Positions 1 through 64,000 of a DNA stretch of 64,000 nucleotides are shown piece after piece. The position numbers and the translations under genes are program-made. The notes beneath the pieces are model-generated. The model saw nothing but the letters and a program-made list of their open reading frames with translations, had not been told where the DNA came from and searched no databases. Source of the DNA: a virus; the IMG/VR virus record IMGVR_UViG_3300032116_000166, positions 1 through 64,000 of that record, one strand, 5' to 3'. Each line of letters starts with the position of its first letter. Position 1 is the stretch's first letter.

Positions 1-2
1 AA

Positions 3-608
3 GAAGATTCATTGATCGTTCTACTTCCAATCGTTCGTGACGCCATGCTACGCCGTGTAGCCCGTACAATTGATCGTGCTATGATGTACGGTACAGGTGC
101 TACAACTGCTGATCCAGTTAAGGGCGTTGCTTCTTATGATCCAGTCGGCGAGCCCGGCGCAGTCACCCCTCTAGCTCCTACAGCTACTGTTACAGTTGCT
201 AACCTACGCAACCTACGTAAGAACATGGGTGCCTGGGGTCTAGATCCTTCCGAGCTAGTCTATGTTGTTTCTACAGAAGTCTACTATGACCTACTAGAAG
301 ACTCAACATTCCAGACAATGGACAAGGTTGGCACACAAGCTACACTACTAACCGGTCAGATCGGTTCTATCGCCAACACCCCAGTTGTTGTTAGCGGCGA
401 ACTACCTGCTAAGGCTGATGACGCTCTAGGCGCTTTCTGCTTTGCAACATCTAACTTCTTGGTTGGTAACCAGCGTGGTCTACGTGTTGACACTGACGAG
501 CTCATCGAGCGTCAGAGCCGTGTACTAGTAGCATCACTACGTACTGGCCTAACACAGTTGACAACAAATCTAGGAAGCGGTGTAAGAGCTCTACGCTTTA
601 ACGCCTAA
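3..608 (+). CDS. Major capsid protein, C-terminal part (5' end outside window)
   Basis: The reading frame is already open at the left edge (codons from base 3), so the true start lies upstream; the TTG at 12 is an internal Leu codon. The visible 202 residues look like the C-terminal half of an HK97-fold major capsid protein. They include the RRVARTIDRAMMYGTG segment typical of the spine-helix region, then mixed alpha/beta sequence with NLRNLRKNMGAWGLDP and a C-terminal segment (LIERQSRVLVASLRTG) like those at the end of this family. Position before a head-tail connector and a very strong terminator fits the most abundant virion protein. Leucine is almost always CTA here (about 19 of 24), unlike most neighbours. 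Family assignment is from motif resemblance and gene order. Confidence 0.8.
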   Translation, partial: EDSLIVLLPIVRDAMLRRVARTIDRAMMYGTGATTADPVKGVASYDPVGEPGAVTPLAPTATVTVANLRNLRKNMGAWGLDPSELVYVVSTEVYYDLLEDSTFQTMDKVGTQATLLTGQIGSIANTPVVVSGELPAKADDALGAFCFATSNFLVGNQRGLRVDTDELIERQSRVLVASLRTGLTQLTTNLGSGVRALRFNA

Positions 609-614
609 TCTACT

Positions 615-645
615 AAAACTGGGGACTGAAAGGTCCCCGGTTTTT
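615..645 (+). terminator. Strong Rho-independent terminator after the capsid gene
   Basis: GGGGAC at 621-626 pairs with GTCCCC at 633-638. The stem extends outward through C619/G640 and AAAA/TTTT, with loop TGAAAG and a run of five T at 641-645. It sits 7 bases after the capsid stop codon and should cap capsid transcription while letting some read-through reach the connector genes. Confidence 0.88.
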
Positions 646-675
646 CCAAAGGGTTGTACAAATCCTTTGGAAAAA
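641..675 (+). promoter_or_regulatory. Second hairpin overlapping the terminator T-tract
   Basis: A perfect 12-bp inverted repeat: TTTTTCCAAAGG at 641-652 and CCTTTGGAAAAA at 664-675, with an 11-base loop. Its left arm starts with the T-tract of the preceding terminator, so the two structures share bases. The right arm ends three bases before the Shine-Dalgarno AAGGAG (678-683) of the next gene. It could stabilise the 5' end of read-through mRNA or modulate termination; the function is inferred. Confidence 0.6.
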
Positions 676-688
676 CCAAGGAGAGGTC

Positions 689-1261
689 ATGGGAATTAGC
701 CTAGTTACTCTAAATGAATATAAAAACTACGTTGGTATCACCAGTCCCAACCAAGACACAAGTATAAGTGCCATCATTCCCAAAGTGAGTGAACTGGTAA
801 AGACCATTTGCCGTCGTACTTTTAAAGACTACCTTGATGAGTCAAAAGTTGAATACTTTGACGGCGGTGAGTGTTTTAACCTAGCAGAAGCACCTGTATT
901 ACAGATTCAAGGTCTTGAACAGAGTACAGACTATGGCAACAACTGGAATACTTTAACAGAGTACACAGACTGGGTATTTAAAAAGAGCAGTCAGCAGATT
1001 GTTCCGGTTAATCCTTCTCGCTACTTTGAAGATTTGATCAATGGCTATCGCGTTACTTATACCGCAGGTTACGAGATTCTTCCAGAAGACTTAAAGTTAG
1101 CTGTATTAGACTTGGTAACCTACTATCTCAAGAACGATGCAGCTGTACACAGTACAAAAGCTCCAGGCACCAATAGTGTACAGATCGAATACATATCAAC
1201 CACAAACATGCCGGCACACATCAAACGAGTGTTGGATTTGTATGTAATGAATTACAACTGA
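689..1261 (+). CDS. Head-tail connector / adaptor protein (gp6-like)
   Basis: A 190-residue protein with good Shine-Dalgarno AAGGAG six bases before ATG. The mainly helical N-terminus (residues 8-45, ending ICRRTFKDY), the central beta segment (VEYFDGGECFNLAEAPVLQI) and the helical end are the pattern of the phage gp6-like head-tail connector family. That family forms a ring under the portal. Its place directly after the capsid gene and before neck/tail genes agrees. The next gene starts one base after its stop, so translation is probably coupled. Assignment is by family pattern and synteny, not by a profile search. Confidence 0.75.
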   Translation: MGISLVTLNEYKNYVGITSPNQDTSISAIIPKVSELVKTICRRTFKDYLDESKVEYFDGGECFNLAEAPVLQIQGLEQSTDYGNNWNTLTEYTDWVFKKSSQQIVPVNPSRYFEDLINGYRVTYTAGYEILPEDLKLAVLDLVTYYLKNDAAVHSTKAPGTNSVQIEYISTTNMPAHIKRVLDLYVMNYN

Positions 1262-1262
1262 T

Positions 1263-2924
1263 ATGGCTCAGAAATCACAAACTCTATTGCAACTAGGAAA
1301 CAATATAGTATCTATACTTAAAACTAATGTGCGAGAGACAGTATTAGATACTAAAATACATTGCATACCAATAGACTTAGACACTCTTACAAAAACTTTA
1401 AGTACAGTAATACGTACTCCTAGAGTTATAGACAATTTTTTTGATAGAGGTCCACTAAATAGTGAAGGTAGTCCAGAGCAGATTCCTGAGTTTGCCAGAC
1501 TAGCTTTAACCTTGCTGAAAGATGCTAGTGGTTTAACTACAAAAATAGAAGCTAGTGATGTTCAAAATTACAAAGAGTGGCAGCTGTACATGAATGAACA
1601 GCACATGAAAGGTAATCTAAAGATACCACTAGAACAAGCCTTAGATATTCCGCTTAATTTAGAACAGGCAGAGCCAGGGTTTCCGGAAATTAGTATTGGT
1701 GCTTTAAGAAAAGACATTAGTGATTTTGTAAAAAAGCAGCATCGAAGTAATGTATATAAATATAACGCGCTACCAAAAGATTTTGTAAGTACACTCAATA
1801 GTTCAGATTTGGAAGTTCGAAAAAAATACTTACCAGCAGTAATACTGGACGATCGTGACGAAGCGATGGCTGTAATGTATTCTACTTTTAATACAACTGC
1901 TAATGCTTTGTACGAAAAGTTATTAAATAAAACTATTAAAAAGTATTTAATACAAGCCAACTATGAAAAATCTGGAACAAAGTATAGTCCAGGTTTTGAT
2001 AGAGGCCATACAATACTTACCGAAAACGGGCAAAAAATAGCAACAACCCCACTATTGGAAAAAATTGATCAAATACTATTTTCAGTAAATGAAAAACTAA
2101 AACAACAACAAAGTAGCACAGATAAAACAAAGCTGAAGCTGCTAATAAAAAAAGTAGAAGAACAGAGAGTATCCCTGTTAGATAAGTCAGTTTTAGGTAC
2201 TAGAATCAAAGCTAATTTAAATAAAGACTTCAGAAAAACCTTAGCATCATTAAATGCAAATATAGTACTCATACAGGATCGATTAGAAAATCAGTATGAC
2301 TATGCCCAAGTAGAGGGAGAGCTATCTAGAAATTTAGCGAAGATAGCAGAACAATTACTAAATGGACAGTTTTCTAGAACTCTTTTACAGGAAATAGAAT
2401 ACAGAGTTAATAGTATATTTGATGGTAAGTCTTTTCAAACAAATGTATCTGTAAATAAAAAATTGGATTTGAGAGTACCTGGCAAGTCAAAAGTTAATGT
2501 AAAAGTTAATGTTGATCGCATTAAAAGATCTAGTAATAAAAAACCAACAAGTAGACCGAAAATCACTATTCGCGAAACTCAGAATACGTACAATTTAGTA
2601 AATCTACCAATGTTGATGATGCAAATCAATGCCAGTCTGCATGATCAGATAAAGAAAAACATGGGCACCGGTAGTCGACAAGATGTTTTAAACTATCGCA
2701 CCGGTCGTTTTGCACAATCTGCACGAGTAGAGCGTCTCAGTGAAAGTCGTCAAGGCATGATAACTGCTTTTTACAGTTACATGAAAAATCCCTACGCAAC
2801 TTTCAGCCGTGGTGGCCGTCAAGAACGTCCATACACCCGTGACCCTAAACTGCTAATTTCCAAAAGTATCAGAGAACTTGCAGGAACCCAAGTGGCCAAC
2901 CGTATGAGGGCAGTATTAGTATGA
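1263..2924 (+). CDS. Large neck/structural protein, unknown family
   Basis: A 553-residue protein that I do not recognise. It is lysine-rich and largely helical, with probable coiled coil around residues 270-370 (KLKQQQSS, KKVEEQRVSLLDK). From about residue 455 it changes to an Arg-rich, more compact C-terminal part (RTGRFAQSARVERLSE, NPYATFSRGGRQERPYTRDPK). This part resembles the conserved tail of phage neck/tail-completion proteins. Codon use also changes there: AGA and ATA dominate the first 1.3 kb, CGT/CGC the last 0.28 kb, suggesting a conserved core fused to a diverged extension. It overlaps the next gene by 4 bases (ATGA). By position it should act at the head-tail junction. Confidence 0.7.
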   Translation: MAQKSQTLLQLGNNIVSILKTNVRETVLDTKIHCIPIDLDTLTKTLSTVIRTPRVIDNFFDRGPLNSEGSPEQIPEFARLALTLLKDASGLTTKIEASDVQNYKEWQLYMNEQHMKGNLKIPLEQALDIPLNLEQAEPGFPEISIGALRKDISDFVKKQHRSNVYKYNALPKDFVSTLNSSDLEVRKKYLPAVILDDRDEAMAVMYSTFNTTANALYEKLLNKTIKKYLIQANYEKSGTKYSPGFDRGHTILTENGQKIATTPLLEKIDQILFSVNEKLKQQQSSTDKTKLKLLIKKVEEQRVSLLDKSVLGTRIKANLNKDFRKTLASLNANIVLIQDRLENQYDYAQVEGELSRNLAKIAEQLLNGQFSRTLLQEIEYRVNSIFDGKSFQTNVSVNKKLDLRVPGKSKVNVKVNVDRIKRSSNKKPTSRPKITIRETQNTYNLVNLPMLMMQINASLHDQIKKNMGTGSRQDVLNYRTGRFAQSARVERLSESRQGMITAFYSYMKNPYATFSRGGRQERPYTRDPKLLISKSIRELAGTQVANRMRAVLV

Positions 2925-3352
2925 GTAAGCGAACCAGTATTGTAAAAGCCCTGGCAGACAAGTTTAAAGAGATAAATGGTAGCTCACCCTATTCCATCGA
3001 CCTATACAACAACAGTTTTAATAAACTGAAGTTTTGGGATGAAGTACAAGATTTTCCTTGTGTTTATGTAACACCAGGAACCGAAATGAGAGAATACCTT
3101 CCAAGTGACTTTAGATGGGGATACTTGGGAGTATGTGTCAAGGTATACTGTAAGGGCGAAGACGCTCAGTCTCAGTTAGAGGCCTTGCTACAAGACCTGG
3201 AGACTTGTATTGATAACAACAGAGTTCTCCAGTATGATGGTTCAAACGAAACCACAGAAATTTTAATAACCAGCATCACAACAGATGAGGGATTATTAGA
3301 CCCCTATGCAATAGGGGAAATAAATCTACAGGTCAGATATCAGGTCATGTAG
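2921..3352 (+). CDS. Tail terminator / tail completion protein
   Basis: A 143-residue protein starting inside the upstream stop (ATGA). It has an N-terminal helix (SIVKALADKFKEI), a central beta region with PCVYVTPGTEMREY, and a long helix (SQLEALLQDLETCIDNN) before a final pair of strands (GEINLQVRYQV). This alpha/beta layout, small size and location just before the tube gene match the lambda gpU / T5-type tail terminator family, which caps the tail tube and joins it to the head. It is assigned from layout and position; a head-closure protein is the main alternative. Confidence 0.68.
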   Translation: MSKRTSIVKALADKFKEINGSSPYSIDLYNNSFNKLKFWDEVQDFPCVYVTPGTEMREYLPSDFRWGYLGVCVKVYCKGEDAQSQLEALLQDLETCIDNNRVLQYDGSNETTEILITSITTDEGLLDPYAIGEINLQVRYQVM

Positions 3353-3429
3353 AACTAATGCTGATTAACCCATCACAGATAAAGATCTAGTAAGGGTGAT
3401 TTCAGCACACAGCCTTAAAGGAAAAAATT

Positions 3430-4680
3430 ATGGCAGTTAATTTAATTAGAAATGCGAGAGTATTTTTCACAACCGGACTAGACTCAGTCACTGGTAAGAT
3501 TTTACCAGCAACTGCTCGTACCGCAGCCAATACCTATGAGTTGCAACCACTTGATGGAATGAGTTTTAGTCAAAATACAACTCTAGAAACTGTAACACTA
3601 GCAGAAAGTGGTAGCACTCCAAGCCGTGGTCAGCGCAGTTTTGCAACCAGTCTAGATCCAGTAGATTGGAGCTTCTCTACATATATTCGTCCAAGAATGA
3701 GTGATGGTTCCGCCGCAGTTGCTGGACTTGACAGCGGCGACTATGTTCGCTGCGAAGAATCAGTACTGTGGAATGCAATGTTTTCAGCTGTTGCTGTTGA
3801 CGTTAGCACTACTACAGCTCTACCAGCAACAACTAACGCAGCCTATAGCGAAACAGCATCTACCGGTACCACAAACGTTCCAGTATCTACAGTCACTACA
3901 GTAAACAGCAACTTAAACCAACTACTACGTTTTGGTTTAATTGTTATGTTTGATGACACAACTATCCTAATTCACAATTGCGTGGTAGATCAAGCCAGCA
4001 TCGACTTCGGCCTAGATCAAATTGGTACTATTGCTTGGACAGGCAAAGGTACTGAATTAGAAGTTATGGGTACTGCTGGTACTGTGCCAAGCGCCGGTAC
4101 GTTTGGTGGTGGGCTAAGCGGTGTCTTCACTCCAAAGTCAACAAGTGCCAAGTATATTACAAACAGATTGAGCGCTGTTCAGCTGGCCTCTACTGCTGGT
4201 AAGTATGGTCAGAGTGCTGTTAACTACGTATTCCCAATTACTGGTGGTAATATTACTATTGCTAACAATGTAACATATCTAGTACCAGCAGCAATGGGCA
4301 CAGTTAACAAGCCTATTGACTACTACACAGGTACTCGTTCTATTACTGGTAATCTAACAGCTTATCTAAGAACTGGTAGTACTGACAGCGTAGGTCTAAT
4401 GTCTACTCTGTTAACACAGGCCAGCAGCTTCGATCAAAATCAGTTCGCAGTCACACTAGGCCTCGGTGGCAGCATTACAGCACCAACATCTACAGCAATG
4501 GAAAACAAGCTAATTATTAGCCTACCATCAGCCATGCTACAGATTCCTCAAGTTAATACAGAACAAGTAGTTAGTACTACAATTAACTTTACAGCTCAGG
4601 GTGCTAACGGCAGCAATAACTATGACATTGATCAGAAGAATGAAATGACAATCTCATACTACGCCGGTCCAGCAGTATAA
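3430..4680 (+). CDS. Major tail tube protein
   Basis: A 416-residue, Ser/Thr/Ala/Gly-rich beta protein whose start (MAVNLIRNARVFFTTGLD) and mid-region (QPLDGMSFSQNTTLETVTL) resemble siphophage major tail proteins. Shine-Dalgarno AAAGGAAAA lies just before the ATG. The C-terminal part (TGNLTAYLRTGS, VSTTINFTAQG) looks like the strands of the tube fold. It is followed by a strong hairpin before the chaperone genes, as expected when the tube protein must be made in large excess. A 77-base gap before it holds an imperfect GCTGA...TCAGC dyad (about 3360-3406). No sheath gene is present, which argues for a siphovirus-type tail. Confidence 0.85.
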   Translation: MAVNLIRNARVFFTTGLDSVTGKILPATARTAANTYELQPLDGMSFSQNTTLETVTLAESGSTPSRGQRSFATSLDPVDWSFSTYIRPRMSDGSAAVAGLDSGDYVRCEESVLWNAMFSAVAVDVSTTTALPATTNAAYSETASTGTTNVPVSTVTTVNSNLNQLLRFGLIVMFDDTTILIHNCVVDQASIDFGLDQIGTIAWTGKGTELEVMGTAGTVPSAGTFGGGLSGVFTPKSTSAKYITNRLSAVQLASTAGKYGQSAVNYVFPITGGNITIANNVTYLVPAAMGTVNKPIDYYTGTRSITGNLTAYLRTGSTDSVGLMSTLLTQASSFDQNQFAVTLGLGGSITAPTSTAMENKLIISLPSAMLQIPQVNTEQVVSTTINFTAQGANGSNNYDIDQKNEMTISYYAGPAV

Positions 4681-4691
4681 TTTAATAACTA

Positions 4692-4724
4692 AATAAGTAG
4701 AGCACAACTAGTGCTCTACTTATT
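4692..4724 (+). terminator. Terminator-like hairpin after tail tube gene
   Basis: A perfect 14-bp stem: AATAAGTAGAGCAC at 4692-4705 and GTGCTCTACTTATT at 4711-4724, loop AACTA. The following T-tract is poor (ends TTATTAAC), so it is probably a partial terminator or mRNA 3'-end stabiliser lowering expression of the chaperones relative to the tube. Confidence 0.65.
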
Positions 4725-4741
4725 AACAACAAGGATAATTC

Positions 4742-5185
4742 ATGACAGAAAACGCAAGTGGCTCACAAGTAAATTTATCACTAAAGAGCCTTTTAGTACC
4801 TAGTAAAACAGTCGAGGTTGATTTTCCTGGATTTAGTGGTTTTAAAGTTAAGTTGAGCTTCCTCAGCCGCGAGACCCTTGTCTCGATCCGGAAGAAGGCA
4901 ACTAAAATGACGTTTAAAAATCGTCAACCAGTTGAAGAATTAAATGACGACCTGTTCCTACAATTATATGTACAGGCTTCTATCAAGGGCTGGAGTGGCT
5001 TTAAGTTGGCCTATCTAGAACAATTGGCTCCAGTAGACTTGGAAGGCCAAGACCTTGAAAACGAACTAGGCTATTCAGAAGACAATGCGCTTTTCTTAAT
5101 GAAGAACAGTAGTAACTTTGACGCTTGGGTCTCAGAGCAGGTCACTGAACTGGGAAACTTTCAGAGCAGCAACGCCAAGAAGTAA
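4742..5185 (+). CDS. Tail assembly chaperone, short form (gpG-like)
   Basis: A 147-residue protein between the tube and tape measure genes, the standard place of the lambda gpG equivalent. It has a beta N-terminus (PSKTVEVDFPGFSGFKVKLSFLS) followed by helices. Near its 3' end lies the slippery heptamer GGGAAAC in the correct phase (G GGA AAC). The -1 frame downstream is open into the next reading frame. The short form binds the tape measure protein; the longer frameshift product recruits tube subunits (known for lambda gpG/gpGT). Shine-Dalgarno AAGGATAA precedes the ATG. Confidence 0.8.
   Translation: MTENASGSQVNLSLKSLLVPSKTVEVDFPGFSGFKVKLSFLSRETLVSIRKKATKMTFKNRQPVEELNDDLFLQLYVQASIKGWSGFKLAYLEQLAPVDLEGQDLENELGYSEDNALFLMKNSSNFDAWVSEQVTELGNFQSSNAKK
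5152..5158 (+). other. Programmed -1 ribosomal frameshift site GGGAAAC
   Basis: This X XXY YYZ heptamer is in phase with the upstream frame (CTG GGA AAC). The -1 frame has its last stop at 5146-5148, just before the heptamer, and then stays open to 5544, through the zero-frame stop at 5183. Lambda uses GGGAAAG at the equivalent place. The predicted fusion is 139 + 128 = 267 residues. Confidence 0.85.
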
Positions 5186-5544
5186 CCAACAGTCTAGAGT
5201 CTTACTTTGAAAATTCCAGACATGGAATGACAAAGGCTCAATATTTTGAAATGTGTGAATTGTTGGGTTCTGAGATTAAAGAATCAGAAATACCTGTTGA
5301 ATTTGATGATCTACTAGTAGAAGTTCAAGAGGCCATGCAGATTTACGGCAATCTACAAGATTGCTGGGATTACATGGGCGGAAACTATATAGGAAAAAAC
5401 TTTAATTATATAGAAACAGTATTTAAATTCTACAATATAGAGCCAGATCAATATAAGCAATACTATGACTTATTGATGACTATAGATCGTATACGAACCA
5501 AACAAATTCAAGACAGTAAGCCCAAAGATACCAAAGCCCGCTAA
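5158..5544 (+). CDS. Tail assembly chaperone, frameshift extension (gpT-like)
   Basis: This frame adds 128 residues to the upstream chaperone after the -1 shift at GGGAAAC. An internal ATG at 5227 would give a 105-residue protein, but no Shine-Dalgarno precedes it, so independent initiation is doubtful. The segment is acidic and helical with an aromatic core (CWDYMGGNYIGKN, FKFYNIEPDQYKQYYDLL). This is the usual look of T-domains that contact the tube protein. The frame ends inside the left arm of the following terminator, which separates it from the tape measure unit. Confidence 0.78.
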   Translation, partial: LSEQQRQEVTNSLESYFENSRHGMTKAQYFEMCELLGSEIKESEIPVEFDDLLVEVQEAMQIYGNLQDCWDYMGGNYIGKNFNYIETVFKFYNIEPDQYKQYYDLLMTIDRIRTKQIQDSKPKDTKAR

Positions 5545-5559
5545 ACAGCGGGCTTTTTT
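5533..5559 (+). terminator. Rho-independent terminator before the tape measure unit
   Basis: A perfect 10-bp stem: AAAGCCCGCT at 5533-5542 and AGCGGGCTTT at 5547-5556, loop AAAC, then T's to 5559. It overlaps the end of the chaperone frame and lies just upstream of a consensus promoter. Confidence 0.9.
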
Positions 5560-5581
5560 ATTGCATACAAAAAATAAGGGC

Positions 5582-5610
5582 TTGACACCACACCCCCATA
5601 GTGGTATAAT
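5582..5610 (+). promoter_or_regulatory. Consensus sigma-70 promoter for tape measure gene
   Basis: Perfect TTGACA (5582-5587), 17-bp spacer, perfect TATAAT (5605-5610), with extended -10 TG at 5602-5603. The leader to the tape measure start at 5663 is about 45 bases and ends with CAGGAGAAAAT. Confidence 0.92.
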
Positions 5611-5662
5611 TTGTAGGTCAAAGTGTCAACACACTAAATTTTTGTCGTTGCCAGGAGAAAAT

Positions 5663-8600
5663 ATGGCAGATAATACAAGTACATTCGTCCTAAAGGTAAA
5701 AACCGAAGGCATGGATCAAGCCCAGAGCCAAAGTCAAGCCATTAGGAACAACCTAGAGGGTGCTCAAAGAGCAGCCTCCGGCACAGCAACTGGCCGCGTT
5801 GCTAGAAGTGCAGCAGCTCAGCCTACTGGTAGAGCCGGGGCATCTGCTGGCGTTTTTACTGGACCAGAAGTAGAAGACTACAACAGAGCATCTGGTGCTG
5901 CAGGCAAAGCAGGTGGCACAGCTCGTGACTTTGCAGACCAAGCTCGTGGGCTTGGTGGATTGGTACGCCTGTACGCCACTGTAGCAGCCAACGCATTTGC
6001 TGCCGCTGCAGCGTTTGGTGCGTTAAGCAGAGCTATGGATACCAGCAATATGGTCAAAGGATTGGACCAGCTAGGTGCAGCCAGTGGTGTAGCTCTTGGC
6101 AACCTGAGCAAAAGATTGTTTTTAGCCACAGACGGTGCAGTTAGTCTACGTGAGGCCATGGAAGCCACAGCCAAAGCCAGCGGTGCAGGCCTTAGTAGTG
6201 ACCAGATCCTAAAGCTGGGTGATGTAGCAAAGAAAGCCTCTCAGACTCTAGGCGTAAACATGACAGACGCTTTAAGTCGTTTGAGTCGCGGTATTACAAA
6301 GTTAGAACCTGAACTATTAGACGAATTGGGTATTTTCGTAAAGATTGACGATGCCGCATCTAAGTATGCTCTTAGCGTTGGCAAGAGTACTTCAGCCCTA
6401 ACAGATTTTGAACGTCGTCAGGCTTTTGCGAACGCGGTGTTGGAGCAAGGCAATAAGAAGTTTGGTGAAGTAAATATAGACATCAATCCATACACAAAAC
6501 TAGCTGCGACCTTTCAAAACCTAACACAAACAATCCTTGAGTTCGTAAATAAGGGATTGGCACCCATAGCAAAGATATTTGCTGACAACTCTGTCCTACT
6601 TGGCGCAGCGTTTGCTTTTATAGCTACCAAAGTACTAAAGATGGCCATTCCTGCTCTTGGTGAGTGGCAGACCCAGTTAGTAAAAACAGCCGAAACTGCA
6701 AAAGAAAAAGCGCAAGCAATAAATACTGCCTTCGGTGAGGCTTGGGTAGATCGTTGGGAAAATCGTTTAAAGTTGCCAGAATTAAGAGCAGGCGTAAAAG
6801 AAGCCGCATCTGAATTGAAAAAGATGGGTTTAGCTTCTGTTTTTGACAAGACTGCTATTGGTGAAGGATATAATGCTTTAATAAAAGGCGAAGCACTATC
6901 TGCCAAACAAATTGCTGCTACAAAACTGGCCATTACGTCTAATAAAGAAGAAATAATGGCTCTGAGCAGGGTACAAACCGCTCAAAGCGCAGCTCGCACA
7001 GCGGAACTGCAAAAAGAAATCATCCAACTAGAAGCAATTATTGCACTTGAAGCAAAAAGAGCAACACTTAGCTTAGCCGAAACTAACATCGGCACTGCAG
7101 CAGAAGAGCAGCCCGGATTTTTTAGCGGAGAGGCTCAAAGAAATAGAAGAGCCAAAGGAGCATCTACTACCGCTATAGCCCTTGCAGAATTGGCAGCAAT
7201 ACCCGGCCAGACCATGGAAAAGGGTTTTGGCGATGCCATGAAAAACATGAAGGCCAATCTTGAAAAGCAAGGTGTTGGGTTCGTTAAGCGTTGGTCTACA
7301 CTAGCAGTAGGTGCTCTTGCCAGTGCCACAACCGCCATAGGAACTTTTATAGCCTCCATTACAGCTTGGATTGGCGTGTTTATGGCTGTTGGTTTTGCTA
7401 TCTATGGAGCACTAAAGTACTTTAGTGCCACCAAGAAAGAAAGCGAATTAACCAGTGAAGCAATAACCCGACTAGATGACGCATCAAAGAGCGCACAACT
7501 TACCCTAGAAAAGTTGTCAATGTCTAAAGACCCACTGGAGTCTTTGAGCGTTCAGACAATACAAGCCAAAGCAAACGCCCTAAAAGAACTAGGCGACAGC
7601 GGAGCACTGGCTGTTAAGAGAGCCTTTGATGAAATATCAAAGATGAATGCCGGAGACCAGTTCTTAAACTGGGTATCAAAACTTTGGGGCGGAGACGTAC
7701 AAACCAAGCTTTCCGAGGGCCTGGCCGACAGCATTAAAAACTCATTCAAACTTGCAGAAGATACAAAACTTACTCAAGAAGCCAAAAAATCAATAGAAGG
7801 TATACTTGGTACATCTATTCAAAGTGCTAACTTGGAACAGGTTATTAAAAAGGTCGCCGCTAGTGGTGATGACGGAAAACTAAAACAAATAGTAAAAATT
7901 ATTGAAAGCATGGGCAATGCAGCAGCTATAAGTGCTGCAAAGGGTACCGAGCTAAAAGAAAGTATAGCAAAAGTTACCACAGGCATTCAGGAATTTAATA
8001 GAAGCATAGTTCCAACCGACAGTCTATCAAAGATAGCACAGGATAGTGCTGTAGCAGCTCAAAAGTTGGGCATGGCATTAGCAGATCCTGTGCAGGCTTT
8101 AACAGCAATGAGAGACGTTTCTGGCAGTGTGGACATGTTGAGCATATTCCCTGCAGATGTTGCTAAAAACTTAATGAGCTACAATGACGAGCTTAATGCT
8201 GTAGCCAACAGTGTGGTTGCAGCAAAAAATGCTACGGCTTCTTATGATAAAGAAATCGAAAATCTAAATAAAGAAATCAAAAAACTGGGTACGTCAGGCG
8301 CTGGTGTTAATACAAAAGCATTGGTTGACCAGTACAAGCAACAAATAGAAGCTATTGAAGCTAAAAAACTAGAATTAAAAGCCGAAATTGATGCTGATAC
8401 TGGAAGAATTAAGGGTGTATTTGATCAGGCAGTAAGATCTAGTTTAATCCTATCTGCCGAACAAATGGCCGCCAGACTGGCTGTTGAGATGAACAAAGCC
8501 CAGTCCGTAGTAAAAGGTGCAATGGCCGGCTTATTGGGAGATACCGTAGGCGGTATCAGAATGAGAGCAGAATTAGAAAAGCGCTCTATAGATGCCAATA

Positions 8601-11600
8601 TGGAAGCCACAAAGCAGAGCTTTGCCCTAGCCAGTAAAATGGAAGAATTAAAGATTGAAATGGAGCGTAAGAGACTCCAAGATGAAAAATTTAATTTACA
8701 GTTAATAAAGAAAGAAGTAGAGCAAAGAGGTGGCAGCCTAACTACAGATCAAAGCAATAGACTGACAACTATATCCACAAGAGAAGCAGAATTGGACAAG
8801 ATGCAAGCCGGCCTTAGAGGCAGGGGCATGGGTCAGAGTTCTGTGAGTCTTGCAAATGCCGGAGCAAGTGCAGACGTTGTAGCACTACAGCAAAGATTCG
8901 AACAGTTGCGAGTTACTTTAGCTAGTGGGGCCGCGAGCCAAGAAGCAGTAAAAATAAAGGCTAAATTTGAAGAAGATAGAAAGTCTTTCGAACTAGAACA
9001 AAAAAGATTTCAGTTAAGTATAGACACTGCTAATAGTGAAAAAGAAAGAGCAGGAGTACTTTCAACTATATATGGCATAGAAAATCAAAGTGCCACACTT
9101 GCAAAAATAGCCGCAGATGTTAGAGCACAAGACTTAGCAGATGAAAAAGCAAGAAATGCTCTTGTATTTGATACAGATAAAAAAGCCGAACTCTATCTCA
9201 AACTGTTAAATGAACAAACGAAGTCTAAGAAAGCACTAACAGCAGAACAGGAAAAAGAATTAGAAAATTTTAGATTGGCCTTAGTAGAAAGTGGTGCAGA
9301 AGTAGATCGTTTTGACGAAGCCTTAAAAATACGTACTAGAATGCGCGATATTAACAATGAAATATTGCGTATCAGCAGTCAAACCGCTGCAGAACAGAAA
9401 AAACAAGAATTCGAAAAACAAAGACTTGACACGCAATATGAATTGCAAGAAATAACGTCTAACTCGTTAAAACAAGAATTAGATAGTCTTGTTTCACTTG
9501 GTAGAGTTGATCAGACGTACGCCGCTAATAGAATTGCTTCTTTATCGTTAGAAGCACAACAAATACAGTACAATAAACAGTTATCAGATATTGCAAGTCA
9601 AAAAAGAATTCAAGACTTACAGGCTGAAGATCAATATAGAAAAGCCATAGCTGCTGGTGGTAATGAAATCGATGCCATGATTGAATGGGGAGCACAGACG
9701 GCAAAGAACAATGCCCTAACGCAGGATCGTATCGATAAATTAAATGCATCAAATACCCTAGCAGTAAGATCAATAGAGCTTACAAGGCAAGGCAGCTTAG
9801 AAACAGCAAAACAAAACGAAGAAATCAAACGTCAAGCAGAACTGTTAGGACTATTCACAGGAATAGCAAACACTTTATCAGAAGCTTTTGGAAAAACCGG
9901 AGAGGTATTGAGTAAATTTGTTACCACTTTGGGAGATATTTCTGCAGGTCAAGAAAAGTATAATACTGAACGAGCAAAACAGGCAAAAATAATTAGTGAT
10001 ATAGCTGCTAAAGAACGTGAATCTATAACAGCCGAAGACGTCGCCCAAGAAACAGAAGCCAAGAAAAAATTAGGTGATCTTGATCGTAAGCGTGCAAAAG
10101 ACGAAATCTCAGACAATGCCAAGTTGATGGGCAGTGTCAAAAATTTATTTAAAGAGAAAACAACCGCGTACAAAGTATTTGGTGCACTAGAAAAAGCCTT
10201 ACACATTGCACGACTAGCCATGGATGTAAAAGAGTTGGTTAGCAAGATAACAACTGAAACTGGTAGAACTGCAGCAGCTGTTACAGCAGAGGGTACCCAA
10301 ACAGCTACCGCTGGAGCAGGCTTCCTAGCCAGAGCAGGGCTGTATGTAACAGAAATATTTGCCAAAGTAAGCAGTCAATTGGGTATATTTGGTCCTCCTA
10401 TTGCAGCAGCTATAGTTGCAGCAATTGGACTGAGTGCTTTTGGTGGAGGCAAAAAATCAGCCCCCGGTGGTTTTACTGCCGAAGAGCAACAAAAAGTAGA
10501 GGGCACTGGTCGTACCTATGTCGACGGAAAGTTGGTTGACAGAGAAGGCGGCGATCCTGGTGACCGCGAAGCACTTGCAGACAGTTTGAGCAAAGCACTA
10601 GAAACAGTAAATCAAAATACATTTGAAAATAAAATCTACACAAACAAGACTCTTCCAATCCTGCAGATGATTGAAAGAAATACCAGAGACACTGCATATG
10701 CTGTTTATAACCGTCTTGGGCCAAATGCTGAAGGTAGCTTAACTAGTACCATTCCTACTGGTAAGACTCGCGAAAACTATCTTGGCAGTACTGGATCCAC
10801 CTTGGCAGGGGCAGGATTGGGCGTAGCTGGAGGTATGGCAGTCAGTTCTATGTTTGCTGGTGTAGGCGGAGTGGCTTTAATGAGCGGCACTATTGGAGCT
10901 ATTGGAGCTGCAGCAGCAACTGCACTGGGTGGATTATTGCTCCCCGGCCTAGGACTATTATTGGCCAAACCAATAGGTAAGCTGGTTGGCAAGATAATTG
11001 GTGGCGAAACAACTCAGACTATAGAAGACTTTGGTTTATTAGTCACGGGAACATTCGATCAAATAACTGAAGGTGCCAAAGGTGCTGTACAAGAATTTGC
11101 AAATGTAAGAACAGAAATAGATGGCGGTTGGTTTGGCAAAGATCGCGTTAGATATTCAATGCCAACACAAGAAGCCCCAGAACTAATAAAAGAGTACATA
11201 GGCAATATATTCGAAGGATTCAGAGATATAATTAAATCAACTGGAACCAGTCTGCAAAAAGACGTCAGCGGATTTTTATCTACCTTTAAGTTTCCAGAAA
11301 TAAAGGTTAGTTCAGAAGGCAAAACAGCAGAAGAGTTTGCAAGAGCTTTAAATGCAGAACTGAGCGTTGCATTCAACACAGCCGCAAAAGCAGCATTCCC
11401 AGAATTAGCACAGTTCAAAAAGAGTGGCGAAGAGTTTGGCGAAACTATCATAAGAGTAGTCAACAATCTAGAAACTGCCAACTATGCTATGAGGCTGATG
11501 GGTAGGGATACCATTACTCAACAAGTATTCAAGAAGTTGGAAGGTGCCACTGTCACTAATTATAAAACTATACCGTCAACTCCAGAACGTAGAACTGCCT

Positions 11601-13456
11601 TAAATGCAAGAGGTGCAGACTACAGCACATATATAGACGATAGCTTTGGCGAAGTCATATTTGAGCGTGTTGTGCGGCCTCTAACAGACGCGGAAAAGAC
11701 AATTGAAGCTGTCAGAATTACTGAAGCTTTAGTTGACGGTGCCGGCGGTTTAGATAAGTTTGTAAGTCAAACACAATTCTTTGCTGATAACTTCTTAACA
11801 GAAGCTGAAAGATTAGCTCCTGTACAAGAAGACTTAATAACAAGAATGGACGAACTGGGCCTAAGTTCTATAGACACAATGGCAGAGTTCAAGAATCTTG
11901 TAAATTCTGTAGACTTGACCACAAAAGAAGGGCGTACTCTATATCAAAACTTAATGGATGTACAGTATGCATTTGCAGCAGTTCACGGAGAGGCAGAAGA
12001 GCTATTACGTTCAAAAGTACTGTCTCAACAAATAGAAGGATTAAAGCTGCTTGGAAGAGACCAAGAAGCACTAACCCTTCAAAGAAACGAAGAACTTGCA
12101 GAGTTGGCAAAGTTCCCACCCGCTCACGCAAAGATATTGATAGCAAATCAAAAGTATTTATACGCACTAGAAGATGAAAAAACAATCAAAGAAGAAATAG
12201 CCAGAGAACAAGAAAAATTAAATACATTTTTAAACAGAACCAAAGACCAACAGTCAACAATTTTTGGATTGTTGGAGGATACAAAAAGTGCTACAGATCT
12301 AAAGAGATCAAGAGAACTGCAGGATATTATCAAGAATTTCCCTGCTGATCAAGCAACAATAATAACAGCAAATCAAAACTATATCTATGCTCTAGAAGAT
12401 GAGCAGGACTTAAAGAAAAAACTGATTGCACAAAGGGACAAAGAAAAAACTGCAATTAAGTCAACTATTGACAGTTTGAAAACATCAATAACTACATTAA
12501 AAGACTATCGCACAAGTCTGCTTACTGGAAACCTAAGTACACTTACTCCAGAAGAAAGGTACGGACAGACCAGAGCAGAGTTTATGAGGCTACAAGCAAT
12601 AGCTCTTGGCCCTGCAGGTACTGAAGCCGAAAAAGCAGCACAGTTAGAAGCAGTAAATAAGTTACCACAAGCAGCAAATAGCTTCTTAGAAGCCTCTAGA
12701 ACAATGTTTGCAAGTGGTGCTAACTACACAAGTGACTTTAATTTAGTAACTAGTATAGTAGATAAAGTAACTTCTGGATTGGAAAATCAAAAAACTAATG
12801 CTGAATTACAATTAGACGAGTTAGAAAGGTCTACTAGTTTCTTGGATTCTATAGACACTAATACTGCTACTACTGCTGATTTGTTAACACAATATTTTGC
12901 AGCACAAGGTATTTCTGCAAGATTGGCAACTCCAAATAACGCTGGAGAAGATCTGTACTCAGCTGGAATGGATGCATTAGCAGCCAGAGGTGCAGCAGCA
13001 ACGGCTAAGAGTAACGCACTAGCTCAGGGTATAACATTGGTAGAAAATCTACCTTCTGTTACACAAGCTGCTGTTACAGGCACTGCTCAGGTAGCCCAAT
13101 CCGCGGTTACAGGTACTGCGGGAGTAGCCCAGGCTGCTGTTACAGGTACTGCAGAGGTAGCGAATGCGGCAATAAATGGTATGTTAAGTGAGGGTCCACA
13201 ACAGGTAACTGTAACAGATCCAATAACTATAAATGATAACAACATAGTTACCGAACTAAGAACTGCAAATACTAATCTAAATAGAGCAGTCACAGAACTA
13301 GAAAACTTACGAAGAGATCAACAGCAACAAACTGGAGCAATTATTACAAGCAACGCGCAAGTAGTAAATGCAAATGCTCAAACAGTTAGCAATGCTGTAA
13401 ACGATACGCAGGACTATCAGTATTGGTATAGCAGACAGGTAGTAGGTATGCCTTGA
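5663..13456 (+). CDS. Tape measure protein (2597 residues)
   Basis: The ATG at 5663 is chosen because AGGAG precedes it and the upstream in-frame codons run through the promoter. The protein is Ala/Lys/Glu/Gln-rich and largely helical. Hydrophobic stretches lie near residues 95-120, 546-586 (including TAWIGVFMAVGFAIYGAL), 1576-1596 and 1713-1773 (Gly/Ala-rich). Long charged coiled-coil segments lie near 870-1400. Two related blocks near residues 2130-2250 (ANQKYLYALEDE and ANQNYIYALEDE) indicate an internal duplication. Three 11-residue AVTGTAxVAQx repeats lie near 2467-2506. Tape measure proteins set tail length at roughly 0.15 nm per residue, which gives an upper bound near 390 nm. Some of the C-terminal third may be tail-tip domain. 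The preceding chaperone genes confirm the role. Confidence 0.92.
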   Translation: MADNTSTFVLKVKTEGMDQAQSQSQAIRNNLEGAQRAASGTATGRVARSAAAQPTGRAGASAGVFTGPEVEDYNRASGAAGKAGGTARDFADQARGLGGLVRLYATVAANAFAAAAAFGALSRAMDTSNMVKGLDQLGAASGVALGNLSKRLFLATDGAVSLREAMEATAKASGAGLSSDQILKLGDVAKKASQTLGVNMTDALSRLSRGITKLEPELLDELGIFVKIDDAASKYALSVGKSTSALTDFERRQAFANAVLEQGNKKFGEVNIDINPYTKLAATFQNLTQTILEFVNKGLAPIAKIFADNSVLLGAAFAFIATKVLKMAIPALGEWQTQLVKTAETAKEKAQAINTAFGEAWVDRWENRLKLPELRAGVKEAASELKKMGLASVFDKTAIGEGYNALIKGEALSAKQIAATKLAITSNKEEIMALSRVQTAQSAARTAELQKEIIQLEAIIALEAKRATLSLAETNIGTAAEEQPGFFSGEAQRNRRAKGASTTAIALAELAAIPGQTMEKGFGDAMKNMKANLEKQGVGFVKRWSTLAVGALASATTAIGTFIASITAWIGVFMAVGFAIYGALKYFSATKKESELTSEAITRLDDASKSAQLTLEKLSMSKDPLESLSVQTIQAKANALKELGDSGALAVKRAFDEISKMNAGDQFLNWVSKLWGGDVQTKLSEGLADSIKNSFKLAEDTKLTQEAKKSIEGILGTSIQSANLEQVIKKVAASGDDGKLKQIVKIIESMGNAAAISAAKGTELKESIAKVTTGIQEFNRSIVPTDSLSKIAQDSAVAAQKLGMALADPVQALTAMRDVSGSVDMLSIFPADVAKNLMSYNDELNAVANSVVAAKNATASYDKEIENLNKEIKKLGTSGAGVNTKALVDQYKQQIEAIEAKKLELKAEIDADTGRIKGVFDQAVRSSLILSAEQMAARLAVEMNKAQSVVKGAMAGLLGDTVGGIRMRAELEKRSIDANMEATKQSFALASKMEELKIEMERKRLQDEKFNLQLIKKEVEQRGGSLTTDQSNRLTTISTREAELDKMQAGLRGRGMGQSSVSLANAGASADVVALQQRFEQLRVTLASGAASQEAVKIKAKFEEDRKSFELEQKRFQLSIDTANSEKERAGVLSTIYGIENQSATLAKIAADVRAQDLADEKARNALVFDTDKKAELYLKLLNEQTKSKKALTAEQEKELENFRLALVESGAEVDRFDEALKIRTRMRDINNEILRISSQTAAEQKKQEFEKQRLDTQYELQEITSNSLKQELDSLVSLGRVDQTYAANRIASLSLEAQQIQYNKQLSDIASQKRIQDLQAEDQYRKAIAAGGNEIDAMIEWGAQTAKNNALTQDRIDKLNASNTLAVRSIELTRQGSLETAKQNEEIKRQAELLGLFTGIANTLSEAFGKTGEVLSKFVTTLGDISAGQEKYNTERAKQAKIISDIAAKERESITAEDVAQETEAKKKLGDLDRKRAKDEISDNAKLMGSVKNLFKEKTTAYKVFGALEKALHIARLAMDVKELVSKITTETGRTAAAVTAEGTQTATAGAGFLARAGLYVTEIFAKVSSQLGIFGPPIAAAIVAAIGLSAFGGGKKSAPGGFTAEEQQKVEGTGRTYVDGKLVDREGGDPGDREALADSLSKALETVNQNTFENKIYTNKTLPILQMIERNTRDTAYAVYNRLGPNAEGSLTSTIPTGKTRENYLGSTGSTLAGAGLGVAGGMAVSSMFAGVGGVALMSGTIGAIGAAAATALGGLLLPGLGLLLAKPIGKLVGKIIGGETTQTIEDFGLLVTGTFDQITEGAKGAVQEFANVRTEIDGGWFGKDRVRYSMPTQEAPELIKEYIGNIFEGFRDIIKSTGTSLQKDVSGFLSTFKFPEIKVSSEGKTAEEFARALNAELSVAFNTAAKAAFPELAQFKKSGEEFGETIIRVVNNLETANYAMRLMGRDTITQQVFKKLEGATVTNYKTIPSTPERRTALNARGADYSTYIDDSFGEVIFERVVRPLTDAEKTIEAVRITEALVDGAGGLDKFVSQTQFFADNFLTEAERLAPVQEDLITRMDELGLSSIDTMAEFKNLVNSVDLTTKEGRTLYQNLMDVQYAFAAVHGEAEELLRSKVLSQQIEGLKLLGRDQEALTLQRNEELAELAKFPPAHAKILIANQKYLYALEDEKTIKEEIAREQEKLNTFLNRTKDQQSTIFGLLEDTKSATDLKRSRELQDIIKNFPADQATIITANQNYIYALEDEQDLKKKLIAQRDKEKTAIKSTIDSLKTSITTLKDYRTSLLTGNLSTLTPEERYGQTRAEFMRLQAIALGPAGTEAEKAAQLEAVNKLPQAANSFLEASRTMFASGANYTSDFNLVTSIVDKVTSGLENQKTNAELQLDELERSTSFLDSIDTNTATTADLLTQYFAAQGISARLATPNNAGEDLYSAGMDALAARGAAATAKSNALAQGITLVENLPSVTQAAVTGTAQVAQSAVTGTAGVAQAAVTGTAEVANAAINGMLSEGPQQVTVTDPITINDNNIVTELRTANTNLNRAVTELENLRRDQQQQTGAIITSNAQVVNANAQTVSNAVNDTQDYQYWYSRQVVGMP

Positions 13457-13462
13457 TAGAGT

Positions 13463-13491
13463 AAGCAGCCGGATAACTCCGGCTGCTTTTT
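13463..13491 (+). terminator. Terminator directly before next ribosome-binding site
   Basis: A 10-bp stem: AAGCAGCCGG at 13463-13472 and CCGGCTGCTT at 13479-13488, loop ATAACT, T's to 13491. The next Shine-Dalgarno TAGGAG follows within five bases, so downstream genes rely on read-through; no new promoter is visible. Confidence 0.87.
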
Positions 13492-13503
13492 ATAGGAGAA
13501 ATT

Positions 13504-15099
13504 ATGTCTTATAGTCAAACATGGTTAGAAGATCCTTCAGCAATAAGAATGCTGTTGGTAGACGCAACAGCGTACAATGTTGTAACAAGTCAAGAAGTAA
13601 AGTTCTACTTCTCAACAACTGGCTATATGACTAGTGATCGTACATCTTTTCTTCCCGTGATAGTTGGAAGTATGGGGTTTACCGAATCTATTTCTGCTGA
13701 CGATTCAACTTCTATTAGTTTTGGTGACATTGAACTACACAATCTCAACGGTGAATTAGACGACCTACTGGACAGCACAAAGTATATTTGGAGCAATCGT
13801 CCTATAAAAGTATATTATGGAGATCCAGGCTGGAGTTATACACTTGCTCAGATTCCCACAACATTTTTAACGGTGTTTGATGGCACCATAGACGATATTG
13901 ATACCAGAACTACACGTACTATTAATTTTAGAGTACGTGATAAACTGGAACGACTTAACGCGCCTATAACAGAAAATAAAATTGGCACTTATGGAACTTG
14001 GGAAGCCGGTCAGCAAAACAAGGATGCCACTCGACCTCTTGTATTTGGTGAAGTCTTCAACATCTCACCAGTATTAATAGACCCCAGTACTCTAGAGTAT
14101 TGCTTTAGTTCTAGCAATCCTGACAGCACCACAGGATTTGCAAATAATGGAGAAAGTGAAAAACTTTTAGAGATTAGAGATAATGGAGTACCTATATTTA
14201 TTCCTGGAAATGCTAACTATGATGGAGCAACAGTAAATTTAGCAAATAGTACTTTTAAGCTTACAAAAAGCTCTGCTGGCGCCATAACGTGCTCTGTTCA
14301 AGGTGTAAAAAAATCAATACAATTAAGCGGATCAACTGGAACTCTAAGTAATACCTATACAAATAATATACCAAACACTATTGCTGTAATAGCCACACAG
14401 TTTGGCAAAGCCAATAGCCGATTATTAACATCTGAAATAGACTACCCAACTTTTTCTACTTTTAATTCGACAGCAGAAATTGGCTTATTGGTGTCCGGTA
14501 CAGAAAATGTACTAACTGTATGCCAAGAACTGGCATCCAGTATTGGTGGTCAATTGATAATGAGCAGAACCGGGCAATTGAGACTGATCCAGTTTGGTAC
14601 TCCTATTTCTGGAGTTGCCAGTGTAAATATAACAGTAGATGATATACTGTTCGACAGTTTGAGTGTTTCTGACAGGCCCGGTGTAAAAGCAGCTATAAAG
14701 TTAGGTTATGCAAGAAACTATACTGTACAAGAGAATTTATTGAGTGCAATACCAAATGAACACAAAGCTCTGTTTGAAGAAGAGTGGTTTACAACAACTT
14801 CAAAAAATGGTCCTGTAGGTGTTACCTACAAACTTGATACAGATCCAGAACAAAAAGATACAGCTTTAATTTCTACTGCAGATGCAGAAGCTGAAGCAAC
14901 AAGATTAATGGGTTATTTTGATGAGCAAAGAGTAGTTTACAAATTTACAGGCAAAAGCAGGTTGCTGAGCCTTGTATTAGGTCAAAGCGTAGTACTGTAT
15001 CACCACAGATTTGGGTTAAGCAGTGGAAAAGCAGGACAAGTTATTAGTCTGTCTCCTAACTGGTTGAAAGAACAAGTAGAAGTTGAGGTAATAGTATAA
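13504..15099 (+). CDS. Putative tail hub / tail tip protein
   Basis: A 531-residue mixed alpha/beta protein directly after the tape measure gene, where siphophages encode distal tail and hub (Dit/Tal) proteins. Sequences such as TSISFGDIELHNLNGELDDLL, TFLTVFDGTIDDID and RDATRPLVFGEVFNI-like segments resemble tail hub proteins that form the ring closing the tube and carry the fibres. Residues 330-360 (ENVLTVCQELASSIGGQL) and the end (LSLVLGQSVVLYHHRFG) look like the insertion-and-barrel layout of hub domains. Shine-Dalgarno TAGGAGAAATT precedes the ATG, and its stop overlaps the next start (TAATG). The exact family was not established. Confidence 0.6.
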   Translation: MSYSQTWLEDPSAIRMLLVDATAYNVVTSQEVKFYFSTTGYMTSDRTSFLPVIVGSMGFTESISADDSTSISFGDIELHNLNGELDDLLDSTKYIWSNRPIKVYYGDPGWSYTLAQIPTTFLTVFDGTIDDIDTRTTRTINFRVRDKLERLNAPITENKIGTYGTWEAGQQNKDATRPLVFGEVFNISPVLIDPSTLEYCFSSSNPDSTTGFANNGESEKLLEIRDNGVPIFIPGNANYDGATVNLANSTFKLTKSSAGAITCSVQGVKKSIQLSGSTGTLSNTYTNNIPNTIAVIATQFGKANSRLLTSEIDYPTFSTFNSTAEIGLLVSGTENVLTVCQELASSIGGQLIMSRTGQLRLIQFGTPISGVASVNITVDDILFDSLSVSDRPGVKAAIKLGYARNYTVQENLLSAIPNEHKALFEEEWFTTTSKNGPVGVTYKLDTDPEQKDTALISTADAEAEATRLMGYFDEQRVVYKFTGKSRLLSLVLGQSVVLYHHRFGLSSGKAGQVISLSPNWLKEQVEVEVIV

Positions 15100-18000
15100 T
15101 GGCAACTACAATGCATGCGCGCCAGCTACAGTTAGATGGCAGCTCAGTCAGAATTAATGTGATCTCTGTTTCTCTATCAGCAAGTATAGCAGGCACAGAG
15201 GTACCAAAGAATAAACCGGTAGAATTTTATAAACAATTAGACAACACAACACTACCAGCCTCAATACTATTAACAGCAACAGCAACCGGCACAGCACAAA
15301 CTATTAATTACAGCTGGTCTTACGCCACAGATCTTGCGCCTGGTATTTGGATACCAATACCCGGTCAGACAACTAGTACTCTGTCTGTTACAAACACTAA
15401 CTTTACAAGCTATTTAGGAACCGCCACAGGTGTTATATTTAAAGTAGAAGCTACTAGATTAGGGTTTATTTCTGGTGTAAGTTATCTTACAATATATAAT
15501 AATACTGAACTAACCGAAGTAGTACAGATTTTATTAAGTAATCCAAACGTATTAGTAGGTACTGATGAGTCCAATGTTGCTGTTACATACGACAACACAG
15601 ACTGTCAAATAAAAGTTCTAGTAAATGGAAAAGAAATAAACTATGGACTAAGTGGTAATAATACCTTTAGTGTAGGAACTCCAGTAATATCACCAGCAAA
15701 TTCTATTGTATTGGGAGCAGCCACTGCTGGGACTAAAACTTATTCTTTTGCTGATATTACCAATATGACTGGAGATATTGTAACAGTGGACTTTCCTGTT
15801 ACAATAAGAAATAATTATGGGAATCCAAGACCTGTAGTAAACGTAACACAAAAGTTTGTAAAAGTAAAGCCTGGCGAAGGTAACATATTTGTACTATTAA
15901 CAAACGATACCCATGCCATACCTTCAAAAGAAGACGGTACAGATCCAACCTTACTGTTCAGCGGCACAGAGATTTCTTTGTACCAAGGTGGCACTTTACT
16001 AAAGTATGACGGTGTAGGTACTGCAGCGGGTAGATGGAAAATACTGTCAAAAGTAGATACAAATCTAACTAGCGGAGCTGTAGCCTCAGTAGTAAATGCT
16101 GTGGCTGGAGATGATGAGGCAGTTGTTGCAGACCTTCAAAGTTTTTCATTAGTTCAAAACACAGGAAAAATAACATTTACCATAGTTGGTAAAACACTAG
16201 CCAATGAATCCTTTAGCATAACCAAGACTCAAACCTTTTCAAAGCTAAGGAATGGTGTAACTGCAGTAATATACAAAGTATTTTCAAGTACAAAAGCAGT
16301 TTATAAAAACAGTGCCAGTTTTCAAACAAACGGAGCATTTAATGAAATAGTTGGTGGTGGTAGAAAGTATACTGGAAATACTGTTATAAACTTTGGTTGG
16401 TTGGGAATTACTCCCTATACACGCAATGCTCAAAATCAATTAGTAGCAGGCACTGAATCCAGAGAATTTGTAGGCGGAGGTGACGGAGTAGTTTTTAGCC
16501 CTGACCCTTCTGATACAACTGAAAAATTTATTGTACGACTGTATGAAACACAAACCAGTACAACAGTACTGGACACAGAAGAAATACCAGTAATACTTAA
16601 AGGTGATATAGGGCTAAGTACTGCACTAGTTTATGCCTACAAGCGCAGTGCTACGGCAGTTACAGATAAACCAGGATCGTTTACTTATAATTTTGTAAGC
16701 AAAACCATAAGTGTACCCGCAAGTTTAGCCAATGGTTGGCAAAAAACTATCCCCAGCGGTACAGATCCACTCTATGTCACAGTAGCTAGCGCATCTTCTA
16801 ACACCGGCACGGACGACGTAGATAATACTGAGTGGAGTGAGCCAGTTATACAAACTCAGACCGGTATTAATACAGCTACTATTTATTTGTATGCTAGAAA
16901 CAACGATACTGTAACTGCTCCCGCATTCACACGACCAGCAGGTGACCTCGCCACTAAAAGTGTATACACTTTTAGTACAGGGGTAATTTCGGGATTTCCA
17001 GTAGGTGTAAATCCCAACTACTGGAGTGATGCTATACCTAGTGAAACATTGGGTAAGGTATTGTGGGTAAGACACGCAACAGCTGCCAATTCTGGACCAA
17101 CTGACGATATTTTTGATAGCAATGGCTGGAGCGCCCCACAGATACTTAGCTCTAGTGTTAAATCTCTTATTTTAACAGCTGATAAGTACATATTTAATAG
17201 AGACAAAAATAATTTAATAATAGCTGGTCAAGTAATAAAATTAACTGCACTCAAACAAAATACATCAAATGGCGTTACTTGGACAACTTCTCCAACAACA
17301 CCACTATTCCTTGCTACTACTGGTGGTACAGCAATTACACAAGGTACTACTACAAGCGATATTGTATACATAAGAGCTGCTGACTTTTCTACAAATGCTA
17401 CTGTAAATATTACTGCGTCTATATCAACAGACAGTTTGTCTGATACCACTATTATAGGCAGTGTTAGAGATGGCGGAAGTGGTATAACTGTTGAACTTAA
17501 TAATCCAGTTCATCAGCTACCAACTACAAATACTGGTACTGTTACCTATACCGGCTCTGGTACAACTATAAGAGTACTTGAAGGTGACGCCTATAGAACT
17601 ATAACAGCCGTGGTTCCAACCGGCAATAGTATAACAGCAGGCAGTGTAGTTTCAGGACTTAACACTACTACTGTAACAATAGGTGTTCACAGTAATGCTG
17701 CATCCACAACTCCTACTGTAGATTATTCTATTACATTTACAAAGGGAGACGGAACTGCTGGTACCGTAAAAGCCACCCAGACCTTAGCTAAAAATATAGA
17801 AGGTCCCAGCGCAATAGCTGTCAGGCTTACTAACGACACCCACGTATTTCCAGCAAAAAATGACGGTGAAGTACTAACCTATACTGGAGCAAATACAACT
17901 GCTAAAGTATACGTTGGCGGCACAGAAGATACTGGCTGGACTTTTACTAAAGCGGACTCCGCAGGAGTTACTTCTAGTATAAGTGGTGCCACAGTTACTG

Positions 18001-20192
18001 TTAGTGCCTTAGCTACTGCTAACGATACGGGCTCTGTAACTATAACTGCTAGTAAGACCGGATTCAGCAGCCAAACAGCAGTTTTTAGTTTGGCTAAAAG
18101 TAAAACAGGTCTTGCAGGTGTAACACTAAACCTAACCAACGACAGCCATGTATTAAGTGCCAATAATGCAGGTGTTGTTACTGCAGGAGAATACGCTACT
18201 GCTGTTACTACTGCAAAAATATTTTTGGGTGGCACAGAAGATACTGGATGGACTTTTACTAAAGCAGACTCCACAGGTGTCACCTCTAGCATAACTGCTG
18301 GCACGGTCACCGTTACTGATATGAGTGTCGATACTGGCTTTGTGGACATAACAGCTAGTAAAGCAGGCTATACCAGCCAAGTAGCTAGATTTAGCGTTAG
18401 CAAGAGTAGAACAGGCGGTACAGGTGGTACTGGACCGGCAGCAGTAGCTATTACACTCACTAACGACACACACGTATTTCCAGCAAAAAATGACGGTGAA
18501 GTACTAACCTATACTGGAGCAAATACAACTGCTAAGGTATATGTTGGTGGCACAGAAGACACTGGTTGGACTTTTACTAAAGCGGACTCCACAGGAGTTA
18601 CTTCTAGTATAAGTGGTGCCACAGTTACTGTTAGTGCCTTAGCTACTGCTAATGATACGGGTTACGTAAATATTACTGCTAGCAAATCTGGCTATAGCAA
18701 TCAAATAGCTACATTTAGCTTGAGTAAGAGTAAAACAGGTCTCGCAGGTATAACACTAAACCTAACAAATGACAGCCATGTGTTAAGTGCCAACAATTTA
18801 GGTGTTGTTACTGCAGGAGAATATGCCACTGCTGTTACTACTGCAAAAGTATTTTTGGGCGGCACAGAAGATACTGGTTGGACTTTTACTAAAGCAGACT
18901 CCACAGGAGTTACTTCTAGTATAAGTGGTGGCACGGTTACAGTTAGTAATATGAGTGTTGATACGGGTTATGTAGACATAACAGCCAGTAAATCTGGTTA
19001 TACTAACCAAGTAGCAAGATTTAGCGTTAGCAAGAGCAGGACCGGAGGCACTGGCGGTAGCGGTGGTAGTGGTGGTACTGGCGGTAGTGGCGGTACTGGA
19101 GGCACAGGTCCGGCAGCAGTAGCTATAACACTAACTAATGATACACATGTTCTTCCCGCACGTAATAATGGTGAAGTATTGACATATGTTGGAGCAAGTA
19201 CAACTGCTAAAGTATTTGTAGGCCCTACAGAAGATGCCGGCTGGACTTTTACTAAAGCAGATTCTGCAGGCGTCACTTCCAGTATTAGTGGTGCTACAGT
19301 TACTGTAAGTGCTCTAGCAACTGCTAATGATACTGGTTATGTAGATATTACTGCCAGCAAGGCAGGATATAGTAATCAAATAGCTACATTTAGTCTGGCC
19401 AAAAGTAAAACAGGCCTTGCGGGTGTAACATTAAATCTAACAAATGATAGTCATGTATTAAGTGCTGACAGTGTTGGTACTGTTACTGCCGCAGTGTACG
19501 CAACCGCCGTAACCACGGCTCAAGTACTTTTAGGTGGTACAGAGGATACTGGCTGGACGTTTACTAAGGCAGATTCCGCCGGTGTTACTTCTACAATAAG
19601 TGGTGGCACCGTTACCGTTAGTGCAATGAGTGTTGATACTGGTTTTGTAGACATAACAGCCAGTAAAGCAGGCTACACTAATCAAATAGCCAGATTTACT
19701 ATAAGTAAAAGTAGAACTGGTGGTACAGGCGGCAGCGGTGGTACAGGCGGCAGCGGTGGTACAGGCGGCAGCGGTGGTACAGGCGGCAGCGGTGGTACAG
19801 GCGGCAGCGGTGGTACAGGAGGAAATGGAATATCTTCAGTAACCGCGTATAGAATACTAAGTTCTACAAGTTTGCCCGCGGCTCCGTCTATCGGAATAAA
19901 CACAGTACCAACTGCAGGGGCACCTACAGATTATACTAATTGGTTTTTGTCTCCAAAAACCGTCTTGGGTACTAATGAGTGGATGTTTCAGGTTGTAGGA
20001 ACATTTAATGGTACTACATATACTTGGACTACAAGTAGTTTTTTAAGTACATTTAGAGTAGGCAAGTTAAGTGCACTAACTGCAGAAATAGGTGCTTTTG
20101 GAAATACAAGTGGCGACAGTGTAAGAATTACAGACACACAAATCATAATTTATGCCAACGGAGTCCCAAGAGTAAAGCTCGGAGCATTATAA
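15099..20192 (+). CDS. Central tail fibre with Ig-like repeats and Gly-rich hinges
   Basis: A 1697-residue beta-rich protein. Residues about 907-1540 hold three alternating pairs of near-identical Ig-like modules, each around 100 residues. The A type begins TLTNDTHVFPAKNDGE and the B type NLTNDSHVLSANN; both share TEDTGWTFTKADS. More diverged copies lie earlier (near 265 and 790). Two Gly/Ser/Thr hinges (about 1314-1338 and 1540-1576) separate modules. The C-terminus (KLSALTAEIGAFGN, ANGVPRVKLGAL) resembles the end of lambda gpJ-type central fibres. It starts inside the upstream stop (TAATG). DNA of the A modules is identical over 65 bp at 17841-17905 and 18471-18535, so copy number may vary by recombination. 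Role: host attachment at the tail tip. Confidence 0.8.
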   Translation: MATTMHARQLQLDGSSVRINVISVSLSASIAGTEVPKNKPVEFYKQLDNTTLPASILLTATATGTAQTINYSWSYATDLAPGIWIPIPGQTTSTLSVTNTNFTSYLGTATGVIFKVEATRLGFISGVSYLTIYNNTELTEVVQILLSNPNVLVGTDESNVAVTYDNTDCQIKVLVNGKEINYGLSGNNTFSVGTPVISPANSIVLGAATAGTKTYSFADITNMTGDIVTVDFPVTIRNNYGNPRPVVNVTQKFVKVKPGEGNIFVLLTNDTHAIPSKEDGTDPTLLFSGTEISLYQGGTLLKYDGVGTAAGRWKILSKVDTNLTSGAVASVVNAVAGDDEAVVADLQSFSLVQNTGKITFTIVGKTLANESFSITKTQTFSKLRNGVTAVIYKVFSSTKAVYKNSASFQTNGAFNEIVGGGRKYTGNTVINFGWLGITPYTRNAQNQLVAGTESREFVGGGDGVVFSPDPSDTTEKFIVRLYETQTSTTVLDTEEIPVILKGDIGLSTALVYAYKRSATAVTDKPGSFTYNFVSKTISVPASLANGWQKTIPSGTDPLYVTVASASSNTGTDDVDNTEWSEPVIQTQTGINTATIYLYARNNDTVTAPAFTRPAGDLATKSVYTFSTGVISGFPVGVNPNYWSDAIPSETLGKVLWVRHATAANSGPTDDIFDSNGWSAPQILSSSVKSLILTADKYIFNRDKNNLIIAGQVIKLTALKQNTSNGVTWTTSPTTPLFLATTGGTAITQGTTTSDIVYIRAADFSTNATVNITASISTDSLSDTTIIGSVRDGGSGITVELNNPVHQLPTTNTGTVTYTGSGTTIRVLEGDAYRTITAVVPTGNSITAGSVVSGLNTTTVTIGVHSNAASTTPTVDYSITFTKGDGTAGTVKATQTLAKNIEGPSAIAVRLTNDTHVFPAKNDGEVLTYTGANTTAKVYVGGTEDTGWTFTKADSAGVTSSISGATVTVSALATANDTGSVTITASKTGFSSQTAVFSLAKSKTGLAGVTLNLTNDSHVLSANNAGVVTAGEYATAVTTAKIFLGGTEDTGWTFTKADSTGVTSSITAGTVTVTDMSVDTGFVDITASKAGYTSQVARFSVSKSRTGGTGGTGPAAVAITLTNDTHVFPAKNDGEVLTYTGANTTAKVYVGGTEDTGWTFTKADSTGVTSSISGATVTVSALATANDTGYVNITASKSGYSNQIATFSLSKSKTGLAGITLNLTNDSHVLSANNLGVVTAGEYATAVTTAKVFLGGTEDTGWTFTKADSTGVTSSISGGTVTVSNMSVDTGYVDITASKSGYTNQVARFSVSKSRTGGTGGSGGSGGTGGSGGTGGTGPAAVAITLTNDTHVLPARNNGEVLTYVGASTTAKVFVGPTEDAGWTFTKADSAGVTSSISGATVTVSALATANDTGYVDITASKAGYSNQIATFSLAKSKTGLAGVTLNLTNDSHVLSADSVGTVTAAVYATAVTTAQVLLGGTEDTGWTFTKADSAGVTSTISGGTVTVSAMSVDTGFVDITASKAGYTNQIARFTISKSRTGGTGGSGGTGGSGGTGGSGGTGGSGGTGGSGGTGGNGISSVTAYRILSSTSLPAAPSIGINTVPTAGAPTDYTNWFLSPKTVLGTNEWMFQVVGTFNGTTYTWTTSSFLSTFRVGKLSALTAEIGAFGNTSGDSVRITDTQIIIYANGVPRVKLGAL
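19719..19826 (+). repeat. 18-bp tandem repeat coding Gly-Gly-Thr-Gly-Gly-Ser
   Basis: Five perfect tandem copies of GGTGGTACAGGCGGCAGC (19719-19808) and a sixth partial copy to 19826, in frame within the central fibre gene. A similar but less regular hinge lies at about 19045-19110. The unit length is a multiple of three, so slippage changes hinge length without breaking the frame. Confidence 0.95.
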
Positions 20193-20207
20193 TATAGGAG
20201 TAATTAA

Positions 20208-20477
20208 ATGCCTTATGGATTTCAGACACTGCACACAGATGGCACAACAGTGTTATTAGAGATAAGTGACAGAACAATCAGATTGAAATCTGTGACAAAT
20301 ATAACAGTACCAACTTCTGGTACTACAACTGTTTCAGTATCAAGTACTTCTAATACAGGAAATGCTATAGCTGTAACAGAAAATGGAGCAGTTGCACAGG
20401 TTACTTCAACTGGTGTAGTTACTGTGTACGGCGGCGGAGTGTCTGGAAACACAAACCTAAGAGTTTACGAGTACTAA
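20208..20477 (+). CDS. Small tail-tip protein with MPYGF N-terminus
   Basis: An 89-residue beta-rich protein with Shine-Dalgarno TAGGAG ahead of the ATG. Its start MPYGFQTLHTDGTTVLLEISD parallels that of the following 1093-residue protein (MPYGFEVYNENG), so the two share an N-terminal module. Small phage proteins with an M-x-YG-x-x-V/L start and a short beta fold are common near tail tips (I recall a DUF6453-like group, not verified). The next gene begins one base after its stop. Confidence 0.65.
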   Translation: MPYGFQTLHTDGTTVLLEISDRTIRLKSVTNITVPTSGTTTVSVSSTSNTGNAIAVTENGAVAQVTSTGVVTVYGGGVSGNTNLRVYEY

Positions 20478-20478
20478 T

Positions 20479-23400
20479 ATGCCATATGGTTTTGAAGTTT
20501 ATAACGAGAATGGCATACTGTTGGCCAACGACACTGATTTTAACTATGGATTGTTAACGTCCGGTATAAGAGGTATAGGGCGAATCGGATCTCTTACTGC
20601 TGTAGTAACTAATACTATAAGATTTGATTCGCAAGTAACAACTACGGATGCTAAACCCTTAATATTTGTTAAATTTACCGATCCTAATTATTATGTATCT
20701 ATATTAAGTTTTTCAAACACATCTGCCTCATTCATATTTGCCAGTGGACCGGGAGGTGTTACTAGTAGCGTCCCCGCCACTACAGTATTAAACTTAGAGT
20801 ACAAAGTATTTGTTCCATTTAATAAGCTACCCGCGTACAACGGAACTGATAGTTATGGATTACATGTGTTCGATTCTGCTAGCAATAAAACATTTGATTC
20901 CAGATACGAATTACCTACAGTAGTTGGTAGCGCGACATGTGCAGCAAATAATACATCTCCAGTAAATGAAACTAGTTCTGCACTTCCAAGTGGATACGGT
21001 ATAAATAATACTTGGGTATGCTTAAATTCTATCGCAGAAGGACGTATAGGAAGTATTGCTATAGGCGGCACTTTACATTCAGTATATCAAGCCGTAAGAA
21101 TATCAGGTAATTTTATTTACATGAGTCATATCTATAAACCAGAAGATAGCGCATATTCTGGTAGTTATTATTATGCAAATATACCTAGAACATTTTTGTT
21201 GGCGGATCAACCTATTATTGGATATCCACTAAAGCTTTCTTTGTACACCAATCCCTTTTGGACTACTACATCTTGCCAAATAAATTATGCACTGCAAAAC
21301 AACGACAGCAGCTGTGTTACATATTTTAAGTATGAAGCCGATGTTTCAGGTGGTAATGGCAATCCTATTTCATACTCTTGGGCACTGTCTAACAATACTG
21401 CCGGATACACGATTAGTAATCCCACAGATAGTTATGTATATGTAACACTACAAAAACCAGCTGGCTCTTATAGCTGTACTTTGACGTGTACAGTTTCACA
21501 GGCCGGCAGTGTGACACAGGTAGTTTCAGTTACACTATCAAGTACACATACAACAAATTTATTAGCTACTGCTACGTTATCAATAGATGGAAAAACAAGT
21601 CCTTATACTGTCACTGAGGGCGAAACTGTAACTTTTAGAGCTACTACAACGGGTATTCCAAACGGTGATTATATATACTGGGGATTTGATACCGCAGGTA
21701 TATCAAATCCAGTAAATTTTGAAGATTTTAACCCAAACACTATGTACGCTCTTGCCAGTGTAAACAATAATCAAGCAACAATAACTAAGTATATAACTGC
21801 TGGTGCTGTAGAGTCAACAGAACAATTTAATTTTAAAGTTTGGAGAAATGTTAGCGGCGAGCTTCCTCCTACTGGAGTTGGTCTTATGGCCCAAACATTG
21901 GTAAGCGTTGCAAACGCAGTCGTCTCTACTAACTATTCAGTAACATCAGATACAACTTCTGTAAATGAAAGCACCTCTCAGTATGTTACTTTTACACTAA
22001 CATCGACAGGTTTGGCTAATCTCACGCAAGTGTGGTGGAGAATAGAAACTGTTACAGGAACTATTAACTCCAATGACTTTGTTGACAGTTCAGGAATGAG
22101 TGGCAGCGCATACATAGGTCCAGTATGGAACAGTGAAACATTTACATATGATAATCAAACTGCAGCGGTACCAAAGACTATTAGAGCAGATACTATTACA
22201 GAGGGTTCCGAATCTTTTACCGTAAGATTATATTCCGATAGCAGTTTTGTTAATTTATTAGCAACAGGGCCCACAGTAACAATAGGCGACACTAGTATAA
22301 CGCCCACAAGTTATAATCTAACATCTTCAGCAAATAATGTTAACGAAGGTGGTAGTGTAACATTTACAATAGGTGGAACCAGTATTCCTAATGGTACATA
22401 CTACTGGGATTTGTCCAATACTACGGATTTTGTTACCAGTAACGGATCTGTCGTCTATCCTACGCCAGGTTCGTTCAGCGTAACACCTACCTCTGACTCA
22501 ACCACAGAAGGTTCAGAATTCTTTACTGCTAGACTTTATAGTAATGCAGCTCGCACTATTCTGCTAGCAACCAGTGCATCAGTAACTATAAACGATACCA
22601 GTGGAACCGCAGTACCTGTAGCGAGCTTTACAAAAACTGCCGCGTCTGGAACAGCGCCGCTTTATGTAAGTTTTACAGACACTTCTAGTAATTCCCCAAC
22701 AAGCTGGTCTTGGAATTTTGGTAACAGTTCAACAAGTACACTGCAAAACCCCAGCAATATACTCTATAATGCAGCAGGTACATATACAGTTTCATTAACT
22801 GCTTCTAATGCAGGAGGTAGCAGTGCACCAACAACACAGACAATAACTGTTTCGTCCGCTAGTACTAGTATATCTACAACTGGCGACAGTAACGGAACTG
22901 TCGGTACAAGTTATGCAAAACAGTTTTTCTATAACCTAAACGGAAGTACTGTACTTGGTTTATTTTCCTATAGCGGGCCGAGTATACCAGGACTTAGTTT
23001 TGCCGTATTTGGTGGCCCAGGACCTGGTAGTGGGGGTAGTGTTGGCGCTTCACTATCTGGGACTCCTACAACAGCAGGTACATATACCTTTACTGTAACC
23101 GGATCTGGGCAGGGGTACAGCGCAAGTCAGCAATATACTATAACGATTGTAAACCCTGCTGCACCACTACCAACGGCTAATTTTACCGCAAGCCCAACTA
23201 CAGTAACAGTGGGTCAAATTGTGTATTTTACAGATGCCTCTACCAATGCTGTTAGTTGGGAATGGGATTTTAATAACTTTGATGGATATGTCAGTACGGT
23301 TCAAAACCCTACTAGGATATATACGGCAGCAGGAATATATAGTGTTAAATTGCGAGTAGCAAACAGCGATGGTGTAACCAATACACTTATAAGAAGTAAT

Positions 23401-23760
23401 TATATTACGGTAAACGCAGCACCTGCCTACAATGAGGTTGTTTACATTGATAATCAAATATCTCAAACCACAGGAACTACTACAATCGCAACTGTTTCTA
23501 CCGCTGTTATATTTAGTATAATAATTTCAGGTGGGCAACCTAATACCAATGCAACATTCTCTGGTGCAAGTGCAGGTACAGTTACACTGGATGCAAATGG
23601 TTCTTTTGTTTTTGGAAATAATCAGCTTCTAGCTCAACAGTACAACTGGACTATTACATTCGCAGGCTCTGGAAATACTCGTTATCTTCAAATCACTGGT
23701 ATTACTCCAAGCGGTGGCGGTGGCGGTGGCGGTGGCGGTGGCGGTGGAATTGAACAATAA
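20479..23760 (+). CDS. Large adhesin-like fibre with Calx-beta and PKD domains
   Basis: A 1093-residue protein. Residues 1-250 form an MPYGF-type tail-binding domain. Residues about 360-710 contain Calx-beta-like modules (TVTEGETVTFRATTTG, VNEGGSVTFTIGGTS, TEGSESFTVRLYSD and similar). PKD modules are clear near residues 715-795 (WSWNFGNSSTSTLQNP, AGTYTVSLTASN) and 895-975 (WEWDFNNFDGYVSTVQNP, AGIYSVKLRVAN). The C-terminus is a 12-glycine run followed by IEQ. PKD and Calx-beta folds are extracellular binding modules, so a host-adhesion role is inferred. It has no signal peptide, as expected for a virion protein. Confidence 0.78.
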   Translation: MPYGFEVYNENGILLANDTDFNYGLLTSGIRGIGRIGSLTAVVTNTIRFDSQVTTTDAKPLIFVKFTDPNYYVSILSFSNTSASFIFASGPGGVTSSVPATTVLNLEYKVFVPFNKLPAYNGTDSYGLHVFDSASNKTFDSRYELPTVVGSATCAANNTSPVNETSSALPSGYGINNTWVCLNSIAEGRIGSIAIGGTLHSVYQAVRISGNFIYMSHIYKPEDSAYSGSYYYANIPRTFLLADQPIIGYPLKLSLYTNPFWTTTSCQINYALQNNDSSCVTYFKYEADVSGGNGNPISYSWALSNNTAGYTISNPTDSYVYVTLQKPAGSYSCTLTCTVSQAGSVTQVVSVTLSSTHTTNLLATATLSIDGKTSPYTVTEGETVTFRATTTGIPNGDYIYWGFDTAGISNPVNFEDFNPNTMYALASVNNNQATITKYITAGAVESTEQFNFKVWRNVSGELPPTGVGLMAQTLVSVANAVVSTNYSVTSDTTSVNESTSQYVTFTLTSTGLANLTQVWWRIETVTGTINSNDFVDSSGMSGSAYIGPVWNSETFTYDNQTAAVPKTIRADTITEGSESFTVRLYSDSSFVNLLATGPTVTIGDTSITPTSYNLTSSANNVNEGGSVTFTIGGTSIPNGTYYWDLSNTTDFVTSNGSVVYPTPGSFSVTPTSDSTTEGSEFFTARLYSNAARTILLATSASVTINDTSGTAVPVASFTKTAASGTAPLYVSFTDTSSNSPTSWSWNFGNSSTSTLQNPSNILYNAAGTYTVSLTASNAGGSSAPTTQTITVSSASTSISTTGDSNGTVGTSYAKQFFYNLNGSTVLGLFSYSGPSIPGLSFAVFGGPGPGSGGSVGASLSGTPTTAGTYTFTVTGSGQGYSASQQYTITIVNPAAPLPTANFTASPTTVTVGQIVYFTDASTNAVSWEWDFNNFDGYVSTVQNPTRIYTAAGIYSVKLRVANSDGVTNTLIRSNYITVNAAPAYNEVVYIDNQISQTTGTTTIATVSTAVIFSIIISGGQPNTNATFSGASAGTVTLDANGSFVFGNNQLLAQQYNWTITFAGSGNTRYLQITGITPSGGGGGGGGGGGGIEQ
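23713..23748 (+). repeat. GGTGGC hexanucleotide repeat coding polyglycine
   Basis: Five perfect GGTGGC copies and one GGTGGA, encoding 12 glycines three residues before the stop of the PKD fibre protein. Copy changes would stay in frame. Confidence 0.95.
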
Positions 23761-23778
23761 TAAATAGAAAGTAGTGAT

Positions 23779-24144
23779 ATGGCACTGACAAAAGATTATG
23801 AAATACCACAAGGTATTATAGGAGAATATCACAGGCTTCAGAAGGTAGAAATTCTACCTTCTGAAGGTAGGGTTGATATTTTGTTTGCAATATATGTAAA
23901 CAAGGCCGCTAAGGAAGCGGCAAAACTTCCTCTTTATTACCAGTCTGTAAGTATACCTCTTGATCACTTTACAGAAGACCCTAGAACTGTATTCTATACA
24001 GCGGCAAGAACGCATAAAAACAGTTATCTTGCTACATCATCTAACACAGTAGATCCAGACCAGTCTACTAATATAAGTAATACTGTGGCACTAAGACCAG
24101 AATATGTTGCAACTGTGTCACTTATTAATGGCACAATTAGTTGA
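23779..24144 (+). CDS. Small tail-region protein, unknown function
   Basis: A 121-residue protein of unrecognised family between two tail genes. It is a compact alpha/beta sequence with a C-terminal Ser/Thr/Asn-rich beta part. No signal peptide or membrane segment is present. Codons 20-30 lie in a perfect 31-base inverted repeat. No strong Shine-Dalgarno is present (AAAGTAGTGAT upstream). The next start is 9 bases beyond the stop, so it is probably co-translated with the 298-residue minor tail protein. Confidence 0.65.
   Translation: MALTKDYEIPQGIIGEYHRLQKVEILPSEGRVDILFAIYVNKAAKEAAKLPLYYQSVSIPLDHFTEDPRTVFYTAARTHKNSYLATSSNTVDPDQSTNISNTVALRPEYVATVSLINGTIS
23836..23866. repeat. 31-base perfect palindrome inside a coding region
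   Basis: CTTCAGAAGGTAGAA at 23836-23850 is followed by a single A and the exact reverse complement at 23852-23866. In RNA this folds to a stem of about 13 bp with a tight loop, early in the 121-residue gene. Confidence 0.9.
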
Positions 24145-24153
24145 GGAATAGCT

Positions 24154-25050
24154 ATGCCGTCTCCAAACAAACTCCGAATAATCTATCAAAATCAGGTAGA
24201 TTTATCATCCACTACTATTACTAGTACCACTCCTGCTAGTGGTACTAGTACTGCCAACTTAAAAATCGACACAAAGAGCCTTGTTTGGAGATCTAGCACT
24301 AGTACTACAGCCAGTATTATTTTAGATCTTGGGTCACAAAAAACAATAGGTGGAGTAGTACTGGCCTTTACCAATCTACCCTCTAGCACTGCAACTATCA
24401 GAGTAGTTGGCCACAACACTGCAATGAGTATTTCGGGTGGCAACTTAGTAATACCAATAGGTGCTGCATATAATACAGGACTTGTAAGTTGTTGCCCTTG
24501 GAATACTCTAGCACTACCCAGTTGGGGTACAAACCCAGTCGGATCTTCTAACTACAGCTATGGCGGAGGAACCTACGCCAGGGTTTGGTTAAATTCCACC
24601 CAAGCATCGACTCCTGTTAGATACGTCGGTATTGAAATAACCGACAATGCTGCCAGTTTTATAGAAGTCTCACGACTAATTGTAGGAAATTACTGGAGTC
24701 CAACGCACAATGCAGGTTATGGTATCAGTGCAGGTATAAAAGACTTAAGCGAGCATGTCAGAACGGAGGGTGGTGACCTATTAACTCGCAGAGGTCCACG
24801 ATTCAAAACATTGAATTTTGACCTACAGTGGTTGGCTAGCAGTGATCGCAAAGAAATGACCAGATTATTACTTGGTAATGGCATGCCAAAACCTCTATTT
24901 GTTAGTCTGTTTCCCGACAGCACTGGTGCGGACGAAGATTTTCAACGAGAGGGAATACACCAGATATATGGAAAAATGGTTGAAATACCAGGAGTTAGTT
25001 ATACCACTCTGGATATTTACAGCACAAGTTTAGAAATAGAAGAAGTATAG
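24154..25050 (+). CDS. Minor tail protein, discoidin-like N-terminal half
   Basis: A 298-residue protein with Shine-Dalgarno GAGGAATAGCT before the ATG. Residues about 40-180 have the features of an F5/8 type C (discoidin)-like beta-sandwich: SIILDLGSQKTIGGVVL, STATIRVVGHN, and ARVWLNSTQ..VRYVGIEITD. The C-terminal third (KTLNFDLQWLASSDRKEM, MPKPLFVSLFPDS, DIYSTSLEIEEV) resembles the barrel of tail-tip connector proteins. It is probably a carbohydrate-binding tail-tip component. It is the last gene before an internal promoter. Confidence 0.62.
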   Translation: MPSPNKLRIIYQNQVDLSSTTITSTTPASGTSTANLKIDTKSLVWRSSTSTTASIILDLGSQKTIGGVVLAFTNLPSSTATIRVVGHNTAMSISGGNLVIPIGAAYNTGLVSCCPWNTLALPSWGTNPVGSSNYSYGGGTYARVWLNSTQASTPVRYVGIEITDNAASFIEVSRLIVGNYWSPTHNAGYGISAGIKDLSEHVRTEGGDLLTRRGPRFKTLNFDLQWLASSDRKEMTRLLLGNGMPKPLFVSLFPDSTGADEDFQREGIHQIYGKMVEIPGVSYTTLDIYSTSLEIEEV

Positions 25051-25072
25051 TGTTGGCATAAATTTTTTATAC

Positions 25073-25101
25073 TTGACTGCTTCATGCCATTATGATATAA
25101 T
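25073..25101 (+). promoter_or_regulatory. Sigma-70 promoter, fibre cassette 1
   Basis: TTGACT (25073-25078), 17-bp spacer, TATAAT (25096-25101), extended -10 TG at 25093-25094. From the -10 onward it reads TATAATAGTACCAAA, identical to the promoter at 40319. No terminator hairpin is visible before it. Confidence 0.9.
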
Positions 25102-25118
25102 AGTACCAAATTAGAAAG

Positions 25119-25154
25119 CACCAAAATAAAATGTTGGTGTAACCCAACAAGGAG
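25119..25154 (+). promoter_or_regulatory. Leader with mutually exclusive hairpins before fibre cassette 1
   Basis: The TTGG core at 25134-25137 can pair in two ways. It can pair upstream as CACCAA (25119-25124) with TTGGTG (25134-25139), or downstream as TGTTGG (25132-25137) with CCAACA (25144-25149). The downstream option abuts the Shine-Dalgarno AAGGAG (25149-25154). A translational switch is possible but unproven; the stems are only 6 bp. Confidence 0.35.
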
Positions 25155-25159
25155 TCCAA

Positions 25160-25567
25160 ATGGCAACAACACTTTATTTTGTACAGTCTGATACACTGCC
25201 TCAAATAAAACTGACTCTTACAAACGAAGATACTGGAGCAGCCAAAAACCTAACAAATAAAATTGTTAGTCTTCACGGCAAACCCGCAACTGGTACTGGT
25301 GTAAGATTTACCAGAGAAGCCATATTTCCTGCTGGTGCAGCCGACAGAACCGCAGGTATATGCTATATACAATGGTTGGACGGCGATTTAAATCGGCCCG
25401 CCGGTGATTACAATGCAGAAATAGAGATCTATGATACTTCTACTGCCAGCAGAGAGACCATTTATGACTTAATTAAGTTGGTCATACGTGAAGACATTGC
25501 GGACATTACACCACTACCAGCACCAGCGCCCACAGCTCCTAGCCCTGGCGCCCCTGATCCAACATGA
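25160..25567 (+). CDS. BppU-like fibre adaptor, cassette 1
   Basis: A 135-residue protein. The opening (LYFVQSDTLPQIKLTLTNEDTG..KNLTNKIVSLHGK) and the later DGDLNRPAGDYNAEIEIYD follow the pattern of the beta-sandwich N-terminal domain of baseplate upper protein BppU-like tail proteins, which anchors fibres to the tail. The C-terminus is Pro/Ala-rich (PLPAPAPTAPSPGAPDP), a probable flexible linker. Shine-Dalgarno AAGGAG lies six bases before the ATG. It overlaps the next gene by 4 bases (ATGA). It is the first gene after a promoter, in the same position as the analogous 196-residue gene at 40383. Confidence 0.65.
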   Translation: MATTLYFVQSDTLPQIKLTLTNEDTGAAKNLTNKIVSLHGKPATGTGVRFTREAIFPAGAADRTAGICYIQWLDGDLNRPAGDYNAEIEIYDTSTASRETIYDLIKLVIREDIADITPLPAPAPTAPSPGAPDPT

Positions 25568-27993
25568 CAGGCCTACTAGCGGAAGTAGTCTCTAAAGCTA
25601 AGGCCGCTATAGAGGCTGTATCCAAAGCCAAGGCCGACGTGGTACACCTCAGCCGCGCCAAACTCGAGTCGGTTACCTACAGTGCGAAAACGGTCGCAGA
25701 AATAGTTACAGGTGTATTTTTTGCTGTATTTGTTAGAAATTTTTCGGAGGGTGTCAATCTCAGCGAACTGGTACGTAGTGTATTTGGCAAAAATGTAACA
25801 GATACTGCCAGTTTTAGTGATAGCAACACCAAGGGTGTTGGAAAGAATGTAACGGACCAAACCAATATAGGCGATCCACTGTCTGTTGTGTTTACCAAGT
25901 CGGCAACAGATAGTGCAAGTGTAAGTGATTCTGCAACCAGTGTGTTCACTAAAGTGGTTAGCGACGCCACTAACATAGGTGACAGTTTTGACAGAACCTT
26001 GCAGTGGTCTAGAAGTTTTACAGAAACTTCTAACTTCAGCGACTCGGCTCTAAGTATCTTTACTAAAGTGGTTAGTGATACCACTAATATAAGCGACTCT
26101 GCAAACACAACATTTACCAAATCGCTAACAGACTCTAGCAATATAAGTGACTCTGCATTGTCTGTATTTACTAAAGCAGTAAGTGACAGTATAAACATTA
26201 CAGACGACGTAAACGGTGCAGCAGTTGATGATGATCAGAATGTGTCGTTTATAAAGGTGTCTACTGATACCACCAACATAAGTGATATATTTGATCGTAC
26301 ACTTCAGTGGTCAAGAGACTTTAGTGATGGATCAACAGTAACTGACGCCACCACTTCAACCTTTAATAAAAATGTAAGTGATACCTCTAACATAAGTGAC
26401 TCTGCGTCTAGTGTGTTTACCAAAGTGTCAAGTGACACCACCAACATAAGTGATACATTTGATCGTACAATTCAGTGGTCTAGAGATTTTACTGATGGTA
26501 CAAACATAAGCGACGCAGCCGTAAGCGTAGTAGTCAAAGTAGTCAATGACACAAGCAACTTTAGTGACTCTGCTAACTTTGCATTTACAAAAGTATTAAC
26601 TGACTCCAGCAACATAAGCGATACAACAGCTGTAGTATTTACGAAATCACTAGAAGATGCTACAAATATTACAGACTCGTCTACAGTTACTTTTGTTAAG
26701 GTAGCCAACGATACCACCAATATAAGTGATTCTACACAATCCGTCTTTACTAAATCACTAACAGACTCTAGCAATATAAGTGACTCTGCATTGTCTGTAT
26801 TTACTAAAGCAGTAAGTGACAGTATAAACATTACAGACGACGTAAACGGTGCAGCAGTTGATGATGATCAGAATGTGTCGTTTATCAAAGTGTCAAGTGA
26901 TACTACTAATATCGGTGATACATTTGATCGCACACTTCAGTGGTCAAGAGACTTTAGTGATGGTTCTACATTAACAGATTCTGCAATTGCTGTTTTTGGT
27001 AAAAATGAAGCCGACATCTTTAACGTAAGCGACTCTGCGTCTAGTGTGTTTACCAAAGTGTCAAGTGACACCACTAATATCAGTGATATATTTGATCGTA
27101 CAATTCAGTGGTCTAGAAGCTTTAGTGACAGTACAAACATTAGTGATTCTACTACAAGTGTTTTTGTCAAAACAACAGGCGATGCCACAAATATAAGTGA
27201 CAGCTTCGATCGTACTGTACAATGGTTTAGAGATTTTACTGATGGTTCAAATATAGGCGATACAAGTTTAACAGTATTTACTAAAGTTGTTCCAGATACC
27301 ACAAATATAAGTGATTCTGCTACATACACATTCACCAAAGTAGAACAGGATACTGTAAACTTTGGTGAAATACAGAATACAGCCTTTACTAAAAATACGA
27401 CCGAAACAACAAATATAAGTGACATTTTTGATCGTATAGTTCAATGGTCAAGAGATTTCACTGATGGTTCTACGTTATCCGATTCTACAGCTTCTGTTTT
27501 TACAAAAAATCTCACTGACAGTTTAAATATATCAGATATTACAACTATTGGATTTACTTACTTAAGAGAGCCTATTGATGGTGTAAATCTTACAGATGAC
27601 GTCAATGGTGCAGCAATTGATGATGATCAAAGTGTAGTATTTGTTAAAGTTTCTACTGACACTGCAAATATAAGCGATACATTTGATCGCACAGTTCAGT
27701 GGTCTCGAGATTTTAACGACACCAACAATATAAGTGATAGTTTCAGTCGTACACTACAATGGTCTCGTGATTTCACAGATCAAAGCAATATTGGCGAAGT
27801 TGTACAAAATATACTAACAAAAGTTGCCTCAGACACTACCAATGTTTCTGATAGTTCAACTAGTGTAGTAGGTAAGAATCCGCAAGACTCCTTTAACTTG
27901 GATGACAGTGGAACAATATTAAATCAAGATTATATAGCCGGAGCCGACTACTTCTTACAAGACTATGTAGGGGTTTCCACAACATTCAATTGA
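25564..27993 (+). CDS. Repeat-built fibre protein (NISDS repeats), unknown family
   Basis: An 809-residue protein starting inside the upstream stop. After about 60 residues that include a moderately hydrophobic stretch (EIVTGVFFAVFV), it consists almost wholly of degenerate units of about 19-22 residues with the core FTKxxxDTTNISDS. These are interspersed with FDRTLQWSRDF segments and three DDVNGAAVDDDQ inserts. The regular Asp/Ser/Thr pattern suggests an elongated beta-solenoid or shaft, and acidic residues could bind calcium; both are inferred. The C-terminus (QDYIAGADYFLQDYVGVSTTF) is aromatic and could be a tip or trimer lock. It is probably a tail fibre shaft given its place after a BppU-like adaptor. 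I know no named family for it. Confidence 0.72.
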   Translation: MTGLLAEVVSKAKAAIEAVSKAKADVVHLSRAKLESVTYSAKTVAEIVTGVFFAVFVRNFSEGVNLSELVRSVFGKNVTDTASFSDSNTKGVGKNVTDQTNIGDPLSVVFTKSATDSASVSDSATSVFTKVVSDATNIGDSFDRTLQWSRSFTETSNFSDSALSIFTKVVSDTTNISDSANTTFTKSLTDSSNISDSALSVFTKAVSDSINITDDVNGAAVDDDQNVSFIKVSTDTTNISDIFDRTLQWSRDFSDGSTVTDATTSTFNKNVSDTSNISDSASSVFTKVSSDTTNISDTFDRTIQWSRDFTDGTNISDAAVSVVVKVVNDTSNFSDSANFAFTKVLTDSSNISDTTAVVFTKSLEDATNITDSSTVTFVKVANDTTNISDSTQSVFTKSLTDSSNISDSALSVFTKAVSDSINITDDVNGAAVDDDQNVSFIKVSSDTTNIGDTFDRTLQWSRDFSDGSTLTDSAIAVFGKNEADIFNVSDSASSVFTKVSSDTTNISDIFDRTIQWSRSFSDSTNISDSTTSVFVKTTGDATNISDSFDRTVQWFRDFTDGSNIGDTSLTVFTKVVPDTTNISDSATYTFTKVEQDTVNFGEIQNTAFTKNTTETTNISDIFDRIVQWSRDFTDGSTLSDSTASVFTKNLTDSLNISDITTIGFTYLREPIDGVNLTDDVNGAAIDDDQSVVFVKVSTDTANISDTFDRTVQWSRDFNDTNNISDSFSRTLQWSRDFTDQSNIGEVVQNILTKVASDTTNVSDSSTSVVGKNPQDSFNLDDSGTILNQDYIAGADYFLQDYVGVSTTFN
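26125..26252 (+). repeat. 128-bp direct repeat, copy 1
   Basis: Identical to 26758-26885 base for base and in the same reading frame; the distance of 633 bp equals 211 codons. It covers one NISDS unit and the DDVNGAAVDDDQ insert. Confidence 0.95.
26758..26885 (+). repeat. 128-bp direct repeat, copy 2
   Basis: Second exact copy of 26125-26252. Recombination between copies would delete or duplicate 211 codons in frame. A third, diverged DDVNGAAIDDDQ segment lies near 27590-27640. Confidence 0.95.
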
Positions 27994-28005
27994 AGAAAGG
28001 TTTCT

Positions 28006-28470
28006 ATGAATTCCCTAGAAAATCTAAAGTTAACCGGTAGAGTGCATTTTGTAATCACCGGCGAAGACGGAGTAGTAAAAGAAGAGCGAGTTGAAGACAA
28101 CTTGGTCGTTACATCCGGATTGACATACATCAGAGACAGAGTAAGCTCTGCAAGCCCTCCTGGTCTAATCACACACATGGAACTTGGAACAGGTGCCGTT
28201 GCCCCCGTAGCAGGCAACACCACCTTGGGTACCGCACTAGGTACTCGTGGCAGTGTTACAATCACAACACCAACTGCAACAAGCATTCAGTACAGCTCTA
28301 GCTTTATTGCTGGCGCACCTGCTGCTGGTACAAACGCCATTACAGAAGCTGGTCTATTTACCGCAAGCACTGCTGGTACAATGCTTTGCCGTGTTACATT
28401 TAGTGCTATTAACAAGGCACCAAACGACACAATGACAGTTAACTGGACTATTACACTAGCCGCAGTTTGA
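28006..28470 (+). CDS. Small virion-associated fibre protein
   Basis: A 154-residue beta-rich protein. Its start (LKLTGRVHFVITGEDGVVKEERVEDNLVVTSG, then GLTYIRDR) and middle (THMELGTGAVAPVAGNTTLGTALG) follow a layout seen in many phage tail-region proteins, with a conserved 'M-x-LGTG' stretch and an 'EAGLFTA' segment. It probably decorates or caps fibres. It sits 12 bases after the repeat fibre gene, with Shine-Dalgarno AAGAAAGG, and ends at a strong terminator. Leu and Thr codons here favour CTA and ACA, as in the capsid gene, hinting at high expression. Confidence 0.7.
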   Translation: MNSLENLKLTGRVHFVITGEDGVVKEERVEDNLVVTSGLTYIRDRVSSASPPGLITHMELGTGAVAPVAGNTTLGTALGTRGSVTITTPTATSIQYSSSFIAGAPAAGTNAITEAGLFTASTAGTMLCRVTFSAINKAPNDTMTVNWTITLAAV

Positions 28471-28478
28471 TGTTACCC

Positions 28479-28509
28479 AATAATGGCGAGAACACTCGCC
28501 ATTATTTTT
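28479..28509 (+). terminator. Rho-independent terminator at end of fibre cassette 1
   Basis: A perfect 12-bp stem: AATAATGGCGAG at 28479-28490 and CTCGCCATTATT at 28495-28506, loop AACA, followed by TTT. Confidence 0.88.
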
Positions 28510-28537
28510 ATGGGGCTGTTTGCTCCATAAAAATAAT
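28501..28537 (+). promoter_or_regulatory. Second hairpin overlapping the terminator, before fibre gene
   Basis: ATTATTTTTATGG at 28501-28513 pairs perfectly with CCATAAAAATAAT at 28525-28537, with an extra GC/GC step inside and loop TGTTT. Its left arm contains the right end and T-tract of the terminator. The same arrangement occurs at 615-675. Shine-Dalgarno CAGGAG follows ten bases later. Confidence 0.6.
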
Positions 28538-28555
28538 GAGCAATCAGGAGCAAAA

Positions 28556-30817
28556 ATGGCAGCTATTACCACAAGACAAACAGCAGGTACAGGAGCTACC
28601 GTTAAGAATGCTCCGTTAACCAATGCAGAAATAGACAATAACTTTATTAATTTAAATACTGATCTTAGTAACGCAGTTTATTTAAGTGGTACGCAAAGTA
28701 TCGGTGGAGCCAAAACATTTACTAACAATGTAAATATTAATGGTACATCTAGTGGGGCCATACTAGCTGTAACAAACAGCGGCACCGGTGTTGGATTGAC
28801 CGTAGATGATGTTGTAATTTCAGCTAATTCAACAACAGACGCTTTAAGAATTACGCAAATTGGCACCGGAAATGCAATACTTGTAGAAGACGAAGCCAAC
28901 CCTGACTCTACTCCGTTTTTAGTAAACGCAACAGGACAGGTCGGAGCTGGAGCAACTCCAGCTACATGGGCCAAACTTACTGTTGGTGGAATGTATCCGT
29001 CCGGCAATAACTTTGCTATTGGTAACTATACAATAGGAACTGTGCCTGCTGCGGCAACCCAAGAAGGCGTAGGATTTTGGTCAGAACTTTCTACTCAAGC
29101 AACAACATTCTCTACTACTCTATCTCACTTTGTTGCTAACCAGGGTGGTTTTGGGGCCGGATCAACAGTAGCTAATCAACACGGTTTTAGAGTTTCATCA
29201 ACTCTTATTGGTGCTACTAACAATTACGGTTTTCATAGTAATATACCAAGTGGTACTGGTCGCTGGAACTTCTATGCGTCCGGAACTGCCGATAATTACT
29301 TTGCTGGCAAAGTAGGTATTGGAGCAGTACCTGCAGCAACTTCTAATGTACGTGTTAGCGGAACTGTAACAGGAAATGTCAATCAATACGGTGTCCTATC
29401 AGAGCTAACCGCCGCTTCAGACGTCACAAGTATACTAGCCGGGTTTACAAGTTCATTAAATACAGCAGCTTCAGTATTTACTTTAACAAATTTAAGGCAC
29501 TTCTTAGCAGGATTTAACGCTATAGGTGCAGGATCAACAGTTACAAATCAGTTCGGTTTTTTTGCTGGGTCCAATCTTACTGGAGCCACAAATAACTATG
29601 GATTTTATAGTGATTTAGCTAGCGGCACAGGTCGTTGGAATTTCTTCGCCAACGGGACTGCAGACAACTATTTTGGCGGCCCACTCAAGGTAGGCCAGAC
29701 GTACTATTCAAATACAGCTTTAGGTATCTTTTGGGCACCTGCTGCCACTAGTGCTACAGGAATATATCAAGATAGTACTATCAATAGTGCTACAACTACC
29801 AGTTACGTATTAAATAGCACGTTTCCTACTACTGCTGCAGCAAGTTTTACACTGCCTACACTAGTACACTATCAAGCTGCTCAAAATACATTTGGAGCAG
29901 GCTCAACAGTAACCAATCAGTTTGGTTTTCGTGTTAATAGTAATCTTATTGGAGCCACAAATAATTACGCATTTTATAGCGATATAGCTAGTGGTACTGG
30001 TCGTTGGAACTTTTATGCAAATGGCACCGCTCCCAACTACTTTGCTGGAAATGTTACAGTAGCTGCAACAACAACCTCAACCTCAGCCACAACAGGTGCT
30101 TTGGTTGTAAGTGGCGGTGTTGGTGTTGGAGAAAACGTATACATATCCAAATCTTTGATAGTAGGAACTACGCTATCAACAGGTACTGGCATTGATTTAA
30201 ATAATAATAATATTGTCGGAGTCAATGCGATTACTTTTGCAGATCCAGGTCCTGGAGAAGGCATTAGTTTTAGTGGTAATTTTAATATTTATGAAAGTCC
30301 AGACGATCTTACTACTAACAGTGCTGGAAACTTACAGTTTGTAAGTGGCGGAGCCAGAAGACTAACAGTCAAAACTTCGGGTCAAGTAGAGGTAACAGCA
30401 ACAACAGCATCTACTTCAACCACAACAGGTGCCTTAGTTGTAGGTGGTGGTGTAGGTATTGCTGGTGCACTAAACGCGACAACTAAATCATTTATTATCG
30501 ACCACCCAACAAAACCGAATACCCTATTGAAACACGGTAGTCTAGAGGGCCCAGAGTTTGGTGTGTATGTTCGTGGTAGAACATCGTCAAAGATCATTGA
30601 GTTGCCGGAGTATTGGACAAAGCTGGTTGACCCTGCAACAATTACAGTCAACTTAACTCCCATTGGCAATTACCAAAAGTTGTATGTAGAAAAAATAGAA
30701 TCCAATTGTGTCTACATTAACGGCGACGATCTATTATCTAATTCTGTTGACTGTTTCTACACCGTTTTTGCTGAACGTTGTGACGTTGAAAAACTACAAG
30801 TCGAGGTTTCACAATGA
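28556..30817 (+). CDS. Tail fibre with repeated GRWNFYASGTADNYF modules
   Basis: The ATG at 28556 (preceded by CAGGAGCAAAA) gives 753 residues; upstream in-frame codons lie in the hairpin and are unlikely to be used. The N-terminus (MAAITTRQTAGTGATVKNAPLTNAEIDNN) is a common phage fibre start, and ALTNAxIDxNF-type motifs bind the tail. The middle has at least three copies of a module ending NNYGFYSDxASGTGRWNFYANGTADNYF. The last 110 residues (KSFIIDHPTKPNTLLKHGSLEGPE, EYWTKLVDPATITVNLTPIG) match a C-terminal domain widespread in fibres of aquatic phages. It ends by overlapping the start of a 59-residue gene (ATGA). Confidence 0.82.
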   Translation: MAAITTRQTAGTGATVKNAPLTNAEIDNNFINLNTDLSNAVYLSGTQSIGGAKTFTNNVNINGTSSGAILAVTNSGTGVGLTVDDVVISANSTTDALRITQIGTGNAILVEDEANPDSTPFLVNATGQVGAGATPATWAKLTVGGMYPSGNNFAIGNYTIGTVPAAATQEGVGFWSELSTQATTFSTTLSHFVANQGGFGAGSTVANQHGFRVSSTLIGATNNYGFHSNIPSGTGRWNFYASGTADNYFAGKVGIGAVPAATSNVRVSGTVTGNVNQYGVLSELTAASDVTSILAGFTSSLNTAASVFTLTNLRHFLAGFNAIGAGSTVTNQFGFFAGSNLTGATNNYGFYSDLASGTGRWNFFANGTADNYFGGPLKVGQTYYSNTALGIFWAPAATSATGIYQDSTINSATTTSYVLNSTFPTTAAASFTLPTLVHYQAAQNTFGAGSTVTNQFGFRVNSNLIGATNNYAFYSDIASGTGRWNFYANGTAPNYFAGNVTVAATTTSTSATTGALVVSGGVGVGENVYISKSLIVGTTLSTGTGIDLNNNNIVGVNAITFADPGPGEGISFSGNFNIYESPDDLTTNSAGNLQFVSGGARRLTVKTSGQVEVTATTASTSTTTGALVVGGGVGIAGALNATTKSFIIDHPTKPNTLLKHGSLEGPEFGVYVRGRTSSKIIELPEYWTKLVDPATITVNLTPIGNYQKLYVEKIESNCVYINGDDLLSNSVDCFYTVFAERCDVEKLQVEVSQ

Positions 30818-30993
30818 TAGTTAAAGCAGTTATTGACCTAAACACTCTACAGTGTGAAACAAGTTCGGCAGTAAATGAGTTAAAAGTTGTTGATGGAAAA
30901 CTCTATATAGAATTATCAGAGCCAGACCCAGAATATTTTCAAGGTCTTGGTAAACCTCAGGAAGTAGCATACAATGGCAACAATAACCTCTAG
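30814..30993 (+). CDS. Small 59-residue protein between fibre genes
   Basis: The start ATG overlaps the upstream stop (ATGA), which suggests translational coupling. The 59-residue product (MIVKAVIDLNTLQCETSSAV, then ELKVVDGKLYIELSE) reads as a short beta protein with no membrane segment. It overlaps the next gene's first 20 bases. The family is unknown. It could be a fibre assembly factor or a capping subunit, judging by position only. Confidence 0.55.
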   Translation: MIVKAVIDLNTLQCETSSAVNELKVVDGKLYIELSEPDPEYFQGLGKPQEVAYNGNNNL

Positions 30994-33448
30994 TCAATCT
31001 GGTAATTTTAGTGCAACTACTACTTGGGTAGGAGGAGTCGTTCCAGTAGATGGGGACTCCTTTGTAGTTGCTACTGGACACACTGTTACCTACGATGTGG
31101 TCACCCCTGTGACAACTGGGTTTCAGGATAGCAACATCAGTGGAATTTTGCAAACCCTGAGTGGTAGCCCTACAACACTCAGAATGAATGGCCGGTTAAA
31201 TATTCTAACCAACGGCACCTATCACGCTCGTAGTGGCCACAAACTTCAATTTCGTGGAACAGCTGCTGAGTCGCATATATTGTATTTACAAGAAGTCAGT
31301 GGAAGCAAACTGATCATGGAAGGCAGCGATGGTATGCCTACCACTACGCTTAGTGCTGCTGCCAATGAAAATAGTACAAGTTTTAGTTTTACTAGTGCCG
31401 CCAACTTTGTAGCAGGCGAGTGGTTTTGCGTTTACAACAACACTACTGCCCAGTCTGGTAATGCCGGCAATACTACTTTGCGAGACGAAGGATTTTGGGT
31501 ACATGATGTTGTAGGTAACACTGTGTACTTCCGTGAGTTTGTAGGCCCACAAAGTAACATCACTGCTTACAGCGGAAGCACAATTACTGTTCAAAACAGC
31601 AAAGTATTCCGAGCCGGCCAAAGGATTGTGTTTGGTACCACTGCAGCCGGAAACTTAAACGTAAAAACAATTAGTTCAATAAATTATGCCACCCACGTAA
31701 TCACATGTGATAGTGCCATCACAGGTAACCCAACAGGTGTTACAGTGTATGAGACTGCCAGCAATAAAATCCATGCGGCCGGTGACAAAGTACGAAAAGT
31801 TGCTACTATCACCACGACCAGTAGTACCAGCACTGCAACTACCATTACTGTGGCAAACAGCAATCAGTTTGTGGCAAACGACGAGATCTGGATAGAAGCT
31901 CGTAGCGAATGCGGCGGTACTACAGATCGTGCGTGGAATGCCTATGGTACCGACAGTGGCCCTCGATATCGCCATGTGGTGACCAGTGTGGTGGGCAATG
32001 TGATCACTCTCAGCGCTCAAATAGGCTACAATGTAGTACAGGGTGCGTTAGTAACACGATTGACACGAGATGTGGTAGTAGAGCCTGTTACACCAAATGT
32101 GGACTACTATGGTGTATGGTGCGGATTGTATCAAACAGACTATACCAGAAAATTAATCTTAAAAGATGTACAATTTAGATATGTAGGCAGCGCCCAAGGA
32201 CAGCCAGAAGGCGGAGTGTCAATAAGAGGATTCTTTAGTACCAACACACCAGGAGTAACACTCAATAGCACGGTTCCAAGCTATAGCCAACAACCTTGGG
32301 TAGAGGGACTAACTTTGACCAGCTCCAACCTTACTCGTGACTGGGGAGGTTTGTGGAGTTATGGTACTCGTTATGGCCAACTACGTTGTTGTACTGCAAT
32401 AGGGATATTTAATGCAGGTATAGGTTTATGGTATGAAGCCGGGCAAGCCGCCTATAATTGTATTGTTGCCGGAAGTAATGCCTGGGGTATGAGACTCGAG
32501 GGGTATGTAGAGTGGGGCGAAGTAGCCTACAACTACAATTCTAGAAGTTACTATGCTAACCGAATAGCTATGTATGATAACAATTGTGGCACTCACAGAA
32601 TGATATGTGATGCCATAACAGATAATGTCAGCTTAGCTAGTACAAATATACCAATGTATCGTTGGAGTGTTACTGGTCTATTATATACGGCTCCGCAAGC
32701 AGAAAGAGTTCATGCACAGTTTGTATACTCTCGTATGGTCAGCGCCAGTGGATATGCAAATATTAAAAGCAATCCTCCAGCTACATATGCACGTGGATAT
32801 TACCATGGTCAGGGCGACCGCGGTAATGCTTCACAGAACTTAACCACCATATTAGAAGACGACTTTGAGTATGACAGAGTACGTCAGATTACTTACGGCA
32901 CAGAACGAGTATGGGATAATGTGGAGAATGCTTGGAGAGTTGTTGTAGGTGTTGACTTTGGCGATGCTTGGAGAGGCTGGTATCAGGCCCTCTATATTCC
33001 AGCAAATACAACAGTTATAGTGAGTTGTGCGGTAAAGTTGGCTCTTAACTTTTCAGGAACTTATCCATATTTAGCAGTTATTGACCTACAATCGGGAATT
33101 GGATCAAACCAACTTGGTAATGCTGGCGGTAACTGGAGTAGTTGTTTGAGTGGTGGTAACACGACAGCCAACTATACAGCTCAAGCCACTAGCAGTTACG
33201 AAACTGTACAAATTACCATAGCTCCAGTAAGCTGGCAGCGAGTCTTAAATGTAGGGGTAGCCAATACCAGTCAAGACGCATCTGAAGGTTGGTGGATGAA
33301 GCCCATACAGGTTGTCATGAACTCAAATTATGCAACACCAGCTCTAGAAGTGACCAATTTTGGTCCAGGTATGCCACTTGAGAGAATGGCTGTTGGCAAC
33401 AGTGCTGTACAAAACGTAATTCGCGTAGGCGGAACAAGGTTGAATTGA
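30974..33448 (+). CDS. Tailspike-like protein with N-terminal G8 domain and beta-helix
   Basis: An 824-residue protein. The first 110 residues match the G8 domain pattern: a W followed by GG.VP.DGD, an ATGHTVTYD segment and regularly spaced glycines (SATTTWVGGVVPVDGD). G8 domains occur in CEMIP/PKHD1-type extracellular proteins and bacterial or phage surface proteins, and usually precede a right-handed beta-helix. Residues about 375-560 (LILKDVQFRYVGSAQ, YNCIVAGSNAWGMRLEG) fit such a helix. The C-terminal 200 residues are a separate beta domain. It probably binds, and may depolymerise, host surface polysaccharide; no catalytic residues can be assigned. The stop lies one base before the next start. 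Confidence 0.68.
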   Translation: MATITSSQSGNFSATTTWVGGVVPVDGDSFVVATGHTVTYDVVTPVTTGFQDSNISGILQTLSGSPTTLRMNGRLNILTNGTYHARSGHKLQFRGTAAESHILYLQEVSGSKLIMEGSDGMPTTTLSAAANENSTSFSFTSAANFVAGEWFCVYNNTTAQSGNAGNTTLRDEGFWVHDVVGNTVYFREFVGPQSNITAYSGSTITVQNSKVFRAGQRIVFGTTAAGNLNVKTISSINYATHVITCDSAITGNPTGVTVYETASNKIHAAGDKVRKVATITTTSSTSTATTITVANSNQFVANDEIWIEARSECGGTTDRAWNAYGTDSGPRYRHVVTSVVGNVITLSAQIGYNVVQGALVTRLTRDVVVEPVTPNVDYYGVWCGLYQTDYTRKLILKDVQFRYVGSAQGQPEGGVSIRGFFSTNTPGVTLNSTVPSYSQQPWVEGLTLTSSNLTRDWGGLWSYGTRYGQLRCCTAIGIFNAGIGLWYEAGQAAYNCIVAGSNAWGMRLEGYVEWGEVAYNYNSRSYYANRIAMYDNNCGTHRMICDAITDNVSLASTNIPMYRWSVTGLLYTAPQAERVHAQFVYSRMVSASGYANIKSNPPATYARGYYHGQGDRGNASQNLTTILEDDFEYDRVRQITYGTERVWDNVENAWRVVVGVDFGDAWRGWYQALYIPANTTVIVSCAVKLALNFSGTYPYLAVIDLQSGIGSNQLGNAGGNWSSCLSGGNTTANYTAQATSSYETVQITIAPVSWQRVLNVGVANTSQDASEGWWMKPIQVVMNSNYATPALEVTNFGPGMPLERMAVGNSAVQNVIRVGGTRLN

Positions 33449-33449
33449 T

Positions 33450-36400
33450 ATGCCAAAAAATGTTGTTATTACACCACTGAGTGGATTGGTTGATTTTTAT
33501 GATGCAGCCAGTAACCTAGACGCCAAAATTCAAATCGATGATGCTGGCAGTTTGAATATCTCAAACAGTGGCGGAACCTTGGTTTTGGGTAACGCCGCCG
33601 CCAACGTTTATATCGGTGATGGTACCAACTCCGTTGACGTTATCTTTGAACAGAACGGGGCTATCAGAGCACTTACTGGTAAGACTCTTACTTTAGGTAA
33701 CAGTGCTAGTAATATTGCTGTTCAGTCGCCACTAACAATTAATTCGCAAATATTAAATACTACCACAACTGGTTATTTCGAAGTTCGTCAAACAGTTAGT
33801 AGTTGGGGCAATAGTACTAGCCACCCAATCATCAAATGGGATTATAATGCTACATACGATGATCACTTGTACTTAGCAAGTGGTGGTAATGCCAGTGGCA
33901 CTACACAGACTGCACTTGTTGTTACTGAAAACGCAGGTGTAGTAATCGGAGCAGGACCAAGTTCCCCCAACAGTAGTAGTATTGTATCAACTGAGTGGTT
34001 TCGATTTGACAATAGTAGATTTACTATTTCAAGAAATGCAACTCAGTACCTAACCTTTGAAAATAGCGATACAACAACAAATCCAATCATTATTTCCTAC
34101 ACCGCAACAAATAATGCAAAACCAATAATATTTGACAGTAAGACCGATGCTGTCAATACAGCACCCACTGCTGGAACACTTGGATACGAGTTCAGAGTAA
34201 ATGGTACAAGTGCCCTAACGGTAAACACAGACAGGACTATTACTACCAACACAAATTTGAGTGTTGGTGGCACCCTCAGTGTTACTGGCAACTTAACTGT
34301 GAACGGCACAACTACTACAGTTAATAGTACCACAGTAACTGTGGACGATCCCATCTTTACTCTAGGTGGTGATACCGCACCAACTGTAGACGACAACAAA
34401 GACCGCGGAGTTGAGTTTCGCTGGCACAATGGTACTGCCGCCAAAGTGGGTTTCTTTGGATTTGATGACAGTACTGGCTACCTAACATTTATACCTGATG
34501 CCACAAATACCAGTGAAGTTTTTAGTGGTACAATGGGCGACATACAGGCTACCAACTTCCGAGGTGCCCTGATTGGTAATGCTAGTACTGCAACCAATGT
34601 GGCTTGGTCAGGAATTACCAGCAAACCTACTACACTTAGTGGTTTTGGAATAACAGACGCATTCTCCTCTAGTGGTGGTACCACAACTGGTAATATAACG
34701 ATTTCAACGGTTCAACCTGTACTAATTCTTAGAGACACGGACAATTCTGGAACAGGTGTAGGCCAAACAGGCTGGATAAGTTTTCAAGACAGTGCTGGTA
34801 CAGAGCGCGCATGGATTGGTTATGGATCCTCTGGGTCTACAGACTTCAACATTAGCAACAGTCGTGGACAAATTACAGCTGGCGGCAATATAATACTAAC
34901 TGCTGGTAACTATAATAGTTACAGCCCAACCCTAACAGGTACTGGGGCGACTGGTAGCTGGGCTATCTCAGTTACTAGTGCAGCTAACCAGTCTTCATCA
35001 GATGATAGAATAAAAGCACCTGCTGATGACTTTGCTGCAAACAAGAGATTTGGTTTTACTAGCTGGAACAACAACAATACAGCCCCATACGCAGATTACT
35101 TACACTTAAGAAGCTATACAGATAGTAGTGGCGGAAACGATAATTTGGTAATGTTCCGCAAAGACGCATTAGGAATGAGAATATGGCAGCAAACTTATGG
35201 TTCTGCTACTGCTTATTCTACATTCAAAGATGTTGCTTGGACTGATGGTACAAACTCAACTGGTACTTGGGGTATCTCAGTTACTGGCAGCGCAGGTTCC
35301 GTAGCATGGACTAACGTCAGTGGTAGACCAACAACAGTATCTAGCTTTACCAATGATAGTGGATACATTACAAGTGCTTTCTCAGGCTTTATGCTCAGAA
35401 GTACTTCAGTACAAGCTAACCCCAACACTAATTTTGTAAGCAGCGCATATCGTTTTGATCCCAACGCCAATAACCCTACAAATGAACACTACGCAATTGT
35501 TACCTACGGTAATGAAAGCAACGTTGTAGGTCAACTTGCAACACACTTCACATCTGGTCAAACTTTTACAAGAGCATACAATTCTGCATGGTCTTCTTGG
35601 AGAACCTTGTTAGATAGTACCAACTATAACAGCTATTCACCAACCTTAACCGGTACTGGAGCTAGTGGTACTTGGAGTATAAACGTTACAGGCAGTGCAG
35701 GTAGCGCAGGAAGTGTAGCTTGGACAAATGTTAGTGGTCGTCCATCAACTATTGCAGGACTGCTTGGTACAGATTCAGTAAGTGCCAACCCCAATGTTAG
35801 ACTTGGTAGCGGCTACTATCAAAACGATGCTGCTAGTTCTGCAAATAATTGGCCTGTTGGATCTTCAAGTTGGTGGCATCTGCACAGTGTTACACACAGT
35901 AATACTGCAAATTACTATTCTATGCAATTTGCAGCAGATTTTTATGCTAATAATTTATACTATCGTTCCACTAACGGAAGTGCCGCTACCAGCTGGTCTA
36001 GAGTATTACTTGATACAAACTACAATAGTTACAGTCCGACCTTAACAGGTACTGGTGCTAGCGGTACTTGGGGTATCTCAATCACTGGTAGCGCGTCATC
36101 AAATGTACTAAAATCTGGCGACACAATGAGTGGGGACCTATCCTTCTCAAACGGTAGAAAAGGCCTTGTAGGAGTTTACAACGCTTCTCAAACTCAGGCT
36201 GTTTTTGCCATGGGATCGTCATACCGATTAACCGACGGTGGAGCAAGTAATGTATATGGTGACTTCTATGGTATGGCTTGGTCTTATGATCCAGACTACG
36301 GTGGTGCTGGAAACAATCCACAATCTAAGGCAGGATTAGCACATCAATTATTGATAATGAATGCTGGTGTGACCAGAACCGCCATAGGTAATGGTATATG

Positions 36401-37778
36401 GACCAGTGGTGCAATTAGTCAGAACGGTAATCAAGTCTTACATGCTGGCAATTATACTAGCTACAGTCCAAGCCTAACAGGTAGTGGGGCCAGTGGTACT
36501 TGGGGTATAAATGTTACAGGCAACTCAGCTACAACGTCTCAAAGAACATTCTCCAATGTTCGTACCGACGGTATTAATAGAGGTTCTTACGGAGCTATAT
36601 CAATCGCAGGATCTAGTGGTAGTTATTCAGGTATTGATTTTACTGATGCTTCTGTTACTTTTATGGTCAGAACAAGTGACCAACTAACTGGCGTATACAA
36701 AAATAACAGTGCTTGGTTGTGGTATTTTGATGGTTCCGGCGTACTACAGGCCGGTTCTATTCCACAAAATAACATAAGCGGTGGTAACTTAGTCTCAGTA
36801 CTGCAACCAACTCACGGTGATAGCGGAAGATTAATACAGTCACTCAATGCCAGTGCCGGTAATGCCGTACAGTTTTATATAGAACATAACTTAGCCAATG
36901 TAGCCATAGGCAATTCACGCGGCAATATCAATATAGCTGCTGGATCATTACTACACGGTGGCAACCAAGTCTTACATGCAGGCAACTATACTAGTTACAG
37001 CCCTAGTCTTACTGGTAGCGGTGCTAGCGGTACTTGGGGTATTAGTATTACAGGTAATGCTGCTACAGCAACAACTGCTTCTAATACTACTGCTGTTGCC
37101 GGATATGATATTAGCTGGGGATACGTTGCTGGAGCTCCTTATTATATCTGGGGAACAGCAAGCGGTACAGGTACAACCAGAGTATATGCTGCTAGTGAAG
37201 TAAGTGTTGGAACCGCTACGTATTCCACATATGTAGGAAGCTCCAGCCTATGGACAACAGGCGGCCAAGATCTATACGGTCGTTCAAAGCGAGTAGCAGT
37301 AGCCTCTGTCGGTAACGTAGTATACAACTACGGTGGCGACTTTACTAATGCAGAAATTCAGAGTTCTTTATTAGTTACTGGAAACGTTACAGCCTATTCT
37401 TCGGATCGTAGATTAAAAACCAATGTCAAGCCTATCGACAATGCTTTGACAAAGATCTCCAAATTGTCTGGATTTACTTTTAACTGGAACGATACTGCTA
37501 AAACTTTGGCTAAGTATGACACAGAAAAAGTAGAAGTAGGCGTTTTTGCACAAGATGTTTTAGAAGTACAGCCAGAAGCAGTCAAATCGGCACCTTTCGA
37601 TGTACACTATGAAACAGGACAGTCTATATCAGGCGAACACTATTTAACGGTACAGTACGACAGACTTGTTCCGCTTTTAATAGAAGCAATAAAAGAGTGT
37701 TCAAACTATCTGGATAAACAAGAGGCCAGAATCAATAAACTAGAAGACATGTTAATGTCTTTATCAACAAAGGAATAA
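33450..37778 (+). CDS. Long tail fibre with C-terminal S74 intramolecular chaperone
   Basis: A 1442-residue protein. Its shaft consists of beta modules with at least six copies of a motif like NYxSYSPxLTGTGASGTWGI, many introduced by GNQVLHAG. The last 125 residues are a peptidase S74 (endosialidase-type) chaperone: SSDRRLKTNVKPIDNAL, then FTFNWNDT, VGVFAQDVLEVQPEAV and YDRLVPLLIEAIKE, ending in a coiled coil (KQEARINKLEDML). In this family the chaperone trimerises the fibre and is cut off autocatalytically before the Ser of the SDxRxK motif. Here that is Ser1318 (codon 37401-37403), with Lys1323 also present. Confidence 0.9.
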   Translation: MPKNVVITPLSGLVDFYDAASNLDAKIQIDDAGSLNISNSGGTLVLGNAAANVYIGDGTNSVDVIFEQNGAIRALTGKTLTLGNSASNIAVQSPLTINSQILNTTTTGYFEVRQTVSSWGNSTSHPIIKWDYNATYDDHLYLASGGNASGTTQTALVVTENAGVVIGAGPSSPNSSSIVSTEWFRFDNSRFTISRNATQYLTFENSDTTTNPIIISYTATNNAKPIIFDSKTDAVNTAPTAGTLGYEFRVNGTSALTVNTDRTITTNTNLSVGGTLSVTGNLTVNGTTTTVNSTTVTVDDPIFTLGGDTAPTVDDNKDRGVEFRWHNGTAAKVGFFGFDDSTGYLTFIPDATNTSEVFSGTMGDIQATNFRGALIGNASTATNVAWSGITSKPTTLSGFGITDAFSSSGGTTTGNITISTVQPVLILRDTDNSGTGVGQTGWISFQDSAGTERAWIGYGSSGSTDFNISNSRGQITAGGNIILTAGNYNSYSPTLTGTGATGSWAISVTSAANQSSSDDRIKAPADDFAANKRFGFTSWNNNNTAPYADYLHLRSYTDSSGGNDNLVMFRKDALGMRIWQQTYGSATAYSTFKDVAWTDGTNSTGTWGISVTGSAGSVAWTNVSGRPTTVSSFTNDSGYITSAFSGFMLRSTSVQANPNTNFVSSAYRFDPNANNPTNEHYAIVTYGNESNVVGQLATHFTSGQTFTRAYNSAWSSWRTLLDSTNYNSYSPTLTGTGASGTWSINVTGSAGSAGSVAWTNVSGRPSTIAGLLGTDSVSANPNVRLGSGYYQNDAASSANNWPVGSSSWWHLHSVTHSNTANYYSMQFAADFYANNLYYRSTNGSAATSWSRVLLDTNYNSYSPTLTGTGASGTWGISITGSASSNVLKSGDTMSGDLSFSNGRKGLVGVYNASQTQAVFAMGSSYRLTDGGASNVYGDFYGMAWSYDPDYGGAGNNPQSKAGLAHQLLIMNAGVTRTAIGNGIWTSGAISQNGNQVLHAGNYTSYSPSLTGSGASGTWGINVTGNSATTSQRTFSNVRTDGINRGSYGAISIAGSSGSYSGIDFTDASVTFMVRTSDQLTGVYKNNSAWLWYFDGSGVLQAGSIPQNNISGGNLVSVLQPTHGDSGRLIQSLNASAGNAVQFYIEHNLANVAIGNSRGNINIAAGSLLHGGNQVLHAGNYTSYSPSLTGSGASGTWGISITGNAATATTASNTTAVAGYDISWGYVAGAPYYIWGTASGTGTTRVYAASEVSVGTATYSTYVGSSSLWTTGGQDLYGRSKRVAVASVGNVVYNYGGDFTNAEIQSSLLVTGNVTAYSSDRRLKTNVKPIDNALTKISKLSGFTFNWNDTAKTLAKYDTEKVEVGVFAQDVLEVQPEAVKSAPFDVHYETGQSISGEHYLTVQYDRLVPLLIEAIKECSNYLDKQEARINKLEDMLMSLSTKE

Positions 37779-37779
37779 T

Positions 37780-38127
37780 ATGATTTCTTATAGTTATAAG
37801 GTAGACAGTGTTAGAACTGCCACAGTTGGTGGTTTACAGAACGTTGTTAAACAAGTAAACTACACTGCTACTGGTACTGATAGTGGCCAAAGTTTTTCAC
37901 TGCCAGGAAAGGTAGTATTGGACGATCCAGATCCTCAAAGCTTTATTAGCTTTCAAAATTTAACAGAGCCACAGGTAATTGCTTGGATTGAACAAAGTCC
38001 TGAAAACTTGGGCGTTAAAAACCACATTCAACTTGTGGTTGATAAAATGATCCAAGAAGCAACCTATCAAGAAACAGATATGCCTTGGGCTCCTCCTCCA
38101 GCACCCACCCCACCACCAGCACAATAA
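37780..38127 (+). CDS. Small fibre-associated protein with Pro-rich tail
   Basis: A 115-residue protein starting one base after the S74 fibre stop. The first 100 residues are a compact alpha/beta fold (SYKVDSVRTATVGGLQNVVKQ, GKVVLDDPD, EPQVIAWIEQSP). Proteins of this look are frequently encoded beside S74 fibres in aquatic phages. The end (APPPAPTPPPAQ) is a proline-rich extension. It may be a fibre-associated cofactor, but the function is not known. It is followed by a strong hairpin. Confidence 0.65.
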   Translation: MISYSYKVDSVRTATVGGLQNVVKQVNYTATGTDSGQSFSLPGKVVLDDPDPQSFISFQNLTEPQVIAWIEQSPENLGVKNHIQLVVDKMIQEATYQETDMPWAPPPAPTPPPAQ

Positions 38128-38137
38128 ATATAGCCAA

Positions 38138-38178
38138 AAGTAATTGATACAGTAACTACTGTATCAATTACTTATTTA
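38138..38178 (+). terminator. Terminator hairpin after S74 fibre unit
   Basis: A perfect 17-bp inverted repeat: AAGTAATTGATACAGTA at 38138-38154 and TACTGTATCAATTACTT at 38157-38173, then ATTTAT. A second small hairpin (CCTGA 38182-38186, TCAGG 38194-38198) stands between it and the next Shine-Dalgarno AAGGAT. The pair is therefore again tandem, though not overlapping. Confidence 0.72.
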
Positions 38179-38223
38179 TATCCTGACCTAGTATCAGGGC
38201 TTAAATTATAAGGATTAGTAATT

Positions 38224-39189
38224 ATGGCGTTACAAAGCTCTGGTGCTATTTCAATGTCAAATATAAATGTGGAACTTGGATACAGTGCCACAGCAACCAT
38301 TAGTTTAAATGATGGCCCTGTACGAGCACTACTACAAAGAAGTAGTGGAAACGTGTCTATGAGTGATGCACATGGAAAGAGCGCATGTGCCGCGTACGGA
38401 ACATTTATAACTTCTTATTGTAGCGGTTATAGTTTATATTATAGATATGCGAATGGAAGTTGTGGAACCTATGATACATTAATTGAAAATAATTCTACTA
38501 GTTGTGGATATTGTCCTCCTTCTGGTACATACGACAGCCAGTACTGTAGCGGATACAATTTATATTATAGGTATGCAAATGGAAGTTGTGGAACCTATGA
38601 CTCATTAGTTGAAAGTAATTCTACTACTTGTGGATATTGTCCTCCTTCTGGTACCTACTTAAGTCAATACTGTAGCGGTACTACGTTATACTATAGATAC
38701 GCAAACGGAAGTTGTGGGTACTACGACTCTATTTATGCGTATAACAGTACAACTTGTGGATGGTGTCAAACATATGGAGTACAAGTCGGTACTGAATGCC
38801 AAGGATACAATCTATATGACGTATACGCAGATGGAAACTGTGGTACTTATCTAGTATTTATAACTGGTAATGCAAATCAATGTGGTTACACTAGTGGAAT
38901 ATGTAGTGGATGTTCTGGTGCTAGCCAAGGCCTTGGCGGAGGCGATACTATGTACTACTATGTAGCTAGTGCTACAACTGGCTTTTGTGGTTGGGGATGT
39001 AATGGTGTATTTACTAGTGATTCTAATTGGGATTGTATTGCTACTGTTCAGGGAACTTATCCGCCCGGCGGGTCTGGTTATGTATATCTACAAAGAACAG
39101 GTTGCAGCAGTAACTTTTGTAGTGCAAGTTACAATGGGGCTTATACAAATGCGTGGACTTCAGCCTGGTGTGCTGTTACCTGTTGTTAA
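38224..39189 (+). CDS. Cysteine-rich repeat fibre protein
   Basis: A 321-residue protein. Residues 1-55 are a phage fibre N-terminal module (LQSSGAISMSNINVELGYS, SLNDGPVRALL, SGNVSMSDAHGKS). Residues about 56-225 hold four tandem units of about 41 residues: YC-SG, then LYYRYANGSCG, then NSTTCGYC. The fourth unit is more diverged. The remaining 95 residues are Gly/Cys-rich and end TCC. I count 26 cysteines (about 8 percent), exceptional for a phage structural protein. Cys-Cys spacing is regular, so each unit may close its own disulfides after export or lysis, or bind metal. No signal peptide is present. I recognise the repeat style from phage fibres but not a named fold. Confidence 0.75.
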   Translation: MALQSSGAISMSNINVELGYSATATISLNDGPVRALLQRSSGNVSMSDAHGKSACAAYGTFITSYCSGYSLYYRYANGSCGTYDTLIENNSTSCGYCPPSGTYDSQYCSGYNLYYRYANGSCGTYDSLVESNSTTCGYCPPSGTYLSQYCSGTTLYYRYANGSCGYYDSIYAYNSTTCGWCQTYGVQVGTECQGYNLYDVYADGNCGTYLVFITGNANQCGYTSGICSGCSGASQGLGGGDTMYYYVASATTGFCGWGCNGVFTSDSNWDCIATVQGTYPPGGSGYVYLQRTGCSSNFCSASYNGAYTNAWTSAWCAVTCC

Positions 39190-39200
39190 TAGGAGATAAC

Positions 39201-39644
39201 ATGAAATCTTATATAAAGATAGAGAATAATAAACCTACCGGCAGCATCTATGGACAAGACTATATGGAAAAATTGTTCCCTGAACATAATTTTTCTAGTG
39301 GTCCTCCTGCTAATTATGCAGAAATAATTTTAACTCCAAGACCGCCAGTACCCAGATTTCACAAGATAATTGTAAAAGATTATACTTGGGCGGGAGGTAA
39401 GTTGTATGATACTATTGAAGTAGTTCCAATGACTCTTGCAGAAAAAGAAACAGAAGTAGAGCGTGCAAAACTTAATTTTTATCGTAATACTGGATATAAT
39501 TCTTGGACATATAATACACAGTTAAATGTTTTTGAACCACCATTTCAACCAACAAACCCTGTCCAAGGGGGTAGGTATGAGTGGAATGAACAAAACCAAA
39601 ACTGGACACTAATAGGAGTTGAGGAGCCACCTAGTGCAACCTGA
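39201..39644 (+). CDS. Fibre accessory protein, unknown function
   Basis: The ATG at 39201 with AGGAGATAAC upstream is preferred over in-frame codons lying in the cysteine-rich gene, giving 147 residues. The N-terminal half is beta (YIKIENNKPTGSIYGQDYM). A helix (LAEKETEVERAKLNFY) precedes a C-terminal motif YNSWTYNTQLNVFEPPFQPTN..GGRYEWNEQNQNW. The last motif recurs in many aquatic phage tail-region proteins, which suggests a conserved accessory role for fibres. It overlaps the next gene by 11 bases. Confidence 0.65.
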   Translation: MKSYIKIENNKPTGSIYGQDYMEKLFPEHNFSSGPPANYAEIILTPRPPVPRFHKIIVKDYTWAGGKLYDTIEVVPMTLAEKETEVERAKLNFYRNTGYNSWTYNTQLNVFEPPFQPTNPVQGGRYEWNEQNQNWTLIGVEEPPSAT

Positions 39645-40254
39645 TAAACCATTTGAAGAAATAATTGCAGAAACACCTATAGGTACTATTGTTGCTGTAT
39701 ATGTAAAAAAGTTTGTTTGTGATAGTCCAATTTCTTTTGAGGTAACTATTAAAGAAAAGATGGCCAAGCATCACAAACCTTTTGACTACTATACTATCTG
39801 TTATCCAATAGGTAAAGTGCCTTGGCCAGAACCTCATGTTAACAGGATATACTTCTTTACTCCACCAAATCCAGTATATGTTCTATCAGCAGATGCTGCA
39901 CACCTTATTGAAGATTTTGACAGAGTTATTGCAACTATAGGTATAACACCGGAAGAAGCATCAAAACTGTACGCTGATCAGAACCAGAAAGTAAAAGAAT
40001 TTTTTAGCAAAAACTCTTCAGAAATGCCAAGCACTATGAGTATGGCTAAAAATTTGTTAAAACAAGGCTGGGATACTACTAGAGGACTATTAGAAGGTAA
40101 ACCTATATTTGTTAATGATGAAACCCAACAAAAACGATTAAATATCTGTAAGACCTGTGATCAATTTATAGATGGCAGATGTAAAAGTTGTGGTTGTTTT
40201 ATGGAACAAAAAACAAAACTTGAAGCAGCCACTTGCCCTATAAGTAAGTGGTAA
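39634..40254 (+). CDS. Protein with C-terminal zinc-ribbon-like cysteine cluster
   Basis: The start is taken as GTG at 39634, with GAGGAG about 8 bases upstream, giving 206 residues; a TTG 15 bases earlier is the alternative. The N-terminal 110 residues are an alpha/beta domain of unknown family. A helical linker follows. The last 40 residues (RLNICKTCDQFIDGRCKSCGC, then TCPISKW) carry two CxxC knuckles plus extra Cys, a probable zinc ribbon. This zinc motif is widely seen at the ends of small proteins near phage fibre genes. It is the last gene before a terminator. Confidence 0.62.
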   Translation: MQPDKPFEEIIAETPIGTIVAVYVKKFVCDSPISFEVTIKEKMAKHHKPFDYYTICYPIGKVPWPEPHVNRIYFFTPPNPVYVLSADAAHLIEDFDRVIATIGITPEEASKLYADQNQKVKEFFSKNSSEMPSTMSMAKNLLKQGWDTTRGLLEGKPIFVNDETQQKRLNICKTCDQFIDGRCKSCGCFMEQKTKLEAATCPISKW

Positions 40255-40260
40255 TATTAA

Positions 40261-40292
40261 AAAATACCCAGCCCTAAAGCTGGGTATTTTTT
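40261..40292 (+). terminator. Rho-independent terminator before fibre cassette 2
   Basis: A perfect 12-bp stem: AAAATACCCAGC at 40261-40272 and GCTGGGTATTTT at 40279-40290, loop CCTAAA, then TT. It lies 3 bases upstream of the next promoter's -35. Confidence 0.88.
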
Positions 40293-40295
40293 CGC

Positions 40296-40324
40296 TTGAC
40301 CATTCTTGCCCATTGTGCTATAAT
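40296..40324 (+). promoter_or_regulatory. Sigma-70 promoter, fibre cassette 2
   Basis: TTGACC (40296-40301), 17-bp spacer, TATAAT (40319-40324), extended -10 TG at 40316-40317. The stretch TATAATAGTACCAAA is identical to the promoter at 25096, and the spacers are similar. Confidence 0.9.
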
Positions 40325-40382
40325 AGTACCAAAATATCAGAAGACCAAATTTTTGTGCTTCTAACAAATCAAGGAGCGCCCT

Positions 40383-40973
40383 ATGGCAAGTCCAACAAAA
40401 CTGAACCTAAAAGTTTATCAGGGCAGTACCTTTCGTGAAACATTGCGTTGGGAAAGTGCTCTAAAAGTCTACTCACCTATCACAAACATTTCAAAGAGCG
40501 CCCCAATGATAGTCACTGCCGCAGGACATGGAATCCCGGTGGGTTGGCGAGCAAAAATTAATGGTGCCTTAGGAATGAAAGAAGCCAATACTGGTGATAC
40601 TTACCTAACTACCAGCGAGGTTACCACTAACTCAGTAACTTTCAATGCCATCAATGCACTAAACTATACAACATATACTGGTGGTGGGGTCTTGGAGTAC
40701 AATCAACCAGTAGATTTAGCCGGATACACTGCCAGAATGCAGATCAGGGCTAAGTTAGACGACACAGCCGTGATTAAAGAATTAACCACTACAAATGGTG
40801 GAATTATTATTGACAACACAGCAAAAACTATTCAAATGTATATTTCAGCCACCGACACAGCAGCCCTTTCTTTCCAGAATGCAGTGTATAGCCTAGAACT
40901 AGTAGGTAGTGGTGGAGAGGTTACTCAATTGGTAAATGGAACCTTAACCCTAGTTCGTGAGGTAACCAGATGA
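40383..40973 (+). CDS. BppU-like fibre adaptor, cassette 2
   Basis: A 196-residue protein, first gene after the promoter, with Shine-Dalgarno AAGGAG. The pattern LNLKVYQGSTFRETLRWES, then LAGYTARMQIRAK and a later SLELVGSGGEVTQLVNGTLTL, is that of small beta-sandwich adaptor domains that attach fibres to the tail tip. A central insert of about 50 residues (APMIVTAAGHGIPVGWRAKI and following) is common in this group. It corresponds in position to the 135-residue gene at 25160. It overlaps the collagen-like gene by ATGA. Confidence 0.68.
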   Translation: MASPTKLNLKVYQGSTFRETLRWESALKVYSPITNISKSAPMIVTAAGHGIPVGWRAKINGALGMKEANTGDTYLTTSEVTTNSVTFNAINALNYTTYTGGGVLEYNQPVDLAGYTARMQIRAKLDDTAVIKELTTTNGGIIIDNTAKTIQMYISATDTAALSFQNAVYSLELVGSGGEVTQLVNGTLTLVREVTR

Positions 40974-41467
40974 GTGACAGTTACATAGCAGTAGAAGTAG
41001 AAAAGAATCAAACCGTTATTGCAACCCAGTCAGAAAACTTGGTTGTACCTACTGCCACTGTTGAAACTGTTGTAGCCAGTGGTGGTTTTCAGGGACCCCA
41101 AGGTATTCAAGGCCAAACTGGTCCTCAGGGCATTCAAGGTATACAGGGTATACAAGGTATACAGGGTGTACAGGGTATTCAAGGTGAAGCTGCTACTGTC
41201 GAAGTAGGTACAGTTGCTACCAGTAGTCCTGGTGGGGCTGCAGCTGTAACAAATTCTGGCACAAACAACGACGCTGTTTTAAATTTTACAATACCACAAG
41301 GCATTCAAGGCCCTCAGGGTATTCAGGGTATTCAAGGTATCCCTGGTGAAAGCAACCTTGGTGGATACACAATTTCAATAACCAGCCCACAACAGGGCGA
41401 TCTGATTCAATTCGGTATGACTAACCAGTGGATCAACAGTAATCTTACCGATGGAGGTAATTTTTAA
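40970..41467 (+). CDS. Collagen-like fibre linker protein
   Basis: A 165-residue protein with two Gly-X-Y blocks. About 12 triplets (GFQ GPQ GIQ...) lie near residues 42-77 and six near 104-122, with GIQ repeated. Phage collagen-like segments form trimeric triple helices in tail fibres. The regions between blocks are short beta sequence. Overlaps (ATGA before, TAATG after) indicate tight coupling with the adaptor and the next fibre protein. The repeated GGTATTCAAGG-type codons make the DNA repetitive. Confidence 0.82.
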   Translation: MSDSYIAVEVEKNQTVIATQSENLVVPTATVETVVASGGFQGPQGIQGQTGPQGIQGIQGIQGIQGVQGIQGEAATVEVGTVATSSPGGAAAVTNSGTNNDAVLNFTIPQGIQGPQGIQGIQGIPGESNLGGYTISITSPQQGDLIQFGMTNQWINSNLTDGGNF

Positions 41468-43239
41468 TGGCTAATACAATCCGAATCAAGAGACGGGCCG
41501 CTGGTGGAGCTGCTGGAGCACCAGGTAGTCTATTTAATGCCGAATTGGCATTCAACGAACAAGATAACACCCTGTACTATGGTTATGGTGTTAGTAGTGG
41601 TAGTACAGCAGCTAGCGTAGTACCTATTGCTGGTAAGGGTGCTTTTGCTGACCTTACAACAAATCAGACCATTGGTGGTATTAAAACTTTTAGTAGTACT
41701 ATTAGCGCTAGTATTGATGGTAACGCTGCTACTGCTACAAAGTGGGCAAGTGGCATCAACATAGCAGTAAGTGGTGATATTAGCGGTACTACTTCTACCT
41801 TTGATGGTAGTGGCAATGGTACATTGAGTTTAACGCTTGCCACAGTTAATAGTAGTCCAGTAACAGGCCTATTACAGAAGATTACCACTAATGCTAAGGG
41901 CCTAGTAACTGCAACAAGTAACGCAGTCTTAAACGACATTGGAGCTCCTACTAGCAGTTTTAGCTTTAACAGCCAAAACTTGACTGGATTGGCAGATCCT
42001 GTTAACGCACAAGACGCAGCCACAAAGAATTATGTTGACAATGTAGCTCAGGGCCTAGACCCTAAGGGCTCAGTAAAAGCTGCAACCACTGCCAACATCA
42101 CACTGAGTGGTCTACAAAACATTGACGGTATCAGCGTTGCCGCTAACGATCGCGTGTTGGTTAAAAACCAGAGTGCGGCCAGCCAAAACGGTATCTACGT
42201 AGCAAGCGCAAGTGCTTGGACCAGAGCAACTGACATGAGCAGTTGGGCAGAAGTTCCCAATGCTTTCGTATTCGTTGAAGAAGGTAGTACACAGGCTGAT
42301 AGTGGTTGGGTTGTAACCAGCAATCAGGGCGGCACATTAGATACAACAGCTATCAACTGGGTACAGTTCAGCGGAGCTGGTAGCTATACCGCTGGTAATG
42401 GTCTAGAGCTTACAGGTAATGCGTTTTCTGTCAAGGCTGATGGTAATACAATCACTGTGGCTGCTGCAGGTATCAAGGTCAGTGACACCTATGCTGGTAA
42501 TACTAGCCTAACAACTTTGGGTACAGTTGGCACTGGTACATGGCAGGCCTCAGTCATTGGCGCCACCTACGGCGGTACTGGTGTTAATAATGGCAGTAAC
42601 ACTATCACACTTGGTGGTAATGTTGTTACTGCAGGTGCTTTCTCAACAAGTGGTGCTAACGCTCTTACACTTACTACCACTGGTGCAACCAACGTAACCT
42701 TACCAACAACTGGTACGTTGGTCAACACAGCAGTTACTACATTGAGTAGCTTGGCTAGTATTGGTACTGTTACAACTGGTACTTGGAATGCAGGCGTAAT
42801 CGCTGGTCAGTATGGTGGTACTGGTGTAGCCAACACTGGCAAAACAATTACACTTGGTGGTAATATTACCACAGGTGGAGACTTTACACTAAGTGGTGCA
42901 TTTACTACCGCCATTACAGTAACTGGCAACACAAGTGTTACACTACCAACAACTGGTACATTGGTCAACACAGCCGTTACTACATTGAGTAGCTTGGCTA
43001 GTATTGGTACTATCACAACCGGTGTGTGGAATGGTAGTACAATAGGTGTTGCCTATGGTGGTACAGGTGCCACAACATTTACCACAAACGCTGTACTATA
43101 CGGTAACGCACAAGGTGCTATCGGTGCAACAAGCACAGCAGGCACTTGGGACAGTGCAAACTCAGTAGGTCAATTACTGAGTGTAGATTCCAGCGGTACA
43201 CCAACTTGGACCAATCTGGTCGACGGCGGAACATTCTAA
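41467..43239 (+). CDS. Tail fibre protein, 590 residues
   Basis: The N-terminus (MANTIRIKRRAAGGAAGAPGSL, then NAELAFNEQDNTLYYG) is a conserved phage fibre anchor. Residues 180-290 hold a recurrent fibre domain (QDAATKNYVDNVAQGLDPKGS, DRVLVKNQSAASQNGIYV). The C-terminal half has repeats of TTGTWNAGVIAGQYGGTGV and VTLPTTGTLVNTAVTTLSSL. The short C-terminal piece (QLLSVDSSGTPTWTNLVDGG) echoes the end of the collagen-like protein (NSNLTDGG), which suggests shared interaction ends. It starts inside the upstream stop (TAATG). Confidence 0.8.
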   Translation: MANTIRIKRRAAGGAAGAPGSLFNAELAFNEQDNTLYYGYGVSSGSTAASVVPIAGKGAFADLTTNQTIGGIKTFSSTISASIDGNAATATKWASGINIAVSGDISGTTSTFDGSGNGTLSLTLATVNSSPVTGLLQKITTNAKGLVTATSNAVLNDIGAPTSSFSFNSQNLTGLADPVNAQDAATKNYVDNVAQGLDPKGSVKAATTANITLSGLQNIDGISVAANDRVLVKNQSAASQNGIYVASASAWTRATDMSSWAEVPNAFVFVEEGSTQADSGWVVTSNQGGTLDTTAINWVQFSGAGSYTAGNGLELTGNAFSVKADGNTITVAAAGIKVSDTYAGNTSLTTLGTVGTGTWQASVIGATYGGTGVNNGSNTITLGGNVVTAGAFSTSGANALTLTTTGATNVTLPTTGTLVNTAVTTLSSLASIGTVTTGTWNAGVIAGQYGGTGVANTGKTITLGGNITTGGDFTLSGAFTTAITVTGNTSVTLPTTGTLVNTAVTTLSSLASIGTITTGVWNGSTIGVAYGGTGATTFTTNAVLYGNAQGAIGATSTAGTWDSANSVGQLLSVDSSGTPTWTNLVDGGTF

Positions 43240-43280
43240 CTTTTTAACAACCCTCCTATATAGGACAACAAGGGAGCCAT

Positions 43281-46200
43281 ATGGCAAACGTAATAAAACC
43301 AAAGCGTTCAAACACAGCAGCTGCTGTACCCACCACCGGCCAATTGGCTGGTGGTGAGATTGCAGTAAACATGGCAGATCGAAAGATCTGGATCAATAAT
43401 GGTACTGCAGTAGTACAAGTAGGTGCAGGCAATTTGAGCGCACTGGGTGACGTAGTGATCACATCTCCATCAAATGGTGATGTAATACAATACAACAGCT
43501 CTAGCTCTACTTGGATAAATGGTGGTGTTGTTGCATCTACTGCTTCAAATATAAGCGGTGGTGCAACAAATCAGATAGTATATCAAACAGGTACAAATAC
43601 TACCAATTTTATTACGGCTCCCACAACTGGTGACACATATTTAAAGTGGACAGGTAGTGCTTTTAGCTGGGCCAGTGTGTCTGGCACTGGTGACATGGCC
43701 AAAGCCACTTATGACACCAACAACAACGGCAAAGTAGACTCGGCAGAAACTGCTGATGCAGTACCTTGGACTGGAATTACCGGCAAACCTACTTTTGCCG
43801 CTGTGGCTACTAGCGGACTATACAGCGACTTAAGTGGCACTCCTGTAATTGGTACAAATATCCAAGCCTGGAGTTCTAACCTTGATAGCTGGAGTGCGAT
43901 TAGTACTACCAGCAAACAAGACACACTGACGAGTGGTACAAATATCAAGAGTATAGACGGCACTTCGTTGTTAGGTAGTGGTGACTATACCGTACTACCC
44001 ACAGTGGGCCAAGCAACCGGCGACATACACGGTGTTGTAACACGCTCAGCGAGTACCCTGAGCTTTAATGAGGGTACTAGAACTTTTACTATTGCTCCTG
44101 TTAGTGGTAGTTGGACTTTCTACAATAAAGGTACATTGTACACAATTAGTACCTCTAAGTCACTACAGATTGCAGACGTCAGTGGCACCACATTTATACG
44201 TTTCAACATTAATACTCTGGAACTGGAACAGTATGGACCAATTCCTGATTTTACAAATGACGTAATAGTTGCCTATATCTACTGGAATGCCACAACCCAA
44301 AAATGTATTATTTTGGGTGACGAACGTCATGGCAGCAAGCGAGATACCACTTGGCACAGCAATCAACACCTGAACGTTGGTACAGTCTGGAGAAGTGGTG
44401 GCGGTTTAACCTATACTCTCAACAATGCCAGCAGTGTACAGTTGGGTGTAGGTACGCCACTTGTATTGGCAGACGAAGACTTGGCACATACTATCAACCA
44501 TAGTGCCACACCAACAGCAGACTATGAGCAAGTCCTAAATACTGCAGCCAGTTTAGAGGTATTATATCTAAACGGCACATCATACACAGCCACAACGCAA
44601 AGCACTACTCCTTGGATAGCAGGTACTAGTTTGGCTCGTTATAATTTTGTAACTGGCGGAAGTGGTAGTTTGGTAGATGCTGCTGAAGGCAAGTATATTA
44701 CTTACTGGCTATTGGGCACAAACGATACACGTAGACCTGTAAAATTGGTATTAGGCAGAGCAGAACACAGTTCTATAGATGCCGCATATGCAGAAGAATT
44801 TACTGAGTATGGATTGAGTTTTGCAGAACAGGTGTTTATGTACCAGATTGTGGTACAGACCAGTGCCAGTTATACTGCCAACGCTGCAAAAATTGTAGTA
44901 GCAGGTGTTCGTAAAGTATTAAGTAAAGTCTCTACAAGTGCCAGTACCGTAAGTGCAACACAGCACAACGTACTGACCGGCCGCGAAAGTGCAGATGCTC
45001 ACCCTATTGCAAGTATAACCAACCTACAGACTGCATTAGACGGTAAGCAGGCTACGTTGGTAAGTAACACAAATATTAAAACTGTCAATAACAACAGCTT
45101 GTTAGGCAGTGGTAACATAGCAGTACAAGAAGTACTGGTAAGTAACACAAATATTAAAACTGTCAATAGCAATAGCTTGTTAGGCAGTGGCGACATAGCA
45201 GTACAAGAAGTATTAACAAGTGGCACAAATATTAAGAGTATCAATGGTAACAGCCTATTAGGCAGTGGCGACTTAACAATTGCTGGATCATCACAATCAG
45301 TTAGTGCAACAATAACTGCTGGTACCAATACTCAGGGTCAAGGTGCCCTCACCAGCGATTACAATATCGTCACTAGTACTCCTAACAATCCTAGCGCGGT
45401 AACCCTACCAACAGCAACTGCTGGCCGAACTATTAAAATTGTAAACAAGGGTACAAATGCTGTAAATATTTACCCTGCTACAGGTGCACAAATTGATGCT
45501 TTAGGGACTAACGCCTTCTATGACCTGCCAGTAAATGCAATCATTGAGGTTAATGCAAGTAGTACAACACAGTGGTACAGTACTGGCAATACAGACATTA
45601 CTCGTCTTGGAAGTATCTTTATTAACGAGTTTACGACTACAGTAACCAGCGGTACCACTGTAACACTGACTAATGATAGTAGTTATTACCAAGAATTTAC
45701 TGGTACAACTGCCCAGACTGTTTTACTGCCCAATGCAACTACATCAACTGCTGGACTGGTATTTGAAATAATTAATAACAGTACTGCCACACTAACGGTA
45801 CAGACTTCTACTGCTGCTACTATAGCAACTGTACCACCAAGCTTAGCTGCTAAATTGGTTTTGAGTACTACGGCTTTTAATACAACAGCTTCATGGGAGT
45901 TTGAGTACTCGGGGTTTGCCACTATTACTGGCACTGGCAATAACGTATTGTCTGTTGCTCCAACACTATCAAGCCTGTCTTTAGCTGCAGGTACAGCTAC
46001 AGCAGGTACAGCTCCACTAAAGCTAACAAGTGGTGTTAACCTAACGGCTGCAGAAGCTGGTGCTATAGAGTTTGATGGGGCCACCCTATACGGTACAGCC
46101 AACACCACTAATGGTCGCGGCTTTATACCACTCACATACTACTATCGCTTAGCAGCAAACGGTGCTAACATTGGTGCTGCTATTGCTGACTTTTTTGGAG

Positions 46201-46616
46201 CCAACAGTTCTATTCCCTTAGTAGCCAACGGTATTTATGAAATAGATATAGAGGTTTACTACACTAAAAATACTGCTGGTACAGTTGTATGGACTTTAAC
46301 CAATTCTACTACTGTAACCAATATGGCTGTCAATGTTCAACACACTGCAGTAGCTGGTTATACGGCGGTACCCACAGCTACTGCGTTTACTGTTGCAGCC
46401 TTGGTGAACCAAACAGCAGCAGCCGTAGCATTTAGTGCCACAGCCTCGTTAACTAACAACACTAACCATATAGCAAAATTTAGAATAATTCTTGAAAATG
46501 GCAGCAGTACGTCCCTAAGACTTCGTGCCACAAGTAGTGCTGGTACAATAACACCACTTAGAAATAGTCGGTGGAAAGCCACACGTGTAGCTAATGCAAG
46601 CGCCTTAGCAGCATAA
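43281..46616 (+). CDS. Tail fibre protein, 1111 residues
   Basis: Shine-Dalgarno AAGGGAG lies 7 bases before the ATG. The N-terminus (KPKRSNTAAAVPTTGQLAGGEIAVNMADRKIW) is the common phage fibre start, paralogous to that of the previous gene. The middle has three near-identical repeats of SNTNIKTVNSNSLLGSGDIAVQ (45060-45290), and other beta modules follow. A jelly-roll-like C-terminal domain (residues about 960-1100) resembles distal receptor-binding ends. It is the last fibre gene before the lysis block. Confidence 0.8.
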   Translation: MANVIKPKRSNTAAAVPTTGQLAGGEIAVNMADRKIWINNGTAVVQVGAGNLSALGDVVITSPSNGDVIQYNSSSSTWINGGVVASTASNISGGATNQIVYQTGTNTTNFITAPTTGDTYLKWTGSAFSWASVSGTGDMAKATYDTNNNGKVDSAETADAVPWTGITGKPTFAAVATSGLYSDLSGTPVIGTNIQAWSSNLDSWSAISTTSKQDTLTSGTNIKSIDGTSLLGSGDYTVLPTVGQATGDIHGVVTRSASTLSFNEGTRTFTIAPVSGSWTFYNKGTLYTISTSKSLQIADVSGTTFIRFNINTLELEQYGPIPDFTNDVIVAYIYWNATTQKCIILGDERHGSKRDTTWHSNQHLNVGTVWRSGGGLTYTLNNASSVQLGVGTPLVLADEDLAHTINHSATPTADYEQVLNTAASLEVLYLNGTSYTATTQSTTPWIAGTSLARYNFVTGGSGSLVDAAEGKYITYWLLGTNDTRRPVKLVLGRAEHSSIDAAYAEEFTEYGLSFAEQVFMYQIVVQTSASYTANAAKIVVAGVRKVLSKVSTSASTVSATQHNVLTGRESADAHPIASITNLQTALDGKQATLVSNTNIKTVNNNSLLGSGNIAVQEVLVSNTNIKTVNSNSLLGSGDIAVQEVLTSGTNIKSINGNSLLGSGDLTIAGSSQSVSATITAGTNTQGQGALTSDYNIVTSTPNNPSAVTLPTATAGRTIKIVNKGTNAVNIYPATGAQIDALGTNAFYDLPVNAIIEVNASSTTQWYSTGNTDITRLGSIFINEFTTTVTSGTTVTLTNDSSYYQEFTGTTAQTVLLPNATTSTAGLVFEIINNSTATLTVQTSTAATIATVPPSLAAKLVLSTTAFNTTASWEFEYSGFATITGTGNNVLSVAPTLSSLSLAAGTATAGTAPLKLTSGVNLTAAEAGAIEFDGATLYGTANTTNGRGFIPLTYYYRLAANGANIGAAIADFFGANSSIPLVANGIYEIDIEVYYTKNTAGTVVWTLTNSTTVTNMAVNVQHTAVAGYTAVPTATAFTVAALVNQTAAAVAFSATASLTNNTNHIAKFRIILENGSSTSLRLRATSSAGTITPLRNSRWKATRVANASALAA

Positions 46617-46627
46617 AGGAAATCACT

Positions 46628-47038
46628 ATGTTTAAAAAAGACAAAGATATCGAACTACTACACGCTCAGAGTGAAGTAGAACAAAAGAAACACGATGCTC
46701 AAAGTACTGCACGTGAGGTTGCCAGTAAGTACATTGGCAAAACAGCAGTACCTTGGATCGTATTATTAGTTGTAGTAGGAGTAGTAGCTAGCGCTTTTTT
46801 AGACTCAAACACCTTGCCCGCAGTTGTGGGCTTGGTTTCCACTGCTGTAATGGCCCTAATCGCCATGGTAACTGGAATCACAGGAACCAAGGAAAAGGAA
46901 GAAAAGCCAGAGTTCAAGGTTATCCACGAACTGTTGTCTCGCCTAGACAAAGCACCTGAAACCATGAAGGTACAGGTCGAAGATGACAAAGTAGTGGTTA
47001 CCAAGGGCGGTGATACCATCGAAACCAAGAGGGTCTAA
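46628..47038 (+). CDS. Small membrane protein with two TM segments (holin candidate)
   Basis: A 136-residue protein with Shine-Dalgarno AAGGAAATC. A charged N-terminal helix (KKDKDIELLHAQSEVEQKK) precedes two TM segments, residues about 41-57 (VPWIVLLVVVGVVASAF) and 63-85. The C-terminal 50 residues are cytoplasmic-type and charged (EKEEKPEFKVIHELLSRL). Its topology and position two genes before the endolysin fit a class II-like holin or its modulator, but the long soluble tail is unusual. It is a holin candidate by context only. Confidence 0.55.
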   Translation: MFKKDKDIELLHAQSEVEQKKHDAQSTAREVASKYIGKTAVPWIVLLVVVGVVASAFLDSNTLPAVVGLVSTAVMALIAMVTGITGTKEKEEKPEFKVIHELLSRLDKAPETMKVQVEDDKVVVTKGGDTIETKRV

Positions 47039-47040
47039 TT

Positions 47041-47526
47041 ATGTTAGAATTTGCAGCAAGTGGTATTTTAGGCTCGATCTTTGGTGGATTGTTCAGATTG
47101 GCACCAGAGGTCCTAAAGTTCTGGGACCGCAAAGACGATCGCAAACACGAATTAGCAATGTACAATCTTCAGATTGACCTAGAAAAGACTAAAGGTCAGG
47201 TCAAGCTAGAAGAAAAGTACATGGACTACAATATTGCCCAAACTCAGGCTATTCAAACAGCTTTTGAAAGCCAAGCAAAAGAGGCTTCTGCTAGCTACAA
47301 GTGGGTAGCCGCACTGAGTGCTCTAGTTCGACCAATGGTAACCTATGTCTTATTTGGTATGTATGTGGCCTTCAAGATTGCCATAATCGTACACGCCATA
47401 AACAGCGGTGCTAATTGGGTTGATCTTGCAAAAACTCACTGGACACCAGACGACTTTGCAATGTTAAACATGATCCTAACATTCTGGTTCTTGGGCCGTT
47501 CAATTGAAAAGCGTAGCAACTCATGA
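47041..47526 (+). CDS. Holin of the 3-TM type (GTA-holin-like)
   Basis: A 161-residue protein. A hydrophobic N-terminal segment (GILGSIFGGLFRLAPEVL) is followed by a long charged helix (residues 30-85, with ELAMYNLQIDLEKT). Then come ALVRPMVTYVLFGMYVAFKIAIIVHAI (residues about 91-120) and a final hydrophobic helix (MLNMILTFWFLGRSI). The 'RP' before the second TM and this layout match the holin-of-3-TMs family known from gene transfer agents and phages. It overlaps the endolysin start by 4 bases (ATGA), which strongly supports the holin role. Confidence 0.72.
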   Translation: MLEFAASGILGSIFGGLFRLAPEVLKFWDRKDDRKHELAMYNLQIDLEKTKGQVKLEEKYMDYNIAQTQAIQTAFESQAKEASASYKWVAALSALVRPMVTYVLFGMYVAFKIAIIVHAINSGANWVDLAKTHWTPDDFAMLNMILTFWFLGRSIEKRSNS

Positions 47527-48059
47527 CCAAGGAAGCCGTCAAACTTTGTACAGATGCCCTTTTACATCCATTTGAGGGCTATCACAAAAAGTTGCCAAAT
47601 GGTGACTGTCAAAGCTATCCAGATCCCGCGAGCCCCCTAGGTCGCGGACTCATTTCAAAAGCTCAAGCAGCTCAAATGAGCCCTGCCGAATTACTTAAAG
47701 CAGGACACCCTTGGACAATAGGCTGGGGCACAACGGGTCCAGATATTGTGCCTGGCTTGGTGTGGACCCGTCAACAAGCAGACGAACGTTTTGAGAGTAC
47801 GCTCACCAAGTTTGTTGCTGGAGCACTGGGTCTTAGTCCAAGTTTAGCAAATGAACCGCCCAGAAGGTTGGCGGCAATCATTAGTTTTTGTTACAATTGC
47901 GGTCTTGGCAATTATCGTGTCAGTACTTTGCGTAAGCGAGTCAATGAACGTGACTGGGATGGTGCCTATCACGAGATACAAAAGTGGAACAAAGCTCAAG
48001 GCATTGTGTTAGCAGGATTGACACGCCGCCGCTTAGCAGAAGGCAACTTCTTGAGGTAA
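47523..48059 (+). CDS. Endolysin, GH24 lysozyme
   Basis: A 178-residue muramidase of the T4/P22 lysozyme family, cleaving peptidoglycan. The catalytic Glu is E18 (PFEGYHKK), the Asp is D34 (SYPDPAS), and the Thr lies in WTIGWGTTG (T65). An insert of about 25 residues between D34 and T65 is typical of a subgroup of proteobacterial phage lysozymes. A later ALAAI..FCYNCG-like helix and AGLTRRRLAEGNF at the end are the conserved GH24 C-terminus. There is no signal peptide or signal-arrest segment, so a holin is needed. It overlaps the holin gene by ATGA. Confidence 0.9.
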   Translation: MTKEAVKLCTDALLHPFEGYHKKLPNGDCQSYPDPASPLGRGLISKAQAAQMSPAELLKAGHPWTIGWGTTGPDIVPGLVWTRQQADERFESTLTKFVAGALGLSPSLANEPPRRLAAIISFCYNCGLGNYRVSTLRKRVNERDWDGAYHEIQKWNKAQGIVLAGLTRRRLAEGNFLR

Positions 48060-48061
48060 TT

Positions 48062-48379
48062 ATGGTAGAGATATTAGTGTTAATTATAGTTGTATTACAA
48101 CTATTAGACATATATACAACAGATGCCATACTAGATCTTGGTGGCAAGGAGTTAAACCCAGTACTTGACAAATTTTTCAAAATAGTAGGTGTACTACCAG
48201 GATTATTAATATCAAAGACCATTTTTGTAGGTGTATTGTTTTACTACTATATAACCAACAGAAACCTGTTAGTATCCACAGAAGGAATACTGACTTTAAT
48301 TGCTATATCTGCAATATATAGTTATATTGTGCGTAATAACTTTAAAGTTTTAAATTCCTTAAAGTCCTCCTCAAACTGA
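48062..48379 (+). CDS. Small integral membrane protein (spanin/holin-region, unknown)
   Basis: The ATG at 48062 is 2 bases after the endolysin stop; upstream in-frame codons lie in the endolysin gene. The 105-residue product has TM helices near 2-16 (VEILVLIIVVLQLL), 42-64 (VGVLPGLLISKTIFVGVLFYYY) and 73-90. It carries a polar DIYTTDAILDLGGKELNPVLD between the first two. The D-x-x-T...G..E.NP pattern resembles small DUF5658-like membrane proteins (recalled, not searched). Its role in lysis is suggested only by position; it does not look like an Rz/Rz1 spanin. Confidence 0.6.
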   Translation: MVEILVLIIVVLQLLDIYTTDAILDLGGKELNPVLDKFFKIVGVLPGLLISKTIFVGVLFYYYITNRNLLVSTEGILTLIAISAIYSYIVRNNFKVLNSLKSSSN

Positions 48380-48405
48380 GGCCGATTAATAAATCTTCAA
48401 AATCT

Positions 48406-49101
48406 ATGGCAAACAACAGTGGCAAGAAAGCTCGCAGAGCAGCAAGTCAGAGTCCTGATAACAGTTTTTTAACTAAAACAGAGTTCAGGGAAGTAAAACC
48501 ACTAAATTATATACAAGAAACGTATCTTAATGCTATAAAAACCAATGAAATAATCTTTGGTATTGGTAGTGCAGGCACAGGCAAAACCTATGTGGCTGCA
48601 AGTTATGCTGCAAGTGAATTGTTCCACAGACGAGTGGACAAAATCATTTTAACTAGACCAAATGTAGAAACTGGCCGTGGATTGGGCTTTCTGCCCGGTA
48701 CCTTGGAAGAAAAATACGAACCATATCTGGATCCTTTTGATCAAGTGTTTAGTAGATCACTGGGCAAAGGCTTTTACGAGTATGCACTTAAGTCAAAGGC
48801 CATAGAGCCCAGACCCTTGGGCTTTATGAGAGGTGCTACGTTTGATAATGCTATTGTGCTCGTAGACGAAGCACAGAACGCCACCAAAATGGAATTGAAG
48901 ATGTTGTTGAGTCGTATTGGTCGCAACACAAAAATGATTATCTCAGGCGATGATGATCAGAGTGACATTCCAGATAGTGGATTGATGGATGCCGTCAACC
49001 GACTAGAGGGCATTGGCGGTATCGAGGTGGTTCGCTTCTTGGAGACTGATATTGTCCGATCGAAGATGTGTAAACAAATTATTTTAGCTTATAAGAATTG
49101 A
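48406..49101 (+). CDS. phoH: PhoH-like ATPase
   Basis: A 231-residue protein with Walker A GIGSAGTGKTYVA (residues about 51-63), Walker B IVLVDEAQNAT (around 148) and the PhoH-type RPNVETGRGLGFLPGTLEEK between them. PhoH proteins are P-loop ATPases related to SF1 helicases and are frequent in marine and freshwater phages. They were first linked to phosphate starvation, but their role in infection is unresolved. No good Shine-Dalgarno lies near the ATG (nearest GAGG is about 23 bases upstream), which is odd for this phage. It is the only nucleic-acid-type ATPase in the late plus-strand block. Confidence 0.9.
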   Translation: MANNSGKKARRAASQSPDNSFLTKTEFREVKPLNYIQETYLNAIKTNEIIFGIGSAGTGKTYVAASYAASELFHRRVDKIILTRPNVETGRGLGFLPGTLEEKYEPYLDPFDQVFSRSLGKGFYEYALKSKAIEPRPLGFMRGATFDNAIVLVDEAQNATKMELKMLLSRIGRNTKMIISGDDDQSDIPDSGLMDAVNRLEGIGGIEVVRFLETDIVRSKMCKQIILAYKN

Positions 49102-49108
49102 GAGTGAG

Positions 49109-49888
49109 ATGGCAAAAGAACTGTGTCCAGTGGGTACAATGTATCCAGATATTAATTTGAGCAACCACTTGGCAGCGGTTCAGTACGCCAACTACGGACC
49201 TGCCGAAGCTCGTGATAGCAACCCTGAATTTTGGGAAGCCAAACAAGAAGTGTGGGGTGTCAGTGAGGGTCAGGCCCGTATGAGGGTATGCGCCAGCTGT
49301 CATCATCATGATCGTGAACCAGAAACTTTGGACTGCATTATCGAAGGTCCAGCAGGTGAGTGGAGCGAAAGTCAACTTCCAGTCACTCCCAAATTTACTG
49401 ACATTGATGGTATGCCTGTGTGGTACTGCAAGCGTTGGAATATGACCGTTTCACCAATCAGAGTGTGCGATCAGTGGGAAACAGAAGAAGAGTATGAAGA
49501 CGAAGAGCCCGATGTACCCGAAGGTGAGCCTGAAAAAGGTTATTACGAAAAGGCAGCAACTACATACAAGCCCACAACTGGCATGGCTTCAGCAGCTCGC
49601 CGTGCCCTCAAGTGGAAAAAAGAAGGCAAAGCTGGTGGAACCCGAGTAGGCTTGGCCAGAGCAAATCAGCTTGTTAACCGTGAAAACTTGACAGCTAGTA
49701 CAGTAATGAGAATGCACTCATTCTTTAGTCGTCACGAAGTAGACAAAAAAGCAACAGGATTCAACAGTGGAGAAGAAGGCTTTCCAAGTGCCGGCAGGGT
49801 GGCTTGGGATTTGTGGGGCGGAGACGGTGGCCAGTCTTGGGCCAGAGCTAAGCGAGATCAGATAGTAAGGACTCGCGAAAACAACTAA
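49109..49888 (+). CDS. Cys-cluster protein with conserved phage C-terminal domain
   Basis: A 259-residue protein. Residues 65-125 carry a cysteine cluster (RVCASCHHHDRE, then LDCIIE, WYCKRW and VCDQWE): five Cys and three His, a likely metal or Fe-S site. A very acidic stretch (ETEEEYEDEEPDVPEGEPE) follows. The C-terminal 95 residues (TTGMASAARRALKWKKEGKA, GTRVGLARANQLVN, MHSFFSRHE, AWDLWGGDGGQSWA) are a small domain found in many phage proteins of different architecture, of unknown biochemical role. Shine-Dalgarno GAGAGTGAG is weak. It lies 7 bases after PhoH. Confidence 0.65.
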   Translation: MAKELCPVGTMYPDINLSNHLAAVQYANYGPAEARDSNPEFWEAKQEVWGVSEGQARMRVCASCHHHDREPETLDCIIEGPAGEWSESQLPVTPKFTDIDGMPVWYCKRWNMTVSPIRVCDQWETEEEYEDEEPDVPEGEPEKGYYEKAATTYKPTTGMASAARRALKWKKEGKAGGTRVGLARANQLVNRENLTASTVMRMHSFFSRHEVDKKATGFNSGEEGFPSAGRVAWDLWGGDGGQSWARAKRDQIVRTRENN

Positions 49889-49898
49889 GAGGTGACCT

Positions 49899-50228
49899 AT
49901 GGCAGATCCTACAGGGTATTTGACTGCAAAGGTGGCTTCTATGATAGGGGGTCTGTTTGGGGGCTTTGCAATTCTCACATTTATCAGACCAAAAACTATC
50001 AGTGAAGCATTTATGAGGGGCGGCGTTTCTGTAGGAAGTGCCATGGTTTTTACTTATCCACTATTAGAAATGATGGGTTTGTCCAATAACTGGGAAACCC
50101 AGCTCATGGGTGGATTCTGTGTAGGATTTTTAGCGTATACTGTGTTAGGTATGGTTGCTAACTTCTTACAAAAGAATCAAGACAAAGACATAGTACAAGT
50201 AGTCAAAGAGGTAAAGAAAAATGATTAA
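49899..50228 (+). CDS. Small membrane protein, holin-like
   Basis: A 109-residue protein with Shine-Dalgarno AGAGGTGACC. It has hydrophobic segments near residues 11-28 (ASMIGGLFGGFAILTFI), 42-57 (VSVGSAMVFTYPLLEM) and 71-90 (GGFCVGFLAYTVLGMVANF), then a lysine-rich tail (VVKEVKKND). The short length, three TM helices and basic C-terminus are the general holin layout. A second holin or antiholin is therefore possible. It overlaps the next membrane gene by 8 bases. Confidence 0.58.
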   Translation: MADPTGYLTAKVASMIGGLFGGFAILTFIRPKTISEAFMRGGVSVGSAMVFTYPLLEMMGLSNNWETQLMGGFCVGFLAYTVLGMVANFLQKNQDKDIVQVVKEVKKND

Positions 50229-50559
50229 CACAGTCGTTGGGTTCTTTAACTCTTGGACCCTATTAATCAATTTTGTATGCCATAGCCTCATATTTATAAG
50301 TATATTCTATGTTGCAGTTCATAATCGTGAACTAAAACCTTGGATTATTACTCCCCTATGGTGGTTGGCGTTGACGAGTGGGTTTACTGCTAGTACAGTG
50401 GTTGTACAATGGGCAATAGGTCCAGAACACCCCATGAGCTACTGGACCCTAGGAACTTTGGGAGAAATAACCTCTGGTATAATCTTGGCCTCAATAAGTT
50501 TTACAATGTTTTTACAAACACTCAAACACGACTTGAACTGTCGCAAAGATCGCAGATGA
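50221..50559 (+). CDS. Small membrane protein with four TM segments
   Basis: A 112-residue protein starting inside the upstream gene. Its hydrophobic segments are residues about 10-32 (NSWTLLINFVCHSLIFISIFYVA), 41-58, 59-67 and 80-100 (ITSGIILASISFTMFLQTL). The tail is basic (CRKDRR). The family is not recognised. Tight overlap with the previous three-TM protein suggests the two form a complex or an effector/antagonist pair. It ends at the bidirectional terminator and is the last late gene. Confidence 0.58.
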   Translation: MINTVVGFFNSWTLLINFVCHSLIFISIFYVAVHNRELKPWIITPLWWLALTSGFTASTVVVQWAIGPEHPMSYWTLGTLGEITSGIILASISFTMFLQTLKHDLNCRKDRR

Positions 50560-50596
50560 AAAAAGCCCCTCAACTTTTAGGTTGAGGGGCTTTTTC
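50559..50596. terminator. Bidirectional terminator between convergent gene blocks
   Basis: AAAAAGCCCCTCAAC at 50560-50574 pairs with GTTGAGGGGCTTTTT at 50581-50595, loop TTTTAG. The T-run at 50591-50595 serves the plus strand and the A-run at 50559-50564 serves the minus strand, so the late genes and the ribonucleotide reductase operon end here. Confidence 0.92.
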
Positions 50597-50597
50597 T

Positions 50598-50744
50598 TTA
50601 TTCAGCAGGCTGCTGAGGCATCTGCTCTTGTGCTTGTTCTTGCAGTTTTCGGGTCAAGGGGTTGGCCACCTTAGCAGGTAGTTCCTGTAGACCGGCAATA
50701 ATCATGTTTGCTTCTTGTTCTGTGACCTTAAATGTAAATTCCAT
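50598..50744 (-). CDS. Small 48-residue protein downstream of ribonucleotide reductase
   Basis: Minus-strand ATG at 50744 with good Shine-Dalgarno AAGAGGAAAAT, stop TAA at 50598-50600 right beside the terminator. The product MEFTFKVTEQEANMIIAGLQ continues with ELPAKVANPLTRKLQEQ and a Gln/Pro-rich end. The short strand-helix-helix sequence with the EANMIIAGLQELP core resembles small proteins seen in many T4-like and aquatic phages. Function unknown. It begins 9 bases after the reductase stop, so it is co-transcribed. Confidence 0.72.
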   Translation of the reverse strand: MEFTFKVTEQEANMIIAGLQELPAKVANPLTRKLQEQAQEQMPQQPAE

Positions 50745-50753
50745 ATTTTCCTC

Positions 50754-52718
50754 TTATTTAATTGGACAAGCGCCTGTAGCGCAACCTTCTTCCACAATCT
50801 CATCAAAACTGTTAGCTGTATTGATATCTACAGGCAACAAGTTCTGAGTATACTCGTGATATGTTTGTTCATCTACTACTTCTTGCGGTAAGTAGAGATA
50901 ACCCAAGTCTTTAGCTGTTTTTGTAGGGTCGCTGCGGAATAGGAAACTTACTCCTACATAGCAGTCCCAGTTGTTTAACAGCCAATCTTTAATGTCTTCA
51001 ACTTCGCTGGGATCATAACTGATAGTCACTGATGTATTCTGCTGAGTCCAGCTGGTCTGAATCATCTTGTAACGCTCTAGCTGATCAATAGCACTCTCCA
51101 AGTTGACTTCTTTGCCATCAACCTTGTCAAAAGGTACATCGTCCCACTTGACAGGGAATGTAACTAATACACCACTAGGGTCGGTTGGGTGATTAATTAC
51201 CTTGTAGTTAGCTGCTCGTAGTTTATCTACGACTGGATCAAATTTGGAGAACTGTACATTGTTGAAAATATACTTGCCTAGTGGCTTGTGTACACCCTCT
51301 GTGGTATCCATGATTTTGGATAGAGTGCCGCTTGGCTTGATACAGGTAATGTTCTTAGGACGTGGTAGCCCAAGTTCATCTGCCATTCCAACTGCTGCAG
51401 CCGTTGCTGTACGCTTGAGGTATTCATAATCGTAACCTGTCATGTCAGGACGTTTTACGATACCTGTCAAGCCAACTCCGCACAACCGTAGGAAGTAGTT
51501 GTTCAAATGCCAACTTTCTTGTAGAATACCGTCCTTCAAGTCTACGCAAGTCTGGCGATAGTTTGCACGAGCTGCAAGACGAATAGCTTCGTGCATTCCT
51601 GCATTATTGCCCTTGAACTTGCCAATGTCGGTTTCTGTTAAATTACAGAAGCTCTTGTTACCCAATAAGATCTCTACACAAGGATTGCAGCCTGCAAACC
51701 AAGGAGCACGGCGAGTGGCTTCCACAGCATTAATAAAACCAGGTTCGCTACCACCAGCATCCAACATTAGGTCAAAGATCTGACTGATTTCTTCGTAGGT
51801 AGGCTTCTTGCGGAAAACTAGACTGTTATTGCTCTGTTGGCGCTGACTGTTTCCATGCAACCACCAATCCTTTTTGGCTAATGCAAATTCTTTCCATTCA
51901 GGTTGGTCGTATTCAAAAAGAGCAATTTCAGCACTTCTACGACTAGAGAGTATAGTCCCAAGCCAATTAACAATGTCGAGAATATCCATCCTAGTAAGAA
52001 GGCTATCGGCACGACCATTAAGAATACGGGCAATAGCAGTATAAGCCACACTGATTGCTTCATCACCACTACTAATCCAGCCATAACCCTTTAACCTTTC
52101 ACCAGCAGGTCGCAACTGACTAAAATCAAGCACAAGAGTGTCAGCAGGATACTTACCGGCCAGTAGTTTTCCAATACTCTTTGCCCATGCCTCGGCACTG
52201 TCGCCAACACGGATAGTCCATGTTTTAGTGTCTGGATCCCAAAATTCTGCATTGTGCTCACTACCACCCTTTTCAGTCCGTGTACTCCGAACAGTCTTAA
52301 TGTTCTTGATTGGCTTAGAGAAGCCGTTCAGGGTGCCTACAATAGGCTTGAATCCCACACCGCAACCCTGTAACAACAGCCATAGTACGTCTACTACGTC
52401 GTATACTGTTTCTACGCAGGTAAAACTGCAATTGAATTGTGATGCTTCACGGGTCTTAGCAACGTCTGTGCCACCCAGCCACAATGAGCGACCACTCATT
52501 AGGACCTTGCGATCCAACATCAATTGTTCTAGATCATATAGTTCTGCGTATTCATCATCATCTAGTTCGCGTCCTACTGCACGTTCCCATAGCCATGCTT
52601 GGTGATCGATAACTCGCCCAACAGTTTCCTGCCAAGTTTCAAAGTTCAATCCAGTGTCATCTGTGGGACGGTTGTATGTTCGTCGTGTAATTACTTGTGC
52701 TCTTGTACTTACTGCCAT
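50754..52718 (-). CDS. nrdJ: Class II (B12-dependent) ribonucleoside-triphosphate reductase
   Basis: The start is taken at 52718 (MAVSTRAQ), one base after the dUTPase stop; the longer frame would run into that gene. The 654-residue protein is of the monomeric adenosylcobalamin type (Lactobacillus leichmannii RTPR-like). The thiyl-radical Cys is C347 in NPCVEI with E349 beside it. The redox pair is C97 (FNCSFTC) and C358 (SFCNLTE). The 11-residue spacing between C347 and C358 equals that of RTPR. The C-terminal shuttle cysteines are C646 and C651 (GCATGACPIK). It reduces ribonucleotides to deoxyribonucleotides using host B12. The phage glutaredoxin at 56.3 kb may help regenerate it. Confidence 0.93.
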   Translation of the reverse strand: MAVSTRAQVITRRTYNRPTDDTGLNFETWQETVGRVIDHQAWLWERAVGRELDDDEYAELYDLEQLMLDRKVLMSGRSLWLGGTDVAKTREASQFNCSFTCVETVYDVVDVLWLLLQGCGVGFKPIVGTLNGFSKPIKNIKTVRSTRTEKGGSEHNAEFWDPDTKTWTIRVGDSAEAWAKSIGKLLAGKYPADTLVLDFSQLRPAGERLKGYGWISSGDEAISVAYTAIARILNGRADSLLTRMDILDIVNWLGTILSSRRSAEIALFEYDQPEWKEFALAKKDWWLHGNSQRQQSNNSLVFRKKPTYEEISQIFDLMLDAGGSEPGFINAVEATRRAPWFAGCNPCVEILLGNKSFCNLTETDIGKFKGNNAGMHEAIRLAARANYRQTCVDLKDGILQESWHLNNYFLRLCGVGLTGIVKRPDMTGYDYEYLKRTATAAAVGMADELGLPRPKNITCIKPSGTLSKIMDTTEGVHKPLGKYIFNNVQFSKFDPVVDKLRAANYKVINHPTDPSGVLVTFPVKWDDVPFDKVDGKEVNLESAIDQLERYKMIQTSWTQQNTSVTISYDPSEVEDIKDWLLNNWDCYVGVSFLFRSDPTKTAKDLGYLYLPQEVVDEQTYHEYTQNLLPVDINTANSFDEIVEEGCATGACPIK

Positions 52719-52719
52719 A

Positions 52720-53163
52720 TTATGCCTTTCCGGTACTGCCGAATCCGCCAGTACCGCGTTGTGTATCATTCCATTCGTCGTCTGACCAATTACCTACTTC
52801 TAGTTCTGGAAGTAGAATTGGAACTACTACCAGCTGCACGATTCGCTCGCCTGCTGGTAGATCTGTTTCGCTAAGATTTCCTGGGACCCCATTAAACATG
52901 AGTGAAGCCATGATTTCGCCACGATAATCACTGTCAATTACACCAACCGAATTGGTCATTGTAATGCCCTGCTTGCTCAATGAGCTACGTGGAAACAGCA
53001 AGCCCACGTGATTTACAGGAATTTTTACTGAAACACCGGTAGGTACCAGTGTTCTTTTGCCCATTTGCAGGGTGATCGTTTGTTTGCATCGTAGGTCTAG
53101 TCCAGCATCTGTTGGATTGCTGCGAGTAGGCATGCATGCGGGATGTTCTAGTTTAATTAGCAT
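52720..53163 (-). CDS. dut: dUTPase (dUTP diphosphatase)
   Basis: A 147-residue trimeric-type dUTPase hydrolysing dUTP to dUMP and pyrophosphate. All five motifs are present: DAGLDL (about residue 21), PRSSLS (around 58), GVIDSDYRGE (around 73), GERIVQLVV (around 105) and the C-terminal RGTGGFGSTG. It keeps uracil out of phage DNA and supplies dUMP. The gene overlaps the exonuclease by 11 bases and is followed one base later by the ribonucleotide reductase. Confidence 0.95.
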   Translation of the reverse strand: MLIKLEHPACMPTRSNPTDAGLDLRCKQTITLQMGKRTLVPTGVSVKIPVNHVGLLFPRSSLSKQGITMTNSVGVIDSDYRGEIMASLMFNGVPGNLSETDLPAGERIVQLVVVPILLPELEVGNWSDDEWNDTQRGTGGFGSTGKA

Positions 53164-54004
53164 AATTTAGAAGTGTGGTGTTAATAGTTTCACAATTTTC
53201 TGGACCCAGTGCTTCGTCGCAGAACTCTAGCAAATCCATCAATCGATAGTTTAGCATCAAGGCATCAGCCCCGAACTCGTTAAGAGATTGAATATATTTA
53301 TACTTACTAGAAATTGGCAAATTACCAATGATATCCCAGGTACTGCCATACTGAGATACCAGAGTTTGCGCCTTTTTCGGACCAATTCCGGCGACACCAG
53401 GAATGTTATCACCGGAATCGCCAGTAAGGCACTTGATACTAATGTGATCAGCAGGATTGTACTCATAGTGTTCGTTCCAATTTTCCCATGTAATTTCTTT
53501 GCGTGTAACGTAACTGAACCGCATTACGTCTTCACTCACCAATAGATCCCAGTCTCGGTCACTAGAGATCAGGACAACTTTGTCAAAGCCCAACTTTTTA
53601 CGGTATTTGACAATGTAAGCAGCAATATCGTCAGCCTCGCACTTCTCAAATCGGAACAGTGGGTGCTTTGAAGAATTCTTGTAATGATCCATTACACGGT
53701 TAAACTCTGTAAAGAATCGTTCAAATGCCAGCTGTTCTTCTTGAGTTTGTTGATCAAACTTGTCTTTGCGGTTTTGCTTGTAGTCAGGATAAATAGCCTT
53801 ACGATAGCTACTACTGCCACTGTCGCAGGTCAAGATAACCCTACCGGCTTTATAGCTTTTACGTAGACTATCTACTGTTCTAACATAGCTGTCAAGAAAG
53901 TCTGTGTCGCCGCTGTGCTTCCAGCGAAAACCCAAGTTTAGACAGTCCACTACCAGTGCAGTGTTAGGTTCCAGCTCTTGTACTTTGTTGAATTCAATAC
54001 TCAT
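53153..54004 (-). CDS. 5'-3' flap exonuclease (FEN / T5 D15-like)
   Basis: A 283-residue PIN-like nuclease of the T5 exonuclease / polymerase I N-terminal domain family. Metal-binding acidic motifs are visible: LVVDCLN near residue 20, YRKAIYPDYKQNR near 67, CEADDIAAYI near 125, SSDRDWDLL near 148, and LTGDSGDNIPGVAGIGPKKA near 195, which also forms the helix-hairpin-helix DNA-binding loop. It removes RNA primers and 5' flaps, complementing the phage polymerase, which has no such domain. It is the first gene of the operon read from the promoter at about 54.04 kb. Confidence 0.92.
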   Translation of the reverse strand: MSIEFNKVQELEPNTALVVDCLNLGFRWKHSGDTDFLDSYVRTVDSLRKSYKAGRVILTCDSGSSSYRKAIYPDYKQNRKDKFDQQTQEEQLAFERFFTEFNRVMDHYKNSSKHPLFRFEKCEADDIAAYIVKYRKKLGFDKVVLISSDRDWDLLVSEDVMRFSYVTRKEITWENWNEHYEYNPADHISIKCLTGDSGDNIPGVAGIGPKKAQTLVSQYGSTWDIIGNLPISSKYKYIQSLNEFGADALMLNYRLMDLLEFCDEALGPENCETINTTLLNYAN

Positions 54005-54027
54005 GTTGATTGTTTAGTTAATCTACT

Positions 54028-54056
54028 ATTATATAACATTGAACGGCAACATTCAA
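54028..54056 (-). promoter_or_regulatory. Sigma-70 promoter for exonuclease-dUTPase-reductase operon
   Basis: On the minus strand: TTGAAT (54056-54051), 17-bp spacer, TATAAT (54033-54028). The first bases of the promoter overlap the end of the upstream nuclease gene. The dyad TTGAA...TTCAA covers the -35 and spacer and could be an operator. Confidence 0.75.
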
Positions 54057-54505
54057 CATATAAATTGCGGACGTTCCATCTTGATCCAGTCTTCTAAGAC
54101 TGCTACATAAAACTCAAAACCGTTGCGGCTTACGTACATAAACGGCAAGTGTGAATTAGGCATCAATTCAAAAGCACAGAACAGCTTGCTGCGGTCAAAC
54201 TTAAAGATCAGCAGCGGTTCTCGGTTAACCTGGTCTGCTTGACGTTTGCATTGTTCCCACCAGTGGAATAACTGCGGAACTTTGTCTGTTAGAATCTTGC
54301 TGGTAAGGTGGTCGTCTTGGTAGTGCTTTACTTCTACACAAAACACGTTGCCAACACCCGGAAGATAAAGGTCGCCCTTCATCAGGTGTTTGGCATCGAG
54401 TGCACCACTGCCAGGAGTACGTTGCCAGTCTAGCCCTGTAAGATCCTTTAAGGTCTTTTTTACAGCAGTTTCTGCTCTACTGCCCTTATCTCTGCTATCA
54501 ACCAT
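54053..54505 (-). CDS. PD-(D/E)XK nuclease, Holliday-junction-resolvase-like
   Basis: A 150-residue protein. The order E12 (GSRAE), then GSGALDAKH, D45 (KGDLYLPG), E58 and K60 (CVEVKHY) matches the catalytic E...D-x(n)-E-x-K signature. It also matches the GSR.ER/SG...D pattern of archaeal Hjc-type and related phage resolvases. The rest (PQLFHWWEQCKRQADQVNREP, LLIFKFDR) fits the continuing beta-alpha core. It would resolve branched DNA during recombination or packaging. It overlaps the SbcC-like gene by 8 bases and so belongs to the recombination operon. Confidence 0.78.
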   Translation of the reverse strand: MVDSRDKGSRAETAVKKTLKDLTGLDWQRTPGSGALDAKHLMKGDLYLPGVGNVFCVEVKHYQDDHLTSKILTDKVPQLFHWWEQCKRQADQVNREPLLIFKFDRSKLFCAFELMPNSHLPFMYVSRNGFEFYVAVLEDWIKMERPQFIC

Positions 54506-56297
54506 TATCTATCCTAGAAATGTTGTTTTGTTTCACCACTGTAATCTTTTCTAGGAGAGGATGTTGAAATCCGTGGCTAATAACAAATGTGTTTAAGTAC
54601 TCTTCTCTGAGCAATACTTCTACCAATCTTTCCTTACCTTCAAGATCTAAGTTTTCGATGGTTTCGTCTAAGATGAGTAGATTTATACGTGTATTGCTTA
54701 AACTCTGCATCAGCTTGCGAATACCCAACAGGGCTGCTGCGTTTACTCTGGCTCTTTCGCCCCCACTCAATGCCAAGATTTCAATATCTTTGCCGTGGTC
54801 TGTGATAACTACGTTCAGTTTATCACTGCCTGCAATTCTAAATCCTAACTGAAAGCGACCATCACTCAATTCGCCCAAGTATTCGTTTGTGGTAGACTCC
54901 AGATCCTTGACTAAGCACTCGATCTTGTAAGCCACCAAACCTGTAGGACTAAATGTCTTCACTAATACTTGCAGGGTAGCTAATCTGGCACTAGCTTCTT
55001 CAAGTTCACCTCTGTGTACAACTAGACTAGCTTCCATTTCTTCAAGCTGACTTAAAATAACGTCTACTTTTGCATTATGAGCGATAGCCTTGCTGTTACT
55101 ATCGGTGATCTTTTTGATCGTGTCTTTGACTTGCTGTATAGAAGCCTCTGTAGACTTAATGGTTTGTTCCAAAGTCTTTTTATCTAGTAACTCAGTAGTA
55201 ATATTGGGATCATACAGAGCATGGTATTCTTCGTAGAGCTCTTTGGTCTCGTTTAGCTTTTCCCACTCTTTGACTTCCAGTTCCAAGTTACGAATCAAGG
55301 CTTCAAGTTCTTGAACTCGTGTAGCTGCATAACTCTTGGAAGACCTCTGCTCTTCTAACAAATCATCTATTTTGTGTTTGTCAATATCTTGTAGACAAGT
55401 AGGACATACACTACCCAGTTTGCCCATCTTGGAAATAAAGCTATCACAGTCCTTGACAGTTTTAGCCAATTCAATCTTTTCACGAGTATACTCTGGTATT
55501 TGACTACCTGGCCTAGTACCGACTGGCCTAACTACTAAACTTTCTAACAATTCTTTGTACTTATTATTTTGTACAATAGTACGATTTTTGCTTTCAATAT
55601 CTCGCAAACTGTCACGAACAGCCTGACAACTATCTTCTAAGTCTTTTGGTTGGTCTGGTACTGGTTGTACCTCTTGCTTGGTCAGGTCTGAGGCTCGGTA
55701 CTTCTTTAGCCAGTCATCGCAGCTTGCTATCTTTGCATTGGCTGCTGTAACGGCACTGTCAACACCTTTAGCTAAATCCTTGAACACGTCTCCCAACTCT
55801 ACATACTTTGTTAGGTTGAGTAAGTCAATCAAAAACTTTTTACGATTGCCATCAGTTGCTGTTAGGAACTCTAAGCTAGCACTACTGCTTTGATACACAA
55901 TCTGACAAAACGTTTTGTGGTCGTAACCAATAAGCTCTTCTATAGTCTTATAGGTAGCAGTAGAAGTATGACTACTAATATCTTCGCCGTTACAAGTTAA
56001 TTTAACAGTTTGTGTAGTTCCACGTACTGTTTTTATAACATAGTTACTACCGCCCTTATTAAACTCTAATTCAACAGAGTAGCTCTTGGCTTTTACATTG
56101 CGGTTTAAGATGTCGGCTTTTTTGATGCCCTTAGAGTTTTTGTTGTATAACACTTCTTCTAAGATCAGTGCTATACTGCTTTTTCCGTGACCGTTTCTAC
56201 CCACAATCTGTGTTAGTGGAGAAGTGGAAAAATCTAATTCGTTATTTTCTCCATAACTGAATAGATTACTCCATCTCATCTTTTTCAGTACAATCAT
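54498..56297 (-). CDS. SbcC/Rad50-like ATPase (T4 gp46 / T5 D13-like)
   Basis: A 599-residue protein with N-terminal Walker A GRNGHGKSS (G33-S41), a long coiled coil (about 185-440) with a zinc-hook CPTC near residue 288, ABC signature LSGGERARVN near 520, and Walker B INLLILDETIENLD near 550. With the SbcD-like nuclease it forms a DNA-end processing complex used in phage recombination-dependent replication and host DNA degradation. The gene overlaps glutaredoxin by 4 bases (ATGA) and the resolvase gene by 8. Confidence 0.94.
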   Translation of the reverse strand: MIVLKKMRWSNLFSYGENNELDFSTSPLTQIVGRNGHGKSSIALILEEVLYNKNSKGIKKADILNRNVKAKSYSVELEFNKGGSNYVIKTVRGTTQTVKLTCNGEDISSHTSTATYKTIEELIGYDHKTFCQIVYQSSSASLEFLTATDGNRKKFLIDLLNLTKYVELGDVFKDLAKGVDSAVTAANAKIASCDDWLKKYRASDLTKQEVQPVPDQPKDLEDSCQAVRDSLRDIESKNRTIVQNNKYKELLESLVVRPVGTRPGSQIPEYTREKIELAKTVKDCDSFISKMGKLGSVCPTCLQDIDKHKIDDLLEEQRSSKSYAATRVQELEALIRNLELEVKEWEKLNETKELYEEYHALYDPNITTELLDKKTLEQTIKSTEASIQQVKDTIKKITDSNSKAIAHNAKVDVILSQLEEMEASLVVHRGELEEASARLATLQVLVKTFSPTGLVAYKIECLVKDLESTTNEYLGELSDGRFQLGFRIAGSDKLNVVITDHGKDIEILALSGGERARVNAAALLGIRKLMQSLSNTRINLLILDETIENLDLEGKERLVEVLLREEYLNTFVISHGFQHPLLEKITVVKQNNISRIDNG

Positions 56298-56542
56298 TGG
56301 CTCTCCAAAAATTGTTTTAACTGTGGCAGTCCACCAACATAATACTCACCTACAAAAATTTGAGGAACGCTGCGAGCATCTGGTACTAATTCTAGCAAAT
56401 CTTTTTTAGTCCAAGTACTGCCATCACCAATCTTTCGAACTTCTACGTTATAACCTTTTCGCGTCAGTAGTGAGACAGCACTATTGCAGGCTACACAGTT
56501 TTCTTGGCTAAATACGATGGCGTTAGTTGAGTTTGTGTTCAT
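56294..56542 (-). CDS. Glutaredoxin
   Basis: An 82-residue thioredoxin-fold protein. The active site is CVAC (C16-C19), an unusual variant of CPYC. The cis-proline (RSVPQIFVGEYYVGG) and GG motifs are present. It is a thiol reductant, likely for ribonucleotide reductase. Unusually, it is encoded between the two subunits of the SbcCD-like nuclease, overlapping the SbcD gene by 20 bases and the SbcC gene by 4. Full-length for the family. Confidence 0.93.
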   Translation of the reverse strand: MNTNSTNAIVFSQENCVACNSAVSLLTRKGYNVEVRKIGDGSTWTKKDLLELVPDARSVPQIFVGEYYVGGLPQLKQFLESQ

Positions 56543-57488
56543 TATCTCTTAATTCCTTTAGTGCTTTTTCTATTGCGTCTTCATTTAGATTTAATACATA
56601 ACGCAAGTACTCGCTCACTTCTTCACTCAGTGACAATTCTGGGGTCAAGATAAGTGCTGTGTCTGTTTCTCGTTTGACAATCTTTTTGTCAATCAATTCA
56701 TTATCTTCTACACCACTCAGTTCACTCATGTCACCTTCGACCTCATACACTGTGTGATGATAGTCTGTGGCAATCATCGGCTCGCCGGCTTTGACTGTTT
56801 TACGGATAAGTTGGGGAACTTGTAGTTTTACCCAAGTATGCTCCAGAGTATCAGTATCCACAACAATAACGCCGGTATCGACAAGATTACGATGAAAACT
56901 AGTGGTAACGGGACTACCAGGATAAAGAATATTACGCTGGCAATTGTCGTAACTGTGAAGGTCACCGGCCAGAACCAAACTCCAGCGGTCAAACAATTCC
57001 AGAGGTACTTCGGGTTTAACATGTGGCGGTATCTCTCCTCTTACATGAGTGCAAAGTATTCTGTTGTGAAGGCTATAAAAAGTATTGTCAGGATCTTTTT
57101 CCCATTCCTTCAACCTGTTATAAGGAATAATATCAATACCTGGCAGTTTGTGCCAATAATCATCTACTATTGATACCTGACTATTGATCCTAGTTGTGGC
57201 ACTTTTTAGATTTGTCAAAAAAGTAGTATTCTTCTTGACTGCCTCGTGGTTGCCACTGTAGATATAGGTAGGAATTTTGCAACTGGCTACAAAATCAAAG
57301 TAGATTTCGAGCTCTTCCATATTGGGTAGCTTGTCGAACAAGTCTCCACCAACAATCATAACGTCACAACGCTCTTGGATCTCCCACAACTGATCCATCA
57401 AGATCTCATATCGATTTTTAGCCCAATCGACAGGAACATTCTTCTGACCTAGTTTTATATGTATGTCAGCAGTAAATAATAATTTCAT
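56523..57488 (-). CDS. SbcD/Mre11-like nuclease (T4 gp47 / T5 D12-like)
   Basis: A 321-residue calcineurin-type phosphoesterase. Metal-ligand motifs are in order: ADIH (D8, H10), GGDLFD near residue 48, SGNHE near 80, CTHV near 147 and GDLHSY near 176. It is the nuclease partner of the SbcC-like ATPase and processes DNA ends with 3'-5' exonuclease and endonuclease activity. Shine-Dalgarno GAGGAACT precedes the ATG. It is the first gene after the SSB terminator, so it depends on read-through from upstream or an unseen promoter. Confidence 0.93.
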   Translation of the reverse strand: MKLLFTADIHIKLGQKNVPVDWAKNRYEILMDQLWEIQERCDVMIVGGDLFDKLPNMEELEIYFDFVASCKIPTYIYSGNHEAVKKNTTFLTNLKSATTRINSQVSIVDDYWHKLPGIDIIPYNRLKEWEKDPDNTFYSLHNRILCTHVRGEIPPHVKPEVPLELFDRWSLVLAGDLHSYDNCQRNILYPGSPVTTSFHRNLVDTGVIVVDTDTLEHTWVKLQVPQLIRKTVKAGEPMIATDYHHTVYEVEGDMSELSGVEDNELIDKKIVKRETDTALILTPELSLSEEVSEYLRYVLNLNEDAIEKALKELRDNEHKLN

Positions 57489-57502
57489 AGTTCCTCAGTG
57501 AG

Positions 57503-57539
57503 AAAAGCCCCTAAGAGTTCGCGATCTTAGGGGCTTTTT
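57503..57539 (-). terminator. Terminator after SSB gene
   Basis: AAAAGCCCCTAAGA at 57503-57516 pairs with TCTTAGGGGCTTTT at 57525-57538; the 8-base loop contains TCGCGA. On the minus strand it ends with TTTTC, directly before the Shine-Dalgarno of the SbcD gene, so it probably attenuates rather than stops the operon. Confidence 0.83.
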
Positions 57540-57540
57540 A

Positions 57541-58173
57541 TTAACCTAGTTCTTTGATAGATTCGGGATCTACACTCTCGTCTTCAGCAGCACCGGCTAC
57601 TAGCTTTTCTAGTGCAGCCTTTACTTCATCTGGAGTAGGACGAGGAAACTTTGAATCAATGTCTTCTGCCCCATCTGCCAAGGCCCTCTCATCTGAAGAC
57701 AGTGCACGACGCTTGCACTTCAGTACGGACAGATTGTACTCTACATTGAAGGGCAGAGGACCAGTCTTGGTACGCTTGAACACAACATCCCAACCCTCAT
57801 CGTAGTCCGTTGGATCACCTAGGTCTTCAGCCGCACTAAGAATCTGCTCAAATAGCTTCTTCTTCAAGTTGAGAGCCTTGACCTTACCGTCCTTGGGGTC
57901 GATACAGTTGATTGAGTATGCCCAGCTGCACTTCTTATCAGAGAAGTAAGCTGGAACATGGTCCATCTCGGTGTTTGTGAACTTCTCTTTTTCACGGTCA
58001 AAAGCTAGGCACTCGATAGGAATGTCCTTGTTGTTGGTGCCCTTTAGCCAGTACACATATCGTGGTAGGACCCCACCGATTAGACGGACACTATTCTCGC
58101 CGTCTTTGTACTCATAAGCCTCAACTGACTTCTTAACTGCCTTGCCTTTGGTTTCGCCAAACTTTAGAGCCAT
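57541..58173 (-). CDS. Single-stranded DNA-binding protein (gp32-like)
   Basis: A 210-residue protein with strong Shine-Dalgarno GAGGAAA. Its start has a basic segment (GETKGKAVKKS). An OB-fold-like core follows (ENSVRLIGGVLPRYVYWLKG, CSWAYSINCIDPKDGKVKALNLKKKLFEQI). The end is acidic (GAAEDESVDPESIKELG). These are the features of phage T4 gp32-like SSB proteins found in many aquatic phages, where the acidic tail recruits partners. It is highly expressed by prediction and followed immediately by a terminator, as usual for SSB genes. Confidence 0.85.
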   Translation of the reverse strand: MALKFGETKGKAVKKSVEAYEYKDGENSVRLIGGVLPRYVYWLKGTNNKDIPIECLAFDREKEKFTNTEMDHVPAYFSDKKCSWAYSINCIDPKDGKVKALNLKKKLFEQILSAAEDLGDPTDYDEGWDVVFKRTKTGPLPFNVEYNLSVLKCKRRALSSDERALADGAEDIDSKFPRPTPDEVKAALEKLVAGAAEDESVDPESIKELG

Positions 58174-58558
58174 TGTAAATTTCCTCGTATTTAAATTTGA
58201 TTAGATTGGTTTCAATAATTAATAATGGATTTCTTTTCAATTTCTCCGTTAGAAGATCTGGAAAGAATGATCTGTCTAGTGTTATTACGCCGTGGGTTTT
58301 ATAGAGGAACCAGTCACGCCTTCCTGCCAGTCTTATGTATTGCGTTCTGTAACCAGGGTCTATGTTTTCTAGGTTCAATACAGGATCAGGATTCAGTATG
58401 TAACTGGTACCTTTAAGCGATGATTTACTAGGTTTATATTTAGATGTAGATCTAGAGGGGATGCTGCCACGGTGATGATAGGTAAGCAGTGCTAGGAATT
58501 TATCGGGGTCACCCGCAGCTTCCCTCTCTAAAATCTCCAAATTAAAAAATAAAGCCAT
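58133..58558 (-). CDS. Protein of unknown function upstream of SSB
   Basis: A 141-residue basic protein. The start at 58558 (MALFFNLEILE) has weak Shine-Dalgarno AAGG and lies 21 bases from a promoter -10. The protein has a helical N-terminus, a Ser/Lys-rich linker (SRSTSKYKPSKSSLKG) and a compact alpha/beta C-terminal half (YRTQYIRLAGRRDWFLYKTH, LIIETNLIKFKYEE). Its last 13 codons overlap the SSB gene and its ribosome-binding site, so its translation would run through the SSB start. No family is recognised. The position before SSB suggests a replication or transcription accessory factor. Confidence 0.65.
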   Translation of the reverse strand: MALFFNLEILEREAAGDPDKFLALLTYHHRGSIPSRSTSKYKPSKSSLKGTSYILNPDPVLNLENIDPGYRTQYIRLAGRRDWFLYKTHGVITLDRSFFPDLLTEKLKRNPLLIIETNLIKFKYEEIYNGSKVWRNQRQGS

Positions 58559-58578
58559 TATTTGCCTTAAGAACAACT

Positions 58579-58607
58579 ATTATAGCATTTGTGATTTGTC
58601 TACGCAA
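58579..58607 (-). promoter_or_regulatory. Sigma-70 promoter for SSB operon
   Basis: On the minus strand: TTGCGT (58607-58602), 17-bp spacer, TATAAT (58584-58579) with extended -10 TG. An upstream TTGACT at 58612-58607 overlaps but would give a 22-bp spacer, so it is less likely to act as -35. Confidence 0.72.
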
Positions 58608-58625
58608 GTCAAAATTTATTTTGCC

Positions 58626-59936
58626 TTACAGTTTCTCTACTGTCCAGCCCTTGTCCATATAGAAACCCAGTCTGAGTGCTGCCTGACGGCGTTCTGGTCC
58701 ACTGGCAAATGCTATATCTAATACCACTGGATCGGGTTTATCTGGGTGTAGTCTCATGATTCGTCCAATTATCTGTTCTAAGCTAATTGGATTTGAGGTT
58801 GGCACTGCCAGGATAACGCATGATAGTCTGTTGACAGAGATTCCTTCGGAAAAGATCTGTCTGGATCCAGCAACGCACACCTTTTTGCCACTTTCAAGCT
58901 CTTCGATGATGTCCTTGCGTTGTTCGTATGTTGTGGACCCTGTAACAAGCGCGCAATTTTCTCCAACTTTGTCCTTTACTTTCTCTAAAAACTCGGTTCG
59001 GTCTGCTACTACCAACACACTGTGCCCATGACTGATCTGTATCTTAGCCATGGACGCAATAAAGTTTTGATAGTCTTCGTCGTATAACAGATGATTGATC
59101 TTTTCTACCCAAGTGCCATCATTTTTTAGGTGCATTCCTGTGTTGACAATCTTTACCACTGGGTTCAGTGTATGAGCCTGTGGTGGTCTGTACACCTTGT
59201 CGCCAAAGTAATCACGAAACACTATGTGTTTGCCATCAGTACGCTCCATTGTACCGCTCAACGCAATACGGTAGCGGCTGTACATTCCATCTATCAAGCT
59301 ACTAAACGTATCAGCAGGTACATGGTGTGCTTCGTCTAGGATGATTGTACCAAATTCTTTGCTTAAAGTGGCCATGTGTTTGGTAACAGTTTGAATGTTA
59401 CCGATTACCACAAAGTGGTCTTCAATATCAAACTCACCACTACCAATCACACCAGGTGTCAAACCATATAGACTTTCCACTTCGCCCACCCACTGGTCTC
59501 GCAGGAAAGTGTTGTGTGTGATTACCAAGGTCTTTTGACCCAGCTTGCGGGCCAGGTGCAGGGCTGTAAAAGTCTTACCCCAGCCTACTAATGCGTTAAT
59601 GAAGCAGGTGTCTTGGATCTGGTCGTATACTGGCTGTTGACTGTCTCGAAGTGGAAACCGCGGATTGGGAAACGGAACTTCGTGAGTTATACGCTTGTCT
59701 ACTACCTCATACCCTTCTGGAACTAGGTCCCAACGACCCTGCGGCACACTAACAATGTCTTTGGGTAATACCTTGTAGTTCTTGATAGTCTCAATCTTTT
59801 TAGTCTTCCCCTTCTTACCACTCTTCATTTCGATACGATAGGTCAAGGCCTCCATTATCTCTTTTAAGTGGGCTTGATCTCGGGGCTTGAAATATATTCG
59901 ATTACTTACTATTGCTTTGGGTTTTTCGGCTGTCAT
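58626..59936 (-). CDS. SF2 DNA helicase (UvsW/T5 D10-like)
   Basis: A 436-residue superfamily 2 helicase. Motif I is the unusual LVGWGKTF (near residue 117), motif Ia THNTFLRDQW, motif II DEAHH, motif III LSGTMERTDG, and motif VI QIIGRIMRLHPD with the arginine finger. The N-terminal 100 residues (FKPRDQAHLKEIMEALTYRI) form a DNA-binding preface as in UvsW-like enzymes. It probably drives branch migration and replication-fork processing. It overlaps the neighbouring unknown gene by ATGA, indicating one operon with polymerase and primase. Confidence 0.88.
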   Translation of the reverse strand: MTAEKPKAIVSNRIYFKPRDQAHLKEIMEALTYRIEMKSGKKGKTKKIETIKNYKVLPKDIVSVPQGRWDLVPEGYEVVDKRITHEVPFPNPRFPLRDSQQPVYDQIQDTCFINALVGWGKTFTALHLARKLGQKTLVITHNTFLRDQWVGEVESLYGLTPGVIGSGEFDIEDHFVVIGNIQTVTKHMATLSKEFGTIILDEAHHVPADTFSSLIDGMYSRYRIALSGTMERTDGKHIVFRDYFGDKVYRPPQAHTLNPVVKIVNTGMHLKNDGTWVEKINHLLYDEDYQNFIASMAKIQISHGHSVLVVADRTEFLEKVKDKVGENCALVTGSTTYEQRKDIIEELESGKKVCVAGSRQIFSEGISVNRLSCVILAVPTSNPISLEQIIGRIMRLHPDKPDPVVLDIAFASGPERRQAALRLGFYMDKGWTVEKL

Positions 59937-60460
59937 ATCATTCTTACCGTGTCTTCTAGCTTATCTTCATACAGTCCGTATAACAGATAGCCCGTACCCA
60001 CCAGCAACAATCCAGCATACTTTGTGTTCTGGTTTGGCGCGTGCAAAACTTTAAATCTGGTTCCAATGCCCTGAACTTCCACAATCGCACCGCCCGTCTT
60101 GATCGGTAAGACCTGACTGATGGGTTTAAATACTAACGGGACTCGTTTAGTCTTGCGATACTCAAACACTGTGCCTTCGCTGTCGATAAACCAAGTACCA
60201 CCTTTGCTCAACTTGATCATGTCACCCAAGAAAAATACGGCGTGCTTGAGTTTTGCGAGTGCCACCCCATTGTTCTTCAACTGCAGCCGCCTCATGGCTA
60301 GAGAGCCACCATTTACGGAAGTGTCGTCAAGTACTACAATTTTAGGGTCAATCTCACCGTCTTTGTGGTGTACTTCGTAGTGATAGTACCAACGAGTACC
60401 TTCCTTAGTAGGCTTGTCTTGACCCAAGTGGTAGATTGGAAACTGTATTCGATTAAGCAT
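59933..60460 (-). CDS. Unknown protein in replication operon
   Basis: The ATG at 60460 is preferred over a TTG nine bases upstream, giving 175 residues; it overlaps the polymerase stop by 8 bases. The sequence is mainly beta (RWYYHYEVHHKDGEIDPKIV, AVFFLGDMIKLSKGGTWF, KTGGAIVEVQGIGTRFKVL) with a hydrophobic C-terminal segment (KYAGLLLVGTGYLLYGLY). That segment is too mixed for a sure TM helix. No family is recognised. Coupled to both the polymerase and the helicase genes by overlap, it probably works in replication. Confidence 0.68.
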   Translation of the reverse strand: MLNRIQFPIYHLGQDKPTKEGTRWYYHYEVHHKDGEIDPKIVVLDDTSVNGGSLAMRRLQLKNNGVALAKLKHAVFFLGDMIKLSKGGTWFIDSEGTVFEYRKTKRVPLVFKPISQVLPIKTGGAIVEVQGIGTRFKVLHAPNQNTKYAGLLLVGTGYLLYGLYEDKLEDTVRMI

Positions 60461-62744
60461 TTTTAACAAGAATTCCGTTTTCTAGGCTGTAGTAGTCATC
60501 AAATTTGTCAAAGCTGTAGTCTTGGCCAATGTCTTGGTCAACTCCAATAGGGCTGCCTGGAATACCACAACCACGGTCTTTTTGAGTCATTGTCTTTAGG
60601 ATCTCGCAGTAGTTTTCAACCTCGCTGTCAGGCACCAATCCCACAATTGAGTCATGTACTAACATAAAGATTTTACTCTTCATCTTTAGACGTTTCAACT
60701 CATCGTGAGTGTCCATCGCCCCCAATAGATTTACGTCTGAGGCTAGGCTTTGTACTTCCGCGTTAATTCCCGAACGTACTTCATGCGCTGCAATTCCTTT
60801 GTCCGCTGAGAATACGTTTGGTAGACGCCTTTTACGGCCAAAGAAACTATAGGTATACCCATTAGTCTCAATGAATGTCTTTCGCTGATCCAGCCAATTC
60901 TTGAGCTTCTTAAACCTAGTAAAGTATTGCTCAATGTCGTCTTTTGCTTGACTAATAGGGTAGGATTCCCCAGTAGCTTTCGTAACCGACTGGCTAACCT
61001 TTGCTGGGCCCGAACCGTATAATATTCCGAAACTGATTGCTTTTGCACTCTGTCTAAGCGAGCCATATTGTTTCTTAACATCTTCTACTCCGCACGGTAA
61101 GTTGAATACCATTTTAGCAATACTACTGTGAAAGTCTCCACCACTGGAGAACACACTTTGTAGGTTCTTGTCACCACTCAACACAGCAGCATAATACATC
61201 TCTGCTGTTGTCAAATCCTGACTTACAATCTTGTAACCGTCGGGGGCTCGTATGCATCCCTTAATGATTGGATCATCTCGCGGAATTTGCTGAGCATTAA
61301 ACTTACCACTGCTAGATAAACGGCCACTAGTGGTAAAGATAAGATTAAAATTGGTACGAATTCGGCTATCACGATCTAACTCCGGTAAAATTTTTGCAAC
61401 ATAGCTGGATTGAATCTTGGCCAATTGACGTACAGTGAGGATCTGGGCAGGGAGTGGATGTTCTTCACTAAGTTCCTCAAGTACTTCGGCATCGGTTGAT
61501 AGTGCTCCAGTTTTTGTGAGCTTCCCTGTTGGTGTAAGTCCCACATAGTCAAACAAAACTGTTCGAAGCTGCTGCACTGATCCTGGATTGAAGATTTTTC
61601 CACTATCCTTTTCAAACGCTTTAACTTCCTCAAAACTATAAACCTTTTCCTTAGCTTCTAGAATCCACTTGTCAAGATAAGTACCAGCCGCTTCCATGCG
61701 CTCACGACTGATGGGGATGCCTACTTCTTCCATGTCCATTAGGAATAGTGTTCCACGGATAAGTAGATTTTGATATACCCACAGCAACTTAGGATTCTTT
61801 TGAACTAACGGCCAGAACTTTTCGTACAGTTCTAGGGTCACAGCAGTGTCGATGCTCGCATACTTAGAGATCACATCAAACGGGATGAGATCATAAGTAA
61901 AGTCCTCTTCTAGCAATCCCTGCTGTTTACAGTAAGATTTCTTGAAGTCGTCTAGTTCACTGTCATAATCGCCATAGTCGGTGTACTTTAGGGCTAGTTG
62001 TTTCAAGCCATGGCTGTCAGTTTCGTCGAGTACATAGTGCATAACCATTGTGTCATGTACCTTAGCCCGATTAAAGTCAATTCCTAGATGATAGTTAATC
62101 ATCTTGTAGTCAAACTTCATGTTGTGAAACACGATATCGTACTTGTCGATGATTTTATTGATCAATTCTAGGTGACGGTCATCCAATACATCCGTCAAGA
62201 TGTATCGGCCTTGCTTTTTCTTGTAACTCAAGCTAAGACCCAGTACATGGCCATCTCGTGGGTACAGAGCCGTTGTTTCCGTATCTACTGCTACTACATC
62301 GACTGCATTGTCGAGTACTTCTTGTAGGTAGGCCAAGGCTTCTTCAGAGTCATTGACTCCCTTAAAATCGCCGGTCTGGCTACTGTTTTTAGTATTGCCA
62401 GCTACATACTGCTTTATCTTGTCTACAGCACGCTCAAAGTCTGGTTTACCTTCAGGCTTGAATACCAACATAGCAGGATTACTAATGCACACCCACTTAT
62501 CGTCAATTAACAGACCAGCATAGTTGGTAACACTGCTGACCTTGGCATACTCTTTCGCTGCTTCAGCGCCTACCAAGATTACCAAGTCAAAAGGCTCTAG
62601 TAGTGTGCGGTCCAGATCTACATCCTTCTTCAACAACTTTTGAATAGGAACTGAACTCATGTGGAATGTCTCAAACTCAAAGTCAAAGTACTTTGAGTAG
62701 TCATTTCTGCTAGGTGCTTTATCAACTATTGCGATCTTTTTCAC
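60453..62744 (-). CDS. DNA polymerase, family A with 3'-5' exonuclease
   Basis: A 763-residue replicative polymerase starting at GTG 62744 (AAGGA nine bases upstream; overlaps the primase by 23 bases). The 3'-5' exonuclease motifs are VAVDTETTALYP (about residue 155), FHNMKFDYKM and YASIDTAVTLEL. The polymerase motifs are motif A SQDLTTAEMYYAA (near 515), motif B RQSAKAISFGILYG (near 568) and motif C LVHDSIVG (near 697), where Ser replaces the usual Glu after the catalytic Asp. The residue equivalent to E. coli Phe762 is Phe, associated in viral-ecology literature with virulent phages. No 5' nuclease domain is present; the separate exonuclease supplies it. Confidence 0.95.
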   Translation of the reverse strand: MKKIAIVDKAPSRNDYSKYFDFEFETFHMSSVPIQKLLKKDVDLDRTLLEPFDLVILVGAEAAKEYAKVSSVTNYAGLLIDDKWVCISNPAMLVFKPEGKPDFERAVDKIKQYVAGNTKNSSQTGDFKGVNDSEEALAYLQEVLDNAVDVVAVDTETTALYPRDGHVLGLSLSYKKKQGRYILTDVLDDRHLELINKIIDKYDIVFHNMKFDYKMINYHLGIDFNRAKVHDTMVMHYVLDETDSHGLKQLALKYTDYGDYDSELDDFKKSYCKQQGLLEEDFTYDLIPFDVISKYASIDTAVTLELYEKFWPLVQKNPKLLWVYQNLLIRGTLFLMDMEEVGIPISRERMEAAGTYLDKWILEAKEKVYSFEEVKAFEKDSGKIFNPGSVQQLRTVLFDYVGLTPTGKLTKTGALSTDAEVLEELSEEHPLPAQILTVRQLAKIQSSYVAKILPELDRDSRIRTNFNLIFTTSGRLSSSGKFNAQQIPRDDPIIKGCIRAPDGYKIVSQDLTTAEMYYAAVLSGDKNLQSVFSSGGDFHSSIAKMVFNLPCGVEDVKKQYGSLRQSAKAISFGILYGSGPAKVSQSVTKATGESYPISQAKDDIEQYFTRFKKLKNWLDQRKTFIETNGYTYSFFGRKRRLPNVFSADKGIAAHEVRSGINAEVQSLASDVNLLGAMDTHDELKRLKMKSKIFMLVHDSIVGLVPDSEVENYCEILKTMTQKDRGCGIPGSPIGVDQDIGQDYSFDKFDDYYSLENGILVKNA

Positions 62745-63591
62745 TTATGTATTCCTTTATGCTATCTACGTATTCTTGCGACAGTTCACCAGGATCTGAG
62801 TCTTCTTCTAACACGATCTTTTCTGTTAGATAACCACATTCCTGCAATACAGGCTCCAATTTATTCATTGCATCTTGGCCCGCCTGGTCACCGTCATACA
62901 TTAGATATATTTTTAATATGCCCTGAGTTTTCAAACTCAATAGCTTTAGGTCTGGTTCTTTGAATAGTGTGTTAGTTCCAAAAGTGCAACATACGTTTTG
63001 TAGTCCCTTGTCGTAGAGGTTTAACATATCAAATATGCCTTCTACTAACACTGCACTTGTGTATTTATCCTGAAAAACCTCTGGATAGATTGGCATCGTT
63101 ACTCCACGAGGATAGTTTAAGTATCGTGGATTACCGTCGCTCATCATGTGGCGGCCAACATAGACCATATTCTTGCCACGAATGTCACGAATAGGAAACC
63201 AAATTCGGTCACTCAGTTCACTGCCGCTGTTGACATAAAATGACCCAAACTCTTTTAGAGTTTTAGTACTGATACCGCGAAACGGTTTAGTAACTGGAAT
63301 AAATTGTTCCGGAAACTCAACACCGTTAAAGTTGATAGCAAGGTCTTTCAATTTCTCTTTTAGTTTTGCCACTTTGATGCTAGTAAAGTTTCCTACTACC
63401 CCAAAGTGCTTGAATATGTTTGTTTTAAACCCACAGCTAAAGCAGTGACTAACTCCAGTGATGCGGTCAACGCGAAAGCTCGGATTGCCGTCGTCATGGT
63501 CTGGATTTAGACAGCGGATAAGATAGTCCCTGCCACTAACTGTGAAACTAATATTTTGTTTATTTAGTAGGTCGAGTACGTGGTCTGACAT
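62722..63591 (-). CDS. DNA primase, CHC2 zinc finger + TOPRIM
   Basis: The start at 63591 (MSDHVLDLL) shares one base with the upstream stop (TAATG); a start four codons earlier is possible. The 289-residue protein has an N-terminal CHC2 zinc site (C27, H32, C50, C53; CLNPDHDDGNPSFRVD, SHCFSCG) and a TOPRIM domain with LVEGIFDMLNLY (near 183) and MYDGDQAGQDA (near 240). It is shorter than bacterial DnaG, lacking a helicase-binding C-terminal domain, as in other phage primases. It synthesises RNA primers for the helicase-polymerase replisome. Confidence 0.92.
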   Translation of the reverse strand: MSDHVLDLLNKQNISFTVSGRDYLIRCLNPDHDDGNPSFRVDRITGVSHCFSCGFKTNIFKHFGVVGNFTSIKVAKLKEKLKDLAINFNGVEFPEQFIPVTKPFRGISTKTLKEFGSFYVNSGSELSDRIWFPIRDIRGKNMVYVGRHMMSDGNPRYLNYPRGVTMPIYPEVFQDKYTSAVLVEGIFDMLNLYDKGLQNVCCTFGTNTLFKEPDLKLLSLKTQGILKIYLMYDGDQAGQDAMNKLEPVLQECGYLTEKIVLEEDSDPGELSQEYVDSIKEYISEKDRNS

Positions 63592-64000
63592 TATATGTTC
63601 CAAGGAATATCACTGTCACTGTCATCTTGCTTCTCGGCTGTTTTCTTTTTACCGCTTCGCTTGATTGTTTCTTTCTTTTCAGGAGCCTCAATGTCATGAG
63701 GACTGATGCGAAGGCTGTCCCAGTTGATGGGCGACGTAAATGTCATCTCACGTCCGCCACGAATCTTTGTGGTAGAGAAGGTCAGTGCGCCTTTCTCTTT
63801 TTCATGTGCTTCCATTACTAAGGCAATGTCAGCAGCGTCAAGAATACCCTTAGCAAACCGTGCTTCACCTGTAGCATCAATCTGATACGGTGAAATCATA
63901 ACAATATCATACTTTCGAGCCAACTCTTTCAGTTTCTTAGAAATCACAATCTGTGGCTGCCAATCAAACTGGCTAGCACCTTCGACTACAATTTGATTTA
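63591..64000 (-). CDS. DnaB-like replicative helicase, C-terminal part (partial)
   Basis: The frame is open to the right edge (64000), so the start lies outside the window. The visible 135 residues (IVISKKLKELARKYDIVMISPYQ, then EARFAKGILDAADIALVMEAHE) fit the C-terminal RecA-like core of a DnaB/gp41-type hexameric helicase: LK.LA, the S-x-Q element (here SPYQ) and the D-A-D/A-D-I region. A low-complexity tail (KKTAEKQDDSDSDIPWNI) follows. Walker A/B motifs would be upstream. Placement before primase and polymerase supports this; a related RecA-fold ATPase is the alternative. Confidence 0.72.
   Translation of the reverse strand, partial: NQIVVEGASQFDWQPQIVISKKLKELARKYDIVMISPYQIDATGEARFAKGILDAADIALVMEAHEKEKGALTFSTTKIRGGREMTFTSPINWDSLRISPHDIEAPEKKETIKRSGKKKTAEKQDDSDSDIPWNI

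Follow-up and report, generated by a model that had tools for sequence, protein, structure and literature searches.

A cysteine-rich gene downstream of a tail-fibre gene

The DNA analyzed here, called the window, is a 64,000-nucleotide stretch of a 65-kb IMG/VR virus contig whose DNA polymerase has its nearest relatives, at 49% identity, in T5-like phages of Vibrio and Pectobacterium. On its plus strand, an ORF at 38224 to 39189 encodes a protein of 321 aa with 26 Cys. Upstream on the same strand lie a tail-fibre gene (33450 to 37778; 1442 aa), which matches tail-fibre PHROGs and carries a C-terminal S74 (endosialidase-type) chaperone domain (PF13884, E 6.7e-17), and a small DUF7936 gene (37780 to 38127; PF25590, E 5e-15). 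This fibre gene (33450-37778) and the one at L001:77-4060 differ in their early part but appear identical from there on, as do the genes that follow them, a pattern suggestive of allele exchange.

A first-pass annotation of this DNA had described a 17-bp terminator hairpin ahead of the Cys-rich gene. A hairpin is present at 38138 to 38173 (plus strand), with a stem of 16 base pairs, of which 4 are G-C, and a loop of 4 bases; it is terminator-like but A/T-rich, with only a weak T tract. The next fibre cassette had been placed directly beyond the gene. Two small genes intervene, at 39201 to 39644 (plus strand) and 39619 to 40254, before the downstream fibre genes begin at 40383. The second small gene, situated between two fibre blocks, ends in a C-terminal CKTCDQFIDGRCKSCGCFMEQK motif recognized by Pfam as the zinc-ribbon-like DUF6171. 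Late-promoter-like ATAAATA sites showed no excess in the window (17, versus 14.9 in shuffled sequences).

Cys makes up 8.1% of the protein, as opposed to 0.61% across the 45 other genes of the window included in the count, and 26 of all 148 Cys counted are in this one protein. It comprises an N-terminal module (aa 1 to 54; 38224 to 38385), predicted from PHROG matches, synteny and a structural model to be a small helical docking module, followed by four tandem repeats (aa 55 to 222) and a 10-Cys tail. The first-pass annotation had counted the Cys and the four Cys-regular units exactly but had taken the unit as about 41 residues; judged by the spacing of the Cys, it is exactly 42. Cys occupy positions 1, 12, 26 and 40 of each unit, accounting for 16 of the 26: residues 55, 66, 80 and 94 in repeat 1 (aa 55 to 96; 38386 to 38511), 97, 108, 122 and 136 in repeat 2 (aa 97 to 138; 38512 to 38637), 139, 150, 164 and 178 in repeat 3 (aa 139 to 180; 38638 to 38763), and 181, 192, 206 and 220 in repeat 4 (aa 181 to 222; 38764 to 38889), the most diverged copy. 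All four are delimited by profile match, period and structural model. Repeats 1 and 2 differ at 12 of 42 residues and repeats 2 and 3 at 9 of 42, with dN/dS of about 0.2 and 0.16, respectively (dN 0.17 to 0.22, dS 0.84 to 1.37). The changes are thus mostly silent, and the low dN/dS indicates purifying selection on these copies.

The C-terminal region (aa 223 to 321; 38890 to 39189 with the stop codon) contains the other 10 Cys, the last two residues being Cys-Cys. It had no match in Pfam or the PDB, and in IMG/VR only an identical copy was found; the Cys-rich protein as a whole has an identical counterpart on an 18-kb contig. An LCCL domain, suspected by eye, was not confirmed, as the PF03815 profile matched nothing in the record of the window at a cutoff as loose as E 10, and none appeared in Pfam or the PDB.

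The N-terminal module is linked to fibre genes

The N-terminal module matches PHROGs 26817 (E 6e-8) and 26746 (E 6.5e-6), neither of which has an assigned function, and was found at 168 IMG/VR loci. Among the 68 distinct N-module genes with enough upstream DNA, 48 have an S74-ending gene directly upstream (within 700 bases), versus 18 of 1,025 other ORFs (2%). Of the 11 that also carry the repeats, 10 are placed in this way. The module likewise follows a fibre gene in Vibrio phages EniLVp02 and PhiImVa-1, where that gene is annotated as a fibre gene, and in Providencia phage PSTNGR1, where a profile identifies it as S74-like; in these isolates the module carries other C-terminal domains and no repeats. 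This synteny supports the placement among tail-fibre genes given in the first-pass annotation. The C-terminal parts of N-module genes vary freely, and the simplest reading of the gene order is that the segment would be a docking module with exchangeable distal parts.

Two observations run counter to the fibre placement. In the window, the DUF7936 gene and the hairpin separate the fibre gene from the Cys-rich gene, and the relative closest in architecture (L016:2089-3222; 377 aa, 40 Cys, six repeats) is not behind a fibre gene. By eye, it adjoins PstS-like and rubrerythrin-like genes; the two small genes on its 3′ side resemble those that follow the Cys-rich gene of the window, including the one at 39201.

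Several relatives behind fibre genes (L002:5545-6864, L019, L020, L066 and L088:3001-3954) end in Hint/intein-like segments with weak Pfam matches to PT-HINT and Vint, which suggests self-cleaving tail-tip proteins.

The 42-residue repeat represents an undescribed domain family

Scans with Pfam, NCBIfam and PHROG models left the repeats unassigned, and no significant PDB sequence match was obtained; a family of known function, named beforehand in the first-pass annotation as the outcome that would count against its view, was thus found in none of these four collections. A PDB profile match to 4mkm (E 0.066) consisted of fragments of a Gly/Asp motif and was judged to be due to chance. Literature searches returned no description of the 42-residue repeat. 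Two pattern-limited scans of IMG/VR yielded 121 and 93 confirmed loci in overlapping sets, so that at least 121 contigs encode the repeat. From 80 loci of each scan, we built a profile that identified 202 copies in 99 distinct ORFs of the collected loci. Judged by these sequences, the repeat is a real, coherent and previously undescribed domain family.

Among the ORFs listed, copy number ranges from one to nine, in proteins of about 100 to more than 2,000 aa. Pro- or Thr-rich linkers often join the repeats, and what flanks them ranges from fibronectin-like, Hint-like, collagen-like and glycine-rich segments to Thr-rich linkers; some copies are embedded in very long proteins that also have collagen-like, glycine-rich and fibre-like segments. 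Four loci (L050, L024, L013 and L039) encode short proteins with a single repeat and 14 to 16 Cys in about 130 aa, and their genes closely precede genes that by eye resemble T4-type tail sheath and tube genes.

Five repeat queries against 50,697 phage isolate records returned no copy; low-complexity filtering may affect Tyr/Ser-rich queries, and the last two queries, of more varied composition, were also without match. One consensus query found no copy in a plasmid collection. In BFVD, two uncharacterised proteins of uncultured Caudovirales have the repeat fold. Among uncultured environmental phages the repeat is common, yet it was found in no sequenced phage isolate searched.

Each repeat is predicted to be a small beta-meander

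An AlphaFold model of two repeats, computed from 49 real repeat pairs, reached a pLDDT of 93.7. Each repeat is predicted to form three antiparallel strands, a beta-meander, with a short helical turn. In a model of the full protein, all four repeats scored above 90, the helical N-terminal module about 70, and aa 227 to 321 below 50. A Foldseek search, proposed in the first-pass annotation, was run with the two-repeat and full-protein models; neither retrieved a PDB structure with an E value of 0.001 or below. Matches to ModE/ModG and HIN domains were not significant. The top weak match was the cyanovirin-N fold, which resembles the repeats in consisting of small Cys-containing beta repeats and is known for carbohydrate binding; with an E value of 0.2 and a TM-score of 0.25, this match was not significant either.

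Cysteines are gained and lost in pairs

Cys12 and Cys40 are present in all 169 distinct repeats. Cys1 and Cys25/26 occur together in 53 of them and are both missing from 114, with a mismatch in 2; the raw p value of about 1e-41 is inflated by kinship among the sequences, and tests capped by identity agree (at a 50% cap, 8 with both, 14 with neither and none mismatched; p 3e-6). The same holds for a further optional pair, formed by Cys15 and a Cys at about position 36 or 42: 15 repeats have both, 151 have neither and 3 are mismatched. Disulfides would lead one to expect such gain and loss of Cys by twos, and this signature supports them well, if indirectly. Of the explanations offered in the first-pass annotation for the Cys content, disulfides are thus strengthened by the fixed pairs and the two invariant Cys, with the pattern speaking for pairing rather than proving oxidation.

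Bacterial copies occur in GH43 lipoproteins

A scan of 84,980 species, using a profile from a 9-row alignment, found three clear copies of the repeat, all in Flavobacteriaceae. Two further genomes were obtained by sampling; a copy is carried by 4 of 300 Flavobacteriaceae genomes and 1 of 395 genomes of the phylum. In the four proteins read of these five (L090, L091, L166 and L167), a lipoprotein signal is followed by one two-Cys repeat and then by a GH43 arabinanase domain. SusC/SusD-like genes lie upstream of the gene at L090, as judged by eye. That the module is kept in an enzyme which is exported, anchored in the membrane and degrades glycans is consistent with a disulfide-bonded role outside the cell, and is a hint that it may contact glycans or act as a spacer.

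A fibre accessory protein as the favored role

We favor, at a probability of roughly 0.55, a fibre accessory protein that docks through its N-terminal module and whose disulfide-stapled repeats form a host-binding rod or the support of one. The module would dock the protein onto the tail fibre or baseplate, and the four repeats would line up as small three-stranded beta-meanders, each held shut by the invariant disulfide Cys12-Cys40 and the optional disulfide Cys1-Cys26. These bonds may form after lysis, on contact of the virion with oxidizing water, to give a protease-resistant rod rich in Tyr, Gly and Ser. The rod would hold out, or itself be, a host-binding surface, probably directed toward surface glycans. 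The protein would probably sit at the tip of the fibre, as part of the virion and with its Cys oxidized; that the Tyr-rich rod binds a receptor there is a reasonable inference.

The main rival to receptor binding is a stalk: the repeats may be a spacer that stiffens and extends, with host binding left to the C-terminal 10-Cys domain or to the fibre itself. We consider this possible, though not probable. The variable copy number and the frequent Pro- or Thr-rich linkers are as expected of such a spacer, the single GH43 copy lies between a lipid anchor and a catalytic domain, and the parts C-terminal of the repeats differ among relatives. In the relatives at L058 (possibly cut by the contig end), L017, L035 and L046, however, the protein ends in a repeat or a few residues later, so that nothing larger is held out, and the conserved Tyr and Gly positions seem more than a stalk would need.

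Two further alternatives question the virion or the disulfides themselves. The protein could be a non-virion factor, secreted or intracellular, for example a Cys-rich protein acting at lysis or in relation to superinfection. This would suit a gene in its own segment after a hairpin and the location of the 40-Cys relative beside apparently non-structural genes, but we regard it as unlikely given the strong tie of the N-terminal module to fibre genes, the presence of repeats within very long proteins with collagen-like, glycine-rich and fibre-like segments, and an N terminus in which no export signal was seen by eye. Metal-bound knots, also raised in the first-pass annotation, would mean that the Cys ligate zinc or another metal and that the units fold without disulfides in the reducing cytoplasm. 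With four Cys in each of its repeats, the protein could hold a metal in this way, and the nearby gene ending at 40254 has its own zinc-ribbon-like motif; nevertheless, we consider metal binding the least likely of these alternatives. Zinc knots and zinc ribbons require four conserved Cys/His ligands per unit, whereas about two-thirds of the distinct repeats retain only the two core Cys, the other Cys vary by twos and not by fours, no His is conserved across the family alignment, and two-Cys copies are found in exported lipoproteins.

The favored fibre accessory role could be extended to the family as a whole. The 42-residue unit may be a new disulfide-stapled glycan-binding module, whose arrays of one to nine copies would serve environmental phages as an all-purpose receptor-binding cassette, swapped among unrelated tail proteins. 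Bacteroidota would have the module as well, in glycan-degrading enzymes of their cell surface. We put this forward as a speculative proposal, on balance rather doubtful.

Comparison with known systems

In T2/S16-like phages, gp38 is encoded behind the distal fibre gene. It is a separate small protein that caps the fibre and carries the variable binding parts (PMC6630733). As a class, the N-module genes resemble gp38 in lying directly behind a fibre gene (48 of 68 loci), although one small gene intervenes in the window. They differ from it in that Pfam and PHROG scans gave no gp38 match, the predicted structure consists of Cys-rich beta-meander repeats with no polyglycine II sandwich, and the fibre gene of the window has its own S74 chaperone.

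Agrobacterium phages Milano and 7-7-1 have Cys-rich structural proteins whose disulfides add robustness to the mature particle (PMC10491603, PMC12796354), and Milano is the precedent for virion disulfides in a phage (PMC10491603). Those bonds mostly cross-link subunits of the capsid, neck, collar and sheath within a Cys-rich proteome (1.4%), whereas in the window a single protein holds 26 of 148 Cys and pairing appears to take place within each repeat.

The repeat is an unnamed domain family across uncultured phage tail proteins with a clear disulfide pattern; it would offer a small, autonomous and probably very stable binding scaffold, and it bears on how phages produce disulfide-rich parts in a reducing cytoplasm. 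The link to GH43 raises the hypothesis that the ligands are plant or algal arabinan-like glycans. The homologous copy in the arabinanase lipoproteins follows directly after the lipobox and has both invariant Cys; unlike the phage arrays, these copies are single, lack the optional Cys pair, are attached to an enzyme and are rare.
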